Assembly (NCBI RefSeq): GCF_000153705.1
Contig: NZ_DS022272.1
Location: 1,867,839 to 1,931,838, forward strand
Direction of reading: 5' to 3'
Source of the DNA: Fulvimarina pelagi HTCC2506
GTDB taxonomy: Bacteria > Pseudomonadota > Alphaproteobacteria > Rhizobiales > Rhizobiaceae
DNA length: 64,000 nucleotides
In this document: positions 1 through 64,000 of the stretch, piece by piece
How positions within the stretch are numbered: the stretch's first letter is position 1
Layout: every line of letters begins with the position of its first letter
Notes under the pieces: model-generated
Database searches by the model: none
Told to the model about the DNA's origin: nothing
What the model saw: only the letters and a program-made list of their open reading frames with translations
Position numbers and translations under genes: made by a program

Positions 1-2058
1 CGAACCCGGCAGGAAGACGTTGGCGTAGTTCGCGGTCTCGTTCAGGAAGAGATCCTGCACGATCAGAAGGTCGAGGGCACCGAGACCGGCTGACACATGC
101 TTGGTGTCCGGATCGGACTGGAGAATGTCCTCGCCCTGGCAGTAGAGGCCGCGGAACGTTCCCTCGATCGCCGCGTCGAACATGTTCGGAATGCGCAGGC
201 CCGGCTCGCGATCGATTTTAACCTTCCAGAGGTCCTCGTAGATCTTGCGCGTCTCGTCGTGCGAGATGTGGCGATAGCCCGGCATTTCGTGCGGGAAAGA
301 ACCCATGTCGCAGGAGCCCTGGACATTGTTCTGGCCGCGCAGCGGGTTCACGCCAACGCCCTTGCGGCCGATATTACCGGTCGCCATGGCAAGGTTTGCG
401 ATCGCGATGACCGAGGTCGAGCCCTGGCTGTGCTCTGTAACGCCCAGCCCGTAATAGATCGCTCCGTTTCCGCCTGTGGCGTAAAGCCGAGCCGCACGCC
501 TCACGAGATCGGCCGGAACGCCGGTCACGATCTCCATGGCTTCCGGTGACCGGTTCTCAGCCGAGACGAATTCCTTCCAGTCCTCGAACTCGTCGACCTC
601 GCAGCGTTCCTTGACGAACTCTTCGTCGACGAGGCCTTCTGTCACGATCACATGGGCAAGCGCCGTCAGGATCGCGACATTCGTGCCCGGACGGGTCGGC
701 AGATGCACGTCGGCCTCGACATGCGGGGTCTTCACGAGATCGATACGGCGCGGATCGATGACGATCACCTTCGCGCCTTCGCGGATGCGCTTCTTCATAC
801 GCGACGCGAAGACCGGATGAGCGTCCGTCGGGTTAGCGCCGATCACCACCATGACATCGGTGTGCTCGATCGAATCGAAGTCCTGAGTACCGGCGGAGGT
901 GCCGTAGGTGGTCGCAAGACCGTAGCCCGTCGGCGAGTGGCAGACGCGGGCGCAGGTGTCGATATTGTTGTTACCGAAGCCGGCGCGGACCATCTTCTGG
1001 ACGACGTAGACTTCCTCGTTCGTGCAGCGCGAGGACGAGATGCCGCCGACGGCCCCGCGACCGTATTTCGCCTGAATATCCTTGATCTTGTTCGCCGCGA
1101 ACGAGATCGCCTCGTCCCAGGAGACGACCTGCCACGGGTCCTTGTAGGTCTCGCGGATCATCGGCTCGAGGACTCGCTCCTCGTGCTTGGCGTATTCGGT
1201 GGCGAAACGGCCCTTAACGCAGGAATGGCCGCGATTGGCCTTGCCATCCTTGTAGGGGATCATGCGGATGACTTCCTCGCCCTGCATTTCCGCCTTGAAG
1301 GAGCAGCCGACGCCGCAATAGGCGCAGGTGGTGATCTTGGAGGAGGTCGGCAGACCCTTCTCCTTCACTGTCTTTTCCTGCAGCGCCTCGGTCGGGCAAG
1401 CCTGCACACACGCTCCGCAGGAAACGCATTCCGAAGTGAGGAATTCGTCGACCGGCGTACCGGCTGAGATCCGGCTGTCGAAACCGCGACCCTCGACCGT
1501 CAGCGCGAAGGTGCCCTGAACTTCGTTGCAGGCCCGGACGCAGCGCGAGCAGACGATACATTTCGAGGAGTCGAAGGTGAAATAAGGGTTCGATTCGTCG
1601 AGTTCCGCATCGAAGTGATTGCGCTCTGACGAATCATAGCGAACGTCGGACAGCCCGACGCGTTCGGCGACCTCGCGAACCTCGCAGTCGCCGCCGCCCT
1701 TCCGCTCGTCCCATTGCCCCGGATGGTCGGAGACGTAGAGCTCCATCACGCCCTTGCGGATGCGGCTCAGCCTGTCGCTCTCGGTCTTCACGAACATGCC
1801 TTCGCCGACCGGCGTCGTGCAGGAGGCGGGCGTCGTATTCTTGCCTTCGATTTCGACGACGCAAACCCGGCATGACCCGAAGGCATCGAGCATGTCGCTG
1901 GCGCAGAGCTTCGGCACCAAAATCTCGGCCTCGGCAGCCGCCCGCATGATCGACGTGCCTTCCGGAACGGTAACCGATTGTCCGTCGATCGTCAGCGTGA
2001 CCAACTTCTCGGCTTTGGAAGCCGGCGTCCCGTAGTCTTTTTCTTCGATAAGGCTCAT
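1..2058 (-). CDS. fdsA: NAD-dependent formate dehydrogenase, alpha subunit (3' end outside window)
   Basis: Molybdenum (bis-MGD) catalytic subunit of a soluble NAD-linked formate dehydrogenase, which oxidises formate to CO2. The first 686 residues are visible. The N-terminal part carries the [2Fe-2S] cysteines (LCASDMLDAFGSCRVC), then ferredoxin-like clusters (CIVCSRCVRAC and CVSCGACVQAC) and the CAYCGVGC cluster that opens the molybdopterin domain. The active-site motif is NIDTCARVCHSP: residue 373 is an ordinary Cys (TGC, 940-942) where E. coli FdhF has selenocysteine. The ATG at 2058 follows a strong AGGGAGGAA ribosome site. It is the last visible gene of fdsG-fdsB-fdsA. fdsC and fdsD, which usually follow, would lie beyond position 1. 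Confidence 0.95.
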   Translation of the reverse strand, partial: MSLIEEKDYGTPASKAEKLVTLTIDGQSVTVPEGTSIMRAAAEAEILVPKLCASDMLDAFGSCRVCVVEIEGKNTTPASCTTPVGEGMFVKTESDRLSRIRKGVMELYVSDHPGQWDERKGGGDCEVREVAERVGLSDVRYDSSERNHFDAELDESNPYFTFDSSKCIVCSRCVRACNEVQGTFALTVEGRGFDSRISAGTPVDEFLTSECVSCGACVQACPTEALQEKTVKEKGLPTSSKITTCAYCGVGCSFKAEMQGEEVIRMIPYKDGKANRGHSCVKGRFATEYAKHEERVLEPMIRETYKDPWQVVSWDEAISFAANKIKDIQAKYGRGAVGGISSSRCTNEEVYVVQKMVRAGFGNNNIDTCARVCHSPTGYGLATTYGTSAGTQDFDSIEHTDVMVVIGANPTDAHPVFASRMKKRIREGAKVIVIDPRRIDLVKTPHVEADVHLPTRPGTNVAILTALAHVIVTEGLVDEEFVKERCEVDEFEDWKEFVSAENRSPEAMEIVTGVPADLVRRAARLYATGGNGAIYYGLGVTEHSQGSTSVIAIANLAMATGNIGRKGVGVNPLRGQNNVQGSCDMGSFPHEMPGYRHISHDETRKIYEDLWKVKIDREPGLRIPNMFDAAIEGTFRGLYCQGEDILQSDPDTKHVSAGLGALDLLIVQDLFLNETANYANVFLPGS

Positions 2059-2286
2059 GCGATTCCTCCCTGGGGGAAGTGTGAGGTCGGCGGTTTCGGC
2101 CTAGCCTGAAGCCCGACCAGTATAGCAAATTCGTTTCTCGTTGCCGAGATCGTCGGAGATCGATGAAAGCGTACGTGACCGGTCATAAGGCTCAGTACTA
2201 TCACTTGTTCGTCGATCTCGTGGAGTGCCCTGCTACGGTCGTAAGGCTTGCAAACTCTGAACGACCGTATTGGTGGCGGAATGGCC

Positions 2287-3840
2287 CTATTCCGCCGCCT
2301 CCCGCATCGGCGTTCCGTTGAAATCCTCTGGGAAATGCCGGATCGCGCTCATAACTGGATATGGGGTAAAACCGCCAAGAGCGCAAAGGGAGCCGAATTC
2401 CATCGTGTTGCAGAGGTCCTCGACGAGTTCGAGGCTCTCGGCCGCGTTGTCGCCGGCGATGATCTTTTCCATCGTTTCCAGTCCGCGCACTGCGCCGATC
2501 CGGCAGGGTGTGCACTTGCCACAGGATTCGACGGCGCAGAACTCGAACGCAAAACGGGCCTGCTTCATCATGTCGACCGTGTCGTCGAAAATGACGATGC
2601 CGGCGTGGCCGATGAGGCCTTTCTTTTCGGCGAAGGCCTCGTAGTCGAATGGCGTGTCGAAGAGCGAGCGCGGAAAATAGGCTCCGAGTGGGCCACCGAC
2701 CTGAACGGCGCGCACCGGCTTGCCGGAATTTGTGCCGCCGGCGATCCCCTCAACGATCTCGCCAAGGGTCAGGCCGAACGGCACTTCGTAGAGCCCGCCA
2801 TGCTTGACGTTGCCCGCGATCTGCAAAGGAATTGTGCCGCGCGAACGCCCTATGCCGAAATCCTTGTAGACCTTCGCGCCCTTCGCCAGAATCTCCGGTG
2901 TCGAGGCCAGCGAGATCACATTATTGATCACGGTCGGTCGACCGAACAGGCCCTTGATCGCCGGCAGCGGCGGCTTGAACCGAACCTGGCCGCGCTTGCC
3001 CTCCAAGCTGTCGAGCAGAGAGGTTTCCTCGCCACAGACATAGGCTCCCGCTCCGACCCTGACCTCCAGATCGAAAGCGTGCGCCGAACCGAGCACCGAG
3101 ATGCCAAGCCAGCCAAAGTCCTCAGCCCGCTTGATGGCCTCGCGCATCACGCGGATCGCCACCGGATATTCCGAGCGAAGATAGATGTAGCCCTTGGTCG
3201 CGCCGGTCGCGACCGCGGCGATCGTCATACCTTCGATCAGGCAGAACGGGTCGCCTTCCATGATCATACGGTCGGCGAAGGTGCCGGAGTCGCCTTCGTC
3301 GGCATTCGCGACGATGTATTTCTTCGGGCCCTCGGTCTTCATGACCGTTTCCCACTTGATGCCGGTTGGGAAACCGGCGCCGCCGCGCCCTCGCAGCCCG
3401 GATTCCTTCACCTCCTCGACGATCGCCTCCGAGCCCATTTCGATCGCGCGGCGAAGGCCGAGAAGGCCGCCATGGGCTTCGTAATCTTCGAGGGACAGCG
3501 GGTCGGTCACCCCGCAACGCTTGAAGGTGAGCCGCGTCTGGCCCTTCAAGAAGGGATGTTCGAAAACGTCGCCGATCCGCTTGGCATGGTCGCCACCGGT
3601 CAGAAAGCCAGCGTCGAGCAGCGCCTCGATTTCACCGGGCTCGATCGGACCGTATCCCACGCGGCCATTGCCCGTCTCGACCTCGAGAAGCGGCTCCAGC
3701 CATGCCATGCCGTGCGAGCCGTTGCGCACGATCTCGATACCGAGGCCGCGATCGTCGCTGAGCTTGCGAAGCTCCTCTGCGATCTCGTCGGCACCGTTGG
3801 CGACGGCGAAGGAATCGAGCGGGATGTAAACCTTGGTCAT
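2287..3840 (-). CDS. fdsB: NAD-dependent formate dehydrogenase, beta subunit
   Basis: Electron-transfer subunit of 517 residues, homologous to NuoF of complex I, that passes electrons from formate to NAD+ through FMN and a [4Fe-4S] cluster. An N-terminal segment of about 110 residues precedes the NuoF-like core. GRGGAGFPTG is the NADH/FMN-binding glycine motif, ANADEGDSGTF lies in the FMN site, and ESCGKCTPCR near the C-terminus carries cluster cysteines. The ATG at 3840 overlaps the fdsG stop as ATGA, so translation is probably coupled. A longer reading frame from 3933 exists but would overlap fdsG deeply, so it was not used. Confidence 0.95.
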   Translation of the reverse strand: MTKVYIPLDSFAVANGADEIAEELRKLSDDRGLGIEIVRNGSHGMAWLEPLLEVETGNGRVGYGPIEPGEIEALLDAGFLTGGDHAKRIGDVFEHPFLKGQTRLTFKRCGVTDPLSLEDYEAHGGLLGLRRAIEMGSEAIVEEVKESGLRGRGGAGFPTGIKWETVMKTEGPKKYIVANADEGDSGTFADRMIMEGDPFCLIEGMTIAAVATGATKGYIYLRSEYPVAIRVMREAIKRAEDFGWLGISVLGSAHAFDLEVRVGAGAYVCGEETSLLDSLEGKRGQVRFKPPLPAIKGLFGRPTVINNVISLASTPEILAKGAKVYKDFGIGRSRGTIPLQIAGNVKHGGLYEVPFGLTLGEIVEGIAGGTNSGKPVRAVQVGGPLGAYFPRSLFDTPFDYEAFAEKKGLIGHAGIVIFDDTVDMMKQARFAFEFCAVESCGKCTPCRIGAVRGLETMEKIIAGDNAAESLELVEDLCNTMEFGSLCALGGFTPYPVMSAIRHFPEDFNGTPMREAAE

Positions 3841-4310
3841 AGCAGCGCCTCCGCCGCGAGTTTTTTGGCACGAGGTTGGTTCAGCCGGCCGATGATCCGG
3901 TCGTCGAGCATGGCAGAAGGCGCCGTCGCACATAGGCCCAGGCAGTAGACAGCTTCCAGCGTCACCGCGCCGTCGGCCGAAGTCTCGCCGAACTTAATCC
4001 CGAGCGCCTTCTCCAGCGAATCCGCGATCGCATCGCCGCCGGCCGCCTGACAGGCCTCGGCTCGGCAGACCTTAAGAACGTGCCGTCCGTGGGGCTCACG
4101 CTTGAAGTCGTGATAGAACGAGACGACGCCGTAGACCTCGGCGCGTGTGAGGTTCAATTCACCCGCGATCAGCCTGACGGCCTCGTCTCCGATGTAGCCA
4201 TAACGATGACTGAAGGCATGGAGGATCGGCAAAAGCGGCCCTTCCAGATGCTTGTACTCCTCGACGAGCGCAATTGCGTCGTCCTCGTCGAATTCAACGT
4301 GATGAGCCAC
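3837..4310 (-). CDS. fdsG: NAD-dependent formate dehydrogenase, gamma subunit (NuoE-like)
   Basis: Thioredoxin-like [2Fe-2S] subunit of 157 residues. The NuoE pattern of four cysteines is visible as CRAEAC and, about 35 residues later, CLGLC. The upstream helical region contains HAFSHRYGYIG and GVVSFYHDF, typical of this family. I chose the GTG at 4310 because a GGGAGGAG ribosome site lies 5 bases before it and homologues begin near this point. An upstream start at 4376 would add 22 unrelated residues. It is the first gene of fdsGBA. Confidence 0.93.
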   Translation of the reverse strand: MAHHVEFDEDDAIALVEEYKHLEGPLLPILHAFSHRYGYIGDEAVRLIAGELNLTRAEVYGVVSFYHDFKREPHGRHVLKVCRAEACQAAGGDAIADSLEKALGIKFGETSADGAVTLEAVYCLGLCATAPSAMLDDRIIGRLNQPRAKKLAAEALL

Positions 4311-4684
4311 GCCGGCTCCTCCCGGGTGTGTATGGGACTTCAATTGAGGGAAACACGGACGCAAACCCATGATCAAGCGCCGCTTTCCATGTTTCGATAG
4401 GTTTCTTCTATTGATTCAACACGGCCTTCGAAATCTGGCGCACCATGTCAGGGATCAGGATCTAACGACACTCTTACGGTTCAAGGCAAAAATCGAAACT
4501 TCGCTCGGAAATTCCCCAGTTTGGAACGGTTCCATCGATAGCTGTTTCTTTCCCAACCGCACCTCGGTGCGAAATTTGTCGTCGGCGGCGGGTGCTCCGA
4601 TACGAAATGCGACAAATCTTCCGCCCTTGATGCATCGCCTGAGTTGGAAGAAAAGCTGAAGGGAGAGACGGGAAGGTCACACAG
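4311..4684. promoter_or_regulatory. fds upstream region with an inverted repeat
   Basis: This 374-base stretch between the LysR gene and fdsG has no supported gene. It contains an 8-base perfect inverted repeat, ATTTGTCG at 4574-4581 and CGACAAAT at 4610-4617, extended by near matches on the outer side. Purine-rich GCGAAAT/ACGAAAT words sit at both ends of the spacer. It is A+T-richer than the genes around it. A LysR operator for fds is a reasonable inference, since LysR (FdsR) control of fds is known in Cupriavidus. No clear -35/-10 pair was identified. Confidence 0.4.
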
Positions 4685-5575
4685 TCAGACAGCTTCGTCC
4701 GATCGTATCGTCGCCTCGTTCCAGAACGCCGCAACGATCGGCGGTCTCAAGTCGCGCCGCGCAGTTACGAGACCGATCGGATAGCTGACAGTCGGCTCGA
4801 CCAGCGGGATCGAAACCATCGGGGGCGCCAGTCCCAGCATCACGGTCGCATGATGCGGCATTATCGTCGCGAGCCCTGCCATCCGCACCTGAGAAAGGAT
4901 CGCAAGCATCGAATTCGATTCCATCACAGTCTCGAAATGCCGGTCCTTCTCGCCAAGATGCCGGTTCAGGATCTGCCGGTTCTGCATGGTCGGGCTCAAG
5001 AGGCAAAGCGGCACACGACTCGCCTCGTCCCAAGTCACCTCCTCGCGTTCCGATAGTGGGCTGCCGACGGTGGTGACGAGGCTGTAGCGCTCCTCGTAGA
5101 GCGCCTTGTAGTCGACCCGCCGCACGCGGTCGTCTTCGAGGTAGGTGAGCCCGACATCCACTTCGAAGTCTTCGACAGCCGATAGAAGGTCGACGGAAGA
5201 CATTGACGCGACGTCGAAAGTGACATCCGGATGACGTTCGCGGAACGGCGTCGTCAGGCGCGCCACCAGGGAAAGTGCAGTCGGCACCGCGCCGATCCTC
5301 AAATGCCCGGTGAGACCGCGCCGCACGCTGCGTACCTCCTCGCGCATCGTCCTGACGTCGTCCGTGATCTTGCGCGCCCAGGCGAGCACCCGCTCGCCCT
5401 CGCTCGTCATCCCCTTGTAGCGAGAGCCGCGATTGACGAGGGTAACACCGAGGCGTTCCTCCAGATGCCGAATGCCGGCCGAGAGTGTGGGCTGTGTGAT
5501 CCCCAGCTTCTCCGCTGCCCGCCCGAAGTGGCGCTCATGCGAGAGCATGATGAGATATTCGAGCTTGTCGATCAC
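4685..5575 (-). CDS. LysR-family regulator, probable fds regulator
   Basis: Protein of 296 residues. The N-terminal winged helix-turn-helix is visible as HFGRAAEKLGITQPTLSAGI (residues about 16-35). The remainder is a type 2 periplasmic-binding-like effector domain. The start is GTG at 5575, with GGGAGG about 9 bases upstream. It is transcribed in the same direction as fdsGBA and lies directly upstream. The position matches FdsR-type regulators of formate dehydrogenase, but the effector cannot be read from sequence. Confidence 0.9.
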   Translation of the reverse strand: MIDKLEYLIMLSHERHFGRAAEKLGITQPTLSAGIRHLEERLGVTLVNRGSRYKGMTSEGERVLAWARKITDDVRTMREEVRSVRRGLTGHLRIGAVPTALSLVARLTTPFRERHPDVTFDVASMSSVDLLSAVEDFEVDVGLTYLEDDRVRRVDYKALYEERYSLVTTVGSPLSEREEVTWDEASRVPLCLLSPTMQNRQILNRHLGEKDRHFETVMESNSMLAILSQVRMAGLATIMPHHATVMLGLAPPMVSIPLVEPTVSYPIGLVTARRDLRPPIVAAFWNEATIRSDEAV

Positions 5576-5669
5576 GTCGGCGGGCCTCCCGTCCCGGCGG
5601 GACTATAGCCCATCCATGCCCGAGTCGGTCCACCCCGCCCTGGACGAGCTTTGAAAACCCCAACCGGCG

Positions 5670-6176
5670 CTAATGCCAGGCGTTCAATGCCCCGGGCGCA
5701 GCGCCGCTGATGGGATCCCTCTCTGGCAGCGCAAGTTTCGCGATCTCGCGTTTCGAAGCCTCGACATCCACCGTGCCGGCTCGCGTGATTGTGCCAGACT
5801 GGCCGGGTGGATAGCCGCCTACGACCTTAAATTCAGACGAGCCCGACAGCCGCTTGTGTCCGACCCCGGCCGGCACGATCACCGTATCGCCCGGCAACAT
5901 CGGCAGGGTGATCCCGCCATTTGCTTCTTCGCCCCCAAAACCGACCACCGCCTCGCCTGAAACGCATGTCAGGACTTCGTGGCCATCCAGATGGAAGTGC
6001 CAGTAGTCGAAGACCGTATAGACCCAGGTGCCCTGCCAGCCATGACGACGGAATCGCTGCTGTACGTCATTTGCAGTCAACTGGTCGGCTTCAATCTCGC
6101 CGGTGATCACGATCAGTGGCAGGTTGCTGTTTGGAATATCTTCCGCGGTCGGGAAGAAATGGGTTTCCACGGTCAT
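5670..6176 (-). CDS. Cupin-domain protein (YjlB-like)
   Basis: A single-domain cupin of 168 residues. The metal-binding motif is seen as YWHFHLDGHEVLTC and the second cupin motif as GDTVIVPAGVGHKRL. The N-terminal FFPTAEDIPN and central FDYWHFH stretches resemble the YjlB group of uncharacterised cupins. The ATG at 6176 has a GGGGACGAG site before it. It sits between the LysR gene and the aminotransferase on the same strand, with gaps of about 94 bases on each side. The substrate is unknown. Confidence 0.8.
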   Translation of the reverse strand: MTVETHFFPTAEDIPNSNLPLIVITGEIEADQLTANDVQQRFRRHGWQGTWVYTVFDYWHFHLDGHEVLTCVSGEAVVGFGGEEANGGITLPMLPGDTVIVPAGVGHKRLSGSSEFKVVGGYPPGQSGTITRAGTVDVEASKREIAKLALPERDPISGAAPGALNAWH

Positions 6177-6269
6177 CTCGTCCCCGAATAAAAGTCCATA
6201 GTTCGCGCGTGAAAGCCTCGATCAATACGTACATCGGCTTCGATGGTTCAGCATCCGGCGCACCGGCGG

Positions 6270-7643
6270 CTACATCCCCATCTCCGCCGCCAGCGCGTCC
6301 AGCCCCTCTCGCGTGGTCGCGAGGATCGTGTCGATATGCTCGTCCTCTATGATCAGCGGCGGGCAGAAGGCGAGCGTGTCGCCGATCGCGCGGGAGATGA
6401 CGCCGCGCTCCTGGATCAGGCCGAAGGCTTTCGCCGCGAGGGCGCCCGGCGGCTGGACGGCGACCTTCTTTTCCTTGTCTGTCACAAGTTCGACGCCGGC
6501 GATCAGCCCGACGCCGCGCACCTCGCCCACCAACGGATGGTCGGCGAGCCTGCGGAGCCCGTCCTGCAGCCGTGGCCCGCGCGCGCGCGCATTGCCGACG
6601 AGATCGCGCTCCTCGATGATTTTCAAATTCTCCAGTGCAACCGCGGCCGCCACTGGGTGGCCGGTCGTCGTGAAGCCGTGGCCGAAGGTGCCGATCCGCG
6701 CCGTCTCGTCGGCGATCGGCTGGTAGACACGATCGTTCATGATCACTGCCGAGATCGGGAGATATGAAGAAGACAACCCCTTCGAGACCGTTATGATGTC
6801 CGGCTTCAGATCGTAGGTCACCGAGCCGAACATTTCGCCTGTCCGGCCGAAACCGCATATCACCTCGTCGGCGACGAAGACGATCTCGGGATATCGAGAA
6901 AGGACCGCCTGGATCTTCTCCCAGTAGGTCACTGGGGGGATCACCACACCCCCTGCGCCCATCACGGGCTCGGCGATGAAGGCGGCGATCGTCTCCGGCC
7001 CCTCGGCCTCGATCATCGCCTCGAGTTCAGCCGCGCAACGCGTTGCAAACGCTTCCTCGCTTTCACCCTCCCGGCCCTCGCGCCAGTAATGGGGACAGAT
7101 GGTATGAAGAATGCCCTCGATTGGCAGATCGAAGGAGGCGTGGTTGTTTGGCAGGCCCGTCAGGCTCGCCGCCGCGAGTGTGATGCCGTGATAGCCGCGC
7201 AGCCGCGAGATAATCTTCTTGCGCCGCGGCTCGCCCATCCCATTCGCGCGGTAGCGCAAAAGCTTGACGATGAGATCGTTCGCCTCCGATCCCGAATTGG
7301 TGAAATGCACCTTCGCCATCGGCACAGGTGCGATGTTTATCAGCTTTTCGGCGAGATCGACCACCGGCGCGTGGGATTTGTGGGTGAAGGAGTGGTAATA
7401 GGGCAGCTCGGCCATCTGCTTTACCGCCGCATCGACGAGCCGCTTCTCGGAAAAGCCGACAGCGACGGACCACAGCCCGCTCATCGCCTCGATATAACGC
7501 TTGCCGTCGATGTCCTCGACGAAGACGCCATCGCCCTTCGCCATGACGATCGGCCCGATCTCCTCGTGGCGGCGCGCATTCGTAAAGGGATGAAAGTGGT
7601 GCGCGATATCGCGCGCTTCGATGGAATTGGGTAGCGGCGCCAT
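6270..7643 (-). CDS. Class III (omega) aminotransferase, PLP-dependent
   Basis: Protein of 457 residues, the usual length for omega-amino acid:pyruvate transaminases. TNSGSEAND is the PLP-phosphate region and FVADEVICGFGRTG holds the conserved Asp. VSKGLSS carries the Schiff-base lysine. It moves an amino group from an amine or omega-amino acid to pyruvate or a similar acceptor; putrescine, beta-alanine and taurine are all possible donors. It appears to be transcribed alone or with the downstream cupin gene. Confidence 0.9.
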   Translation of the reverse strand: MAPLPNSIEARDIAHHFHPFTNARRHEEIGPIVMAKGDGVFVEDIDGKRYIEAMSGLWSVAVGFSEKRLVDAAVKQMAELPYYHSFTHKSHAPVVDLAEKLINIAPVPMAKVHFTNSGSEANDLIVKLLRYRANGMGEPRRKKIISRLRGYHGITLAAASLTGLPNNHASFDLPIEGILHTICPHYWREGREGESEEAFATRCAAELEAMIEAEGPETIAAFIAEPVMGAGGVVIPPVTYWEKIQAVLSRYPEIVFVADEVICGFGRTGEMFGSVTYDLKPDIITVSKGLSSSYLPISAVIMNDRVYQPIADETARIGTFGHGFTTTGHPVAAAVALENLKIIEERDLVGNARARGPRLQDGLRRLADHPLVGEVRGVGLIAGVELVTDKEKKVAVQPPGALAAKAFGLIQERGVISRAIGDTLAFCPPLIIEDEHIDTILATTREGLDALAAEMGM

Positions 7644-7696
7644 GGTGCGGCTCTCGATGTTCAGCTGGACCTAGATCAAGAGAAAACCGAAACCCA

Positions 7697-7720
7697 GCCT
7701 CCGGCGCAAGCCGGCGAGGC
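7697..7720 (-). terminator. Candidate terminator downstream of the aspartate aminotransferase
   Basis: Read on the minus strand this forms a hairpin with a CCGGC/GCCGG stem, a four-base loop and an outer CCT/AGG pairing across a two-base bulge. The T-rich run TTTCGGTTTTC follows. It lies between the aspartate aminotransferase stop and the omega-aminotransferase start. Confidence 0.4.
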
Positions 7721-7836
7721 GCGGCGCGGTCGCCGCACACCACCCGACTTCTCGCTAAGCTGTAAAAGCCAGCGGGGGTTGGCGAACCCGATCGAGCTGA
7801 AATAGCACGCCTTCCAGCTTCGTTGACCCTGACGGC

Positions 7837-9622
<1,786 letters not shown>

Positions 9623-9835
9623 ATGAGCTTTCATCTACGCGAACGGGTCAGACGCGAAGTCGAACAGCGTCGCTCGAAGAATGCAGTGATCGACGTCGGC
9701 GATCTCGCCTTGCGGATGTCCGAAGAGATCGACGGCGAAAGCACGACCGCGACGATCATGCTCCAGCGACTCATCATCGACGAATGCTCCCACGCCGGGA
9801 TCGCGATGCGCGTCGGCGGCTCGCCGAACATTTAA
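9623..9835 (+). CDS. Small hypothetical protein
   Basis: A 70-residue protein when started at the ATG at 9623 (MSFHLRERVRREV). In-frame ATGs at 9611 and 9602 are equally possible, and GAGAGG lies 12 bases before 9623. It is charged and predicted helical, with no signal peptide and no recognised domain. A strong hairpin terminator follows 30 bases after the stop, which supports a real transcript. Its function is unknown. Confidence 0.5.
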   Translation: MSFHLRERVRREVEQRRSKNAVIDVGDLALRMSEEIDGESTTATIMLQRLIIDECSHAGIAMRVGGSPNI

Positions 9836-9865
9836 AATAGATCGCCGATCGAACGATCACATCGC

Positions 9866-9896
9866 AAGGCGCGGTTGGCTCGACCAACCGCGCCTT
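9866..9896. terminator. Bidirectional rho-independent terminator
   Basis: A perfect 13-base inverted repeat, AAGGCGCGGTTGG and CCAACCGCGCCTT, with a 5-base loop. The stem ends give A and T runs on both strands. It lies between the convergent small hypothetical gene and the MscS gene and would serve both. Confidence 0.85.
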
Positions 9897-9909
9897 TCTG
9901 CATCGATCG

Positions 9910-10929
9910 TCAGGACTTTCCGTTCACCTCCGCGGATTGCTTCTCCAGCCGCGCCGGTTCGGGAGTCCTGCCGTCAGGCTGCAGCGGCCAACCCTCGCGC
10001 TGCTTTCCACGCCTGCCATCCAGCGTCTCTGTCTGGTCGTGCAGGAGCGTAACCCGTGTCTCGAACGGCATATCGATCCCCGCCCCATCGAGTGCTCGCT
10101 TGATTTCCTGCAATGCCGCGGCCTGAGCATGGACGACGTCAGTGCGAACCGAATTCGTCCACCACCGCACGCGGAGTGTCACCCAGCTCGCAGCAAGATC
10201 CCAGACCAGCACTTCCGGCTTCGGCTCTGTCTCGACGCCTTCGGCACGGCCGAGCGCGTCCAGGATCACCGCCCGCGCGGTTTCGATGTCGTCGCCGTAA
10301 CCGATCCCGACATCGTATTGCGACCGCCGTTTCTGGTGTGCCGTGTTTACCGTCACTGCGTTGGAATAGACGTCCGCATTGGGAATGATGACGCGACGCC
10401 GGTCATAGGTCGTGATGATCGTCGCCCGCGTCTCGATCCAGTCCACCGTCCCCTCGTATCCGTTGACCACGATCTGGTCGCCGACCTGAAACGGCTGCCG
10501 GATGAGAAGGAGCAGACCGGCGAGCCAGTTCTGCAGAATATCCTTGAAGGCAAAACCGATTGCCACCGAGCCGATGCCAAGCCCCGCCAGCAGGTCTGCC
10601 GGATTGAGCGAAGGAATGATGATCGTCAGGCCGAGCAGGATGCCGAAGAGGATGATGATCCACTTGATGAAAGCGCCCAACACTTCGCCGAGATTGTCCC
10701 GGCTCTTGCGCCGAGCCCAGCGGTTGAACAGCCGATCGAACAGCCAACCGGCGAGGAAGAAGATCGAGACGACGACCAGCGCCACCACGATGTTCGGCAA
10801 GAGCTGCTGTACGCCGACCACCCAGGCCTCGACCTTTCCGAGGGCGATGGATGGATCGAAATCGACAGCCTGGTCGACGGTCGTGGGGTTCGCCGAACCC
10901 TCAGGCGCTTCCTGCGCGAATGCCTGCAT
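9910..10929 (-). CDS. MscS-family mechanosensitive ion channel
   Basis: Inner-membrane channel of 339 residues. Three hydrophobic helices lie at about residues 47-67, 85-107 and 115-145. The pore helix and beta-domain signature is visible: GLGIGSVAIGFAFKDIL, then PFQVGDQI and IIPNAD. The soluble C-terminal domain ends in a charged tail. Either the ATG at 10929 or the adjacent upstream GTG at 10932 may start it; AGGGG eight bases upstream favours the ATG. It releases solutes on hypo-osmotic shock. Confidence 0.9.
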   Translation of the reverse strand: MQAFAQEAPEGSANPTTVDQAVDFDPSIALGKVEAWVVGVQQLLPNIVVALVVVSIFFLAGWLFDRLFNRWARRKSRDNLGEVLGAFIKWIIILFGILLGLTIIIPSLNPADLLAGLGIGSVAIGFAFKDILQNWLAGLLLLIRQPFQVGDQIVVNGYEGTVDWIETRATIITTYDRRRVIIPNADVYSNAVTVNTAHQKRRSQYDVGIGYGDDIETARAVILDALGRAEGVETEPKPEVLVWDLAASWVTLRVRWWTNSVRTDVVHAQAAALQEIKRALDGAGIDMPFETRVTLLHDQTETLDGRRGKQREGWPLQPDGRTPEPARLEKQSAEVNGKS

Positions 10930-11065
10930 CACTCGATCCCCTGTCTCTCAACCTTTCGAGGTACTCACAAAGAAAGCGCCGGACCGTCGCCCGACGCTTC
11001 CCGAGTTTCGAAATTTACGCGACGACCGACCGACAGACAGCCTGACGCGACATCATCGCCCGAAC

Positions 11066-11644
11066 TTATTCGGCGCCGCCGATCACGCCGCAGGCGACCC
11101 GGTCGCCAGCGTCGCCCGCCGGTTGCGACTCATAGTCGTCCGCACCACCGTGAACCATGATCGCTGAACCGTCATCGTCCATCACCGGCGCATCGCCATC
11201 CGAGACTGTCAGGTTCGGATTGAACACGGCGAAGGTCGCACTGCCATCCTCGCCGGCCGTGAAGTTCGGCATGTCGCCGGCATGCGGCCCGCCTTCGGTC
11301 ATGTAACCATGTTCCATGTCCGTCGGATTGTAGTGTCCACCGGCAGCCGAGAAATCTTCGCCGCACTGTCCGGTCTCGTGGATATGGAATCCATGTTCAC
11401 CCGGCTCCAGGCCCGTCAGTTCCGCTTCCAGGAGAAGCCCATTCGGCGTCGGCGTCACCGTCACGGTACCGCGATCCGATCCGTCCGGCGCGTTCATCGT
11501 GACCTCCATCGGCTGCATGTCACCTCCAGCCGTATCTTCGCTCGCTGCTGCCGTCGTTTCGGCTGACGTTTGATCGTCCTGTGCGAGGGCGGGCGCTGCG
11601 AGAAGGGCGACCGATGCAAGGGCGGAGAGAGTGAGTTTTTTCAT
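11066..11644 (-). CDS. sodC: Periplasmic Cu/Zn superoxide dismutase
   Basis: Protein of 192 residues that dismutates superoxide in the periplasm. A signal peptide (MKKLTLSALASVALLAAPALA) is followed by an acidic Thr/Ala-rich linker of about 25 residues. All copper and zinc ligands are visible: GFHIHE (two copper His), GGHYNP (bridging His) and MVHGGADDY (last copper His). The structural disulfide pair is QCGEDF with VACGVIGG at the C-terminus. GGGAGGA precedes the ATG at 11644. The frame continues upstream to 11890 but the signal peptide fixes the start. Confidence 0.95.
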   Translation of the reverse strand: MKKLTLSALASVALLAAPALAQDDQTSAETTAAASEDTAGGDMQPMEVTMNAPDGSDRGTVTVTPTPNGLLLEAELTGLEPGEHGFHIHETGQCGEDFSAAGGHYNPTDMEHGYMTEGGPHAGDMPNFTAGEDGSATFAVFNPNLTVSDGDAPVMDDDGSAIMVHGGADDYESQPAGDAGDRVACGVIGGAE

Positions 11645-11825
11645 GGAAATCCTCCCGGCTGAAACGGGTTCGTTTTGATCGTGCCCGGACCTTTCCCCTT
11701 GAGGATGGCGTGAGGCACCTAGCTTCAGGGGGTGAACGGGGTGCTGTTGGCGATTGTTCCGCCTTCCACTGCATACCCGCCGGTGTAAACGAATGCCCGG
11801 CTCAAACCGGTAAGGATCTGCGATC

Positions 11826-12353
11826 GTGGGCAAACGGTTCAAAATATTCGCGGCCGGTCTTGGCCTGTTCGGCCTGGCTGCCGCCGGCACGTTTTATCTG
11901 CTCGGCCCTGAGCGCGTTTGGCGACTTGCAGGCGACCCGGATCAGGGATCGGTTGACTGGGATGCGATCGAGCGAAGCCCGAACCCCAACGACGCCCTTG
12001 CCTGTTCGGTCGCCGCCTGCGCCACGCCCGCCGAGATCACTCTTCCGCTTTATGATGCCACACCCGAGGAATTGCTGAAGGAGGCCGACGAGATCATCCG
12101 CGGCGGCACGCTGTCAGGCAACGTTCAACGCGTCGACGACGGCCAGGATCCCAACGCCAAGCGCTATGTGGTCCGCACGCCGCTGATGGGCTATCCCGAT
12201 ACTCTGAATCTCGGTGTGCGAGCGGTCGAGGGCAGAGCCGGCCTTCTTCTCTACTCGCGTTCGCTTCTCGGCCGGTCCGATCTCGGCGCAAATCGCCGCC
12301 GCATCCAGAAGATTATCGACGCCTTGCGCCCGAAATCGCTCCCCGAGGCCTAG
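11826..12353 (+). CDS. DUF1499 family protein, membrane-anchored
   Basis: Protein of 175 residues starting at GTG 11826, with an AAGGAT site about 10 bases upstream. One N-terminal hydrophobic segment (FKIFAAGLGLFGLAAAGTFYLL) should act as a membrane anchor or uncleaved signal. The rest matches DUF1499: NDALACSVAAC near the start of the domain and LLYSRSLLGRSDLGANRRRI near the end. The family is widespread in alphaproteobacteria and its biochemical role is not known. Its stop overlaps that of the convergent hydrolase by four bases in a shared CTAG. Confidence 0.8.
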   Translation: MGKRFKIFAAGLGLFGLAAAGTFYLLGPERVWRLAGDPDQGSVDWDAIERSPNPNDALACSVAACATPAEITLPLYDATPEELLKEADEIIRGGTLSGNVQRVDDGQDPNAKRYVVRTPLMGYPDTLNLGVRAVEGRAGLLLYSRSLLGRSDLGANRRRIQKIIDALRPKSLPEA

Positions 12354-13234
12354 CTGCGCAGAAAGTGCGAAAGCGCCGCAAGGGTCACTTCAGGGGCTTC
12401 TTCGACGATGAAATGTCCGGCGTCGATTGGCTGGCCGGTCACGTTCTCACACCATCCGCGCCAGATCTCGACAATATCCGCGCCGGTCGCCGGAATGCCG
12501 GCCGCACCCCAGAGCGCCAGCGTCGGGCAGCCGATTTTTCGGCCTGCCTCCCGATCTTCCCGGTCGAGCCGCCAGTCGATCGTCGCCCCCGCGCGATAAT
12601 CGTTGCAGGAGGCTTCGACGTAAGCCGGGCGCCGGAAGCTCTCGCGATACTCCGCCATCGCCGCTTCTCCAAACGCCGAAAGATCCTTCGCCTTGGTCCA
12701 GCTCGCAATCGTATGATCGAGGAAATAGACCGGGTCGGCGCCGATCAGCGTCTCCGGCATCGGATGGGGCTGGGCGAAGAACGGCCAATGGTACGTCTTC
12801 AGCGCCGCCGCGGCGTCCATCCTCTCCCAGACCTCGGCCACCGGCACGATGTCGAGAACGGCGAGTTTCGTGACGACATCCGGATTATCGAGCGCCATCC
12901 GGTAGGCGACACGCCCGCCGCGATCGTGCCCGGCCACCATGAACCGCTCATGCCCGAGCGCCCGCATCAGCGCAAGCATGTCGCGCCCCATCACCCGTTT
13001 GGAATAGGCTAGGTTCTCCTCATCGTTCGCCGGGGCGGACGATCGCCCGTATCCGCGAAGATCGGGCACGACGACCGAATAGTCCTCAGCAAGCTTCGGC
13101 GCCAGCTCGTGCCACATCGCCCCGGTCTGCGGATAGCCATGCAGCAAGAGCAGCGGAGGCCCATCGCCGGCCGTCCGCACGAAGATCTCCGCACTCTCGC
13201 CCTTGAGAATACGAGTCTGAAAGTTCTCGAACAT
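12350..13234 (-). CDS. Alpha/beta hydrolase, probable fluoroacetate dehalogenase
   Basis: Protein of 294 residues with the haloacetate dehalogenase layout. The nucleophile motif is GHDRGGR (Asp104, Arg105, Arg108), with Asp128 in VLDIV and the catalytic His274 in AGHFIVEE. HGYPQT forms the oxyanion region. His149-Trp150 (TYHWPFFAQ) and Tyr213 (NDYRAG) correspond to the fluoride-binding pocket of characterised fluoroacetate dehalogenases, with nearly the same numbering as the Burkholderia FA1 enzyme. The nucleophile is Asp rather than Ser, which argues against an esterase. Epoxide hydrolases share the fold but need lid tyrosines in other positions. The substrate is inferred, not shown. Confidence 0.8.
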   Translation of the reverse strand: MFENFQTRILKGESAEIFVRTAGDGPPLLLLHGYPQTGAMWHELAPKLAEDYSVVVPDLRGYGRSSAPANDEENLAYSKRVMGRDMLALMRALGHERFMVAGHDRGGRVAYRMALDNPDVVTKLAVLDIVPVAEVWERMDAAAALKTYHWPFFAQPHPMPETLIGADPVYFLDHTIASWTKAKDLSAFGEAAMAEYRESFRRPAYVEASCNDYRAGATIDWRLDREDREAGRKIGCPTLALWGAAGIPATGADIVEIWRGWCENVTGQPIDAGHFIVEEAPEVTLAALSHFLRS

Positions 13235-13325
13235 CGCGGCGTCTCCCGGTTCGGCCTCTTCGCGAAGACCTAGGAGATACGCCTTGACAATACAGGAACG
13301 CGAGTAGCCATACGCTGCTCGGTCC

Positions 13326-14861
13326 TCAATAATCCCCCGTCGCGACCAGCCCGTCGAGAAACTCCTGCGCTTCTTTCCGCGACTGCTTCAGCTTCTCTTC
13401 GTTCATCCGGTCGAGGGTCGCATAGGTGCGATTAAGGCGCGGATTGCCCTTCAGGCGATCTTTGTTGCGGGCGATGAAGTCCCAGTAGAGCACGTTGAAG
13501 GGGCACGCCCCCTCGCCGACCTTCGTGTTCGGTGAATAGGTGCAGTTGCCGCAATAGTCGCTCATCTTGTCGATGTAGTTCGACGAGGCGGCATAAGGCT
13601 TCGAGGCGAACAGCCCACCATCGGCATAGAGGATCATGCCGACGACGTTCGGCATCTCCACCCATTCGTAGGCGTCGTGATAGACGACAAGATACCACTC
13701 CTGCACCTCGCGCGGATCGAAGCCGCAGAGCAGGCAGAAATTGCCGATCACCATCAGTCGCTGGATATGATGGTTGTAGGCGCTCTCCCGCACTTCCTTG
13801 AACGACTGTTTCAGACAGTTGAGATCGGTCTCGCCGGTCCAGAAAAAATCCGGCAGCTTGCGCTGGGCGTTCAGCTTGTTGGAAGAGGCATAGTCCGGCA
13901 TTTCTCTCCAATAAACGCCGCGGATAAACTCGCGCCAGCCGATGATCTGGCGAATGAAGCCCTCCACCGCGTTGATCGGCGCCTTCCCCTCCCGATAGGC
14001 ATCCTCCGCCCGCTCGCAGACCTCGCGCGGGTCGAGCAGCCCGCAATTGATCAATGCCGAGAGATGGGAATGGAAGAGCAGCGGCGCCCCTTCGCGCATC
14101 GCGTCCTGATAGGTGCCGAAATCCGGAAGCGCCTCGTCCAGGAACCAGCGCAGATAATGCAGCGCCTGCCTCCGCGTGACCGGATAGTCGAAGTTTTCAA
14201 GCGATCCGAAATGATTGCCGAACCGCTTGCCGACGAGATCGAGCACAGCCTCCGTCGTCTCGTCCACGGTGTAGTTTGGCCGCTCCGGCGCGGTGATGCG
14301 CTTCTTCAGGGGCTCCCTGTTGTCGTGGTCGAAGTTCCACTTGCCTTCGGCGGGCTTGTTCCCGTCCATCAGGTAGGACGTATATTTCCGCATCTCACGG
14401 TAAAAGTATTCCTGCCGAAGTTCCTTATTGCCCTCAGCCCATTTGTCGAAGGTCTCGTGATCGCAGATGAAGCGGTCGTCGTTTCGGATCTCGACCGGGC
14501 AATCCAGCGTCTCGCGCCAATCCCTCATCATTTCGAGAACGCGCCACTCGCCAGGTTCTGTCACGACGACGCTGTCCGGTTGATGGCGCTTCACCGCCCG
14601 CTTCAGCTCTTCGGTGAACGAGCCGGTGTTCTCGGCGTCGTCGAGCGTGACGTAGTCCACCGTCACGTCGCGCTCGCGAATGTCGTCCGCGAAGTGCCGC
14701 ATGGCCGAGAACAGGAAGGCGATCTTGCGCTGGTGGTGGCGCACGTAATTCGCTTCATCCGCCACCTCACACATCAAGACGACGTCGCCATCCTCGATGT
14801 CTTTCAGGGACGAGAGATCACGGCTCAGCTGATCGCCGAGAACGAAACGCAAGACCGCCAT
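13326..14861 (-). CDS. phrB: Iron-sulfur bacterial (6-4) photolyase / cryptochrome (FeS-BCP)
   Basis: Light-dependent DNA repair enzyme of 511 residues that reverses (6-4) photoproducts. Four [4Fe-4S] ligands are visible at Cys349 (TDLNCLKQ), Cys437 and Cys440 (DYCGNC) and Cys453 (GACPFN). This is one residue off the Agrobacterium PhrB positions 350, 438, 441 and 454. The paired histidines in AYNHHIQRL (364-365) match the PhrB catalytic pair. The family binds FAD and a lumazine antenna. The gene follows the SDR gene with a 4-base gap, so the two should be cotranscribed. Confidence 0.95.
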   Translation of the reverse strand: MAVLRFVLGDQLSRDLSSLKDIEDGDVVLMCEVADEANYVRHHQRKIAFLFSAMRHFADDIRERDVTVDYVTLDDAENTGSFTEELKRAVKRHQPDSVVVTEPGEWRVLEMMRDWRETLDCPVEIRNDDRFICDHETFDKWAEGNKELRQEYFYREMRKYTSYLMDGNKPAEGKWNFDHDNREPLKKRITAPERPNYTVDETTEAVLDLVGKRFGNHFGSLENFDYPVTRRQALHYLRWFLDEALPDFGTYQDAMREGAPLLFHSHLSALINCGLLDPREVCERAEDAYREGKAPINAVEGFIRQIIGWREFIRGVYWREMPDYASSNKLNAQRKLPDFFWTGETDLNCLKQSFKEVRESAYNHHIQRLMVIGNFCLLCGFDPREVQEWYLVVYHDAYEWVEMPNVVGMILYADGGLFASKPYAASSNYIDKMSDYCGNCTYSPNTKVGEGACPFNVLYWDFIARNKDRLKGNPRLNRTYATLDRMNEEKLKQSRKEAQEFLDGLVATGDY

Positions 14862-14865
14862 TCTA

Positions 14866-15594
14866 TCAGCTCCGCATCACGCGGATTGCCGAACGCCCTC
14901 CGTCGACGCCGATCACCTGGCCGGTAATCCACGATCCGGAGTCGGTCAGCAGGAGCTCACCCATCGCAGCGATGTCATCCGGTTTTCCAAGGCGTGGGAT
15001 CGCATGCATTTTCGCGACTGCGTCCGCCATCTTGTCGTTGCCAGCCACCGTCTGACCGAGTGGTGAGTCCACGAGCGACGGCGCGATAGCATTCACACGA
15101 ATCTTCGGCGCATATTCCGTTGCGAGCGTGCGAACGAGACCGACGACCGCCCCCTTCGCCATTGCAATCGAGACATGGGCCGCAAAGCCTTGATCGACAG
15201 CCACCGTCGAGAAGAAGAGCGCGCTAGCCCCGTTCTCCGCATTCGTCAGCGCCGTTGCGGATGCCTGGAAGGCCTGGGCCGCGCCCAGGGCGTTCAGCCG
15301 GAAGTCGGTCAGAATGTCGTCTTTGGCCACTTTCGCAAAGGGCTTGAGGTTGATCGAGCCGACCGCATAGCAAAGTCCGTCCAGCTGGTTACCGGCCTCC
15401 TGCGCGCAGGCGTCGATCGAACCCTCCTCCATCACGTCGCATTGAATCGTCTTCGCCGACAGTGCCTCGCCGAGCGTCTTCAGTTCGTCCGTATTGCGGC
15501 CAGCAAGAACCAGGTCGTGTCCGGCCTTGGAAAGCCGGTGCGCGATGGCGGATCCGATACCGCCGTTGCCCCCGTAGATCAGATAACGTCCCAT
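14866..15594 (-). CDS. SDR-family protein lacking the catalytic tyrosine
   Basis: Rossmann-fold protein of 242 residues. The NAD(P)-binding motif is seen as GGNGGIG near the N-terminus and the Ser of the active site lies in FFSTVAV. The usual YxxxK motif reads HVSIAMAKG: the Lys is present but the Tyr position holds Ile. Ordinary SDR reduction chemistry is therefore doubtful. The C-terminus (GSWITGQVIGVDGGRSA) is normal for the family. It lies four bases upstream of phrB, so a role linked to the photolyase, or to light or oxidative damage, is possible but unproven. Confidence 0.85.
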   Translation of the reverse strand: MGRYLIYGGNGGIGSAIAHRLSKAGHDLVLAGRNTDELKTLGEALSAKTIQCDVMEEGSIDACAQEAGNQLDGLCYAVGSINLKPFAKVAKDDILTDFRLNALGAAQAFQASATALTNAENGASALFFSTVAVDQGFAAHVSIAMAKGAVVGLVRTLATEYAPKIRVNAIAPSLVDSPLGQTVAGNDKMADAVAKMHAIPRLGKPDDIAAMGELLLTDSGSWITGQVIGVDGGRSAIRVMRS

Positions 15595-15961
15595 GAAGCC
15601 TGTCTTTCATCTTTTTTTGTCGGAGCGATGAGGATCGCGATTTCATTCCAGACAAACTGGGACGGAGCGGCGGCTGCGACAGCCCAGAGGGACAGCTTGA
15701 GGTGCGACCATTCGATACGCCGGGCGCCTGCGGTCGAGGTTCTTGACCTTTTAACCCTGCCGCAAGCCAACGCTCTTCCGCTAGACTTCGAAGACTTTCA
15801 TTTACGCTTCGACAAGCATCTTGCGTTCAAGGTGGACGCTGATTGTCCTTGTTCTCGGCGTGCGCGCGGATCGCCGGAGCGCTGGCGCGGCCTTCGGATC
15901 CAGCCGGAGCCTACTCCATTCGACCAGGTCCGCCGGCAGAACCAGCGAGAGATGCCGTTCG
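15595..15961. other. Divergent intergenic region
   Basis: Between the leftward SDR-phrB pair and the rightward GNAT gene. It should hold promoters for both directions. The part near 15720-15840 is A+T-richer. No gene, terminator or clear operator was recognised. The GNAT frame extends upstream through part of it to 15821 without conserved sequence. Confidence 0.45.
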
Positions 15962-17074
15962 ATGAGCGTCCTGACTTCAATGCAGACCGACGCCGGATAC
16001 GATCCAGATCGGATCGGCGTCCGTCTCGAACCTGATTTCGACTTCTCGTCGTCGGACTATGCCGCCCTCTTCTCGGCCTCGAACGCCACCGCCTTCCAGC
16101 ACCCGCTCTGGTTGACTGAATTCTACGGCAAACTTGCGCCCGCGCGCGATGCGTCTCCGGTCGTCGTCACAGGGCGCGATGAGAGTGGTCGCCTCGTGTT
16201 TCTGATCCCGATGATCCTCAGGCGCATTCGCGGCTTCCGGCTTCTCGAGGCCCACGATCTCGGCGTCAGCGACTATTGCGCCCCCGTGATCCGGGCCGAT
16301 GCGCGCCTGGCGCTCGCGGCGCAGCCCCACCTCACGCGGAACGTCGCCCACGCCCTTCCCGCTCACGACCTCCTGCGCATCCGCAACTGCCGCGCCGAGA
16401 CCGTCGAGGACTGGCGGCTCTTCTTCACCGATCCTTTCCACGATCACGACTTTGCCGCCCACGCGGCCGAGCTTGGCACCGACTACGACAGCTGGCGCGC
16501 CGCCGCGCTGCCGGATACCTTCCGCAAGCAGCTCGACCGAAAGAAGCGCCGCTTCTTCAAGGCGGGCAAGGTGACGATCGAACGGCTCGCCGAGCCCGCC
16601 GCAATCCGTCAGGCCATCGCCGCCATTGCATCGTTGCGCGCCGGTCGCTTCGAAGGCGACATGATCCAGTGGCCGGCCGTCGCCGAATTCTACGCGGCCG
16701 TCGCGGTCGCCGGCAGCACCGACGGCGTTGCCCGCACGTATCGCATGAGCCTCGACGGCGAACCCGTCGCCTATGTCTTCGGGCTCTGCCACGCGGGTCG
16801 TTTCAACTATCTCCTGATCGGCGGCGACTACGAACGCTTCGGGCGCCATTCGCCCGGTCTCGTCTTCTACGACGAGCTGATCCGCGAATGGATCGCAGAG
16901 GGCGGCGCCGTCTTCGACTTCACCATCGGTGACGAGGCCTTCAAGGCCGATTTCGGAACGACACCCACACGCATGATGACGCTGGAGACACCGCGCAGCG
17001 GCCTCGGCCGCCTGGCGCTCGCAGCGCGCGGTGCCCGTCGACGCTTCAACGCATGGAAGACGACAACGAGCTGA
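15962..17074 (+). CDS. GNAT-type acyltransferase (CelD/FemAB-like)
   Basis: Protein of 371 residues from the ATG at 15962 (an ATG at 15980 is an alternative). It resembles the CelD/BcsL-like acetyltransferases linked to polysaccharide or cell-envelope synthesis. Conserved elements are FQHPLWLTEF near the N-terminus, LPDTFRKQLDRKKRRF in the middle, the acyl-CoA fold region EPVAYVFGLCHAGRFNYLLI and the C-terminal FTIGDEAFKADFG. No signal peptide is seen. The PIG-L gene begins 46 bases downstream, and the two probably modify the same amino-sugar or glycan. Confidence 0.8.
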   Translation: MSVLTSMQTDAGYDPDRIGVRLEPDFDFSSSDYAALFSASNATAFQHPLWLTEFYGKLAPARDASPVVVTGRDESGRLVFLIPMILRRIRGFRLLEAHDLGVSDYCAPVIRADARLALAAQPHLTRNVAHALPAHDLLRIRNCRAETVEDWRLFFTDPFHDHDFAAHAAELGTDYDSWRAAALPDTFRKQLDRKKRRFFKAGKVTIERLAEPAAIRQAIAAIASLRAGRFEGDMIQWPAVAEFYAAVAVAGSTDGVARTYRMSLDGEPVAYVFGLCHAGRFNYLLIGGDYERFGRHSPGLVFYDELIREWIAEGGAVFDFTIGDEAFKADFGTTPTRMMTLETPRSGLGRLALAARGARRRFNAWKTTTS

Positions 17075-17120
17075 ACCCATAGCGGAGCGCCGCAACCAAA
17101 AGGCAGGAGACGACAGTGCC

Positions 17121-18017
17121 ATGACGGAAAGGCCGGCATTCCTCGAAAACTCGGTGATCATCGGGGCTCATCCCGACGACGAGATGCTGTGGTTCGGATC
17201 GATCGTGAAGGACGTCGACGCGATCATCCTCGTCTATCGCGACTTCTGGGCCGATCCCGCCCGCGGCCCCGCCCGCGCCGAGGCGCTCGCCAACCATCCC
17301 CATAAGAACCTGATCAGCCTCGACCTTGCCGAAGCCGGCACCTACGGCTGCGCCGACTGGTCGAACCCGGCACTCAGCGAAAGGGGCATCGGATTTTCCG
17401 TCGTCGCCGATCTTCGGGAGGTCAAGCGTCAGGTCAAGCAGACCATCGACCGTCTTGCCCCTCTCGATCTCGTCTATGCGAGGTCGAGCATCCGCAATGC
17501 CTATGCGGAGAATTACGACAGCATTTACGCCGCCCTCAAGCAACGCCTCTCGTCGGAGATGAACGTCTTCACCCACAATCCGTGGGGCGAATACGGCCAC
17601 GAGGATCACGTCCAGCTCTTCCGCGTCTTGGAAGCGCTCGAGGAGGAGATCGGCTTCACGCTCTGGATCTCGAACTACTGCACGGATCGCTCGCTGCCGC
17701 TGGCCATGCGCTATTTCGGCGCCGATCACGGCGGCTTTGTCCGCCTGCCCGTCGACAAGGCCCATTGCGATCTCATCGCCGATGTCTATCGCGAAGCCGG
17801 ATGCTGGACCTGGTCGGAGGACTGGCGCTGGTTCGACGAGGAATGCTTCATCCGCGCTCCGAAACAGATGAGCGCACGGAGGACCTACGAGCATCTGATG
17901 CCGATGAACATCTTCTCGATCGAGGACCCCCGCAGCCGCTGGTCCTGGGGCAAGCTCGCCGCGACCGTCCCGCCGACCCTTCTCGGCGTCGGCTATGTCG
18001 TCGGCGAGTTCCTCTGA
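17121..18017 (+). CDS. PIG-L/LmbE-family deacetylase
   Basis: Zinc-dependent N-deacetylase of 298 residues. The metal site is visible as AHPDDEMLWFG near residue 16 and as YGHEDHVQLF (second zinc His) in the middle. Family members remove acetyl groups from N-acetylglucosamine-type sugars. The ATG at 17121 was chosen because the core begins 10 residues later; the frame stays open to 17031 inside the GNAT gene. The GNAT and PIG-L genes form a short operon ended by a hairpin at 18063. The actual substrate is unknown. Confidence 0.88.
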   Translation: MTERPAFLENSVIIGAHPDDEMLWFGSIVKDVDAIILVYRDFWADPARGPARAEALANHPHKNLISLDLAEAGTYGCADWSNPALSERGIGFSVVADLREVKRQVKQTIDRLAPLDLVYARSSIRNAYAENYDSIYAALKQRLSSEMNVFTHNPWGEYGHEDHVQLFRVLEALEEEIGFTLWISNYCTDRSLPLAMRYFGADHGGFVRLPVDKAHCDLIADVYREAGCWTWSEDWRWFDEECFIRAPKQMSARRTYEHLMPMNIFSIEDPRSRWSWGKLAATVPPTLLGVGYVVGEFL

Positions 18018-18062
18018 CTTCCGCTCGCGCCTCAGACGCGACAGGTTCGCCGAAAGCAGCCG

Positions 18063-18092
18063 AAAGCGCGCCCCGTGTCCGGAGCGCGCTTT
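18063..18092. terminator. Bidirectional rho-independent terminator
   Basis: A 9-base perfect inverted repeat, AAAGCGCGC and GCGCGCTTT, with a 12-base loop and A/T ends on both strands. It lies between the convergent PIG-L and PhoX genes. Confidence 0.75.
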
Positions 18093-18114
18093 ATTCCCGT
18101 GAATGCCGGTTCCG

Positions 18115-20205
18115 TCAGGACGTCGCGATCTTGCCGCCGCCCTGCTTCGTGATCGCCACCACCGAGGGACGCACCGGCATCTGATCGTCGAAGTCCGGCC
18201 AGCGGGTCGACGGGTCTTCGTAATAGGACGGACGGGCGAAGCCTTCCCACTCCTCGCCGCCATCGCCCGGATGCTGGACCGCGACGAAGAAGGTCGCAAG
18301 ATCGGGCGTCGGATGCGGCCCGCACATCTCGGCGCCCACCGGCACGCGGTAGAAGAGCTTGGACGTGCCGCGGGCCTCGCCCTCGGTGTCCATCGCCCAA
18401 AGCCCGTCCGTGCGGCCGGTGGCGTCCATCGAATTGCCGTCGGTCGAGACCCAGAGGCGGCCGTCGGCGTCGACGGCGCAGTTGTCGGGCATGCCGAACC
18501 AGCCGTTCTCGGTCGTCGCCGTCGAGAAGGTCGCGCCCACATCGGCGATCGAGGGATCGCCGCACTGGACGAGGATTTCCCAAGTGCCGGTGGTCGCCGC
18601 GAAGTCGCCTTCGGCCTCCGAGATCTCGACGATATGCCCGAACGCGTTGTCGACGCGCGGATTGGCGGCATTCGCCTCTTCGCGCTTGGTATTGTTCGTC
18701 AGCATCACGTAGACCCGGCCATTGATCTCGTTCGGCTGGATGTCCTCCGGCCGGTCCATCGGCGTGGCGCCGAGGAGATCGGCGGCCTTGCGCGTCTCGA
18801 TCAGGACGTCCGCCTGGCTCTCGAACCCGTTTTCGGCCGTCAGCGGGCCCTCGCCATGGGTCAGCGGCATCCACTCCACTTGGCCGCCCTCGTCGAACTT
18901 CGCGACGTAGAGCGTGCCCTCGTCGAGAAGATCCCTGTTCGCGGTCCGGTCGTCGGCGTTGTAGGTGCCGGCCGTCACGAACTTGTAGACGTAGTCGAAG
19001 CGCTCGTCGTCCCCGAGATAGAAGACCACGCGGCCGTCAGGTGCGACGATCGATTCGGCGCCCTCGTGCTTGAATCGGCCGAGCGCCGTGCGCTTCTTTG
19101 GCACCGAGTTCGGATCGTCGACGTCGACTTCCACGATCCAGCCGAAGCGGTTCGGCTCGTTCGGCTCTTTGGAGAGGTCGAAGCGGTCGTGGAAATTGCC
19201 CCACTCGTAGGAGCCGTCCGGCACGCCGTAGCGCTCGTAGTTCTCGGCCTCGCGATGGCCCTCTGGAAGCGCGCCGATGAAATAGCCGTGAAAGTTTTCC
19301 TCGGCCATGATGTAGGTACCCCAGGGCGTCACGCCCCCGGCACAGTTGTTCAGCGTGCCGAACACTTTCGTGCCCGACGCATCGTCACTCGTCTTCAGCC
19401 GCTCGCTGCCGGCGGCCGGGCCGGTCAGTTCCATCTCGGTCGTCGCAGTGATGCGGCGGTTCTTGGCGCCGTCGCGCACCACCTGCCACTTTCCGCCCTC
19501 TTTCCGGATCTCGACGACCGTGCCGCCATGGGCCGCCATTTCGATGTCGACGCGTTTCTGGTCGGCCGGCGCGACGACGAGTTCGGCCGGCTCCGGCGGC
19601 GTCAGGGCGGCCTCCGTCGAGGTCTGCTCGCTCGCCTCAGCGGTCTCGTCGTCCGTGGCGACCTCGGCCGCACCCGCCTGCGCGCCGCCTTCGACCGTCA
19701 CGATACCCGGGAACATCAAATGCTCGTTGGTGTATTCGTGGTTGACGACGAGCAGACCGTGCTCGGACGAGCCGTCGATCGGAATGTAGCCCACGAAATC
19801 GTTGTTGTAGCCGAACTGCCTTTCCTGGGCCTCCGGCGTCTGGTTCGTCGGGTCGAAGTCCGGCGAATCGGCGAACAGCGGATCGCCCCAGCGCAGAAGA
19901 ACGTCGGCATCGTAACCTTCGGCCACATGGTGGTCGGCGTCGACGCCGGCCATCACCTCCTTGAAGTCGAAGGCCGTCGCTCCGCCCCCCGCCTGGGCCT
20001 CGTCGGCCGCCATCAGCGCGATCGGAGAAACGGTCGCGGCAATCGCCGTCGCCGCCATCGAACCCCGCAGAAAGGACCTGCGGGAGAACCGCCGGGCGAT
20101 AATCTCGCCCATGGTCGGGTTGGACGTTGGGTTGAGGCCCGGCCCATCGGCCTCCTCCAGCTGGCTCGTCTTGAAGACTGCCTTGGGCGTCACATGCTCG
20201 TTCAT
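18115..20205 (-). CDS. phoX: PhoX-family alkaline phosphatase, Tat-exported
   Basis: Protein of 696 residues (DUF839/PhoX). The N-terminus has a Tat motif, SRRSFLRG at residues about 41-48, followed by a hydrophobic stretch ending in ALMAADEAQA. PhoX enzymes are periplasmic calcium-iron phosphatases that release phosphate from organic esters. Conserved pieces include NNDFVGYIPIDG, LLVVNHEYTNEHLMF and FGTLNNCAGGVTPWGTY, plus SYEWGNFHDRFDL. An acidic Ala/Thr/Glu-rich insert lies near residues 190-220. The ATG at 20205 has AGGGAA before it. Whether it is phosphate-regulated cannot be seen; no pho box was recognised. Confidence 0.9.
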   Translation of the reverse strand: MNEHVTPKAVFKTSQLEEADGPGLNPTSNPTMGEIIARRFSRRSFLRGSMAATAIAATVSPIALMAADEAQAGGGATAFDFKEVMAGVDADHHVAEGYDADVLLRWGDPLFADSPDFDPTNQTPEAQERQFGYNNDFVGYIPIDGSSEHGLLVVNHEYTNEHLMFPGIVTVEGGAQAGAAEVATDDETAEASEQTSTEAALTPPEPAELVVAPADQKRVDIEMAAHGGTVVEIRKEGGKWQVVRDGAKNRRITATTEMELTGPAAGSERLKTSDDASGTKVFGTLNNCAGGVTPWGTYIMAEENFHGYFIGALPEGHREAENYERYGVPDGSYEWGNFHDRFDLSKEPNEPNRFGWIVEVDVDDPNSVPKKRTALGRFKHEGAESIVAPDGRVVFYLGDDERFDYVYKFVTAGTYNADDRTANRDLLDEGTLYVAKFDEGGQVEWMPLTHGEGPLTAENGFESQADVLIETRKAADLLGATPMDRPEDIQPNEINGRVYVMLTNNTKREEANAANPRVDNAFGHIVEISEAEGDFAATTGTWEILVQCGDPSIADVGATFSTATTENGWFGMPDNCAVDADGRLWVSTDGNSMDATGRTDGLWAMDTEGEARGTSKLFYRVPVGAEMCGPHPTPDLATFFVAVQHPGDGGEEWEGFARPSYYEDPSTRWPDFDDQMPVRPSVVAITKQGGGKIATS

Positions 20206-20666
20206 CGGGGCAATTCCCTGCTGGTCCAAGAAAATGTCGGCACGGCGCGACCTGCCTGTGTCGGCGCATGCGGATCGTCTCGCATGGCGGATCGGCGGCC
20301 CGGCCTGGTTGGAACCGTTATAAACTTCCCATGACAGGTGCATGACGCCTCTTGCAGTCATTCATCACGCACTTATGGACTGCGCCGACATCGTTCCGGC
20401 GACCCTCCGCTCCTTCGTCGCCTCGGCCTCCGCACTTCTCTATCGTCACCCCGGCCTCGCCGCTTGTTCCTCGTCACCCCGGCCTCCGAGCCGGGGTCCA
20501 TTCCTCTGCACGCTCGGCATGTTCGGTGGTCCCAGCGCAACCTTATCGAGGAGGATGGGCCACAGGAATGGATTCCGGCTCGGAGGCCGGAATGACGAGA
20601 ATTTGGGAAGGTGCCGGAATGACGAGAATCTAGAGCAAGTCGCGATCAGGAGTTCGGCATCACCCC
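20206..20666. other. Intergenic region upstream of phoX
   Basis: About 460 bases without a gene. The left half is the phoX leader and promoter region. The right half (from about 20442) is taken up by REP-like palindromes described separately. Short frames here are repeat-derived. Confidence 0.5.
20471..20600. repeat. REP-like palindromic element, head-to-head pair
   Basis: The unit at 20471-20505 (TCGTCACCCCGGCCTCCGAG, then CCGGGGTCCATTCC) recurs as a near-exact inverted copy at 20561-20600. The two arms are separated by about 55 bases. Each unit is itself a small palindrome (CCGGCCTCCGAGCCGG). Partial extra copies lie at about 20443 and 20612. The same family occurs at 21046, 25248 and 56250, always between genes. 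Confidence 0.8.
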
Positions 20667-20954
20667 CTACCACCCCATCCCGCGATAGAGTTCGTACCAT
20701 TCCGGATTGATCGACTCGATCAGATCGATCTTCCACTGCCGCCGCCAGTTCTTGATCGCCTTCTCCCGGCAGATCGCGTCGTGAATATCGAAGTGCTCCT
20801 CGTACCACACGAGGCGGGTGCACCCATACCGGCTGGTGAACCCCAGCGTCAGGCCTTCCTTGTGCTTATAGACCCGGTTCGCGAGATCAGAGGTCACGCC
20901 GGTATAGAGCGTTCCACCCTTCTTGTTCGTTGTGATGTAGACATACCCGGTCAT
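20667..20954 (-). CDS. GIY-YIG nuclease-domain protein
   Basis: Single-domain GIY-YIG protein of 95 residues. The two halves of the signature are YVYITTNKKGGTLYTGVTSD, with the first Tyr motif read as VYI and the second as YTG. They are followed by the conserved Arg (NRVYKHK) and a Glu in ICREKAIKNWRR. Stand-alone members of this size are common next to repeats in alphaproteobacteria and their function is not established. It is flanked on both sides by REP-like repeats. Confidence 0.85.
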   Translation of the reverse strand: MTGYVYITTNKKGGTLYTGVTSDLANRVYKHKEGLTLGFTSRYGCTRLVWYEEHFDIHDAICREKAIKNWRRQWKIDLIESINPEWYELYRGMGW

Positions 20955-21045
20955 GCGCCATGGTTGTGCGATGCACTAAGAAAGAGCAAGACAAGAGTCT
21001 CCCCTCCACTCGCCACCTTCTTCATCTACCGCCGCCCCTCCTCCT

Positions 21046-21120
21046 TCGTCACCCCGGCCTCCGAGCCGGGGTCCATTCCTCTCCCCTTTCGTCACATTCG
21101 GTGGTGCCACCGCCACCCTC
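21046..21120. repeat. REP-like element, second copy
   Basis: The first 37 bases repeat the 20471 unit exactly (TCGTCACCCCGGCCTCCGAG, then CCGGGGTCCATTCCTCT). Similarity continues at 21097-21118 (ATTCGGTGGT followed by a CC-rich stretch) to the sequence following the first copy. The opposite arm is decayed. It lies between the GIY-YIG gene and the restriction gene remnant, 54 bases from the end of the latter. Confidence 0.75.
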
Positions 21121-21173
21121 ATCAGGGATGAACGGCCTCGGGAATGCGCGCCATCACGAGAGGCCGCCGCGCC

Positions 21174-21761
21174 TCACCGCACCACGAAATACTTCCCGTC
21201 CCCCTCCCGCGCCGCGCCCAGAGACGCAAGCAGCGACAGCACCCTCGCCACCCGCGCCTTCCGGTTCGCCGTGTTCCGCCCGTCGAAGGCGGACGCGACG
21301 TCCTCGGGCGCGGCCGGCGCCGGGGCCTTGCCCAGCATGTCGCGGATGAGGCGGATCTGGTCGTCGCCGGTGGTGGGCCATTTCGGGCGGCCGGCGCTGG
21401 CGGCGATGGGAACGGCGATGTCGAGATCGGCCTGTTCGTCCTCGGCAGGTTTCGGGGCTTTCGCGCCGAGCTTGGGGATCTGGTAGTCCGGCCGCAGCCA
21501 GCGCACATGGCCCTTGGCTTCCTCGGCCTGCCGCTCGACATTAAGCGCGACGAGGCGGGCGAGGAGTTCCTCCTCGGCGGCCTCCTGATCCTCCGATTTG
21601 AGGGAAGACGGCAGGGTCGCGCCGGGCCGCCCGACGATGCGTGTTCCCAGATCCTCCCAGCCATAGGCTTCGAAGGCGAGACGGTCGATCTCGTCGTGCA
21701 TGTCCTTCAACACGGAGACGAGCCCCGCCTCGTGGATGTCGCGCTCCTTTTCTTTAATCGC
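21174..21761 (-). pseudogene. C-terminal remnant of an MmeI-like restriction-modification enzyme
   Basis: The open frame runs from about 21818 to the stop at 21174. The recognisable part begins near DIHEAGLVSVLKDMHDEIDR and continues with LAFEAYGWEDLG, the C-terminal domain signature of MmeI-type enzymes. A typical tail follows: ARLVALNVERQAEE, RWLRPDYQIP and KARVARVLSLLASLG. There is no credible start; the first usable codon is GTG at 21713. It is G+C-rich like the N-terminal part at 23190-25091 and same-strand. The A+T-rich orphan gene between them separates the two pieces of what was one gene. Confidence 0.85.
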
Positions 21762-21811
21762 TGATAAATCTTTTACTATGGCTGAGCTGTGGAGCTTCGA
21801 TCCTCGTAATC

Positions 21812-23188
21812 TCAGCGGTCACGATTGATGGGGCGGCCGTAATCTGTCGACTTATTCTCTAAATAGTCCGGCGTCACAGAAGGCTCCGACCATCGGTTAT
21901 CTTTGTGTTTTAAGATTGATTTTGTTGCCTTCTCGAATAAGGTACCGAGGCGCTCGGTGTTTATCATATCCGTTGCCATCGATCTATACATTCGGCCGAA
22001 ATGTCTGTTTCTATAGTTGGCAAACAGCGACCCAAGACTTTTATTGAAACTGACGGTTGGCCCTGCAAAGCCAACGGCCAGACCCATGCCTGCGCTGCTT
22101 TTATCCACGGAATTTGTTTTCTCTAGCAAAGCTTTCAAAGCTTCATTCAAACCTTTGTATATCGAATTGATTTCTGTATATTTTTCTAGACCCTCGAGAT
22201 GCTGAAGGTTGCTGAGAATGTTCCTACAATTGACAAATTCCGAGCGTTCTCGTTGCTCATATGCTGCATCGATAGCTTCAGCAGGACTTTCACATATTGA
22301 GAGAAAGTACGAGGTCATGAAAGGCAATCGTAGAGCGAATTGCGACATCCCTGACGGTTTAAGAATGCTTGACACGCAGTCGCTGGCGCTATCATTGAGA
22401 TTACTAATCAAGCCTCGTATATCGGCGCCATCTCCGGCCAGCATAACGCCTTCGCAAAACGTATCACGCAATGGCGATAGGCGTGCGATACCACCTAGAT
22501 GTCGAGCGCATTCGTTGTAGAAAAAAGAGCGCTCTGCGCACCAGCCAAATCCAAATATTACTTTTTCTAGAGTGTCTCTGTGGCCCATACCTTTGAAATT
22601 TGGATTATTTTTTGATATTTCGTGTATCAAACTCTTCACGTCGCCAACTTCTGAGCCGTCGAGAAGAATTTTTGGCGCGGTGATCGCCCTGCCAGATCGA
22701 TCTGCATCCGCGTTTTCATTGCCGAAAGATGCAGATACGCCGCTTTCGTAGTTAATATTATTGCGATCTCTCACTAAGTAGCTCAGAGTGAGATACTCAC
22801 TAGAGGTAAATACATCCCATCGAACCTGGGGATGGACTTTGAGTGCCTCAAAGAAATATACGGCATCCCCAACTGGCTTAGCGTCTTTAATATCAAATAT
22901 TAAGCTTTCAGCGTACTTACTAGCCTCTTTTGATATATCATCGTAGGGAACGTCATATTTAGAAATCATATTGATATAAGGAAAAGATTTATGTCTTGAA
23001 TCTCGGTGATAGCCTATGTAATCATCAATTGCGTGGATCTTCTCGCTAAAGACAATAGAATTCAACAGTCTTTCAAGGCAGCAAATATCGTTTTCAGCAT
23101 TTGCTGTATTTAGAGTTTTAGAATGTCCTAATAATCGCTGCACGCCGCTCAATGTAGCGTTATCAATAATTACATCACTTCTGTCCAT
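21812..23188 (-). CDS. Orphan A+T-rich gene inserted in the restriction gene
   Basis: A protein of 458 residues that I do not recognise. It has no signal peptide, no transmembrane segment and no nucleotide-binding or nuclease motif that I can see. It looks soluble and mostly helical; the segment GFGWCAERSFFYNECARHLG and the Gly-rich GMGLAVGFAGPTVSF stand out. Base composition is strikingly A+T-rich compared with both neighbours; the 60 bases from 22921 hold only 18 G or C. The ATG at 23188 follows the stop of the upstream restriction fragment by one base (TAACATG) and has an AGGAA site inside that fragment. A TTG at 23206 would be the alternative. Codon use and composition indicate horizontal acquisition. 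Confidence 0.75.
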   Translation of the reverse strand: MDRSDVIIDNATLSGVQRLLGHSKTLNTANAENDICCLERLLNSIVFSEKIHAIDDYIGYHRDSRHKSFPYINMISKYDVPYDDISKEASKYAESLIFDIKDAKPVGDAVYFFEALKVHPQVRWDVFTSSEYLTLSYLVRDRNNINYESGVSASFGNENADADRSGRAITAPKILLDGSEVGDVKSLIHEISKNNPNFKGMGHRDTLEKVIFGFGWCAERSFFYNECARHLGGIARLSPLRDTFCEGVMLAGDGADIRGLISNLNDSASDCVSSILKPSGMSQFALRLPFMTSYFLSICESPAEAIDAAYEQRERSEFVNCRNILSNLQHLEGLEKYTEINSIYKGLNEALKALLEKTNSVDKSSAGMGLAVGFAGPTVSFNKSLGSLFANYRNRHFGRMYRSMATDMINTERLGTLFEKATKSILKHKDNRWSEPSVTPDYLENKSTDYGRPINRDR

Positions 23189-23189
23189 G

Positions 23190-25091
23190 TTATTGATTCC
23201 TGTCAAAAATTGAATAGTGCATCTGATCAGTGATTTTTCCTAGCCGCGCTTTCCAGACGGCTTCGGCATAACCGTCGCCGAGTTCGGCCCTTAAATCCTT
23301 GCCGCCGATGAAGGGCGGATTGCCGACGACGAACTCCGCCTCCGGCCATTCGGCGGGTTTCGGGTTTATGTAGGTCAACACCTCCACCACCGCCTCGCCG
23401 CCCGGCACCTCCTCGCCGGTGACCGGATGGCGCTTCATGGTGACGCCGTCCCAGCGGGTGAGCGGCTTGCCGCTGGCGTCGCGGGCGATCTCCGTGCCGT
23501 CATAGGCGAGGATCGCATCCTGCTGGCGGATCGTGCCATAGGCGTGCAGCACCGGCTCGGTGATCGCCGACAGCCCGTTCGTCTTCAGCTGCCATTTGAT
23601 GAAGCCGATCCACAGGACGAGATCGGCGATGGCGACGGCGCGGGGGTTGATTTCGGGGCCGTAGAACTGACGCGGGCCCACCGTCTCGCCTTCCATGGCA
23701 AAGCGCGGGGCGTCCTCGCCCAGCTCGTCCAGCGCCTCCAGCACCTCGCCTTCCAGCCGCTTCATCAGCTCCAGCGCCACATAGAGGAAGTTGCCGGTAC
23801 CGCAGGCGGGATCGAGCACGCGGGTGGTGCAGAGGGTGTGGTGGAACGCCTTCACCTTGGCGATCGCGGCCGCGTCCTTGTTCTGGTCGTGGAGGTCCTT
23901 CACCTCCGCCTTCACCTGGTCCCAGTCGTCGCGCAGGGGCTCGATGATGGTGGGGACGACGAGCCGCTCCACATAGGCGCGGGGCGTATAATGCGCGCCG
24001 AGCTTGGAACGTTCGCGCGAATTGAGCGCGCGTTCCAGCAGCGTGCCGAAGATGTCGGGCTCCACCTCGCGCCAGTCGCGATTGGCCGCGATGAAAAGCT
24101 CCGTGATGCCGTCGCCATCGAGCGGCAGGGCCTTGGCGGACTTGAAGAGCGAGCCGTTGAAGCGCTTCAGGCTCGCCATCATGCGCGGCTCGTAGCCGCC
24201 GGAATCCATCACGGTCCAGAGATGTTCGAGCGCGGGCACGAATTGCCGGGGTTTCTCGCGCAGCTCTTCGAGCAGGGTTTCGAAGGCGTGCTTGGGGATC
24301 AGCTCCACATCCTCGGCGAACATGGTGAAGAGGCAGCGCATGAGAAATTCGGCGACGTCCTTCGGATCGTGCTTGCCTTCGAGGCGCTTGGCGATGCGGG
24401 CGAGCCGCTCGGCGATGTCGCGGGTGACCTCGGCGCTCTTCTTCGCCGGATCGAGCGAGTGCGGATCGAGCCAGATGGCCGCGAGGCGCTGCTGAATGGC
24501 CTCGTCTCGCAGGTCGTCCATGGTGATGCGGTAGGAGCGGCGATCGGGGAAGTGGGCGTAGTTCTTGCCCTGGCCGGAGAAGTCCGCGAAGACCTCGATG
24601 ACGTTGCCGACGTCGACCACGAGGATGAAGGGCGGGTAGCCGTGGGAGACCGGCAGGGAGCGGGCGTAGTTCTCCGCCTGCCGCCGGGCCTCCACCATCA
24701 CCTCGTCCCAGCGCCGCCCGCCGCGCCTGGCATGCCCCGGTTTCATCTGCCCGGCGTCCTCTCCGAGGAGCGCGAGCTGTTCGGCGCTTTTCTTCCGGCT
24801 CTGGCGGTTGGCGCTCTGCTTGGCCTCGAGAATGGAAGAGCCGCGCCTGTAGCAATCGATCCGGCCGGGCGTCGACGAACCGTCCGGATGCTTGAAGTCC
24901 ACCCGCCGCTCGAAGGCATAGTCGTTTCGCGCGTTCTCCTCCGTCGCGAAATCGGGCTGCGGCAGGCCGAGCGCATCGGTGAGGCGCATGACGAAAGGCT
25001 GCGCATTCGCCATCTCCGCCCCGCCCGATCGCGTGACCTCCGCGATGAGGCGATCGAGCTTTTCGGGATCGGCGGCGGGCAGAGACGTCAT
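23190..25091 (-). CDS. MmeI-like type IIL/IIG restriction-modification enzyme, truncated before target recognition
   Basis: N-terminal part of a fused restriction-methyltransferase, 633 residues from the ATG at 25091. In order it shows a nuclease motif, GRIDCYRRGSSILEAKQ (Asp79, Glu89, Lys91, the D-x9-ExK pattern of MmeI). A helical region follows, then methyltransferase motif I LDPACGTGNFLY at about residue 425, and motif IV NPPF at 591-594. After WKAR the sequence leaves the family and ends in a 17-residue unrelated tail. Full-length enzymes continue through a target-recognition domain and a C-terminal domain; the latter survives at 21174. A complete nuclease and methylase core without target recognition is probably inactive or altered. 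No good ribosome site is seen; ATG 25109 is an alternative start. Confidence 0.85.
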   Translation of the reverse strand: MTSLPAADPEKLDRLIAEVTRSGGAEMANAQPFVMRLTDALGLPQPDFATEENARNDYAFERRVDFKHPDGSSTPGRIDCYRRGSSILEAKQSANRQSRKKSAEQLALLGEDAGQMKPGHARRGGRRWDEVMVEARRQAENYARSLPVSHGYPPFILVVDVGNVIEVFADFSGQGKNYAHFPDRRSYRITMDDLRDEAIQQRLAAIWLDPHSLDPAKKSAEVTRDIAERLARIAKRLEGKHDPKDVAEFLMRCLFTMFAEDVELIPKHAFETLLEELREKPRQFVPALEHLWTVMDSGGYEPRMMASLKRFNGSLFKSAKALPLDGDGITELFIAANRDWREVEPDIFGTLLERALNSRERSKLGAHYTPRAYVERLVVPTIIEPLRDDWDQVKAEVKDLHDQNKDAAAIAKVKAFHHTLCTTRVLDPACGTGNFLYVALELMKRLEGEVLEALDELGEDAPRFAMEGETVGPRQFYGPEINPRAVAIADLVLWIGFIKWQLKTNGLSAITEPVLHAYGTIRQQDAILAYDGTEIARDASGKPLTRWDGVTMKRHPVTGEEVPGGEAVVEVLTYINPKPAEWPEAEFVVGNPPFIGGKDLRAELGDGYAEAVWKARLGKITDQMHYSIFDRNQ

Positions 25092-25247
25092 GCGGCGTGA
25101 ATCAACCATGCGATGCGTTTTGATCGTTCTGCCATGGATATCGATGCTTGAGTAGGGTTGGGAGACGACAGACGACGACGCACCTCTGACGTCATTACGG
25201 TCTCGCCTGCGCCCGCATTACCAAGATGCTCCGCCCAAACCGTCCTC

Positions 25248-25280
25248 CGTCATTCTCGGGCTCCGTCCCGAGAATCCAGG
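25248..25280. repeat. REP-like palindromic unit
   Basis: CGTCATTCTCGGGCTCCGTC followed by CCGAGAATCCAGG: a hairpin (ATTCTCGGG with CCCGAGAAT) with the same CGTCA start and TCCAGG end as the units at 20471 and 56250. It lies in the 276-base gap between the restriction gene and pnp. Confidence 0.65.
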
Positions 25281-25309
25281 CGAACTCGCGGCAAGCCCTC
25301 AAACGAAAA

Positions 25310-25339
25310 GAACGCGCCGGGGTCATCCCCGACGCGTTC
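25310..25339 (-). terminator. Rho-independent terminator of pnp
   Basis: A 13-base stem with one mismatch (GAACGCGCCGGGG with CCCCGACGCGTTC) and a 4-base loop. It is followed on the minus strand by CTTTTCGTTT. It starts about 30 bases after the pnp stop. Confidence 0.85.
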
Positions 25340-25367
25340 GAAATCGTCAGCGAAGGAACGCCGCAGC

Positions 25368-27503
25368 TCAGGCCGCGTCGTCTTCCTTGCTCTTTTTGAT
25401 CTCTTCGCCCGAATCCTGGTCGACGACCTTCATCGACAGGCGCACCTTGCCGCGCTCGTCGAAGCCCATGAGCTTGACCCAGACCTTGTCGCCTTCCTTG
25501 ACGACGTCCGTCGTCTTGGCGACGCGGCCCTCGCCGAGCTGGGAGATGTGGACGAGGCCGTCGCGCGAGCCGAAGAAGTTGACGAACGCGCCGAACTCCA
25601 CCGTCTTCACCACCGTGCCCTCGTAGACCTCGCCGACTTCAGGCTCGGCGACGATCGAGTGGATCCACTTCTTGGCGGCCTCGATCTCCTTGCCCGAGGA
25701 GGACGCGATCTTGATCACGCCGTCGTCGTCGATGTTGATCTTGGCGCCGGTCTTTTCCACGATCTCGCGGATCACCTTGCCGCCCGAGCCGATCACGTCG
25801 CGGATCTTGTCGGTCGGGATCTGCATCACCTCGATGCGCGGCGCGAACTCGCCGAGCTCGGAGCGGGCTTCGCCCAGCGCCTTGTTCATCTCGCCGAGGA
25901 TGTGGACGCGGCCGCCCTTCGCCTGGTCGAGCGCCACCTTCATGATCTCTTCGGTGATGCCCTGGATCTTGATGTCCATCTGGAGCGAGGTGATGCCCTC
26001 CTCCGTGCCGGCCACCTTGAAGTCCATGTCGCCGAGATGGTCCTCGTCGCCGAGGATATCCGACAGCACCGCGAAGCGCTCGCCTTCCTTGATGAGGCCC
26101 ATGGCGATGCCCGCCACCGGACGCTTCAGCGGAACGCCGGCATCCATGAAGGCCAGCGACGTGCCGCAGACCGTCGCCATTGACGACGAACCGTTCGACT
26201 CGGTGATCTCCGACACCGCGCGCAGCGTATACGGGAACTGCTCGGCCGCCGGCAGCATCGGACGGATCGCGCGCCAGGCGAGCTTGCCGTGGCCGATCTC
26301 GCGGCGTCCGGGCGAACCCATGCGGCCTGTCTCGCCCACCGAATAGGGCGGGAAGTTGTAATGGAGCAGGAAGCGCTCCTTGTACGTCCCCGTCAGCGCG
26401 TCGACGAACTGCTCGTCTTCACCTGTACCAAGAGTCGCCACCACCAGCGCCTGGGTCTCGCCTCTGGTGAACAGCGCCGAGCCGTGGGTGCGCGGCAGGA
26501 TGCCGACCTCCGAGACGATCTTGCGCACCGTATCCAGCGAACGCCCATCAATACGGCTTTGCGTGTCGAGGATGTTCCAGCGCACGATCTTCGCCTGCAG
26601 GCTCTTGAAGACCGCGTTCACCTCTTCCTTGGTGAACTTCGGCTCGTCCTCGCCCTCGGGAAGGAAGTGCGCGACCACCTTCTCCTTGGCGGTGGCGACC
26701 GCGTTGGTGCGCTCCTGCTTGTCGGTGATCTTGTAGGCCGCGCGCAGGTCGTCCTCGGCGAGCTTCAGCATCTCACCTTCGAGCGCGGAATGGTCCGGCG
26801 CATTGTGCTCGCGCGGTTCCTTGGCGGCGACTTCCGCCAGCTTGATGATCGCGTCGATCACCGGCTGGAACGAGCGATGGCCTTCCATCACTGCGCCCAG
26901 CATCACGTCTTCGGAAAGCTCGTGCGCTTCCGATTCCACCATCAGGACGGCGTCCTTGGTGCCCGCGACCACCAGATCAAGAGCCGATTCCGGCATCTCG
27001 TCCACATTGGGGTTCACCTTGTACTCGCCGTTGATGTAGCCGACGCGCGCGCCGCCGATCGGGCCCATGAAGGGAACGCCCGAAAGCGTCAGCGCAGCCG
27101 AAGCCGCGACCATCGCGACGACGTCCGGATCGTTTTCCAGGTCATGCTGCAGAACCGTGAGCACAACCTGCGTGTCGTTCTTGTAGCCTTCGGCGAAGAG
27201 CGGGCGGATCGGCCGGTCGATGAGGCGCGAGGTCAGCGTCTCCTTCTCGCTCGGGCGTCCCTCGCGCTTGAAGAACCCGCCGGGGATCTTGCCCGCCGCG
27301 AAGGTCTTTTCCTGGTAGTTGACGGTCAGCGGAAAGAAGTCGAAGCCCGCCTTGGGCTGCTTTTCGGAGACGACCGTCGCCATCACCACGGTCTCGCCAT
27401 AGGTCGCGAGCACCGCGCCGTCGGCCTGCCGGGCGATCTTGCCGGTTTCGAGGGTCAGCCGGCGGCCGGCCCAGTCGATCTCCACCTTGTGGGAATTGAA
27501 CAT
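25368..27503 (-). CDS. pnp: Polyribonucleotide nucleotidyltransferase (PNPase)
   Basis: Exoribonuclease of 711 residues that degrades RNA 3' to 5' with phosphate; part of RNA turnover. Two RNase PH domains are seen. The first holds [21 protein letters not shown], and the second [14 protein letters not shown] and [16 protein letters not shown] with the catalytic acidic residues. A KH domain ([12 protein letters not shown]) and an S1 domain ([16 protein letters not shown]) follow at the C-terminus, with a charged tail. It lies downstream of rpsO on the same strand, the usual order. Confidence 0.97.
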
Positions 27504-27960
27504 GTCATTGCCTTTGTTCTGTCAGGCGATCCGGGGGAGGTTTTCTCCCCTTCACCTTCGGCGCCGCCTGGTTCTCTCACCAGGTTCCAATTCGGCGCTT
27601 CACATCGGAACGGATCGCACATCGGGTGCGAACCTTGATCCACGGGCAAGACGATGAAGAGTTTCTGTCTCGGCGATGGTGCCGTATGGCCGGCCGCGTT
27701 CTTAGCAAAAGTTGCTCGACTTTTGCGCTCGCAAAAACTCGCCCACCTGGAAACTCTTGATGATCCTGCCCCATGACATCAAAATTCAGCGGTTGGTCCG
27801 CCGAGCGACGCTATACATCATCTCCCGGCGAATGTGAAACCGGCGGGCGCGACGTGAGGGACGGCCCGCCGGAAAATTTCGTGTGGCCCTCGCAGGATCA
27901 AGGGAAAGTGCTGAGCGGTTTCCCGCCCGCATCCTGCGAGCACCAAAAAAGCGTCAGCCT
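27504..27960 (-). promoter_or_regulatory. rpsO-pnp intergenic leader with hairpins
   Basis: No gene. It holds an 8-base inverted repeat, GCAAAAGT at 27705-27712 and ACTTTTGC at 27719-27726, and the GC-rich hairpin at 27840-27872 listed separately. In other bacteria the pnp leader folds into a stem cut by RNase III and used for PNPase autoregulation. A similar role here is inference. Confidence 0.45.
27840..27872 (-). terminator. Hairpin between rpsO and pnp, terminator or attenuator
   Basis: A 9-base perfect stem, CCGGCGGGC and GCCCGCCGG, with a 15-base loop. On the minus strand it is followed only by TTTCAC, so termination would be partial. It could reduce read-through from rpsO into pnp. 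Confidence 0.45.
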
Positions 27961-28230
27961 TTAGCGGCGGATGCCGAGCCGCTCGATCAGCGACTGGTAG
28001 CGCTGCTGATCCTTGCCCTTCACGTAGTCGAGAAGGCGGCGGCGCTGGGAGACCATCTTCAAGAGACCACGACGGGAATGATTGTCCTTGTGGTGACCCT
28101 TGAAGTGTTCGGTCAGATTGGTGATCCGCTCGGTGAGGAGGGCAACCTGAACTTCCGGCGAGCCGGTGTCGTTCTCCTTGGTGCCATACTCCTTCAGGAG
28201 CTCAGCCTTGCGTTCGGCCGTGATCGACAT
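27961..28230 (-). CDS. rpsO: 30S ribosomal protein S15
   Basis: Protein of 89 residues, full length for S15, which binds the central domain of 16S rRNA. The family sequence is clear: [41 protein letters not shown] and a C-terminus ending in ERLGIRR. AAAGG precedes the ATG. It is followed by pnp in the normal order, but truB, normally just upstream, is not present; the next genes upstream run the other way and are accessory. Confidence 0.98.
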
Positions 28231-28685
28231 CGGGTATGCCTTTCTGTTCTTGGTTCCGGAGCCCTGACCGCGCCCGCCTTCAAGAGGCAGAACGCCAAGC
28301 CGAAGGGGCCCGGTGGTGATGGGGTCTCAACGATCGTTCATGAGTGAGGATCTTGAGCTCGGGACGCCGGTCGCCGGGATGTCGTCCAGCGACGGCCGCG
28401 TAGTCGACGAGCGACGGCTACGCCGGGCTCGTACGCGAGGGCATATAAGCGAAGTGTGGCGGGAATGATAGGGGCGTAGCGAAGCGAAGTTTGGGCCGAT
28501 AGCCGACCGTCCGGCATCGGTTAATAGGCTGAAAAGCTGCCGTTCAGTTTTAGCCCCTTTCAATTCATGCATAGCCAGTGCTTCCTGAACAGTTTCGGGC
28601 TCGAACGCTCGTCGCACGTCACAATCGGAAATTGACATTTATCCGACAAGACTGACTATCAGGGAGGATAAAACCAGGTTGTGGC
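28231..28685. other. Divergent intergenic region, boundary of an accessory module
   Basis: About 455 bases between rpsO (leftward) and the kinase operon (rightward). No truB fragment was recognised. A 103-codon leftward frame at 28327-28638 has no family features. The right end holds the candidate kinase promoter. The left end should hold the rpsO promoter. Confidence 0.5.
28632..28661 (+). promoter_or_regulatory. Candidate sigma-70-type promoter of the kinase operon
   Basis: TTGACA at 28632-28637 is a perfect -35 box. CTATCA at 28656-28661 is a weak -10, with an 18-base spacer. Transcription would begin near 28668, about 18 bases before the kinase ATG, so the leader would be very short. AGGGAGG at 28661 would then lie at or before the start site. 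Confidence 0.4.
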
Positions 28686-30074
28686 ATGGATTCGGCAAGA
28701 GCGAAGATTCTCGAGGAGCAGATCCTTGGAACGTCAGTCGGGGAATGGACGATCGAATCGCTGATCGACCACGGAAAGTCAGCGGCTGTCTTCAAGGCTA
28801 AGAATGAAAACACCCTCGCGGCCGTGAAGATTTTCGACAGGGAGCTGATCGAGCGTTTCGGGGATGGAACGCAGCTCGCTCGCATCAACAGGGAGCTTTC
28901 CCTCAAAGGCCGCGGCCACTCGAACATGGTCGAGATCCTGGACGGCGGCTTTGATCCGGCCGCCAAACATCATTTTCTCGTCATGGCCTACCTCGAGGGC
29001 GCGAACCTCAAGAGACGCCTACCTGAAATCCCAGTCGAGGCGATCGGCGGCTACATCAGCGATCTGGCGGACTGTGCAGAGTACCTCGAGTCCCTCGATC
29101 TCGTGCACCGAGACATCAAGCCAGAGAACATATTGGTGAGCGACGATCTTAAGAAGGTCACGCTGCTCGACTTCGGGGTGATCAAGCCATTCAACGAACC
29201 GGGCGTCACGGATGTGGAGGGCCTCCAACCCTTCATCGGAACGCTTCAATACAGCTCGCCGGAGTTCCTCCTCCGGCAGGAGGACGGCACCACGGAAGGC
29301 TGGAGGGCGCTGACGTTCTACCAACTCGGCGGCGTGTTGCACGATCTCATCATGCGGAAAGCGTTGTTCAGTGAGTATTCCGATCCATTTGCAAAGCTGG
29401 TGAACGCCGTTCAGGATGTTGTGCCCACTATACAGAGTAACTCCGTGCCGACTTATCTCGTCGACTTGGCGAGGATGTGCCTGCTGAAGAAGCCAGAGGA
29501 CAGGCTGAAGCTACTGACGTGGGATTCGTTCAGGCCACCGAAGTCAGCGGCAAACGGGCTGGCTGGCATCAAGGAGCGGGTCACCAAGCGCGCTTTGGCA
29601 CAACAGGCAGCCGCACCGTCCGGCGCCGGGCCAAAGCCAGACTTTGTCGAGCCCCTCGTGGCCGAGATCGTTGCCTTCATCAAGGCGGCCGTTCGGAGAA
29701 TATCCGCGGAGAACGCACAGTTTCCGCCTATCAATACGGTGGTCCGGCATCCGCGGGACGCACCGTCGGTTAAGGTGACGTTCAAGCAGTCCAGTACGCA
29801 CCTGATCCCTGATGCACTGTCCGTCTACTTCAGCATTGGGGTCATAGACGCCGAGGCGAGAGCCATCACGGTGGACGTGTGCGGGCACATGTCAGGCTCC
29901 GCCCCCCTTCCTCTCGAGAACCGAATGCCCTTCTATTCCGGGATCTACGACCAGTCTCGCTTCCACGCTTCGCTCGAGAACGTGCTCTACACGGTTGTAG
30001 ACCACATACAGGCGAAGGAACCAAAGCGTTCGTCATGGCTCGCCCTTGAGTCGTCCGTGGAGCAAGAACAATGA
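28686..30074 (+). CDS. Serine/threonine protein kinase with orphan C-terminal domain
   Basis: Protein of 462 residues, first gene of a three-gene operon. The kinase domain (about residues 15-290) has all key motifs: glycine-loop region DHGKSAAVFKAK, catalytic Lys48 (AAVKIFD), HRDIKPENIL at 141-150, DFG at 162-164 and SPEF at 191-194 in place of APE. The C-terminal 170 residues are not recognised and contain no transmembrane segment, PASTA or FHA domain. The protein is therefore cytosolic, unlike typical bacterial PknB kinases. Its stop overlaps the helicase start as ATGA. The targets are unknown; the neighbouring helicase or third protein are natural candidates. Confidence 0.9.
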   Translation: MDSARAKILEEQILGTSVGEWTIESLIDHGKSAAVFKAKNENTLAAVKIFDRELIERFGDGTQLARINRELSLKGRGHSNMVEILDGGFDPAAKHHFLVMAYLEGANLKRRLPEIPVEAIGGYISDLADCAEYLESLDLVHRDIKPENILVSDDLKKVTLLDFGVIKPFNEPGVTDVEGLQPFIGTLQYSSPEFLLRQEDGTTEGWRALTFYQLGGVLHDLIMRKALFSEYSDPFAKLVNAVQDVVPTIQSNSVPTYLVDLARMCLLKKPEDRLKLLTWDSFRPPKSAANGLAGIKERVTKRALAQQAAAPSGAGPKPDFVEPLVAEIVAFIKAAVRRISAENAQFPPINTVVRHPRDAPSVKVTFKQSSTHLIPDALSVYFSIGVIDAEARAITVDVCGHMSGSAPLPLENRMPFYSGIYDQSRFHASLENVLYTVVDHIQAKEPKRSSWLALESSVEQEQ

Positions 30075-31231
30075 GCACGTGGTGGAAAAGCATTGCCGAC
30101 CTTGACGACGATCAAAAGAAGGTCATCGCGCTTCCCAAGAACGGCGACCACCTCATCCTTGGGCCCGCCGGCTGCGGCAAAACGAACCTTCTACTTCTGA
30201 GAGCCACCTTTCTCGTTAAAGCCGGCGTGACGGACGTTACGGTTTTAACGTTCGGTAGGGTGCTCAAGGAATTCCTTGCTGCCGGCACGACGAACTATGA
30301 CATCACCAATGATAGGATACAGACATACATCCAGTGGGGAACACAACTCCTCGGAGCAAACGGCATCTCGTTCCAGGACGGCGGGGACTTTCGCGAGGTC
30401 CGCGCGCGTCTTCTTGAACAGTTGCAGGAACTCTCCGCCCTCGGCAAACCGATCAACATCTCCGACTGCATCCTGCTCGATGAAGCGCAGGATTACTCCG
30501 GTGACGAGATCTCGGTCATCTGCTCTTTTGCCAGACAGGTCTACGCGGTGGGAGACGAGAGGCAACGGGTGACCGAAGTCACGGGAGGCTTGGAAGCACT
30601 CGAACTTAGATGTGGCAAGCCCGTCGAGTTGCGTCACCACTACCGCAACGGGCTGAAGATCTGTCGCGTCGCGGACGGCATACGCAACGAGATTGACTCG
30701 GAGGACGGGATGGAAGCGTCGTCCCGCTACAACGAGCACGATTTCGAGTCGTCCGTCCGAGAGCATAGCGGACTTTCGCTTGCGGATCAGTGCGCTGTCG
30801 CGATCGAGGAGATCGACACCCAATTGTTCGCCTACCCGGACGAAGCCATCGGCGTACTCTGCCCGAAGCTGGAGAACGCGCACGTCGTCGCCGCGGCACT
30901 CAAGGCGTCCAAGATCGGCCACCGCGTGCAAACCCAGATCTCAACCGAAGGCTACCATGCGTTCGATCCCGATCGGCCCGTTGTCGTGAGCACGATAGTC
31001 GGAGCCAAAGGACTGGAATTTAGGGCGGCACACCTTTTGGGAATGGAGAGTCTATACAAATTCGGAAGCAGACAGAAAAACCTCGCGTTCACGGGCGTGA
31101 CCCGCGCGAAGACGTCGCTTCGAATATACTATGATAAATCGATCCCAGGCTACCTTGCCCGAGGAGTCGCCGCCGCGGACGACGTGGTCGCTGCCGATCC
31201 GCTTCTCGACGACCTGTTCTTGAAGGCCTGA
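30071..31231 (+). CDS. Compact UvrD/Rep-like superfamily 1 helicase or ATPase
   Basis: Protein of 386 residues, short for a UvrD-like helicase (usually 650 or more). A Q-motif-like DDDQKKVI is followed by Walker A GPAGCGKT at 31-38, Walker B LLDEAQD at 135-141 and motif III GDERQ at 161-165. Motif V appears as STIVGAKGLEF and motif VI as FTGVTRAKTSL. The large 1B and 2B insertions of true UvrD are missing, so it may act as an ATP-driven switch or translocase rather than a processive helicase. It is translationally coupled to the kinase (ATGA) and followed after three bases by the third gene. Confidence 0.88.
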   Translation: MSTWWKSIADLDDDQKKVIALPKNGDHLILGPAGCGKTNLLLLRATFLVKAGVTDVTVLTFGRVLKEFLAAGTTNYDITNDRIQTYIQWGTQLLGANGISFQDGGDFREVRARLLEQLQELSALGKPINISDCILLDEAQDYSGDEISVICSFARQVYAVGDERQRVTEVTGGLEALELRCGKPVELRHHYRNGLKICRVADGIRNEIDSEDGMEASSRYNEHDFESSVREHSGLSLADQCAVAIEEIDTQLFAYPDEAIGVLCPKLENAHVVAAALKASKIGHRVQTQISTEGYHAFDPDRPVVVSTIVGAKGLEFRAAHLLGMESLYKFGSRQKNLAFTGVTRAKTSLRIYYDKSIPGYLARGVAAADDVVAADPLLDDLFLKA

Positions 31232-31234
31232 AAA

Positions 31235-32602
31235 ATGTTGAACGCGGTTGTTCTGAATGCGGATGAATTTCTGACATGGATCGGAAAGGGTAAAGCGGCA
31301 AAGCCTCGCCGCCTGTCGGCACACGCCACTCGGGACGCCGTCGCCGACAGCTTTTGCACGTTGCTGCTACCCAGTCGTCCGGCCTCGGCCGGCGCGGCCG
31401 CGACAATCGTGCTCGTCGACCAAGCCAAGATAAGAGAGTTCTACGCCTTCGTCTCCACTTACGTCGTGGAATACGTCCCCTTCTCCGCATTCTTCCGCGT
31501 TATCCGGAGTGACCAGATCGACATCCTCGAAAGCGACGAGGCAGTCGTAGAGGGTCCTCGCGCCGAACGTCTCGCGAGCACGCTCGTTGGCGTGGCCGTT
31601 GCGGAGGCTGCTCTGTACCTTCGATCCCGGGAAGCCGGCGTCGACGGGAAGTTTCCCACGCTCGCGGCAGTGAACGCGACCTATTCGGCAGCCGTTTTGC
31701 AGGGGCTCATGCGGAGCAAATCGGCCGACACTGCCGCGATCGGCAATTGCTGGGCTGAGCTGCGCTCGCTTATGGGTAGCGAACCGCTCCCCTTGTCGCA
31801 CTACGAGCTCGCTCGCTTCTGGGAGGTCGTCAGCGCTGCTTTCTCGGAAGGCTCGCTTTTGGTTTATGATGACGATGTTATCGTTGGAACGCTTCGACAA
31901 AGCATCGGAGCGGGATCTGTTCATGAGGACATGCTTGCCAACCTGTTCGCAGGGATCCCGGAGTTGCGGGATAAGCGACTGCGTTTCGGCGGCACTCGAG
32001 AGGACCGAGCGCGATCCGTTCAAGAAGCCATTGCCGTTCTCGAGGGTTCCCCTCGCTCGCTAGGCAGTCTCGAAGCCTGTGCGGCCGGCTGCCTCCTCAG
32101 CTTACTTGGCGACGGATCGTTCAAGTTCCTTCCATCGGCTTTGTCGCTGTCGTCGCGGCTTCCCACCGCTCCGCTGTGGTTCGGGCTCTGGGCGGGTCTC
32201 CAGGAATCGAATGATGCCCTTACTCGGTTCAACTGCCTTGGCAGAAGGTTGGTCCGTGACCTTTATGCGCATTCGGGGATCTACGCTGAACCGATGGACG
32301 ACGTGTCCATCGACGAGTTGCGCACCGGCGTCCTGGACCTAGGGACGATACATCGCGGCCAGTCGAGCGCGCTCTCCGTCGAGATCTATCCCAACGTCTC
32401 GTCCCGACAGCGCCTCGGCCTCAACAGGCTTCCGCCCGCGGAGGCAGACCCCCGCTTTCGCGAAGAACTCAGGGAGCTGAGGCAACTTCTCAATCGATCG
32501 TCGACAGTACTGAAGAGTTTGGAGAACGCAGTCTCGACCGAACCGGATCGCCGAACACATAACGGGTCGGCAAAGCTTCGCGGGAAAGGCCTGAACAAGT
32601 AA
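31235..32602 (+). CDS. Orphan third protein of the kinase-helicase operon
   Basis: Protein of 455 residues that I do not recognise. It begins 3 bases after the helicase stop, so it belongs to the same transcript. No signal peptide, membrane segment or nucleotide-binding motif is visible. The sequence is Leu/Ala/Ser-rich and predicted helical, and ends in a basic tail (KLRGKGLNK) preceded by a probable coiled segment (FREELRELRQLLNRSSTVLKS). It could be the effector or sensor of the module, but nothing in the sequence says which. Confidence 0.75.
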   Translation: MLNAVVLNADEFLTWIGKGKAAKPRRLSAHATRDAVADSFCTLLLPSRPASAGAAATIVLVDQAKIREFYAFVSTYVVEYVPFSAFFRVIRSDQIDILESDEAVVEGPRAERLASTLVGVAVAEAALYLRSREAGVDGKFPTLAAVNATYSAAVLQGLMRSKSADTAAIGNCWAELRSLMGSEPLPLSHYELARFWEVVSAAFSEGSLLVYDDDVIVGTLRQSIGAGSVHEDMLANLFAGIPELRDKRLRFGGTREDRARSVQEAIAVLEGSPRSLGSLEACAAGCLLSLLGDGSFKFLPSALSLSSRLPTAPLWFGLWAGLQESNDALTRFNCLGRRLVRDLYAHSGIYAEPMDDVSIDELRTGVLDLGTIHRGQSSALSVEIYPNVSSRQRLGLNRLPPAEADPRFREELRELRQLLNRSSTVLKSLENAVSTEPDRRTHNGSAKLRGKGLNK

Positions 32603-33470
32603 TGTGGAGCTGCGCCGGCACTACTTGATCACCACCCGTCGGCGTCTAGTCACAGGAGAAACCGCGACCAAGCTGGGATCGAAATGCGCCGGATCTTATC
32701 CCGCTGTCGCAGTGACCGCCATGAAATGGCCGTGCCCCATTAGAGCACGGCGCGACGAGGCTGAGAGCGGCCGCTGATGTTCGGATGAGAATGGCCGCAT
32801 CCGGGCGAACCAAAACTGGTTTTGAAAGACCGCGATGGGCGCTAACCCGCCAATAATCTTTTCCCCGCCCTCACACCCTCCCCTATCATCCCCTCACCGC
32901 GCCTCCGAATGGCAAGGACGATCGCCGGGATCGTTCGGGGGTGCGGGCGGTGTCTGCGGCGGGGGGCTTGTTCCGGAAGCCCTCGCGCTCCGGACGTCCC
33001 GCGGCTCCGCCGGCCCCTCGTGTACTATGACACGGGTGCGGATCGGTCCGCTTGAACGCCTGGCCGACAAGGCCGAGCGTGAAGCGCCGGCAGCCACTAA
33101 AGGTTCGGGCTTCGCCCCGACCGCTGACGCCCGCGCGCGTCTTTAAGCCCGATCCCTCGGGCGAGAAGGCGCGGACGGTGGGGCCGGCGGAACGGGCGCG
33201 GCAGGAACCCTTGGTGAAGCGGTGTGCGACAAATCCCGCGCGGTGCGCCGGAGGCGAACCGGACAGAATCAAAATTCGGAGGGTTTGCCTCCGGCGCTCC
33301 GCTGCCGCCCTCGCGGCAGCGATCCGCGATCGTCCCGGTGGCCTGCCACTTAAGAGGACGATCCAAGCAGAACACCATGCGAAAACCCCGGCCCATCCGA
33401 GCGCGGGAATGCGAACCCGTGTCCGGTGGCAAGGTCCCGCGCCGGGCTCGAGACGAGAAGGAGACGGACC
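32603..33470. other. Long GC-rich intergenic region at the right end of the accessory module
   Basis: 868 bases without a convincing gene. Several overlapping frames stay open because of high G+C, but none shows conserved sequence, a ribosome site or normal composition. It contains many small GC-rich hairpins and one long inverted repeat at 33245-33297. No tRNA, integrase or transposase fragment was recognised. Confidence 0.5.
33245..33297. repeat. Long inverted repeat with nested hairpin
   Basis: GCGCCGGAGGC at 33245-33255 and GCCTCCGGCGC at 33287-33297 form a perfect 11-base stem. Inside it GAAT and ATTC pair around a 4-base loop at 33266-33277. It lies 170 bases upstream of the gene at 33471. 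On the plus strand it lacks a T-run, so it is not an ordinary terminator. Confidence 0.6.
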
Positions 33471-34058
33471 ATGGCGAAGCATCCGGCCCCCATCGTAGAC
33501 CTCGTGGACGACCTGCCGCCGACGCCAGCGGAACTTACCGAGGGCCGCCGCATCGCCTACCGGCACTTCAGCCACATCCTCGCCTTGCTGAAAGAGGCCG
33601 GCCGCCTCTCCCGTCCGCCGAAGCGGCGGCGGCATGGCGACAGGATCCGCGCCGGCGACGACGCCCGCCGCGCGCTGCCGCTCGATCCGGACAGTCTCGA
33701 CCAGCATCTTTCGGAAATGGCGCAGACGCTCTTTCACCACTGCAGGCGGCCCGAATGCCGCCGCGCCTTCCAGTGCCGGTTCGGCGCCCGCGCGAGCGAG
33801 CCAGGCAATTCCGGCGACACCTGGGGGCGCACCGGCCTCCCCTGCCTGCAGCAGCTTCCCGCCGACGTCGCCAACGCCCTCCACCTCATGCTCGTGCGCC
33901 AGAACGCACCGCAGGTCTTTCGCGAGCGGAACAACTTTCAGGCACTGGAGCGGCAGGTGCTGGCCCGCGCGGCGAAGCGCTTCGGGCCGGGGAAAACCTT
34001 TGGCGAAACCCCGGCGGACGACGTCAGCCGGACGCCTTCATCGGATGGCGCGCGGTAA
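33471..34058 (+). CDS. Conserved hypothetical protein with cysteine pairs
   Basis: Protein of 195 residues. The start at ATG 33471 is supported by AAGGAG eight bases upstream. The segment HHCRRPECRRAFQC has three closely spaced cysteines and two histidines, and a further Cys follows (LPCLQQ), so it might bind zinc. The N-terminal PTPAELTEGRRIAYRHF looks like a conserved helical motif. The last 35 bases overlap the convergent O-antigen ligase gene. The family is not one I can name and the function is unknown. Confidence 0.65.
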   Translation: MAKHPAPIVDLVDDLPPTPAELTEGRRIAYRHFSHILALLKEAGRLSRPPKRRRHGDRIRAGDDARRALPLDPDSLDQHLSEMAQTLFHHCRRPECRRAFQCRFGARASEPGNSGDTWGRTGLPCLQQLPADVANALHLMLVRQNAPQVFRERNNFQALERQVLARAAKRFGPGKTFGETPADDVSRTPSSDGAR

Positions 34059-35334
34059 GCCTCAAGCCCACCACCGCGATCCAGGTCAGCATCCAGCCGG
34101 GATGGCCGCGGGCGAAGAAGAAGGATTCGAGGAACGCGTTCATCAGCATGAAGGTGAGGATCATCAGGAAGAGATCGGCGGCGAGCGCGTTCTCGCGGGT
34201 GTCGCGGCACTTCACGTAATCGGCGAGCGGCAGGACGAAGAGGACGAGGAGCGCGAATGCGAGGCCGGGCCAGCCGAGGGTGATCGCAATGTCGAGATAG
34301 CCGTTATGGGCGTTCACGATGCCGCGCGGGTCCCAGCCGAGTTCGAAGGGCGCCTCGGCCGCCATCACGATCGGCGTCGGCCAGAAGCTGTCGATGCCGT
34401 AGCCGATCCACTGCTGCGGGCGCATCAGGTCGAGGGTGAAGCGCCAGAGGTCGGTCCGGCCGGTGAAGGTCGTGCCCGGCATCACGCTCTGCAGGATCGA
34501 GTCGAGCGTGTCGCTGAGGACGGTGCCGAGGGTCATCATGCCGATTGCCGTCACCGAAACGAGGACGAGAATGACCGGCAGGATGCGTCCGCCGAGAATG
34601 CGGCCGGACAGGACGAGGAGCGTCACGGCCGGGATCAGCGCCAGCGTCGTCTTCGAGCCGCTGTGATAGGCGAAGACGAAGCTGAGGACGGCGATCAGGA
34701 TGCCGGTCTTGCACTGGCCGGCGCGCCAGAGATAGATCCCGATGAAGAACAGCGGGGCGATCACCTGGCCGGTCACGTTCTTGTGGCTGTAGACGCCGCG
34801 CCAGAGTCCGGCATGCTGGCTCTCCAGCTCGAAGGCCTGGTGGATCGCCATCTCCGGCAGGAAGAGGACGCCGAAATAGGAGAGCCCGAGCACCGCGAGC
34901 GCCATCACCGTCAGGCACAGCCGGAACGCCGCAGCGCTCGCCGGCAGGGACAGCGCTCCGGTCGCCGCGATCATCGCCGCGATCGTGAACAGCGCCGCGC
35001 GGAAGGCGAGCTCCGGCATCACCGAGTTGACGGAGGCAAAGACGAGCCAGGCCGCGAGGATCAGCCAGGCGGGTCTTAGAAGCGTCGCCGCGACGCGCCT
35101 GTCGGCGAAGAGGAGATGGCCGAGGAGCGCGATCAACGCCAGCGCGCTGTAGCCGTATTTGTTGACCGGATTGCCGTCGGCCTGCTCGAACCCGTCATAG
35201 GCGCCCGGAAACGGCATCAGCGTCATCACGAGCGCCGTCATCAGGACGATCGCGATGAGGGCCCGGCCCGCCGAAAGCACGCGCTCCTCCGGCGAGATCC
35301 CGATCGGCCGCGAGGTTATGATCGTCTGCTGCAT
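34024..35334 (-). CDS. O-antigen ligase / Wzy-like membrane protein
   Basis: Integral membrane protein of 436 residues with about 10-12 hydrophobic helices. It has the O-antigen ligase/polymerase (Wzy_C) signature: GVYSHKNVTGQ before the large loop, then FTGRTDLWRFTLD and NAHNGYLDIAITLGWPG. Such proteins join or polymerise glycans on undecaprenyl carriers at the periplasmic face; ExoQ-type exopolysaccharide polymerases are similar. No other polysaccharide genes adjoin it, so O-antigen versus exopolysaccharide cannot be decided. The ATG at 35334 was chosen over an upstream TTG. Confidence 0.88.
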   Translation of the reverse strand: MQQTIITSRPIGISPEERVLSAGRALIAIVLMTALVMTLMPFPGAYDGFEQADGNPVNKYGYSALALIALLGHLLFADRRVAATLLRPAWLILAAWLVFASVNSVMPELAFRAALFTIAAMIAATGALSLPASAAAFRLCLTVMALAVLGLSYFGVLFLPEMAIHQAFELESQHAGLWRGVYSHKNVTGQVIAPLFFIGIYLWRAGQCKTGILIAVLSFVFAYHSGSKTTLALIPAVTLLVLSGRILGGRILPVILVLVSVTAIGMMTLGTVLSDTLDSILQSVMPGTTFTGRTDLWRFTLDLMRPQQWIGYGIDSFWPTPIVMAAEAPFELGWDPRGIVNAHNGYLDIAITLGWPGLAFALLVLFVLPLADYVKCRDTRENALAADLFLMILTFMLMNAFLESFFFARGHPGWMLTWIAVVGLRLTARHPMKASG

Positions 35335-35523
35335 GGCCCGCCGTCGCTGATTGCGCAGCAAAGGTATCGGAACATGCCTAACGGCGGATTAATGTGCCGA
35401 CCTTCGTGGTTCATGACCGAAGGCCGGATGGCTTGTCGCTGCGTCGTACGCGACAGCATAGAGCCGCCGGATCCGGAAACCCGACGGCTTTGATGGCTTA
35501 GGGATTATGTCGGACGTCGCCGC

Positions 35524-35955
35524 TCAGCGCTGGACGACGACCCGCGTGTTCCCCATGCCGTGACGGCGCACGAGGTTGTAGAAGGCCTTGGCATTGGCCG
35601 GATGCAGGCGCACGCACCCGTGCGAGGCCGGACGGCCTAGACGAGAGATCGCGCCGGTCCCGTGAATGGCGTAGCCGCCATGGTAGAAGACCGAATAGGG
35701 CATCGGGCTCATATCATACTTGCGCGAGTACCACATGCGGTGGAGGCGTTTGGGACGCCACGTTCCTGTGGGCGTGCGGTATCCCTTCCGCGCGGTCGAG
35801 ACAGGCCAGTTGTAGAGCACCTTGCCGTTGTTGATGACGGTCATGCGCTGGGAGGAAATATCGATCTTCGCTATAAGGCGGGCTTCCGCTCCGTCAGTCA
35901 GCCCGAATACCAGAATTCCGAGCGCGAGCGCAAAAAAAGCAGGCAGTTTCTTCAT
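35524..35955 (-). CDS. L,D-transpeptidase (YkuD domain), exported
   Basis: Protein of 143 residues that cross-links peptidoglycan or attaches proteins to it in the periplasm. A signal peptide (MKKLPAFFALALGILVFG, ending near AEA) precedes a YkuD domain. The catalytic motif is visible as HGTGAISRLGRPASHGCVRL with the active Cys. It is a minimal version with no LysM or peptidoglycan-binding domain, a kind that is present in many copies in Hyphomicrobiales genomes. Confidence 0.93.
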   Translation of the reverse strand: MKKLPAFFALALGILVFGLTDGAEARLIAKIDISSQRMTVINNGKVLYNWPVSTARKGYRTPTGTWRPKRLHRMWYSRKYDMSPMPYSVFYHGGYAIHGTGAISRLGRPASHGCVRLHPANAKAFYNLVRRHGMGNTRVVVQR

Positions 35956-36234
35956 AAGAGGCCTCCAACCACTGGTCTGTCACCGACTTTTTGCCGCTTT
36001 TATGACTTATAATGGCCGAATTTCCGCCAAAGTCTAGCCGAATTCGATGCCCGTTGGCTCTTTTGTCTTCGAAGTCTTAAGTAGCACGCCGCAGGGGTAT
36101 CAACGTCAAGCCGACATCCAACGCACTCATCGCAAGTAGCATTCGAACCGCTACCGCGCGTTTCAAAGCGTTCGCGAGCAAACCAAACGCAGTGAGGACG
36201 TCTTTTTTCAGTTCATCTTCGATTTGTTTACCTC

Positions 36235-38271
36235 TTGCCGTTAGTTCTCGACGCTCAACGAGAACCGAACGAGCAAGACGTGCTGTACACGCTTCGACAA
36301 CATGTTGCCGTCATCGCCGGAGGGCTGGCGATCGCATGCTTCGTTATCGTGAGCGTTCTCTTCGTTGGCTCGGCGGCGGTCGGCAATATCGTCGAGACCG
36401 AGGTCTCCGGCCGAACGGACAACTTCGCCGACCTCCTCTTGACCGAACCGGGCGCTCTCGACGCCTTCATGACCGGTATCAGCCGTGCACCCGACACCGA
36501 GGCGATGATCCGAAAGGTCTCGAACCTATCTGGTATCGAGCGGTTTTCTTTGTTCGACAGAAACGGAAACGAAGTCTACCAGTCCAGGTCCGAGCGCTAT
36601 GGCTGGCTGATGCGCGACAGGCCAGGCGGTATGTCGAACGGTGACGCGCTCTCGGCATCCATCGTTGCGCGAGAAGGCCAATGGAAGGTCTTCCTCAAGA
36701 ACGGCAACGAGCCGCCAGCCGTCATCAGGCCACTAGTCCGAGACGGAGAGCGCATCGGTTTCCTGTCAGTGCAGCCGGACGTCACGGCCGATCGGAGCCT
36801 CTATTCGGGAACGCTCTTCAGGGCATTCTCGCTTACCGGTCTCGTCCTGCTGATCGCCACTGGTGTTCCGTTTGTCGCCTACCTGTTCCGTCGCCGGAAG
36901 ATCGCTGAGGCCGATGCCCATATCGAGTTTCTCGCCAACCACGACAGTCTGACTCAGCTGCTCAATCGCCGGCGCATGCAGGAAGAGACCGACCGGGTGA
37001 TGGTGACCGCGCGCGCAACTCGCGAACGGATGGCATACGTCTATATCGACCTTGATGAACTTGGTGAAATCAATGCCCGCCTAGGACAGGCGAATGGAGA
37101 TGAAATCCTCAAGGTCATAGCCCGACGCATCCGCTCCGTTTGTCATAAGGACGACCTCGTAGCCCGGATCGGTCCGGATGACTTCGCAATCCTGCGCCGG
37201 CGTGTTTCGAGCAGCAACGACGTCAGGGCTTTCGCTCGACGGCTCTCCAACGCTATCGGGGAACCGATAGAACAGTGCGGCGAGAGGATCGAGCCGTCGA
37301 TCTCGATCGGTTGCGCGATGGTGCCGACCGACGGGCGTGGTCATACCGAACTGGTCAAGCATGCCGAGCTCGCACACTGTCGGCACAAGGCTTCCAAGGC
37401 CGATGATCTCGTCTTTTTCGAAGCCTGGATGGACGAAGACAATCATCATCGTCGGTTGGTTGAAGCTCAAGTGCGCCATGCCGTCGAGAACGACGGGTTT
37501 GTGCTGCATTATCAGCCGCTGGTCTGCGGGACGACCCACCGAGTTCTCGGTTTTGAAGCACTTGTCCGTCTGCGCGACTGCGATGGGAACCTGATCTCGC
37601 CGTCAGAGTTCGTACCGATCGCTGAAGCCCGCGGTTACATCAAGCGCATTGGAACCTGGGTCATCCAGGAAGCCGCGCGACAGGCTGCGCAATGGCCGGA
37701 TGACTGTTTCGTTTCGGTCAACCTCTCGACCGTCCAGTTCGTCGACGGCGACCTGGTATCGGTCGTGACCGATGCGATTGCGAAAGCCAGAATAGAAGGA
37801 AACAAGCTGGAGCTGGAAGTGGTGGAGTCTCTCGTACTCGACCGATCGGACGACGTTCTGGAACAGCTGAAAGGTCTTCGCGCGCTCGGCATCCGTGTTG
37901 CCATGGACGATTTCGGGACCGGTTATTCTTCGCTCAGCTATGTCTGGCGCTTCCCCTTCGACAAGCTGAAGATCGACCAGAGCTTCATGTTCGCGATGGC
38001 GCGTGGCGAGGAGAAGGTCGATCAGCTCGTCCGTACGATTGTCGCCATGGGTCATCACATGGGGATGAAGGTGGTCACTGAAGGCGTCGAATATGCCGAG
38101 CAGGTCGAGATGTTGCGCGACTGCGGCTGCGATCAGATACAAGGCTACTATTTCGGTAAGCCCGTCCCCGCCTCAGAAATCGCCTTCGAGGCCCTCGATC
38201 ATTTCCGACGCAACCGGATCCAACCGCGGCTGGAGAATGATGGCGGCCAGCACAGCAGAGCTTCCGCCTAA
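36235..38271 (+). CDS. Membrane GGDEF-EAL protein, probable c-di-GMP phosphodiesterase
   Basis: Protein of 678 residues from TTG 36235; GTG 36280 is an alternative because no good ribosome site marks either. Two transmembrane helices (about 25-50 and 198-220) enclose a periplasmic sensor region. The GGDEF motif is degenerate (GPDDF), so cyclase activity is unlikely. The EAL domain keeps its catalytic set: FEALVRL, SVNLST, LELEVVES, MDDFGTGYSSL, LKIDQSF, VVTEGVE and QGYYFGKP. It should therefore hydrolyse c-di-GMP, perhaps tuned by GTP binding at the GGDEF part. The gene stands alone. Confidence 0.9.
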   Translation: MPLVLDAQREPNEQDVLYTLRQHVAVIAGGLAIACFVIVSVLFVGSAAVGNIVETEVSGRTDNFADLLLTEPGALDAFMTGISRAPDTEAMIRKVSNLSGIERFSLFDRNGNEVYQSRSERYGWLMRDRPGGMSNGDALSASIVAREGQWKVFLKNGNEPPAVIRPLVRDGERIGFLSVQPDVTADRSLYSGTLFRAFSLTGLVLLIATGVPFVAYLFRRRKIAEADAHIEFLANHDSLTQLLNRRRMQEETDRVMVTARATRERMAYVYIDLDELGEINARLGQANGDEILKVIARRIRSVCHKDDLVARIGPDDFAILRRRVSSSNDVRAFARRLSNAIGEPIEQCGERIEPSISIGCAMVPTDGRGHTELVKHAELAHCRHKASKADDLVFFEAWMDEDNHHRRLVEAQVRHAVENDGFVLHYQPLVCGTTHRVLGFEALVRLRDCDGNLISPSEFVPIAEARGYIKRIGTWVIQEAARQAAQWPDDCFVSVNLSTVQFVDGDLVSVVTDAIAKARIEGNKLELEVVESLVLDRSDDVLEQLKGLRALGIRVAMDDFGTGYSSLSYVWRFPFDKLKIDQSFMFAMARGEEKVDQLVRTIVAMGHHMGMKVVTEGVEYAEQVEMLRDCGCDQIQGYYFGKPVPASEIAFEALDHFRRNRIQPRLENDGGQHSRASA

Positions 38272-38285
38272 GCGGGTTTTCTTTT
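38264..38285 (+). terminator. Weak candidate terminator of the GGDEF-EAL gene
   Basis: CCGC and GCGG form a short stem whose loop contains the stop codon, followed by GTTTTCTTTT. The stem is only four pairs, so this rests mainly on the T-run. Confidence 0.3.
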
Positions 38286-38325
38286 AAACTGGCCTGTCCC
38301 TAAACTGGGCCTTCCTTGGGGAACC

Positions 38326-39831
38326 TTAATTGGTCAAAGCCAGTTCCGGCACCGTCTTGAGAACCAGTCCCATATCGGCGCGAAATGCCTGACGCTCGCG
38401 TTCCTGTGCAGCCGCGTCAGGCAAACGCAGGATATAGGACGGATGGACAGTTACGAGGAAACGTATCTCATCCGTCAAATTGATGAGTTTGGACCGACTA
38501 TCCCGGATCGTGACGGTCTTGCCTAACACCGCCTGAGCCGCAGTCGCGCCGAGTGCCACGATCAGCTTCGGCTTAACGAGCTCGCGTTCTAGGTCCAGCC
38601 ACCAGCGGCAGGTCTTGATCTCGCCCATGTTAGGCTTGGCGTGTATACGGCGCTTGCCGCGCGGCGTGAATTTGAAATGCTTTACTGCATTCGTAACGTA
38701 AGCTTGCTTGCGATCGACTCCGGCTGAAAGAAGCGCCTCGTCGAAGACCTTGCCCGCCGGGCCCACGAACGGCTCGCCAGCAATGTCCTCCTGATCGCCC
38801 GGCTGCTCGCCAACGAATATGACCGGCGCGTCTTCCGGTCCTTTGCCGAACACGGTCTGTGTCGCCGGTTCCCAGAGCGGGCAGGCCTGACAGCTGGCCG
38901 CAGCGCGGCGCGCATCCTCGATCGTTTTTGGCAGGTTCGAGCCCGTATTGGCCTCATCCCCGTCAAGGCCAAGCATCGGTTCGTCCGCGCTGTCCAGTCC
39001 CATTACAGCCTCCCGGCGTTCCGTCATCTTTTCATGGCGCAAACTCGGGAGACTCGGTGCGGTTTCGATCATGCGGCGCTGCGCCGCTTCGGCGCCGGCA
39101 ACGAGCGGTTTCACAAGCGCCGTTTCGGGCATGTTGGCCCAGTACTTCTTCGGCATCTCGGCCTGCATCGCCTTTACCTTGAGGCGCGCCGGATTGAAGA
39201 TCGACGCGTAATAGGTGAGCCAAAGGTCCTCCATATCGTCGCCCGAAGGAGCCATGTCGCGGCTCGCGCCCGGCAGGAAGGAAAGGTCGGCGCCATCCCA
39301 GGAGGCTGTCCGCCTGGGTGTCAGGATGGTCCAGTTCATTCCGGTGAAGCGTCGAACAAAAAAGGGCGCAGTTGCTTCCACGATGTGATGGAAGGGCTCG
39401 AACCAGGCCACGTAATGCTTGTCGCCAGCTTCGCTCTCGATCTCGCGAAAACGGACGAACGCCTTCATCTTGTGGGAATCACGCCGAACCGCCTTTTCCA
39501 TCTCTCCAGCGCGGATCACGTCGGCATCCGATGCGATATCTAGGAGCCGCTTTTCTGTTTGGAGCCGCCAGAGCAGGCGGTACGCGAAGACGAAGCGATC
39601 TTCGTCGGCATGGCAGACAAGCTTGCGTGCGAGGTCGACGAAGCGCCTGGGAACGGTCGGCTGGGGACCGTCCGGGTCACGGTGGGTGAGCGGTTCACTG
39701 AATAGGTTCACGCCTTCGCCGGAGACCGTAAAAGCGATTTGTTCTGGAGGGATCGAGTTGGAAAAAGCCGCTCTCGCTGCGTCCCGCCACCCGTCGAAGT
39801 CAGCGGGAAATACAAGTTCGGCAGTGTACAT
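38326..39831 (-). CDS. udgX: UdgX-type uracil-DNA glycosylase fused to a DUF4130 domain
   Basis: Protein of 501 residues. The N-terminal half (about 1-240) is a DUF4130-like domain (MYTAELVFPADFDGW, KAFVRFREIE, FEPFHHIVE, PRRTASWDG). The C-terminal half is a family 4-like uracil-DNA glycosylase: GEQPGDQED, GPAGKVFDEAL, then the UdgX-specific KRRIH loop and VTVHPSYILRLPD. UdgX forms a covalent link to DNA at uracil through that His. CQACPLW holds two of the expected iron-sulfur cysteines. The ATG at 39831 has GGAAG eight bases upstream. It acts in DNA damage repair. Confidence 0.9.
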   Translation of the reverse strand: MYTAELVFPADFDGWRDAARAAFSNSIPPEQIAFTVSGEGVNLFSEPLTHRDPDGPQPTVPRRFVDLARKLVCHADEDRFVFAYRLLWRLQTEKRLLDIASDADVIRAGEMEKAVRRDSHKMKAFVRFREIESEAGDKHYVAWFEPFHHIVEATAPFFVRRFTGMNWTILTPRRTASWDGADLSFLPGASRDMAPSGDDMEDLWLTYYASIFNPARLKVKAMQAEMPKKYWANMPETALVKPLVAGAEAAQRRMIETAPSLPSLRHEKMTERREAVMGLDSADEPMLGLDGDEANTGSNLPKTIEDARRAAASCQACPLWEPATQTVFGKGPEDAPVIFVGEQPGDQEDIAGEPFVGPAGKVFDEALLSAGVDRKQAYVTNAVKHFKFTPRGKRRIHAKPNMGEIKTCRWWLDLERELVKPKLIVALGATAAQAVLGKTVTIRDSRSKLINLTDEIRFLVTVHPSYILRLPDAAAQERERQAFRADMGLVLKTVPELALTN

Positions 39832-39908
39832 GCTTTGAACTTCCGTCACCAAACAAAGGCGCGGCTCCAATCGCCGCTCTGGAACGTCTACTCGTTAGAA
39901 TGTGCCAT

Positions 39909-40403
39909 CTAACGTCGATGCACCCGTTCGTGCAGCATGCGTATCTCATCGGCAAAGGTCATATCCGGCCCGGAAACCTGATGGTTCGGAAGAACCTCAC
40001 GCACCGGGATCGGCTTGAATGGAAAGCTGTCGACACCGAGTTCGTCGAGCCAAGCGAGAAGCTGTTCGGTAGAACTGCCATAGACGATCCGACCGAGGCC
40101 AACGATGCCATGGGCGGTCGCACACATCGGGCAATGTTCACCGGATGTGTAGACGGTTGCTTCGGCCCGCTCCGACGGCTCCATGTTGAGACCCGCCCAT
40201 CGAGCGAGAGCAAACTCCGGATGTGCTGTCGGGTCGCCATCGCCGGTTCTGTTGTAATCTTCTTTGAGCACAGTGCCATTGCCGGCGACGAGGCGCGATC
40301 CGAACGGCTTGTGTCCTTCTTCTACTGCCTGGCGGGCGAGTTCTACACAGCGGGCCAGGTGCACACGGTCGATGTCGTCAATCTCAGCGGATGCGTGATA
40401 CAT
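39909..40403 (-). CDS. Nucleoside/nucleotide deaminase, zinc-dependent
   Basis: Cytidine/deoxycytidylate-type deaminase of 164 residues. The zinc site is visible as AHPEFAL (His and catalytic Glu) and EHCPMCATAH (two Cys). KPFGSRLV is the usual substrate-binding start. The family includes guanine, cytosine and tRNA adenosine deaminases; here neither tRNA-binding residues nor neighbours settle the substrate. Either ATG 40403 or GTG 40433 may start it. The ATG has GAGAGTGACGGAT upstream and avoids overlap with the lipoprotein gene. Confidence 0.85.
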   Translation of the reverse strand: MYHASAEIDDIDRVHLARCVELARQAVEEGHKPFGSRLVAGNGTVLKEDYNRTGDGDPTAHPEFALARWAGLNMEPSERAEATVYTSGEHCPMCATAHGIVGLGRIVYGSSTEQLLAWLDELGVDSFPFKPIPVREVLPNHQVSGPDMTFADEIRMLHERVHRR

Positions 40404-40414
40404 ATCCGTCACTC

Positions 40415-40726
40415 TCAGCCCCCACTCATGCACCGCTCATAAGCACGAGCGCCGTCGCGGCGTGCACTCTGTCTCGTCAGAGCGCGGGCGCCGAAGCTGT
40501 CGTTTCGGTCAACACGTGCGTCGTAAGCATTCCCAGCCGTCTGACGAGCGTATTGTCTACAATAAGCAACTGTTCCCGGCTGATAGGGGTTGGCTGAAAC
40601 CCTGGCGCCAGGAAAAGGACTTCCAAGAGGATAAGGCGTCGCCGTATTGCAGCCGGCGAGAAGAAGAAAGCAGAGAGGCATGGCGAAAAATCGTGCTCGG
40701 CTTCTCTTTGATGCAGGGACGGACAT
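40415..40726 (-). CDS. Small lipoprotein of unknown function
   Basis: Protein of 103 residues. The lipobox is clear: FFAMPLCFLLLAGCNT, with Cys as the predicted lipidated residue after cleavage. The mature part is rich in Arg and Ala with cysteines at AYCRQY and ERCMSGG. GAGG lies before the ATG at 40726. The deaminase gene starts 11 bases downstream on the same strand, but a shared function is not evident. The frame stays open to 40888, and the lipoprotein signal argues for the shorter form. Confidence 0.7.
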   Translation of the reverse strand: MSVPASKRSRARFFAMPLCFLLLAGCNTATPYPLGSPFPGARVSANPYQPGTVAYCRQYARQTAGNAYDARVDRNDSFGARALTRQSARRDGARAYERCMSGG

Positions 40727-40898
40727 TGGGCGAACCTCGTGTTGCGGTGTCGATCGGACTGCAAACAAACCGGCCAACTTAGTTGCTAAACGCCCTGTCG
40801 AAAGAATGTGATCCATCAGGTCACCGAGAGACGAAACGGCGACGACAGCGACGGGAAGATGTTTGACGAAAGTCATCCGAGGGGGCATCTGCGATCGT

Positions 40899-42293
40899 AT
40901 GGAGATGACTACGCCAACCGTGACCGAGATCGCCTGGCAGGATCCGTTCGACGCTGCGCGGCGGCTCTACCGGTTCGGCGGTCTCTCCTTTCTAGATAGC
41001 GCGATGGCACACGAAGTGTTGGGGCGTTACTCGTTCGTCGCAGCACGGCCATTCGCAGTCTTCACGGTCGACGCGATAGGGCCGGCTCTCTCCGGCGAGC
41101 GGATCGACGCAGCCCCGCTCCAGGCGCTGAAAGGCGTGCTGGCGCGCCTCGCAATGCCGACAGTCGAAGGCGGCCCGCCATTTCAGGGCGGCGCAATGGG
41201 TTACATCGCCTATGAATTTGCGCATCATCTTGAAAATCTTGACCAACCGCCGGACTTTGATCCCGTCAAGCCAAGCATGGTCTTCCCGCTCTACGACGTG
41301 GTCCTCGCCTTCGATCATGCGACCAAAAAAGCGACCTGCTTTTCGAGCGGCCAGCCGGCGAAGGGCTCGGAACGGCAGCGGCAGGCCGAACTGCGGGCAG
41401 CCGATATTCTGGCAGCGCTTGAAACGCCCCTCGAAGAGCTGCCCCCGATCCCGAAAGGCTTCGACTGGCGCTCAAATTTCTTTGCGAAAGACTACGAGAA
41501 AGCAATCGAGGCGACACGAGAATACGTTCTTGCCGGCGACATCTTTCAGGCGAACATCGCCCAGACCTTTACGAGCCATTTGCCGCAGGGATTCGATCCG
41601 CTAGCACTTTATTCCCGGCTTCGTCGGACGAATGCGGCGCCGTTCGGCGCCTTTCTCGATTGCGGGGAGACGGTCGTCGCGAGTTCTTCGCCGGAGCGCT
41701 TTCTCAGCCTGACGCCTTCCGGCCATGTGGAGACGCGGCCGATCAAGGGTACCGCGAAACGCGCGGACGATCCGGCGGAGGACGCGGCGCTCTCTGCCGA
41801 ACTCGAAGCCTCGGAGAAGGACCGGGCCGAGAACGTGATGATCGTCGACCTGATGCGCAACGATCTCGCGCGCGTGTGCGAAGTCGACTCTATAGAGGTT
41901 CCGGTCTTGTGCGGACTCGAGACCTATGCGGCCGTTCATCACCTCGTCTCCGTGGTGACGGGCCAGTTGCAGGCCGATCTCGGGCTGGCTGAGTTGATTG
42001 GGGCGACCTTTCCCGGCGGTTCGATCACGGGAGCCCCGAAGATCAGGGCAATGGACATCATCAGCGAGATCGAGAAGGCGCGGCGTGGGCCCTATTGCGG
42101 GTCGATCGGCTATATCGGCTTCAACGGTGCGATGGACCTCAACATCGCGATCCGGACGGTGACCTTCGAGGACGGGGTCGCACGTCTTGCAGCAGGCGGC
42201 GGCATCACCGTCCTCTCAGATCCGAAGGCGGAATACGAGGAGACCTTCACCAAGGCCCAGCGTGTGTTCGCTGCCTTCGAGGACGAGCGATGA
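40899..42293 (+). CDS. pabB: Aminodeoxychorismate synthase component I
   Basis: Chorismate-binding enzyme of 464 residues that aminates chorismate for p-aminobenzoate and folate. The diagnostic PIKGTAKR carries the Lys typical of PabB (anthranilate synthase has PIAGT). Other motifs are AENVMIVDLMRNDLARV, FPGGSITGAPKIRAM and GPYCGSIGYIG. The start is uncertain: ATG 40899, ATG 40905 or TTG 40863. The stop overlaps pabA as ATGA, and pabC follows with GTGA, making a tight pabB-pabA-pabC operon. Confidence 0.93.
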   Translation: MEMTTPTVTEIAWQDPFDAARRLYRFGGLSFLDSAMAHEVLGRYSFVAARPFAVFTVDAIGPALSGERIDAAPLQALKGVLARLAMPTVEGGPPFQGGAMGYIAYEFAHHLENLDQPPDFDPVKPSMVFPLYDVVLAFDHATKKATCFSSGQPAKGSERQRQAELRAADILAALETPLEELPPIPKGFDWRSNFFAKDYEKAIEATREYVLAGDIFQANIAQTFTSHLPQGFDPLALYSRLRRTNAAPFGAFLDCGETVVASSSPERFLSLTPSGHVETRPIKGTAKRADDPAEDAALSAELEASEKDRAENVMIVDLMRNDLARVCEVDSIEVPVLCGLETYAAVHHLVSVVTGQLQADLGLAELIGATFPGGSITGAPKIRAMDIISEIEKARRGPYCGSIGYIGFNGAMDLNIAIRTVTFEDGVARLAAGGGITVLSDPKAEYEETFTKAQRVFAAFEDER

Positions 42294-42883
42294 GGGTCCT
42301 CGTTCTCGACAATTACGACAGCTTCGTCTTCAACGTCGGGCGCTATCTGGAGCGGCTCGGCGCCGAGACGCTGGTGCACCGGAACGATCAAGTGACTGTC
42401 GCGGAGGTAGAAGCTCTCGATCCCGAGGCGATCGTCGTCTCGCCGGGGCCGTGCTCGCCGAAGGAGGCGGGGGTCTCCTGCGATCTGGTCCGCGCACTTT
42501 CGGGGAGGGTTCCGATCCTCGGCGTGTGCCTCGGCCATCAGGTGATCGGGGACGTTTTCGAAGGTCACGTGACGCGGGCGCTGCGGCCGATGCATGGGCG
42601 GGCGTCTGCGATGCTTCACCAGGGCGCGAACCTTTTCGCAGGACTTCCGCCGGAGACCAGGGCGGGCCGTTATCACTCTCTGATCGTGGAGGAGACGCCG
42701 GCGATGCTTCGGCACCTGACGATCGACGCCCGCTCGCCGGACGGCGAGATCATGGCGCTGAGCCATCGCACGCATCCGACTTACGGGGTGCAGTTCCATC
42801 CCGAATCGGTTCTGACCGAGGAAGGACCGGCGATTTTTTCGAATTTTCTCGACCGGGCGCGCGCCTTCAGGGAGGCGGCGTGA
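42290..42883 (+). CDS. pabA: Aminodeoxychorismate synthase component II (glutamine amidotransferase)
   Basis: Type 1 glutamine amidotransferase of 197 residues that supplies ammonia to PabB. It begins MRVLVLDNYDSFVFN, has the nucleophile motif GVCLGHQ and the triad His/Glu in VQFHPESVLTEEG. The ATG overlaps the pabB stop. Related proteins also serve anthranilate synthase, but linkage to PabB and PabC marks this as the folate enzyme. Confidence 0.93.
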   Translation: MRVLVLDNYDSFVFNVGRYLERLGAETLVHRNDQVTVAEVEALDPEAIVVSPGPCSPKEAGVSCDLVRALSGRVPILGVCLGHQVIGDVFEGHVTRALRPMHGRASAMLHQGANLFAGLPPETRAGRYHSLIVEETPAMLRHLTIDARSPDGEIMALSHRTHPTYGVQFHPESVLTEEGPAIFSNFLDRARAFREAA

Positions 42884-43764
42884 CGGGCGCGCGGGTGTGG
42901 CTCGGCGATCGGTTGGTCGCGGCCGAGGATGCATCGATCGATCCGCGCGATCGCGGCTTCACGCTCGGCGACGGCTGTTTCGACACGGCGCTCGCGATCG
43001 GGGGCCGTGTGTTTCGCGCCGACGATCATCTCGACCGCTTGGCCTCGACTTGCGCAGCCTTGTCGTTGCCGGTGACGCGGGAACGGTTGGCAGTGGCGCA
43101 GGAGTCCCTCTCCGCGGAGATCGGAAACGGGTCAATCCGGCTGACCGTTACCCGGGGGAGCGGGGCGCGAGGGCTGGCGCTTCCGGACGATCCGCGACCG
43201 ACCCTGTTCGGTGCCGCCTCGCCGCTCGCGCCGCAGATGATGTTCAAGCCGCTGACGCTGGCTCTGGCGCAGACCCGGCGCAACGAGACCTCGCTTTCGT
43301 CGCGGCTGAAGACCCTGTCCTATTTCGATGCGATCGTCGAAACGGATCGGGCAAAGCGCGACGGTGCAGACGAGCCGCTCTTCCTGAACACGAATGACCA
43401 GATTGCCTGCACGGCGTTGGCGAATGTTTTCCGGATCGGCAAACACGATATCGTGACGCCGCCACTCGAATGCGGGGCGCTTGATGGCGTGATGCGCCGT
43501 TTTGTCATCGAGACAGCGGAACGGTATTCGGTGGACGTTCGAGTGGCACCACTAGTCCTGGACAGTGAACATGACGGCTGGTTTCTGCTCACCAATTCTT
43601 TGCGATTGATAGCACCGGCAGGCCTTGCCGGAGCACCTCCCCTCAGTCCCTCGCAGGCGCGTACGGTTCGCTGGCTGATGGAGGAAAGCTGTCATGCAAT
43701 CGCGCGGGATTGCGGGACCGATCCGCGTGAATTTGGGGCAGAAATTCCCGATCTCAGCGTCTGA
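42880..43764 (+). CDS. pabC: Aminodeoxychorismate lyase, class IV aminotransferase fold
   Basis: PLP enzyme of 294 residues that splits aminodeoxychorismate to p-aminobenzoate and pyruvate. It starts at GTG 42880, which overlaps the pabA stop (GTGA) and follows AGGGAGGCG. The N-terminal DRGFTLGDGCFDTA and the Lys in RLKTLSYFDAI are the class IV signatures. Branched-chain and D-amino acid aminotransferases share the fold; the operon decides the call. It converges on the dihydrofolate reductase gene with an 11-base overlap. Confidence 0.88.
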   Translation: MTGARVWLGDRLVAAEDASIDPRDRGFTLGDGCFDTALAIGGRVFRADDHLDRLASTCAALSLPVTRERLAVAQESLSAEIGNGSIRLTVTRGSGARGLALPDDPRPTLFGAASPLAPQMMFKPLTLALAQTRRNETSLSSRLKTLSYFDAIVETDRAKRDGADEPLFLNTNDQIACTALANVFRIGKHDIVTPPLECGALDGVMRRFVIETAERYSVDVRVAPLVLDSEHDGWFLLTNSLRLIAPAGLAGAPPLSPSQARTVRWLMEESCHAIARDCGTDPREFGAEIPDLSV

Positions 43765-44167
43765 TCGTATGGCGGCCGCCGGCGAGAAGCCAGGCCGGAT
43801 CGAACCAGGTATCTGCTTCGCCGTCGTAGGGTAACCTGTTGATATCCCAGTGCCTTACATACTTCGCATAGACATCCCAGACCGCCGGCCCGCCTCCCAC
43901 GAAGACAACCCGCTCGGCGAAACGCGACAGTACGTCTTCTGGATCGTCCGACGAACGTATCGTGACGATCGTGCGGTCATTGTGGGCGAAGTCTGGAAAT
44001 GAAGCGACCGTTTTCGGACCGCAGATGAGCACATGGCCGCGGGTGATCTCGAAGAAACGTTCGACGTCTTCGACATAGACGCGGTCTTCGCTTCCCTCCC
44101 ACGGCATTCCGCCGTCGAGACCGAGTTGTCCGCTCTGTCCGATCGCACAGATCACGCGGATATCCAT
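43754..44167 (-). CDS. folA: Dihydrofolate reductase-like protein
   Basis: Protein of 137 residues, slightly short for DHFR (about 160). Family features are VICAIGQSGQLGLDGGMPW, the likely substrate Asp in YVEDVERFFEIT, and the cofactor region VVFVGGGPAVWDVY. The usual GRxT motif reads GPKT, losing the Arg that contacts NADPH phosphate. The ATG at 44167 follows GGGGGATG. Reduction of dihydrofolate fits the neighbouring pabBAC operon, though the cofactor preference may differ. Confidence 0.8.
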   Translation of the reverse strand: MDIRVICAIGQSGQLGLDGGMPWEGSEDRVYVEDVERFFEITRGHVLICGPKTVASFPDFAHNDRTIVTIRSSDDPEDVLSRFAERVVFVGGGPAVWDVYAKYVRHWDINRLPYDGEADTWFDPAWLLAGGRHTIRR

Positions 44168-44215
44168 TCCAACATCCCCCAATTTCGACACGTTTCGCGC
44201 GCCAGACTTATACTG

Positions 44216-44240
44216 CTCCAAAGGAAAATATCGTTTGGAG
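44216..44240. promoter_or_regulatory. Inverted repeat, candidate MarR operator
   Basis: CTCCAAA at 44216-44222 and TTTGGAG at 44234-44240 form a perfect 7-base inverted repeat with an 11-base A+T-rich centre. It lies 51 bases before the MarR gene in the divergent folA-marR gap. The spacing suits a MarR dimer site, but this is inferred from position only. Confidence 0.4.
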
Positions 44241-44291
44241 AATATAACTTAGTTTAATGCGTACCCGGCAAAACTGCGCGATTAAGAGAGT

Positions 44292-44774
44292 ATGGATCTA
44301 AATATCGACCCCCTCATCGCGAGTTCTAACGAGTGCCCCTCCGATACCGAGACGGTCACGTCCCTGCTCGCAATCGCAAAATCGACACGTGCGTTCATCG
44401 CACTTCTCTTATCTGACATTGACCTGCATCCCGGTCAGGATCAATTGCTTGTCCGTTTGCTGCCGAGCGAACCCGTCAGCGTTTCCGTTTTGGCCGATGA
44501 TTTGAGTGTGCGGCCCTCGACAATCTCGAAGATGCTCGATCGACTGATCGAGAAAGGTCTCGTGGAGCGTGGCGCTCACAAAATCGATCTTCGACGGACA
44601 ATGGTTCAGCTTACGCCGAAGGGCGAGAGCGCCCGGGAAAAAGTGTTCGAAGTCTGGCGGAAGCTCGATGTCGACCTTATCGGCACGCTCAACGACGAAG
44701 AGCGCGTCGTCCTGGGCGAGTCTTTGCACAAAATCGAGGCACTGCTCGCTCAGCGTCTGCGGCGCCTGCGCTGA
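44292..44774 (+). CDS. MarR-family transcriptional regulator
   Basis: Winged helix regulator of 160 residues. The DNA-binding region is VSVSVLADDLSVRPSTISKM with DRLIEKGLVERG as recognition helix and wing start, followed by DLRRTMVQLTPKG. AAGAGAG precedes the ATG. It is transcribed toward opgG, 61 bases upstream of it, and may control the glucan genes or itself. The ligand is unknown. Confidence 0.88.
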   Translation: MDLNIDPLIASSNECPSDTETVTSLLAIAKSTRAFIALLLSDIDLHPGQDQLLVRLLPSEPVSVSVLADDLSVRPSTISKMLDRLIEKGLVERGAHKIDLRRTMVQLTPKGESAREKVFEVWRKLDVDLIGTLNDEERVVLGESLHKIEALLAQRLRRLR

Positions 44775-44835
44775 TCGACAGCCGGCCACGTACTCTTCTC
44801 AGCTCTGCAAAATCATTGAGCAAGGATTGCAAATT

Positions 44836-46530
44836 ATGCGATCCATTTGTGCCGCGCTCCACTTTCCGTGGCATCGGCCGGTCATTATGTTGGCTGCAAC
44901 TCTTCAGAACAGGAACCCGCAGGCCAACGTGCTCCGACCACTTCTCATCACACGCCGACGAGCGCTAGCCGGCGGTTTCGCCGCGATATTGTTTCCCTTC
45001 TCGTCTTCTTTCGCTGCCGACGGCGGCGAAAAGCCGGTCAGTTCTGGCGATAGTGCTAATGCGCCCGAACCTTTGACGTTTGACCGGCTCAGTCAGAAGA
45101 TGGCGGAAAAGGCTCAGCAGCCCTACGCCGAGCCGGAAAGCGCTTTGCCGGAAATCGTTCGCGATCTCACTTACGACGCCCACCGGGCCATCGCCTTCAG
45201 GCCGGACCATGCTCTTTGGCGGGCCGAGCCGGTAGATTTCCATCTACAGGCATTCTATCCGGGTTGGGTGTTCGACGACACAGCGACAGTGTCAATCGGC
45301 CGCGATGGTCAGTATGAGCCGCATATCTTCCAGGCAGACGATTTCGAGTATCGCCCGCCGCTCAATCCTGCGGAATTCGATGACATCAGTTTCCCAGGCG
45401 TGGCGGGCTTCCGGATCCATGCGCCGCTGGAGCGACCCGACTACTTCGATGAGCTGGTCACCTTTCTAGGGGCCAGTTATTTCCGTGCACTCGGCATGGG
45501 CACTCGTTACGGTCTATCGGCGCGCGGCCTTGCCATTAATACGGCAACCGATGAAACCGAGGAGTTTCCTCGTTTTACGGCTTTCTACATCGATGCACCC
45601 AAGCCTGGGGAAAGCTCGATCCGCTTGATGGCTGAACTCGAGAGTCCGAGCGTCGCTGGAGCTTACGAATTTGTCATCGAGCCCGGTCCCGAGACCGTCA
45701 TGACATGTCGCCAGCGGCTCTATTTTCGCGAGACGGTTTCGCGGCTGGGCATTGCCCCCCTCACCTCAATGTTCACCTTCGGCGAGAACGACGGTCCAGA
45801 TCATGACGACTTCCGGCCGGAGGTGCACGACAGCGACGGGCTGTTCATTGAGCGAGCCAACGGCGAGCAGTTTTGGCGGCCGTTACAAAATCCACAACAG
45901 CTTGCACTCTCGTTTATCGGTGAAACCAATCCAAAAAGCTTCGGCCTCTTACAGCGCGACCGGTCTTTCGAGAGCTATCAAGATACCGAATCGCGATACG
46001 AACTCCGCCCATCGCTTTTGATCGAGCCGATCGGAGAATGGGGCGCGGGAACGGTGGAACTGGTCGAAATTCCGACGGCGACCGAGACGAACGATAATAT
46101 CGTCGCTTTCTGGATACCCGAGCAGAGGGCCGAAGCCGGATCCTCTATGGAATTCTCTTACCGTATGCGTTGGGGCCTCGACGTCGAGCCAGCGCAGGAC
46201 CGAGCCCGTGTCTCTTCGACACTGACCGGTATCGGTGGCAACGCGGCAGATACCGACGAAGAGCAAACGACCCGGCGCATGGTCGTGAACTTTACCGGCG
46301 GTCCCGCCGCCGATCTACCGGACGATGCCGAGATCGAGCCAGAAATCGAGGTCACTTCGGCCGGGCGGTTGCTCAACAGCGCAGTTGCCCGTCTTCCCGG
46401 CGGCGGGTGGCGAGTCTCACTTGAACTTGAACGAATTGAGGAACGGCCGGTCGAAATGCGCGTTAAACTCACCATGTTGCGGCGCAGTATAAGCGAGACA
46501 TGGATGTACCAATGGACGACAGAAGCGTGA
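44836..46530 (+). CDS. opgG: Periplasmic glucan biosynthesis protein (OpgG/OpgD family)
   Basis: Exported protein of 564 residues that shapes the osmoregulated periplasmic glucan backbone. The N-terminal region has a twin-arginine-like TRRRALAGGFAAILF, so Tat export as in OpgD is possible. The family core begins LTFDRLSQKMAEKA and includes FRALGMGTRYGLSARGLAI, the conserved FGENDGPDHDDFRPEVHDSDG and ERANGEQFWRPLQNP. It is followed by a small overlapping gene, opgH and opgC. Confidence 0.93.
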   Translation: MRSICAALHFPWHRPVIMLAATLQNRNPQANVLRPLLITRRRALAGGFAAILFPFSSSFAADGGEKPVSSGDSANAPEPLTFDRLSQKMAEKAQQPYAEPESALPEIVRDLTYDAHRAIAFRPDHALWRAEPVDFHLQAFYPGWVFDDTATVSIGRDGQYEPHIFQADDFEYRPPLNPAEFDDISFPGVAGFRIHAPLERPDYFDELVTFLGASYFRALGMGTRYGLSARGLAINTATDETEEFPRFTAFYIDAPKPGESSIRLMAELESPSVAGAYEFVIEPGPETVMTCRQRLYFRETVSRLGIAPLTSMFTFGENDGPDHDDFRPEVHDSDGLFIERANGEQFWRPLQNPQQLALSFIGETNPKSFGLLQRDRSFESYQDTESRYELRPSLLIEPIGEWGAGTVELVEIPTATETNDNIVAFWIPEQRAEAGSSMEFSYRMRWGLDVEPAQDRARVSSTLTGIGGNAADTDEEQTTRRMVVNFTGGPAADLPDDAEIEPEIEVTSAGRLLNSAVARLPGGGWRVSLELERIEERPVEMRVKLTMLRRSISETWMYQWTTEA

Positions 46531-46853
46531 GCGTACTCTCTTGGAATGACGACGAAAGTCCGCTTTCGATCGTTGATCTCGTATTGGGATCCTATTCGCA
46601 CGACACTATCGAAATGCACCGCGCTATCGGTCGGCGTCTCGCAGATGCCGACATGAATCAGCCGGTCGATAAGGTCATCGCAGATGCGCGGGAGGGGCAA
46701 GAATGGGCGCTTGAGCTTATTCAGACGGTCGCCTTGCCTGCGCCGATCGACCGTCTGGCTATGCCGGAACAGGATTTTGGCACTGGCCGTTTTCGCACCT
46801 GGTTCACCGGTTTGTTCTCCCGCGTGACTGCCAGCAGTAGTAGTCACGCCTAA
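46500..46853 (+). CDS. Small acidic protein between opgG and opgH
   Basis: Protein of 117 residues overlapping the end of opgG by 31 bases; ATG 46512 is an alternative start. It is acidic, soluble and has no recognised domain. The C-terminal FRTWFTGLFSR is amphipathic. OpgH of enterobacteria has a cytoplasmic N-terminal region of similar size that this OpgH lacks, so this could replace it as a separate subunit. That is speculation from position. No frameshift joins it to opgH; several stops intervene. Confidence 0.6.
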   Translation: MDVPMDDRSVSVLSWNDDESPLSIVDLVLGSYSHDTIEMHRAIGRRLADADMNQPVDKVIADAREGQEWALELIQTVALPAPIDRLAMPEQDFGTGRFRTWFTGLFSRVTASSSSHA

Positions 46854-47084
46854 CAGGTGGGTCGCGGACGGGCTGTCTGTGTCTCCTGCGTGCGAGCGTA
46901 ATTATCGTGTCGTTTCGCGCGATGCCGGCTTCCAGTCGGAGAATGCCGCAGGGCCAAAATATTGTGGTCTCAGCTGAAGCACTGCATCCGCTTACGGAGG
47001 CGGACTTAGAGTTGACCGGCCGAACGCTTTGAAGGGACAGTTCAAGGCGAGATAGTCTAAAAATCGCCGCAACCGCATCCGGGA

Positions 47085-48929
47085 GTGAATGATCACTTGA
47101 TCGCAATTCTCCGCACCGCGTTCTGTGTCAGCGCGGCTCTTCTGTCGTTCGTGGCTGCGTTCCTTTTTTTCACAGTCATCACAGCTAACGGCACGACGAG
47201 CTTTCACATCGTTCAGACCGGTCTTCTGCTGATCTGCTGTGGATGGCTCGCGTGGGGTTTCATGACCGCCTGCTTCGGGATGGCCTCAGCCCTGAGCAGC
47301 CCTTCCCGCAATCTACGTAGCCATCATCAGCCGGCCTCGACCACCGCGATCCTTATTCCAGTTTATAACGAGGACGCTCCGTCCGTATGTGCCCGGGTCG
47401 CCGCGATGACCGAGGGCCTGCGCAAAGCCGGTCGTCTCGAGTCGTTTCATTTCTACATTCTCAGCGATTCTACAAAGCCCGAAGCCGTCGAAGCCGAAGA
47501 GCGAGCCTATACGCTCGTCTTGCGCAAGCTAAAGCTTGCAGGGCGCCTCTTTTATCGACATCGGACCAAAAACATCGGGCGCAAGGCCGGAAACATCGCC
47601 GATTTCGTGACCACCCATGGGGGAGCTTACCCCTATATGCTCGTGCTCGACGCCGATAGCCTGATGGTCCCCGAGACCATCCTCGAAATGGTCGCGCGCA
47701 TGGACGATCAGCCAGATCTGGCGCTGTTGCAGTCGCAACCGCTCATCATCAATCGCCGCACCGTCTTCGGCCGAGCCTTGCAATTTTCCGCCGCGATCTT
47801 CTCCCCCATCTTTTCCCGCGGACTTGCTTCGCTGCAAGGGCGCGAAGGACCGTTCTGGGGCCACAACGCGATGATACGTACGCGTGTGTTCGCGGCCCAT
47901 TGTGGTCTTCCGAGTCTGCCGGGCAAGCCCCCTCTGGGTGGTCAGATCCTGAGCCACGACTACGTCGAGGCCGCGCTTCTCGCGAGAGCGGGCTATGTCG
48001 TTCGTGTCGATCCGGACCTGCCAGGATCTTTCGAGGAAGCGCCTGCCAACGTCATCGAGTACGCCAAGCGCGATCGGCGCTGGTGCCAGGGCAATCTTCA
48101 ACATGGGTGGCTGCTCGCGGCGCGCGGGTTCAAGACGTGGAATCGGATCCAACTCGCCGCAGGGATCATGGCCTATCTCGCCTCCCCGATCTGGCTAATG
48201 TTCCTAGTGGTCAGTCTGGTCGACCCGATCATCGCGCCGGAACCCAACTATTTCCCGGCTGACTCGCTGTTCCCAGTGTTCCCTAAACCCGAGACACAGA
48301 AGGCACTGCTGCTACTCTTCGGTATATTCGTGCTGCTGCTTCTGCCGAAGACCCTCATTACGTTTGCATCGGCCTTCTCACATCGGCGCAGAGCATTCGG
48401 GGGTACTGTTCGGGTCGTTGCAGGCGCTACGTTCGAGCTCGTGCTGACATCGCTTCTTGCACCAGTCACGATGATGATGCAGTCGAAGGCGATAGCCGAA
48501 ATTCTGGTCGGTGCCGATTCCGGCTGGCCTGCCACCGATCGCGAGGACCAAGGCGTCTCGCTCGGAACAGCATTTTTGGCAAGTTGGTGGATGGTGTTCG
48601 CTGGCGGCGCCGTACTCTACGCGGCCTACCATTACGCGCCGGAGATTCTGCTTTGGACGCTGCCGATCGCCGTGCCGCTGGTAATTGCCCCGCTGCTCAT
48701 TTCGGTCACGGCTAGCCCGCGTTTGGGGGATGCGGTCAACCGGATCGGCCTGTTCCGGACCCCGTTCGAGTTGGATCCCCATCCCGTCATCCTGTCGGCC
48801 GATCGCTGGCGCGAGGAATTATCGGCCGGACCGGAATGGGATGCTCAAAAAAAAGCCGCGATCAAAGCGGCTAGCGAAGGCGGCGTCACTGCTATCCCCT
48901 CCCCGCCTGCCGCATCGAAGAACTCATGA
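47085..48929 (+). CDS. opgH: Glucan biosynthesis glucosyltransferase H
   Basis: Membrane GT2 glucosyltransferase of 614 residues that makes the linear periplasmic glucan from UDP-glucose. Visible motifs are AILIPVYNED, the metal-binding LVLDADSL, a later Asp in LSHDYVEAALL, and the acceptor motif RRWCQGNLQH (Q/RxxRW type). Two N-terminal and about five C-terminal membrane helices flank the catalytic domain. The start is GTG 47085 without a clear ribosome site. The stop overlaps opgC as ATGA. The N-terminus is shorter than in E. coli OpgH. Confidence 0.93.
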   Translation: MNDHLIAILRTAFCVSAALLSFVAAFLFFTVITANGTTSFHIVQTGLLLICCGWLAWGFMTACFGMASALSSPSRNLRSHHQPASTTAILIPVYNEDAPSVCARVAAMTEGLRKAGRLESFHFYILSDSTKPEAVEAEERAYTLVLRKLKLAGRLFYRHRTKNIGRKAGNIADFVTTHGGAYPYMLVLDADSLMVPETILEMVARMDDQPDLALLQSQPLIINRRTVFGRALQFSAAIFSPIFSRGLASLQGREGPFWGHNAMIRTRVFAAHCGLPSLPGKPPLGGQILSHDYVEAALLARAGYVVRVDPDLPGSFEEAPANVIEYAKRDRRWCQGNLQHGWLLAARGFKTWNRIQLAAGIMAYLASPIWLMFLVVSLVDPIIAPEPNYFPADSLFPVFPKPETQKALLLLFGIFVLLLLPKTLITFASAFSHRRRAFGGTVRVVAGATFELVLTSLLAPVTMMMQSKAIAEILVGADSGWPATDREDQGVSLGTAFLASWWMVFAGGAVLYAAYHYAPEILLWTLPIAVPLVIAPLLISVTASPRLGDAVNRIGLFRTPFELDPHPVILSADRWREELSAGPEWDAQKKAAIKAASEGGVTAIPSPPAASKNS

Positions 48930-50146
48930 CGATAGTCGCCCCAAAACCTGTCACTGCTCGAGACAACCGGATCGATTTCTGGCGTGGCGTCGCTCTCATC
49001 ATGATCTTCGTGAATCATGTGCCGGGCACTTTCTGGGAAAGCTACACCTCGCGCAACTTCGGCTTCTCGGATGCTGCGGAGCTTTTCGTCTTCCTCGCAG
49101 GATTTGCCGCCGCTTTCGCTTACGGCCGCCCCTTTCTCGCCGGACAGAGGCTGTTTGCAACGGTCAAAGCGTTTCGACGCGCCGGGACACTGTTCCTTGT
49201 CCAGATGACTTTGACAGTGCTCACGATCGGTCTCTTTGCCTGGGCCACGCTCGCCTTCGGTGAAGGCGAGATGATGCACCGGATGAACCTCGCTGCACTT
49301 CTGGATGAACCGCTCGAAGCCTATTTCGGATTGGCAAGCTTCGGGCATCAGTTCGGCTATGTGAATATCTTGCCGCTTTATATCGTGCTTCTGCTGATGG
49401 TGCCGCTCCATCTCTGGCTCGCTTCGATCAGTCGCGAACTCATGCTGGGTTCGGCGATTGCGCTATGGGCGTCGTCCTGGCTCTTTTATCTCAACATCCC
49501 GGCCTTTCCGAACCCAGGCGGCTGGTTCTTCAATCCGATCGCATGGCAATTGATATTCGCAGCAGGCCTCTACGGTGGGCTGCGAAAGGCCGATGGCAAA
49601 CCATCCGTTCCCTACAGACCGTGGCTTCTCGGGCTCGCGCTCGCCTATCTGCTGTTTGCCTTCGTCACCACGCGTTACGGCCTTTGGTTCCTGATCTACG
49701 GCCTCGACCCGCTGCCGCCGGCGATCGCCAGCCTCGACAAGACTTTCGCGGCCGTGCCACGCGTCCTGCACGTTCTGGCCCTCGCCTACGTCTTCGCAAA
49801 TGCCGTTAGCCATTCGCCCTTCGCGAAGATCAGCCGTGAGAACATCGTCGCGGCCATGGGCCGACACTCGCTACCCATCTTCGCCTTCGGCACGATGCTG
49901 TCACTCGTCTGTCAGGTCATCAAGTTCGGGCGTGAACAGGACTTCGTCTTCGACACTGGCCTTCTCCTGGTCGGACTTGCGCTGCAGTTCGCACTGGTTC
50001 AGTGGCTGGAATGGTGGGGTACCTATCAGAAGACAATGGCAAAGAGTCGCGAGGCGAAGGTCGCGCCGAGTATTGCGAGCCGGACCGATGGTCTGCAGCC
50101 CCAAACCGTACAGGCGTCCTATCCGAAGAAGGTCGCGACGCGATGA
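48926..50146 (+). CDS. opgC: OpgC-domain membrane acyltransferase
   Basis: Protein of 406 residues with about ten transmembrane helices, of the acyltransferase 3 fold (OpgC domain). The signature starts RIDFWRGVALIMIFVNHVPG and includes FSDAAELFVFLAGFAAAFAYG. OpgC adds succinyl groups to periplasmic glucans and so gives them charge. The ATG overlaps the opgH stop. The C-terminal 40 residues are a basic soluble tail. Confidence 0.93.
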   Translation: MTIVAPKPVTARDNRIDFWRGVALIMIFVNHVPGTFWESYTSRNFGFSDAAELFVFLAGFAAAFAYGRPFLAGQRLFATVKAFRRAGTLFLVQMTLTVLTIGLFAWATLAFGEGEMMHRMNLAALLDEPLEAYFGLASFGHQFGYVNILPLYIVLLLMVPLHLWLASISRELMLGSAIALWASSWLFYLNIPAFPNPGGWFFNPIAWQLIFAAGLYGGLRKADGKPSVPYRPWLLGLALAYLLFAFVTTRYGLWFLIYGLDPLPPAIASLDKTFAAVPRVLHVLALAYVFANAVSHSPFAKISRENIVAAMGRHSLPIFAFGTMLSLVCQVIKFGREQDFVFDTGLLLVGLALQFALVQWLEWWGTYQKTMAKSREAKVAPSIASRTDGLQPQTVQASYPKKVATR

Positions 50147-50199
50147 TGATTTTGATGCTTGTCGCCCGCCAGCGTTTGGTTTAGGCGGTGGGGCTGGCC

Positions 50200-50276
50200 G
50201 GGCCTGTAGCTCAACTGGTTAGAGCCGGCGGCTCATAACCGCTTGGTTGGGGGTTCGAGTCCCTCCGGGCCCACCA
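50200..50276 (+). tRNA. tRNA with CAU anticodon (probably tRNA-Ile2, else elongator tRNA-Met)
   Basis: A complete 77-base cloverleaf with encoded CCA. The acceptor stem GGGCCTG/CGGGCCC has one G-U pair, the D arm is GCTC/GAGC, the anticodon stem GGCGG/CCGCT holds loop CTCATAA, and the T arm is GGGGG with TTCGAGT and CCCTC. The CAU anticodon fits Met, initiator or Ile2 (lysidine-modified). The GGGCC acceptor and absence of initiator features favour Ile2, which could be confirmed by TilS identity elements. Confidence 0.95.
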
Positions 50277-50309
50277 GAATGGCGTCCCTTGTGAATCCAG
50301 CGAACGCAC

Positions 50310-51437
50310 TCAGCCCCTCACCAGGATCGTTCCTGTGACCTCGATCCCAAAGCCGGTCAGACCGACATAGGCACGTTCGTGACTAGCGATTTCGCGGATC
50401 GATCGGATCTGGAGATCGCGCAGGATTTGCGCCCCAAGGCCGACCTCACGCCAGCGTTTCCGCCGCGAGATCGCCGACTGGTGTTTCTCGCCGTCGGCAT
50501 GGTCGATAACAGTGTCGCCGAGATCGAATTCATCGACCTCCGGTGTCCGCAAAAGCATCAGCACGCCGTGTCCGAGCTTGCCGATCTCGTCGACTGCGAT
50601 CTCTACCCAGGTTTTCGTGTCGCGCGTGCGGCCGAAAAGGTCCGTCACCGGCTGTTCCCGATGGATGCGGACCGGAACGCCCTCCCCTTCCCTTACGTCG
50701 CCGAAGACCGCAACCACATGCTGCAGATCGTCGAACGGGGTCTCATAAATCCGGATCTGCCCGGTCAGCCCACCGATTGTCATCGTCTCTTCGCGCACCG
50801 CCTTCACGAAGGATTCGCGACGCACGCGCCAGGCGATCATGTCCTCGATGGATACGATCTTCAGCCCATGCGCTCGGGCGAACGGCACAAGTTCCGGCAG
50901 GCGCATGACCGTCCCGTCGTCGTTGACGACCTCGGCCAGTACGCCGACTTCGGGGAGGCCGGCCAGCCGTGCAAGATCGGTTCCAGCCTCAGTGTGCCCG
51001 GAGCGTATGAGAACGCCTCCGTCGCGGGCAATGAGCGGGAACATGTGCCCCGGCCGCAGGAAATCGGAGCCTGCTGCATTGTCGTTCGCGAGTGCGCGCG
51101 CGGTGTTGCAACGCTCGTCAGCCGAGATGCCGGTGGTCATACCATGCTTGTAGTCGACCGAGACCGTAAATGCGGTACGCATTGGATCGAGATTGTTGGC
51201 GACCATCGGCGGCAGATTAAGCTTTTCGGAGCGCTCGCCTGTCATCGGCACGCAGATGATGCCGCTCGTATAGCGGATCATGAAAGCCATGTTCTCCGGC
51301 GTCGCCTTGGACGCCGCCATGATGAGATCACCCTCGTTCTCCCTGTCGGCGTCGTCCACCACGACGACGAGTTCGCCGTTGCGGATCGCTGCAATCGCAT
51401 CCTCGACCTTGTCGAGTGTCAGATCGGTCTCGCTCAT
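50310..51437 (-). CDS. ribB: 3,4-dihydroxy-2-butanone 4-phosphate synthase with decayed GTP cyclohydrolase II domain (RibBX type)
   Basis: Protein of 375 residues. The N-terminal 200 residues are an intact RibB domain for riboflavin synthesis: VVVDDADRENEGDLIMAA, MRTAFTVSVDYKHG and GHTEAGTDLARLAG. The C-terminal domain has the RibA fold but has lost the zinc cysteines; the place of the usual LGSLRCDC reads LFGRTRDTKTW. Cyclohydrolase activity is thus unlikely, as reported for RibBX proteins of rhizobia. An FMN riboswitch was looked for in the 282 bases upstream and not found. Confidence 0.92.
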   Translation of the reverse strand: MSETDLTLDKVEDAIAAIRNGELVVVVDDADRENEGDLIMAASKATPENMAFMIRYTSGIICVPMTGERSEKLNLPPMVANNLDPMRTAFTVSVDYKHGMTTGISADERCNTARALANDNAAGSDFLRPGHMFPLIARDGGVLIRSGHTEAGTDLARLAGLPEVGVLAEVVNDDGTVMRLPELVPFARAHGLKIVSIEDMIAWRVRRESFVKAVREETMTIGGLTGQIRIYETPFDDLQHVVAVFGDVREGEGVPVRIHREQPVTDLFGRTRDTKTWVEIAVDEIGKLGHGVLMLLRTPEVDEFDLGDTVIDHADGEKHQSAISRRKRWREVGLGAQILRDLQIRSIREIASHERAYVGLTGFGIEVTGTILVRG

Positions 51438-51719
51438 CGTCCAGCCAACCTCATACTTTGCCGATCAAAACGCCGGCCCTTAGGTGAATCGCATCAGACG
51501 GCCGGTTTAGTCGGTTTCGCCATGGATTTGAATGGTCCGATCACCGGACTGATGTTCGTGGCGCTCGCGAAGCCCTCGCGCGTAAGTGACCGCAACAGGA
51601 CGCATGCTTACAAATCGTTACGCCGCTACAACGCTTCTGCCGTATAACCGGTGGGTGTATCGTGTCCGTCTGCGGCGGGCCGAAGCTTCTAATCACCAAA
51701 ATTCGCCATACGGACCTCA

Positions 51720-53066
51720 ATGCTTTCGTTTCTCAAACAGATCGTGGTTACGGCCTTAATACTTACCCTCGGGCTTGCCGGACTGATCTGGGTGAAGCCG
51801 GAAATAGGTCGAACGATCCTAGCATGGGATATCCCCTACAAGGACACGCTTCGCCAAGGCGTCGCGATGATCGCACCGGAGGCTGCTCAACCGGCTCCCG
51901 AACAGGCGCAAGGTCCCGGGCGCGGCTCCTTCGGCGGCGGCGGCACCACTCCCGCGATCGCATCACCGGTGACGCTGGAAGCGAGCCGCACCGATCTGAA
52001 GACCCTCGCGAGCGCCGAGGCGATCCGCTCCGTGACCGTCGTCCCGGACAATACATCTGGCGTCATCGAGGAAGTTCTGGTGTCGTCGGGGCAACAGGTG
52101 AGCGCCGGGCAGTCCTTGGTGCGGCTCGAGAGTTCGACCGAGGCCGTAGCAGTCGATCGCGCTTCACTCACGGTCCAGGCCGCCGAGGACAAACTCTCGC
52201 GCTTCCAGCAGCTGCGCCAGCGCAACGCCTCGACGAATGTCGAGGTGAGCGATGCCGCACGGGAACTGGATTCAGCCCGGCTTGACCTGCGCGAGGCGCG
52301 AATCGCTCTTTCAAAACGGGAAATCCGCGCGCCGATCGACGGGCGCATCGGCATCGTCCAGGTGGAGCGCGGCAGCCTCGTTGAAGAGTCCACAGAAATC
52401 GCGACCATCGATGCACGCGATCAGCTGAAGCTCGTCTTCTTCACCCCGGAACGCTACCTAACCGATATCGATATCGGTACCGATCTCACTGCCGTGCCGG
52501 TCGCTCGGCCCGATCAGACCTACGAAGGCGAAATCGCGGCGATCGATAGCCGGGTTGCCGAAGACAGTCGCACGGTTCGCACCGAAGGCGTCATCGTTAA
52601 TCGCGATGACCGGTTAAGGCCGGGTATGTCCTTCACCGTCACAGTTGCTCTCGACGGCGAGACCTATCTCGCGACCGATCCGCTCGCTGTCGTCTGGGAG
52701 CGTAGCGGCCCCTTCGTCTGGGTGGTTCGTGACGACAGGGCCGGGAAGGCGCCGGTCAGGATCGTGCAGCGCGATATCGACCGGGTTCTTGTCGTCTCGA
52801 ATGCTCTCGAAGACGGTGACCTCGTAGTCGTCGAAGGCATTCAATCGATGCGAGAGGGGCTCGATCTGGATGTCGAGGTTCGCGATGTCGCTCCCAGTGC
52901 GGAGATGAGCCAAGCCGACCGACCGATTGTCGCGGCCGAAGCGAACCCGACCGAGGATGTCGGTGCGGCATCGTCAGACGGTGAGGACCAGTCGCGGAGC
53001 GTTGAGAGCGGACGCGAGCGCAGCGGCGTACCGGTCCCCGAAACCGCTGATCGGAGCGGATCGTGA
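51720..53066 (+). CDS. RND efflux periplasmic adaptor (membrane fusion protein)
   Basis: Protein of 448 residues. An N-terminal hydrophobic helix (IVVTALILTLGLAGLIWV) anchors it in the inner membrane; there is no lipobox. The lipoyl halves are SGVIEEVLVSSGQQVSAGQSLVRLES and IRAPIDGRIGIVQVERGSLV, with a short coiled-coil hairpin between them and a beta-barrel after. The C-terminal 50 residues are an acidic, low-complexity tail. It overlaps the permease start as GTGA. No outer-membrane TolC partner adjoins. Confidence 0.9.
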   Translation: MLSFLKQIVVTALILTLGLAGLIWVKPEIGRTILAWDIPYKDTLRQGVAMIAPEAAQPAPEQAQGPGRGSFGGGGTTPAIASPVTLEASRTDLKTLASAEAIRSVTVVPDNTSGVIEEVLVSSGQQVSAGQSLVRLESSTEAVAVDRASLTVQAAEDKLSRFQQLRQRNASTNVEVSDAARELDSARLDLREARIALSKREIRAPIDGRIGIVQVERGSLVEESTEIATIDARDQLKLVFFTPERYLTDIDIGTDLTAVPVARPDQTYEGEIAAIDSRVAEDSRTVRTEGVIVNRDDRLRPGMSFTVTVALDGETYLATDPLAVVWERSGPFVWVVRDDRAGKAPVRIVQRDIDRVLVVSNALEDGDLVVVEGIQSMREGLDLDVEVRDVAPSAEMSQADRPIVAAEANPTEDVGAASSDGEDQSRSVESGRERSGVPVPETADRSGS

Positions 53067-56000
53067 GCGAGACGAAAGACAAACCGAGCGCGCTCGGCAG
53101 CTTCGCCGCGCTCGTCGTCACCCGGCCGGTGCTGACGATCGTATTGAACCTTCTCATCGTGGTCGCGGGCCTAGCGGCCTTCAACGCGGTCGAGGTACGC
53201 GAGCTTCCCAACGTCGACCGGCCGGTGGTCACCGTGGAGGTCGAATTCGAAGGCGCCTCGCCCGAAACGGTCGACCGCCAGCTCACCAGCCAGCTCGAAA
53301 GCGCGGTCTCGCGGGTTTCCGGCATCTCGTCGATTTCCTCCCAATCGGAATTCGGCGAGTCTCAGGTCACGATCGAGTTCAACGATACGGTCGATCTCAA
53401 CGTCGCCGCCAGCGACGTGCGTGACGCGGTCGGCCGCATAGCCGACAACCTGCCTGAGAACGCGGAAAACCCGGAAATCGTCAAGGCTGATGCCGATGCG
53501 CAGGCGATCATGCGCCTCGCAGTCACCGCACCAGGCATGAACATCGAGGACCTGACGACACTGGTCGACGACCGCATCGAGGATCAGCTGTCGGCGGTGG
53601 AAGGCGTTGCCGCCCTGCGGGTCTACGGCGAGCGCGAACGCCAGATCTTCGTCGACGTCCAGCCCGACCGGCTAGCGACCCGCGGCCTGACCGTCGGCGA
53701 CATCGCGACCTCCCTCGCCAACGCCAATCTCGACGTTCCTGCCGGCCAGTTGGAATCGACCTCCCAGTCGCTGATCGTCCGTGCAGACGCCAATATCTCC
53801 ACTCCCGAGGAATTCGAGGCGATCTATCTCAACGGCCTTACCCGGCTCGGCGACGTCGCGAGCGTGCGCTTCGGACCGGACGACGCGGCGACCGCGCTAC
53901 GCGTGACCGGAACGACCGGAATCGGCCTCGCGATCATCCGCCAGGCCGGCTATTCGACCCTGGAGATTTCCGATGCCGTGCGGGCTGAGGTCGACCGCCT
54001 CAACGCCTCGCTGCCCGACAGCGTTTCCATGCAAGTCACCAGCGACGACGCGATCTTCATCAACGGCGCGATCTCGGAGGTTCAGTTCACACTGATCCTC
54101 GCCGTAATGATCGTGACCGGTGTCATCTTCCTATTCCTGCTCAATATCCGAGCGACACTGATTCCGGCAGTCACCATGCCGATTGCACTGATCGGCGTTG
54201 TCGCCTTCATTTACATGGCAGGCTTCTCGATCAACATCCTCAGCCTGCTCGCCCTCGTCTTGGCAACTGGCATGGTCGTCGACGACGCGATCATCGTTCT
54301 GGAAAACATCGTGCGCCGACGCGACATGGGTCTTGCGCCACGGGCGGCGGCAGTTGTCGGCGCGCGCGAAATGTTCTTCGCTGTCGTCTCAACCACCGCG
54401 ACGCTCGCCGCGGTCTTCGTGCCGATTTCGTTTCTGCCCGGTCAGGCCGGCGGTCTCTTCCGTGAATTCGGCTACGTGCTGGCGGCGGCGGTGACGATCT
54501 CGTCCTTCATCGCGCTCACGCTCTGCCCGATGATGGCGGCGTTCCTGCTTAAGGACCTCTCGCGGCGGCGGCGGCCCAACATCTTCACGCACTCCGTCCA
54601 AGGCATCGGCGGATGGCTTGCGAGCCTTTACCGGATCAGCCTGCGGCGCGCCCTGATTTATCCGCTTGCGACCGTCGGCAGCGCCGTTCTGTTCTCGGCC
54701 GCAGCCTATCTCAGCTTCCTTCAGCTGCCACAGGAACTGACGCCGCCAGAAGACCGCGCCGTCGTCCTCCTGCGTATGTCTGCGCCCCAGGGCGCGAGCC
54801 TCGACTACACCAATGCCCAGATGCGCAAAGTGGAGTCGATCCTGACACCCTATGTCGACAGCGGCGAAGCCGACAATGTCTTCGCGATTTCCGGTTTCGG
54901 CGGCTCTAATTCAGGCTTTATGGTGCTCTCCCTCGTCGGCTGGGACGAGCGGGTGCGTGGCCAGGGCGAAATCGTCTCAGAGATCAATGGCAATCTGCGA
55001 TCGATCCCCGGCGTGCGGGCTTTCGCGATCCAGCCCAATTCGCTCGGCATTCGCGGCGGCGGCGAAGGCCTTCGCTTCGCAGTCGCCGGCCAGGAGTTCG
55101 CCGCCCTTGCCGACACCGCCGACGCTATCGTGACCGCGATGGAGGAAGATGGCCGTTTCGGCCGGGTGCGGCTCGGCTCGGAAGCCACCCAGCCGCAGCT
55201 TTCCGTCTCCATCGATCGCGAGCGCGCGTCCGATCTCGGCATCGAGATCGACGGCCTTGCGACCGCGATCCAGGCGCTGCTTGACGGGCGCCGGATCGGC
55301 CAAACCTATGTTGCCGACAAGGAAGTGCCAATCCGACTTATCGCCTCGACCGATCCGATTAACGATCCGGGCGATCTGGAAAACGTCTTCGTCAAGGCGG
55401 GTGATGGGCGAATCGTGCCGATCTCGACCATCGCCAGTATCTCGGAAGAAGCGGTCGCGCCCGAGCTCACTCGCGAGAACCGCGCCCGCGCTGTTTCGAT
55501 CTCGGCCGACCTTCCGCAAGGCATGGCAATGCAGGACGCATGGGTCGACGTACAGGCCGTCATCTCAGACTATCTTGAACCGAACCAGCGCCTTGTTCCG
55601 CTTGGCGAACTTGCAACTATCGGCGAAACGAATAGCGGTCTTGCCCTGGTGTTCGCCTTCGCCATCGTGGTTATTCTGCTCGTTCTGGCGGCGCAGTTCG
55701 AGAGTTTCATTTCTGCGTTGATCATCATCGCGACCGTGCCGCTTGGAGTTGCCTGCGCGGTCTTCGCACTCGAATTTTTCGGCACGACACTCAATCTCTA
55801 CAGCCAGATCGGGCTTGTGCTTCTCGTCGGCATCATGGCGAAGAACGGCATTCTCGTAGTCGAATTCGCCAACCAACTGCGCGAGGAAGGAAAGAGCGTG
55901 CGTGAAGCCGCCGAGCAGGCCGCAACCATCCGTCTGCGCCCCGTCATGATGACCATGATTGCAACCGTCGTCGGAGGCCTACCGCTGGTACTTTCCTCCG

Positions 56001-56197
56001 GTGCCGGCGCCGAGGCCCGCCAAGCACTTGGGGTCGTCATCGTCGGCGGCCTCGGCCTCGCAACTATCTCGACGCTTTACCTGACGCCGGTTGCCTACCT
56101 TCTCCTCGGTCGCTTCTCGGCACCCAATGCGGAGCGCGCCGCGAGGCTGGAGAACGACCTTCGCGCGGCGGAAACCCAGATGGTGCCGGGGGAGTAG
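53063..56197 (+). CDS. RND efflux permease (AcrB/HAE1 family)
   Basis: Inner-membrane proton-driven exporter of 1044 residues, normal length. It has twelve predicted helices and two large periplasmic loops. The proton-relay acidic pair in helix 4 is seen as GMVVDDAIIVLENIVRR and the partner Lys in helix 10 as GIMAKNGILVVEFANQL. The start is GTG 53063 overlapping the adaptor stop. It works as a trimer with the adaptor. Drug or metabolite specificity cannot be read from sequence, and no local regulator gene is present. Confidence 0.93.
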   Translation: MSETKDKPSALGSFAALVVTRPVLTIVLNLLIVVAGLAAFNAVEVRELPNVDRPVVTVEVEFEGASPETVDRQLTSQLESAVSRVSGISSISSQSEFGESQVTIEFNDTVDLNVAASDVRDAVGRIADNLPENAENPEIVKADADAQAIMRLAVTAPGMNIEDLTTLVDDRIEDQLSAVEGVAALRVYGERERQIFVDVQPDRLATRGLTVGDIATSLANANLDVPAGQLESTSQSLIVRADANISTPEEFEAIYLNGLTRLGDVASVRFGPDDAATALRVTGTTGIGLAIIRQAGYSTLEISDAVRAEVDRLNASLPDSVSMQVTSDDAIFINGAISEVQFTLILAVMIVTGVIFLFLLNIRATLIPAVTMPIALIGVVAFIYMAGFSINILSLLALVLATGMVVDDAIIVLENIVRRRDMGLAPRAAAVVGAREMFFAVVSTTATLAAVFVPISFLPGQAGGLFREFGYVLAAAVTISSFIALTLCPMMAAFLLKDLSRRRRPNIFTHSVQGIGGWLASLYRISLRRALIYPLATVGSAVLFSAAAYLSFLQLPQELTPPEDRAVVLLRMSAPQGASLDYTNAQMRKVESILTPYVDSGEADNVFAISGFGGSNSGFMVLSLVGWDERVRGQGEIVSEINGNLRSIPGVRAFAIQPNSLGIRGGGEGLRFAVAGQEFAALADTADAIVTAMEEDGRFGRVRLGSEATQPQLSVSIDRERASDLGIEIDGLATAIQALLDGRRIGQTYVADKEVPIRLIASTDPINDPGDLENVFVKAGDGRIVPISTIASISEEAVAPELTRENRARAVSISADLPQGMAMQDAWVDVQAVISDYLEPNQRLVPLGELATIGETNSGLALVFAFAIVVILLVLAAQFESFISALIIIATVPLGVACAVFALEFFGTTLNLYSQIGLVLLVGIMAKNGILVVEFANQLREEGKSVREAAEQAATIRLRPVMMTMIATVVGGLPLVLSSGAGAEARQALGVVIVGGLGLATISTLYLTPVAYLLLGRFSAPNAERAARLENDLRAAETQMVPGE

Positions 56198-56654
56198 GCG
56201 ACGGGATGGGTGCGGTGACTAGATGCGAGACGGCCATAAACTCCGCACTTCGTCATCCTCGGCCACCGTGCCGAGGATCCAGGCCGGACTCTCCGCTCGG
56301 CTTCCAGACTATGACCACGTCAAATCCGCGCCGCAGGGCCTGCGCTGGACTCTCGGGACGGAGCCCGAGAGTGACGGAGCATGGAATGGAAACGGGAAGT
56401 CGACGTCGATCCACCGTGAATCGCTAATGGAAGCACCAGCATATCGGTGCCGTTTCGCTCGAAAATTCTGCGCTCATCGTACGAAGTGAGAGGGCATCGA
56501 GTGGTAGCTTCTCTTCGGTGCAGAGTTCTTCGAGGAAGCGGGACGCCTCATGCTCCTCCTCGACAGGAAAGTCCACCAGAACGTCGGAAAAAGGGAAACG
56601 GCACCGGCAATAACCGCCGATGCTACTCAATTCATGTCGAACGGATGCCGCCGA
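56198..56654. other. Intergenic region between the RND operon and glgB
   Basis: About 457 bases with no supported gene. The first half carries a REP-like pair (listed). A 68-codon leftward frame at 56424-56630 shows no family features. No strong terminator with a T-run was seen for either convergent operon; the repeats may serve instead. Confidence 0.45.
56250..56380. repeat. REP-like palindromic pair
   Basis: The unit at 56250-56283 (TCGTCATCCTCGGCCACCGT, then GCCGAGGATCCAGG) is a hairpin (ATCCTCGGC with GCCGAGGAT). A related inverted unit at 56338-56380 (CTCTCGGGACGGAGCCCGAG followed by AGTGACGGA) faces it. This repeats the head-to-head layout at 20471. Confidence 0.7.
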
Positions 56655-58874
56655 TCAGTCCTCGTGGACCATCACGATCGTGCCCAGCGGGGGCAAGCTT
56701 AGTGAGATCGAATAGGGACGGCCGTGCACCGAGTGCTCTTCGGCTTCCTTGCCGCCCATATTGCCGACATTGGAGCCCCCATAAACCTCCGCATCCGTAT
56801 TGAGGCGCTCGGTCCAAGTGCCGGCCTTCGATACGCCGACGCGATAGTCGTGGCGCGGTACCGGCGTGAAGTTGCAGACGATCAGCACCGTGCGCCCAGC
56901 TCTGTCCTTGCGGGCATAGGCAAGGATGCTTTGTTCGACGTTGGCTGTGTCGACCCATTCGAAACCGGCTGGCTCGCAGTCCAGCTCGTGCAAGGCAGGG
57001 ATTTCCCGATACATTCGGTTGAGATCGCGCACGAGCGTTTGCAAACCCTTATGCCGGCTGCCCTCCTCTTCGACCAGATGCCAGTCGAGAGACTGATCGT
57101 GGTTCCATTCGCGCCACTGGCCAAATTCCTGACCCATGAAGAGCAGCTTCTTACCGGGATGGGTCCACATAAACCCGTAATAGGCGCGCAGGTTCGCAAA
57201 CTTCTGCCACTCGTCGCCCGGCATCTTCTCGATCATCGATCCCTTGCCGTAGACGACCTCATCGTGGCTGATCGGCAGGACGAAGTTTTCAGAATAGGCG
57301 TAGACCATGCCGAAGGTCATGTGGTGGTGGTGGTAGCGCCGGTTGATCGGATCTTCCTGCATGTAATGCAGGGTGTCGTGCATCCAGCCCATGTTCCACT
57401 TGAAGTGGAAACCAAGACCGCCGGCATAGGTCGGGCGCGAGACGTCCGGGAAAGCTGTCGATTCCTCGGCGTGGGTCGACGCCTTGGGAAAATACTCACC
57501 GACGCGTTCGTTGGTATCCTTCAGGAACGCCATGGCCTCCAGATTTTCGCGCCCTCCATGGATATTCGGCTCCCACTCGCCATCATTGCGCGAATAGTCG
57601 AGGTAAAGCATCGAAGCGACAGCATCGATCCGCAAACCGTCGATATGAAACTGATCCAGCCAGTAGAGGCCATTTGCGACGAGGTAGTTTTTTACCTCGG
57701 GCCGGCCGTAGTCGTAGATCAGTGTGTTCCAGTCCTTGTGAAAGCCGCGGTTCGGGTTCGGGTGCTCGTAGATCGGTCGCCCGTCGAAGAGGCCCGGTCC
57801 ATGTGAATCGGTCGGGAAGTGGCCCGGCACCCAATCGACCAGAACGCCGATGCCCTTCTGGTGCATCGTGTCGACGAGACGAGCAAATCCTTCCGGCGAG
57901 CCGTAGCGGGAAGACGGCGAGAACATGCCGATCGGCTGATAACCCCAAGAGCCGTAAAACGGATGTTCGGAGACCGGCATCAGCTCGACATGGGTGAAGC
58001 CCATCTCTTCGACATATGTCGCCAACTTCTCGGCGATCTCGTCATAGTCGAGGAAGCGATTTTCCGATCCGCGCTGCCAGGAACCAAGATGGACTTCGTA
58101 GATCGCGATCGGCTTCTCACGGTTCTGCCAGCCGGCCGAATGGGACTGGAACGCCTGGTCTTTCCATTCGTGCTGGACCAGCCCCTGCACCACAGAGGCG
58201 GTGGAGGGTGCGAGTTCCTGCCGGAAGCCGACAGGATCGGCCTTCAATGGCTGCATCGCGCCGTCTGGGCCGATCACCTCGTACTTGTAGATCTCGCCCT
58301 TACCGATATGGGGGATGAAGAGTTCCCACACCCCGCATTCGTGACGCTTACGCATGACCGAACGCCGGCCATCCCAGGAGTTAAAGTTGCCGACGACGGA
58401 AACGCGCCGGGCATTCGGTGCCCAAACCGCAAAGGCAGTGCCCTTCACGCCGCCATTGTCCATCGGATGGGCGCCGAGCTTCTCGTACATCCTGTAGTGA
58501 TTGCCTTCGGCGAGGAGATAGACGTCCTGTTCACCGAGGATCGGCCCGAAGCGGTAAGGATCTTCCTCTTCCCACGCTTCATCCTTGTGGGTGTAGCGCA
58601 TGTGGTAGGGCGTCTGGGCGGTCAATCCCGGCACGAAACCCGAATAGAACTCCTCAGGCCCAAACTGTTCCAGCTGCCCGAGTTCCCTACCGGCAGCGTC
58701 GACCACGGTGGCGCTATGCGCCCCCGGCCGATAGACACGGACGATCGAGCCACCTTCGACCTCGAACCGGCCGAGGATGGCAAATGGGTCGCCGTGAACG
58801 CCGCGCCCGATTTCCCAGGCTTGGCTTTCATCGGGCCGATGGTCGATCCCGGGAGCGTTTGTGGTCGAGCTCAT
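56655..58874 (-). CDS. glgB: 1,4-alpha-glucan branching enzyme
   Basis: GH13 enzyme of 739 residues that adds alpha-1,6 branches to glycogen-like glucan. The N-terminal CBM48 module ([22 protein letters not shown]) precedes the barrel. Catalytic residues lie in [13 protein letters not shown] (Asp) and [12 protein letters not shown] (Glu), with [14 protein letters not shown] closing the site. The ATG at 58874 overlaps the stop of the treS fusion gene (ATGA), so it is translationally coupled as the third gene of the glgE-treS-glgB set. Confidence 0.95.
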
Positions 58875-61800
58875 TTCAAAACCTGTCTTTTCTCGAGAAG
58901 CGCGATGATGCCGCGGAGCGGAATCGACAGCCATGCCGGACGCATGGCGGCCTCATAGCGCAGTTCGTAGAATGCCTTTTGGAGGACGAAGAGGTCGAGC
59001 AGCTGCCCCATCGCATCGTCGTCAAGCGAAATGCCGGAAGCTGTGCTCCAATGCTGGAGGAAATCCTCGGTGACCTCGTCACGCCACGCCAGCGACATCT
59101 CGCGCAGGCGTTCCGCCGTCTGTTCGTCCACCGGGCCGGCGCGGTCTCGTGCGGCGAAGGCGGCGTAGTCGAACGAACGAATCATACCGGCGACGTCGCG
59201 CAGCGGCGAAAACTTCTCGCGCCGCTCGTCCAGCGTACGGCCCGGCTCGCCTTCGAAATCGAGGATGACGACGTCGTTCTTCGCGACCAGCACCTGGCCG
59301 AGATGATAGTCGCCATGGATGCGGATCTTGTGGGCACGCACTTTCAGCCCGCCGAACCGATCGAACCAGGTGAGGATGTCCTTCTCTGCCGAGACCAGAC
59401 GATCGACCGCCTCGATCTCGTCGGACGGCAGATGCGGCTTTGCCTCTCGCAGGATGTCGAGCGCTTCCTTCGCCTCAGCCTTGGCTTCACCGACGAGCTT
59501 CATGTAGCGCTCGTCATCGAAGGGTTCCGGGTCGAAAGCTTCGTCACCCGTTACTGTTGAAAGGGCGGCATGCATCTCACCGGTCCGCCGACCGAGCACT
59601 TCGCCCGGATCGATCTGGATCATAAGTTGCTGCTCGGCTGCCGCTTCTTCGCCCTGAACGCCAGTGCCCTCGCCCTGATGGATGTAGGCGTGGTCGCGCA
59701 GATAACGGGATAGCGCATCGACGATCACCGTCCAGGCATCGCCCTGGTTCTGTATCTGCTCGAAAAGAGCGGCAATCGCGGTTCGGGTACCATCCTCACG
59801 GACGAGTTCGATCGAACCGTAAAGAGCGGGTGCAGCATCGAAATCCGTCTTCTCTGTGAGGAAGCGGGTGACCTCCAGTTCCGGCTGGATACCGTCGCGC
59901 AGCCGGCGGTAATATTTGAGGATCGCCTGAGCACCGATCATGACCGAGGTGTTCGACTGCTCGCCGGTAAGAACCCGGATCGCATCCGTATCGACGAGAA
60001 GCGATTGAGAAAGCCCCTCCTTCTCGGTCTTGGAGGCCTCGACAACGAGCTCGCCGCCGACGAGATCGATATTGGTGTCGGCCGCGATCAGCGAAACGAC
60101 GATCTTGGCGAATTCTCCGCTGCGCGTGCCGTCGACCAGCGCCCCGATCTTCGGGCCCTGCCGGACCTTCGCCACCGTATAGGGCAAATTCGGTTCCTGG
60201 GTGCTTAGATTGTGCTCGCCCCAATTGACGGAGAGCGGCATGAGGTAACGCTGCTCGCCATCTTTCGCGGGCACGACCACCTCGGTGAAGAGGTGGCGCT
60301 TCGCATCGGGCGTCGGCGGGCCGAGAACCTTCATGTCGACGCGTCGCGGATGCTCCGACTTCGCTGCGAACCAGCGCTGATTGCCGACGAATTCGGGCAG
60401 TACAGTCTTCAGTTCGGTGAGATTGCGGCCACCGATCGTCGACTGGAGATCGCCGGGCGCAACCAGCGTCGAGAAGGCCGGTAGAGGCGTCGGAGCGTCG
60501 ATCCGATTGGTGGACGGCGCTGCAGAGAGGTCGAACCAGAAGAAGCCATAGGCCGGCAGCGTGAGCATGTAGGGGAGCTCACCGATTTGCGGGAAGGCCG
60601 AAAGACCGAGCATCTCGACCGGGGTCGAGCCCGCGTGCCTGGACAGATCCAGTTCGACGGCCTGCGCCGACGAGGACAGATTGGCGACGATCAGCACCTT
60701 CTCGTCGCCGAACTCGCGCAGGTAAGCGAGGATCTTGCGGTTCGACGGCAAGAGAAAATCGATCGTGCCGCGCCCGAACGCCTCCTTCGTGCGACGCACC
60801 TGGATCAGCCGGCGCACCCAGTTGAGCTGCGAAGCCGGATTCTTCGACTGCGCCTCGACGTTGAGCGCCTGATAGCCGTAGATCGCGTCCTGAATGACCG
60901 GCAGATAAAGCCGCTGCGGATCGGCGCGGGAAAAGCCCCCGTTACGGTCGGCGGACCACTGCATCGGAGTACGAACACCGTCGCGATCGCCGAGATAATA
61001 GTTGTCGCCCATGCCGATCTCGTCGCCGTAATAGACGACAGGCGTTCCGGGCATCGACATCAAAAGCGCGTTGAGAAGCTCAACCTTGCGTCGGTCGTTG
61101 CCCATGAGAGGCGCAAGCCGGCGTCGGATCCCGAGATTGATACGAGCGCGGGAGTCGGCGGCATAGGTCGACCAGAGATAGTCGCGTTCCTCCTCGGTGA
61201 CCATTTCGAGCGTCAGCTCGTCATGGTTCCGAAGGAAGATCGCCCACTGGCAGTTCTCCGGAATCTCCGGCGTCTGCCGCATGATATCGGTGATCGGGTG
61301 CCGATCTTCCTGAGCGACCGCCATGTACATGCGCGGCATCAGCGGAAAGTGAAACGCCATATGGCATTCGTCGCCCTCGCCAAAATAGGGACGCGTGTCC
61401 TCCGGCCACTGGTTCGCCTCGGCGAGAAGCATGCGATCGGGATAGTGCTCGTCGAGATCGGCGCGGATCGCCTTCAGCACGTCATGAGTTTCGGGCAGAT
61501 TCTCGTTGTTCGTCCCCTCCCGCTCGACGAGGTAGGGGATCGCGTCGAGCCGCAGGCCGTCGACGCCTTTGTCGAGCCAGAAGTGCATTACCGAGAGCAC
61601 CTCTTCCATCACCTTCGGATTGTCGAAGTTGAGGTCGGGCTGGTGCGAGAAGAAGCGGTGCCAGAAATATTGCTGGGCGACCGGGTCCCAGGTCCAGTTC
61701 GACGTTTCGGTGTCGGTGAATATGATGCGGGTGAGATCGTAGCCCTTATCGTCGTCCGCCCAGACGTAGAAGTCGCGTTCGGGTGAGCCCTTCGGCGCAT

Positions 61801-62200
61801 GCCGGGCTGCCTGGAACCAGGGATGCTGGTCCGATGTATGATTAATCACCAGCTCGGTGATCACCTTCATGCCGCGCTTGTGTGCTTCCTCGATCAGCCG
61901 CTCGACATCCTCGATAGTGCCGTAGGATGGATTGACCGATCGATAGTCGGAGATGTCGTAACCGTCGTCGCGCAGAGGAGAGGGATAGAACGGCAGCAGC
62001 CAGATCGCCGTAACCCCCAGTTCCTGGATGTAGTCGAGCTTCGAAAGAAGGCCGGGAAAATCGCCGACACCGTCGCCGTTCGTGTCGGCGAACGTCTTGA
62101 CGTGCAGTTGGTAGATGATCGCATCCTTGTACCAGTCCGGGGCGTCTGGATCGATTCCGCCCGAAGGGTCGAGCGCTGCGGCGGTGACGATTTCATTCAT
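58871..62200 (-). CDS. treS: Trehalose synthase-maltokinase fusion (TreS-Mak/Pep2)
   Basis: Fusion protein of 1109 residues. The N-terminal 550 residues are GH13 trehalose synthase, converting trehalose to maltose: [11 protein letters not shown] (catalytic Asp), [11 protein letters not shown] (Glu) and [11 protein letters not shown] (Asp). The C-terminal part is maltokinase, which phosphorylates maltose with [15 protein letters not shown] and [11 protein letters not shown] are its kinase-like motifs. The product, maltose 1-phosphate, is the GlgE substrate. The ATG at 62200 was chosen because the TreS domain starts soon after ([16 protein letters not shown]); the frame is open to 62356. Confidence 0.95.
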
Positions 62201-62277
62201 CGAGCAAGAGGTCTTTCGAGCGTTCTTGAGGATCGTTGCGCGAAGGGTCGGATACCGGACGGACCGGCGTCGAGGCG

Positions 62278-64000
62278 TCAGGCCGAACTCAGCTTGAAGA
62301 CGGCGTAAGGGCATTCGGATGGGTCCAGCCACCAGTGCTGAACCTTGCCGTGCCAAGCGACAACCTGCCCGCTGGCCAAATTCTCCGCCTGGATCAGACC
62401 GTCGTCGCCCATGCCGAACTCCCAGAGCGGAACCTCGAAATGGCCACCCTGTGGGTGGTGCGGGTCGAGGTTGACCATAATGAGGAGATAGGACGAGCGG
62501 TCTGCTGTGCGCTTGCCGTAATAGAGCACCTGATCGTTCCAGAAATTGAAGAACGCGAGTGACCGAAAGTCCTGCATCGCGGGCTCGTTGTTCCGAAGCC
62601 GGTTGAAGAAGGCGATGTCGTCGCGGATGTTCCCTTCAGCCTTCCAGTCAAAGGCACGGATCTCGTACTTTTCGGAATTGAGATATTCCTCCTTGCCCGG
62701 TACGGGCAGGAATTCGCAAAGCTCGAAACCCGAGTAGACGCCGTAGTTGCCGCCGAGCGACGCGGCGAGCGCCAGCCGCGTGCGAAACCCCGGCCGACCG
62801 GACGTCTGGAGATAGATCGGGTTGATGTCCGGCGTGTTCACGAAGAAGTTCGGCCGCATGTATTCGGCGCATTCCTCGGTGGTAAGCTCCGTCAGATATT
62901 CCTGCAGCTCCCACTTCTTGTTCCGCCAGGTGAAGTAGGAATAGGACTGGTTGTAGCCCACCTTCGCGAGGCGCTTCATCACCTTCGGCCGCGTGAAGGC
63001 TTCGGCGAGAAAGATCACGCCCGGATCGACCTTACGGATTTCCGCAATGACCCATTCCCAGAACGGGAACGCTTTCGTGTGTGGGTTATCGACCCGGAAG
63101 ATGCGCACGCCCTTTTCCAGCCAGAACAGGAAACTGTCGCGCAGCTCGTACCAGAGCGTTGGGAGAGCCCCGCGATAGAAGTGTACGTTGACGATGTCCT
63201 CGTATTTCTTCGGCGGGTTCTCGGCGAACTTGATCGTCCCGTCAGGCCTCCAGTCGAACCATTCTGGATGCTCCTTGATCCACGGATGATCTGGCGAGCA
63301 CTGGATGGCGTAGTCGATAGCAATCTCAAGGCCATGCTCCTTCGCCTTCGCAATCAGGCGTGCAAGGTCCTCGAAACTACCGAGTTCGGGATGGAGCGCA
63401 TTGTGCCCGCCCTCGGGCGAGCCAATCGCATAAGGGCTGCCCGGATCGCCTTCGTCAGGCGTCAGAGTATTGTTCTTGCCCTTCCGGTTCGTCTTGCCGA
63501 TCGGGTGGATCGGCGGGAAATAAAGGACGTCGAAACCCATTTCCTGGATGTCCGGCAAGCGCTTCTCGACATCGGCGAAGGTGCCGTGCCGCCCCGGATC
63601 GCCGGATTGGGATCGTGGGAAGAGTTCGTACCAAGCGGAGAAGGCGGCCACCGTCCGGTCGACCCAGACCGGAATATCGCCGGGAAAGCGCGAAAGGTTC
63701 GTCCTGTTGCCAGCCCGTTCAAGGAGCGCGATCGTTTCTGCGTTCATCATCAGCGAATATTGAGCTGTGGAATCGCCGTGCCCCGCCGCCTTTTCTAGCC
63801 GCTCGTGCAGTGTGACGAGCGCTTTCTGGTCCGCCTTGCTCCCGCGACCGGAGTTTTGTGCCGCTTTGACGAGCTCGCGCGCTTCAGTGAGTTCGAGATC
63901 AGTCAGCTTGCCGGCATCAAGCTTCTTCTTCGCCTCGTCCCGCCACGTCGCGTAAAGATCGCGCCAAGCGATGATCGAATAGCGATATGGGCCGGGCTGC
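62278..64000 (-). CDS. glgE: Maltose 1-phosphate maltosyltransferase (5' end outside window)
   Basis: The C-terminal 573 residues of GlgE, a GH13 enzyme that transfers maltosyl units from maltose 1-phosphate to alpha-glucan. The frame is open to the right edge; the family is about 650-700 residues, so roughly 80-120 are missing. The catalytic Asp is in GVRIFRVDNPHTKAFPFWEW and the Glu in IFLAEAFTRP. LYFPPIHPIGKTNRKG is a GlgE-typical stretch. The frame has an internal ATG at 63750, but homology continues upstream through a charged helical region, so that is not the start. The treS gene begins 77 bases downstream. Confidence 0.95.
   Translation of the reverse strand, partial: QPGPYRYSIIAWRDLYATWRDEAKKKLDAGKLTDLELTEARELVKAAQNSGRGSKADQKALVTLHERLEKAAGHGDSTAQYSLMMNAETIALLERAGNRTNLSRFPGDIPVWVDRTVAAFSAWYELFPRSQSGDPGRHGTFADVEKRLPDIQEMGFDVLYFPPIHPIGKTNRKGKNNTLTPDEGDPGSPYAIGSPEGGHNALHPELGSFEDLARLIAKAKEHGLEIAIDYAIQCSPDHPWIKEHPEWFDWRPDGTIKFAENPPKKYEDIVNVHFYRGALPTLWYELRDSFLFWLEKGVRIFRVDNPHTKAFPFWEWVIAEIRKVDPGVIFLAEAFTRPKVMKRLAKVGYNQSYSYFTWRNKKWELQEYLTELTTEECAEYMRPNFFVNTPDINPIYLQTSGRPGFRTRLALAASLGGNYGVYSGFELCEFLPVPGKEEYLNSEKYEIRAFDWKAEGNIRDDIAFFNRLRNNEPAMQDFRSLAFFNFWNDQVLYYGKRTADRSSYLLIMVNLDPHHPQGGHFEVPLWEFGMGDDGLIQAENLASGQVVAWHGKVQHWWLDPSECPYAVFKLSSA

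What the first reader, a model, noticed from the sequence alone, without database searches (positions are those of the whole stretch)
21174..25091. MmeI-like restriction enzyme split by replacement of its target-recognition domain
The N-terminal nuclease and methyltransferase core (23190-25091) and the C-terminal domain (21174-21761) belong to one family and strand. Between them the expected target-recognition region is gone, and about 1.5 kb of A+T-rich DNA with one gene takes its place. Both junctions are sharp: family sequence stops after WKAR near 23238 and resumes near 21750. No IS ends, target duplication or transposase are visible. This looks like homologous or illegitimate replacement of the most variable module of a restriction gene by foreign cargo.
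Basis: partly seen in the sequence, partly recalled or inferred. Interest (0 to 1): 0.72.

Follow-up and report, generated by a model that had tools for sequence, protein, structure and literature searches.

The report
Restriction gene core swapped for foreign gene
In this bacterium the middle of a DNA-cutting antiviral enzyme gene has been lost and a complete foreign gene from an unnamed, probably nuclease-like family stands in its place; the enzyme is almost certainly dead, and the incoming gene may itself be an uncharacterised antiviral gene.

Summary
Against an 80%-identical intact MmeI-like gene from the same family of bacteria, family DNA runs to window 23243 and resumes at 21749. About 408 codons are missing: the last third of the methyltransferase, the whole target-recognition domain and the start of the C-terminal bundle, so more than the TRD alone. 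In their place lies 1.49 kb of A+T-rich DNA (GC3 43% against 88% next door) carrying one complete gene (23188-21812). Over 35 homologues in the family are uninterrupted; two others have lost their middle by plain deletion.

The cargo is the most divergent member of a rare, unannotated family (14 alphaproteobacterial copies aligned; PHROG 13435, function unknown). It is always a lone gene, usually A+T-rich, with no conserved neighbours. At least four other copies lie within 10 kb of genes matching known or candidate defence systems. The structure prediction is weak, but its best four structural matches are all PIN/VapC nucleases, and acids at plausible catalytic positions are invariant.

Best reading: an illegitimate replacement killed a Type IIL enzyme and installed a candidate lone PIN-like defence gene in its place. 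The PIN and defence roles are inferred, not shown.

The parts
23243..25109 (-). N-terminal remnant of an MmeI-like Type IIL restriction-modification gene: nuclease (RID...EAK, residues 83-97), helical spacer, and methyltransferase up to 22 codons past NPPF
   Evidence: Pfam MmeI_N, MmeI_hel, partial MmeI_Mtase; 80% identity to intact G880 gene over residues 10-623
23190..23242 (-). foreign in-frame tail (LGKITDQMHYSIFDRNQ, stop) that ends the remnant 1 nt before the cargo start; holds AGGA 9 nt before the cargo ATG
   Evidence: divergence from L089 begins at 23242; sequence
21812..23188 (-). complete cargo gene, 458 aa, family of PHROG 13435, PIN-like N-terminal region
   Evidence: aligns over its full length, first to last residue, with relatives; phrog_13435 E 3e-40; PIN/VapC as top structural matches
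21750..21811 (-). A+T-rich spacer after the cargo stop; no family sequence can be claimed here
21174..21749 (-). C-terminal remnant of the same MmeI-like gene (part of the C-terminal region; TRD absent)
   Evidence: alignment with 13 intact homologues
23245..23250 (.). AGCGCG at the 5' junction, shared with the 3' junction
21740..21745 (.). AGCGCG at the 3' junction; also native at both places in L089

Best explanation
An MmeI-like Type IIL restriction-modification gene lost about 1.22 kb of its middle and gained about 1.49 kb of foreign DNA in the same place by illegitimate (probably microhomology-assisted) replacement, without a visible mobile element. Shown: exact replacement, intact cargo gene, loss of the methyltransferase end and TRD. 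Inferred: the restriction enzyme is dead, because both methylation and cleavage by this family depend on the lost recognition domain; the cargo uses its own ribosome site and is probably transcribed from the old restriction gene's promoter. The cargo is a lone accessory gene that spreads horizontally in Alphaproteobacteria; it most likely encodes a PIN-like RNase with a long insertion and a C-terminal helical domain, acting in phage defence, so that one defence gene was exchanged for another. The PIN and defence steps are inferences.
For: Junctions resolved against L089 and 13 intact homologues; 35+ uninterrupted genes in the family. Cargo complete at both ends and compositionally foreign: GC 0.43, GC3 0.43 against 0.88. 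Shared AGCGCG at both breakpoints, 3% by chance. Cargo relatives: 13 in genome contigs, all alphaproteobacterial, lone, with no shared neighbour family apart from the cargo itself and one loose four-member cluster; a site without it in the sister genome G1273. Defence genes near it: RmrA and DRT UG13b (L037), PDC-S06 (L048), PD-T4-6-type kinase (L044), PDC-S39 (L043). PIN: the top four structural matches, Z 7.5, 6.8, 6.0, 6.0, are all PIN/VapC proteins, next unrelated row 5.0; D9, E39, E219, D242 invariant in every family member that covers them.
Against: The structure models are poor (mean pLDDT 49 and 60), Foldseek alone gave no significant match for the N-domain model, and Z below 8 can be chance. 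Two of the four acids (E219, D242) are not acidic in the distant Pseudomonas relative. Neighbouring defence genes were looked for in selected neighbours, without a control set. No promoter stands out. The 6-base microhomology is weak evidence.
Confidence: 0.5

Rival explanations
1. Two-step decay: the restriction gene first lost its middle by an internal deletion, and the cargo later landed in the dead gene by an ordinary, now unrecognisable insertion with a 6-base target duplication (AGCGCG).
For: Two other homologues in the family have lost the same region by plain deletion: G024 (in frame) and G036. AGCGCG flanks the insert as a direct repeat. A near-symmetric AATCRCTGAT inverted repeat lies 9-11 nt inside both ends.
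Against: The inverted repeat is not significant (p 0.37) and no other cargo copy shows it. AGCGCG is native at both places in L089, and four further native bases (AAGG) are retained before the 3' copy, which a duplication at one site would not give.
Confidence: 0.3
2. The cargo is a phage- or IS-borne passenger with no defence role; its position in a restriction gene is only a tolerated landing place.
For: The family is filed as PHROG 13435 of unknown function; in G1183 the cargo sits in a 2.36 kb segment that ends exactly at an IS4/5-type transposase fragment and is absent from G1273; transposase- or recombinase-like genes lie next to other copies (read by eye).
Against: The protein is conserved end to end in many genera with invariant acidic residues, so it seems kept for a function; no copy was found in 50,697 phage records or 2.9 million viral contigs at the sensitivities used.
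Confidence: 0.35
3. The remnant plus cargo is a working new arrangement: the truncated nuclease-spacer protein is retained and coupled to the cargo, forming a new two-gene system.
For: The N remnant is fully open for 639 codons and its stop lies one base before the cargo ATG; unique amino-acid changes in the remnant are no more numerous than in the intact G880 gene (22 against 20); G024 also keeps nuclease and C-terminal parts in one 574-codon frame.
Against: No second case of this pairing; cargo relatives occur without any MmeI part; equal rates may only mean the event is recent.
Confidence: 0.07
4. Assembly artefact joining separate loci.
For: No reads were available.
Against: The genome is 99% complete in 4 contigs; the gene fragments are collinear and co-oriented, and the foreign segment carries one complete gene and nothing else.
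Confidence: 0.03

Closest known systems
MmeI / Type IIL restriction-modification enzymes (Pfam MmeI_N, MmeI_hel, MmeI_Mtase, MmeI_TRD)
   Same: Domain order and sequence of both remnants; closest intact relative 80% identical over the N part
   Different: Methyltransferase end, TRD and start of the C-terminal bundle are gone and a foreign gene stands there. Known diversification of these enzymes changes the TRD and keeps the reading frame
PHROG 13435 (phage protein family, function unknown)
   Same: Cargo matches profile positions 4-334 of 472 at 3e-40; relatives match nearly full length
   Different: No function assigned; this copy is chromosomal and inside a restriction gene
PIN-domain nucleases (VapC type)
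   Same: Predicted strand-helix order, an IDN acid at the end of the first strand, invariant acids at four plausible positions, top structural matches
   Different: 458 aa with a ~120-residue insertion and a helical C-terminal half; no antitoxin partner seen; no sequence match to any Pfam PIN model
Accessory nucleases linked to restriction loci, such as PrrC in Type I loci (from general knowledge, not tested)
   Same: A candidate nuclease gene sits within a restriction-modification locus
   Different: PrrC is a guest beside a working system; here the host enzyme is destroyed

Membership tests
MmeI-like Type IIL enzyme (functional) | N-terminal PD-(D/E)XK nuclease with D...EXK | tested here: met
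   RID and EAK kept at residues 83-97; residues as described for MmeI in PMC4833311
MmeI-like Type IIL enzyme (functional) | Complete gamma-class N6-adenine methyltransferase domain | tested here: not met
   Motif I and NPPF kept, but the domain stops 22 codons after NPPF
MmeI-like Type IIL enzyme (functional) | Target recognition domain | tested here: not met
   Absent; present in the intact L023 protein (7.2e-6) and in the intact genes aligned
MmeI-like Type IIL enzyme (functional) | C-terminal helical region in the same reading frame | tested here: not met
   Present only as a separate open stretch 21749-21174
PHROG 13435 | Profile match above chance over most of the protein | tested here: met
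   3.1e-40 for the window copy, residues 6-332; relatives to residue 444
PIN-domain nuclease | PIN fold | tested here: inconclusive
   Top four VIA matches are PIN/VapC, Z 6.0-7.5, but model pLDDT is 49; the N-domain model's best match has Z 3.8, second row a VapC at 3.3
PIN-domain nuclease | Three to four conserved acids of the active site | tested here: inconclusive
   D9, E39, E219, D242 invariant in the alphaproteobacterial family; E219 and D242 not acidic in the Pseudomonas relative
PIN-domain nuclease | Metal-dependent RNase activity | not testable with these tools
   needs purified protein
Insertion sequence or transposon | Transposase, terminal inverted repeats, target duplication | tested here: not met
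   One ORF only, no transposase family match; inverted repeat not significant, 6-base repeat ambiguous
Known defence system catalogued in PADLOC | Match of the cargo to a PADLOC model | tested here: not met
   No match for the window, L033 or L034 copies; weak Csn2 0.017 for L035

The most novel reading that the evidence does not exclude
The cargo family is an undescribed single-gene anti-phage system built on a PIN-like nuclease with a large insertion, spread as a lone gene through Alphaproteobacteria, and here it replaced the core of a restriction enzyme and took over its promoter.
Probability: 0.3. Interest if true: 0.6.

Novelty: new variant of a known kind. Interest (0 to 1): 0.4.

Why it matters
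It documents to within a few bases how a bifunctional restriction gene can be retired by replacement of its core with a complete foreign gene, with no mobile element left behind. It also singles out an unannotated, easily tested protein family that is conserved across many genera, sits near defence genes in several of them, and may be a lone PIN-like defence nuclease.

Tried and rejected
Normal multi-gene arrangement: rejected, no other MmeI-like gene read here has the cargo and no cargo relative lies in an MmeI-like gene. IS or transposon: no transposase, no significant ends. AATCRCTGAT inverted repeat near both ends: seemed promising because of its position, but not significant and not seen at other copies. 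Conserved flanking DNA between cargo copies: none by blastn of 2 kb flanks beyond short matches. Cargo in phage records and viral contigs: none found. Plasmids: only a broken, 22-27% identical relative on P. aeruginosa megaplasmids. Pfam and NCBIfam for the cargo: no match. Profile search of solved structures by sequence: nothing convincing. Foldseek with the N-domain model: nothing significant. Empty-site comparisons around the G566 and G066 copies were not informative, because flanks were not syntenic or only one flank was conserved. The site between DUF839 and pnp differs in the two same-genus genomes, so the ancestral locus could not be read there. Literature on this kind of replacement: nothing specific found in four searches.

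Full report
Observation. The minus-strand ORF 25109-23190 is the N-terminal part of an MmeI-like Type IIL enzyme (Pfam MmeI_N 7.7e-24, MmeI_hel 3.4e-18, MmeI_Mtase 1.4e-19 over profile positions 8-154 of 259; PADLOC Type IIG model 7e-253). The matching C-terminal part is open on the same strand from 21749 to 21174. Between them composition falls from GC 0.66-0.69 to 0.43, and third-position GC from 0.88 to 0.43.

Junctions. A search of 298 genomes of the same bacterial family found 53 with a strong match, of which more than 35 have one uninterrupted frame of 1000 codons or more; the closest, in G880, is 80% identical. Aligned with it and twelve other intact genes, the window's DNA is identical up to ...GTCTGGAAAGCGCGGC (ending at 23243) and again from AAGGAGCGCGACAT (starting at 21749). 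The lost stretch corresponds to about 408 codons of the G880 gene. Using the domain limits published for MmeI (nuclease 1-155, spacer 156-300, methyltransferase 301-620, TRD 621-825, C-terminal bundle 826-919; PMC4833311) and the alignment of the G880 protein with MmeI (5hr4), the loss runs from about MmeI residue 505 into the C-terminal bundle. So the catalytic motifs I and IV remain, but the end of the methyltransferase, the whole TRD and the start of the bundle are gone. Because MmeI-type cleavage and methylation share that TRD, the remnant cannot be expected to work as a restriction-modification enzyme (inference from the published mechanism).

How it happened. The insert holds one gene and no recognised transposase. 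An inverted repeat near the two ends (AATCRCTGAT) is not significant (p 0.37). The word AGCGCG stands at both junctions; in the G880 gene it is native at both places, and random pairs of breakpoints in such genes share a 6-base word in about 3% of cases. I favour one illegitimate replacement helped by microhomology over deletion followed by insertion with target duplication, because four further native bases (AAGG) are kept on the 3' side. Loss of the middle is a recurrent fate in this family: G024 has lost methyltransferase and TRD in frame (a 574-codon frame joins nuclease and bundle) and G036 has lost a similar block, both without cargo. Amino-acid changes unique to the window's N remnant (22) match those unique to the intact G880 gene (20), and no frame is broken, so the event looks recent, or the remnant is still used.

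The cargo. Its likely start is ATG 23188, one base after the stop that ends the N remnant, with AGGA nine bases upstream; the alignment with relatives begins there and ends at the last residues, so the gene is complete. It has no Pfam or NCBIfam match but matches PHROG 13435, of unknown function. Thirteen relatives were found in 84,980 genomes, all in Alphaproteobacteria (Methylorubrum, Shimia, Rhizobium, Bradyrhizobium, Tagaea, Mesorhizobium, Aureimonas and others), plus further copies by whole-genome search and a distant, interrupted one on P. aeruginosa megaplasmids. The window's copy is the most divergent (40% mean identity; the others average 59% among themselves). The gene is always alone: no neighbour family is shared apart from one loose four-member cluster, and in most copies it is far poorer in G+C than its surroundings. 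In one genus a 2.36 kb segment that contains it, and ends exactly at an IS4/5-type transposase fragment, is missing from a sister genome. So it travels, apparently as a passenger, with different neighbours each time.

Function. In at least four of the other loci, genes within 10 kb match known or candidate defence systems: RmrA and a UG13b reverse transcriptase (L037), PDC-S06 (L048), a PD-T4-6-type kinase (L044), PDC-S39 (L043); a HEPN protein and a PIN_12 protein lie near two copies. These neighbours were chosen by eye and there is no control set. AlphaFold2 with the few sequences allowed gave a weak model (pLDDT 49), yet the four best structural matches were all PIN/VapC proteins (Z 7.5, 6.8, 6.0, 6.0; next row 5.0), and the N-domain model repeats the strand-helix-helix-strand-helix-strand-helix order with pLDDT near 75 over residues 1-80. 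The residues D9, E39, E219 and D242, at places where a PIN active site would have its acids (my placement), are invariant in all family members that cover them; in the Pseudomonas relative E219 and D242 are replaced. I therefore hold a PIN-like nuclease as the most likely biochemistry (about 0.5) and phage defence as the most likely role (about 0.5), both unproven.

Verdict. As an event it is a well-resolved case of restriction-gene decay by replacement. The more valuable outcome is the cargo family, which is undescribed, conserved, mobile and cheap to test.

Noticed in passing
window 20458-21117: A small GIY-YIG gene (20667-20954, minus) lies between two direct 85-nt copies (82% identical) of a repeat with core CGTCACCCCGGCCTCCGAGCCGGGGTCCATTCC, with an inverted copy at 20561-20599; only four close copies of the core exist in the genome and three are here.
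   Followed up: partly
L086 4331-5983 (minus): An MmeI homologue in G024 has lost methyltransferase and TRD in frame, leaving a 574-codon open frame that joins the nuclease part directly to the C-terminal bundle.
   Followed up: partly
L087 3478-5230 (minus): A second homologue, in G036, has lost about 560 codons of its middle by deletion, out of frame.
   Followed up: partly
L022 1149-9014: On P. aeruginosa megaplasmids a distant cargo relative is split by a reverse-transcriptase gene and transposase-like genes and lies 3' of a DEAD/DEAH helicase gene.
   Followed up: no
L114 2988-3375: A ~390-bp sequence at the exact end of the cargo-bearing segment in G1183 is repeated elsewhere in the same genus and encodes the start of an IS4/5-type transposase.
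   Followed up: partly
L091 and L094, MmeI-like genes: Two intact homologues carry extra in-frame stretches of about 50-80 codons just before the C-terminal region, close to the window's 3' junction.
   Followed up: no
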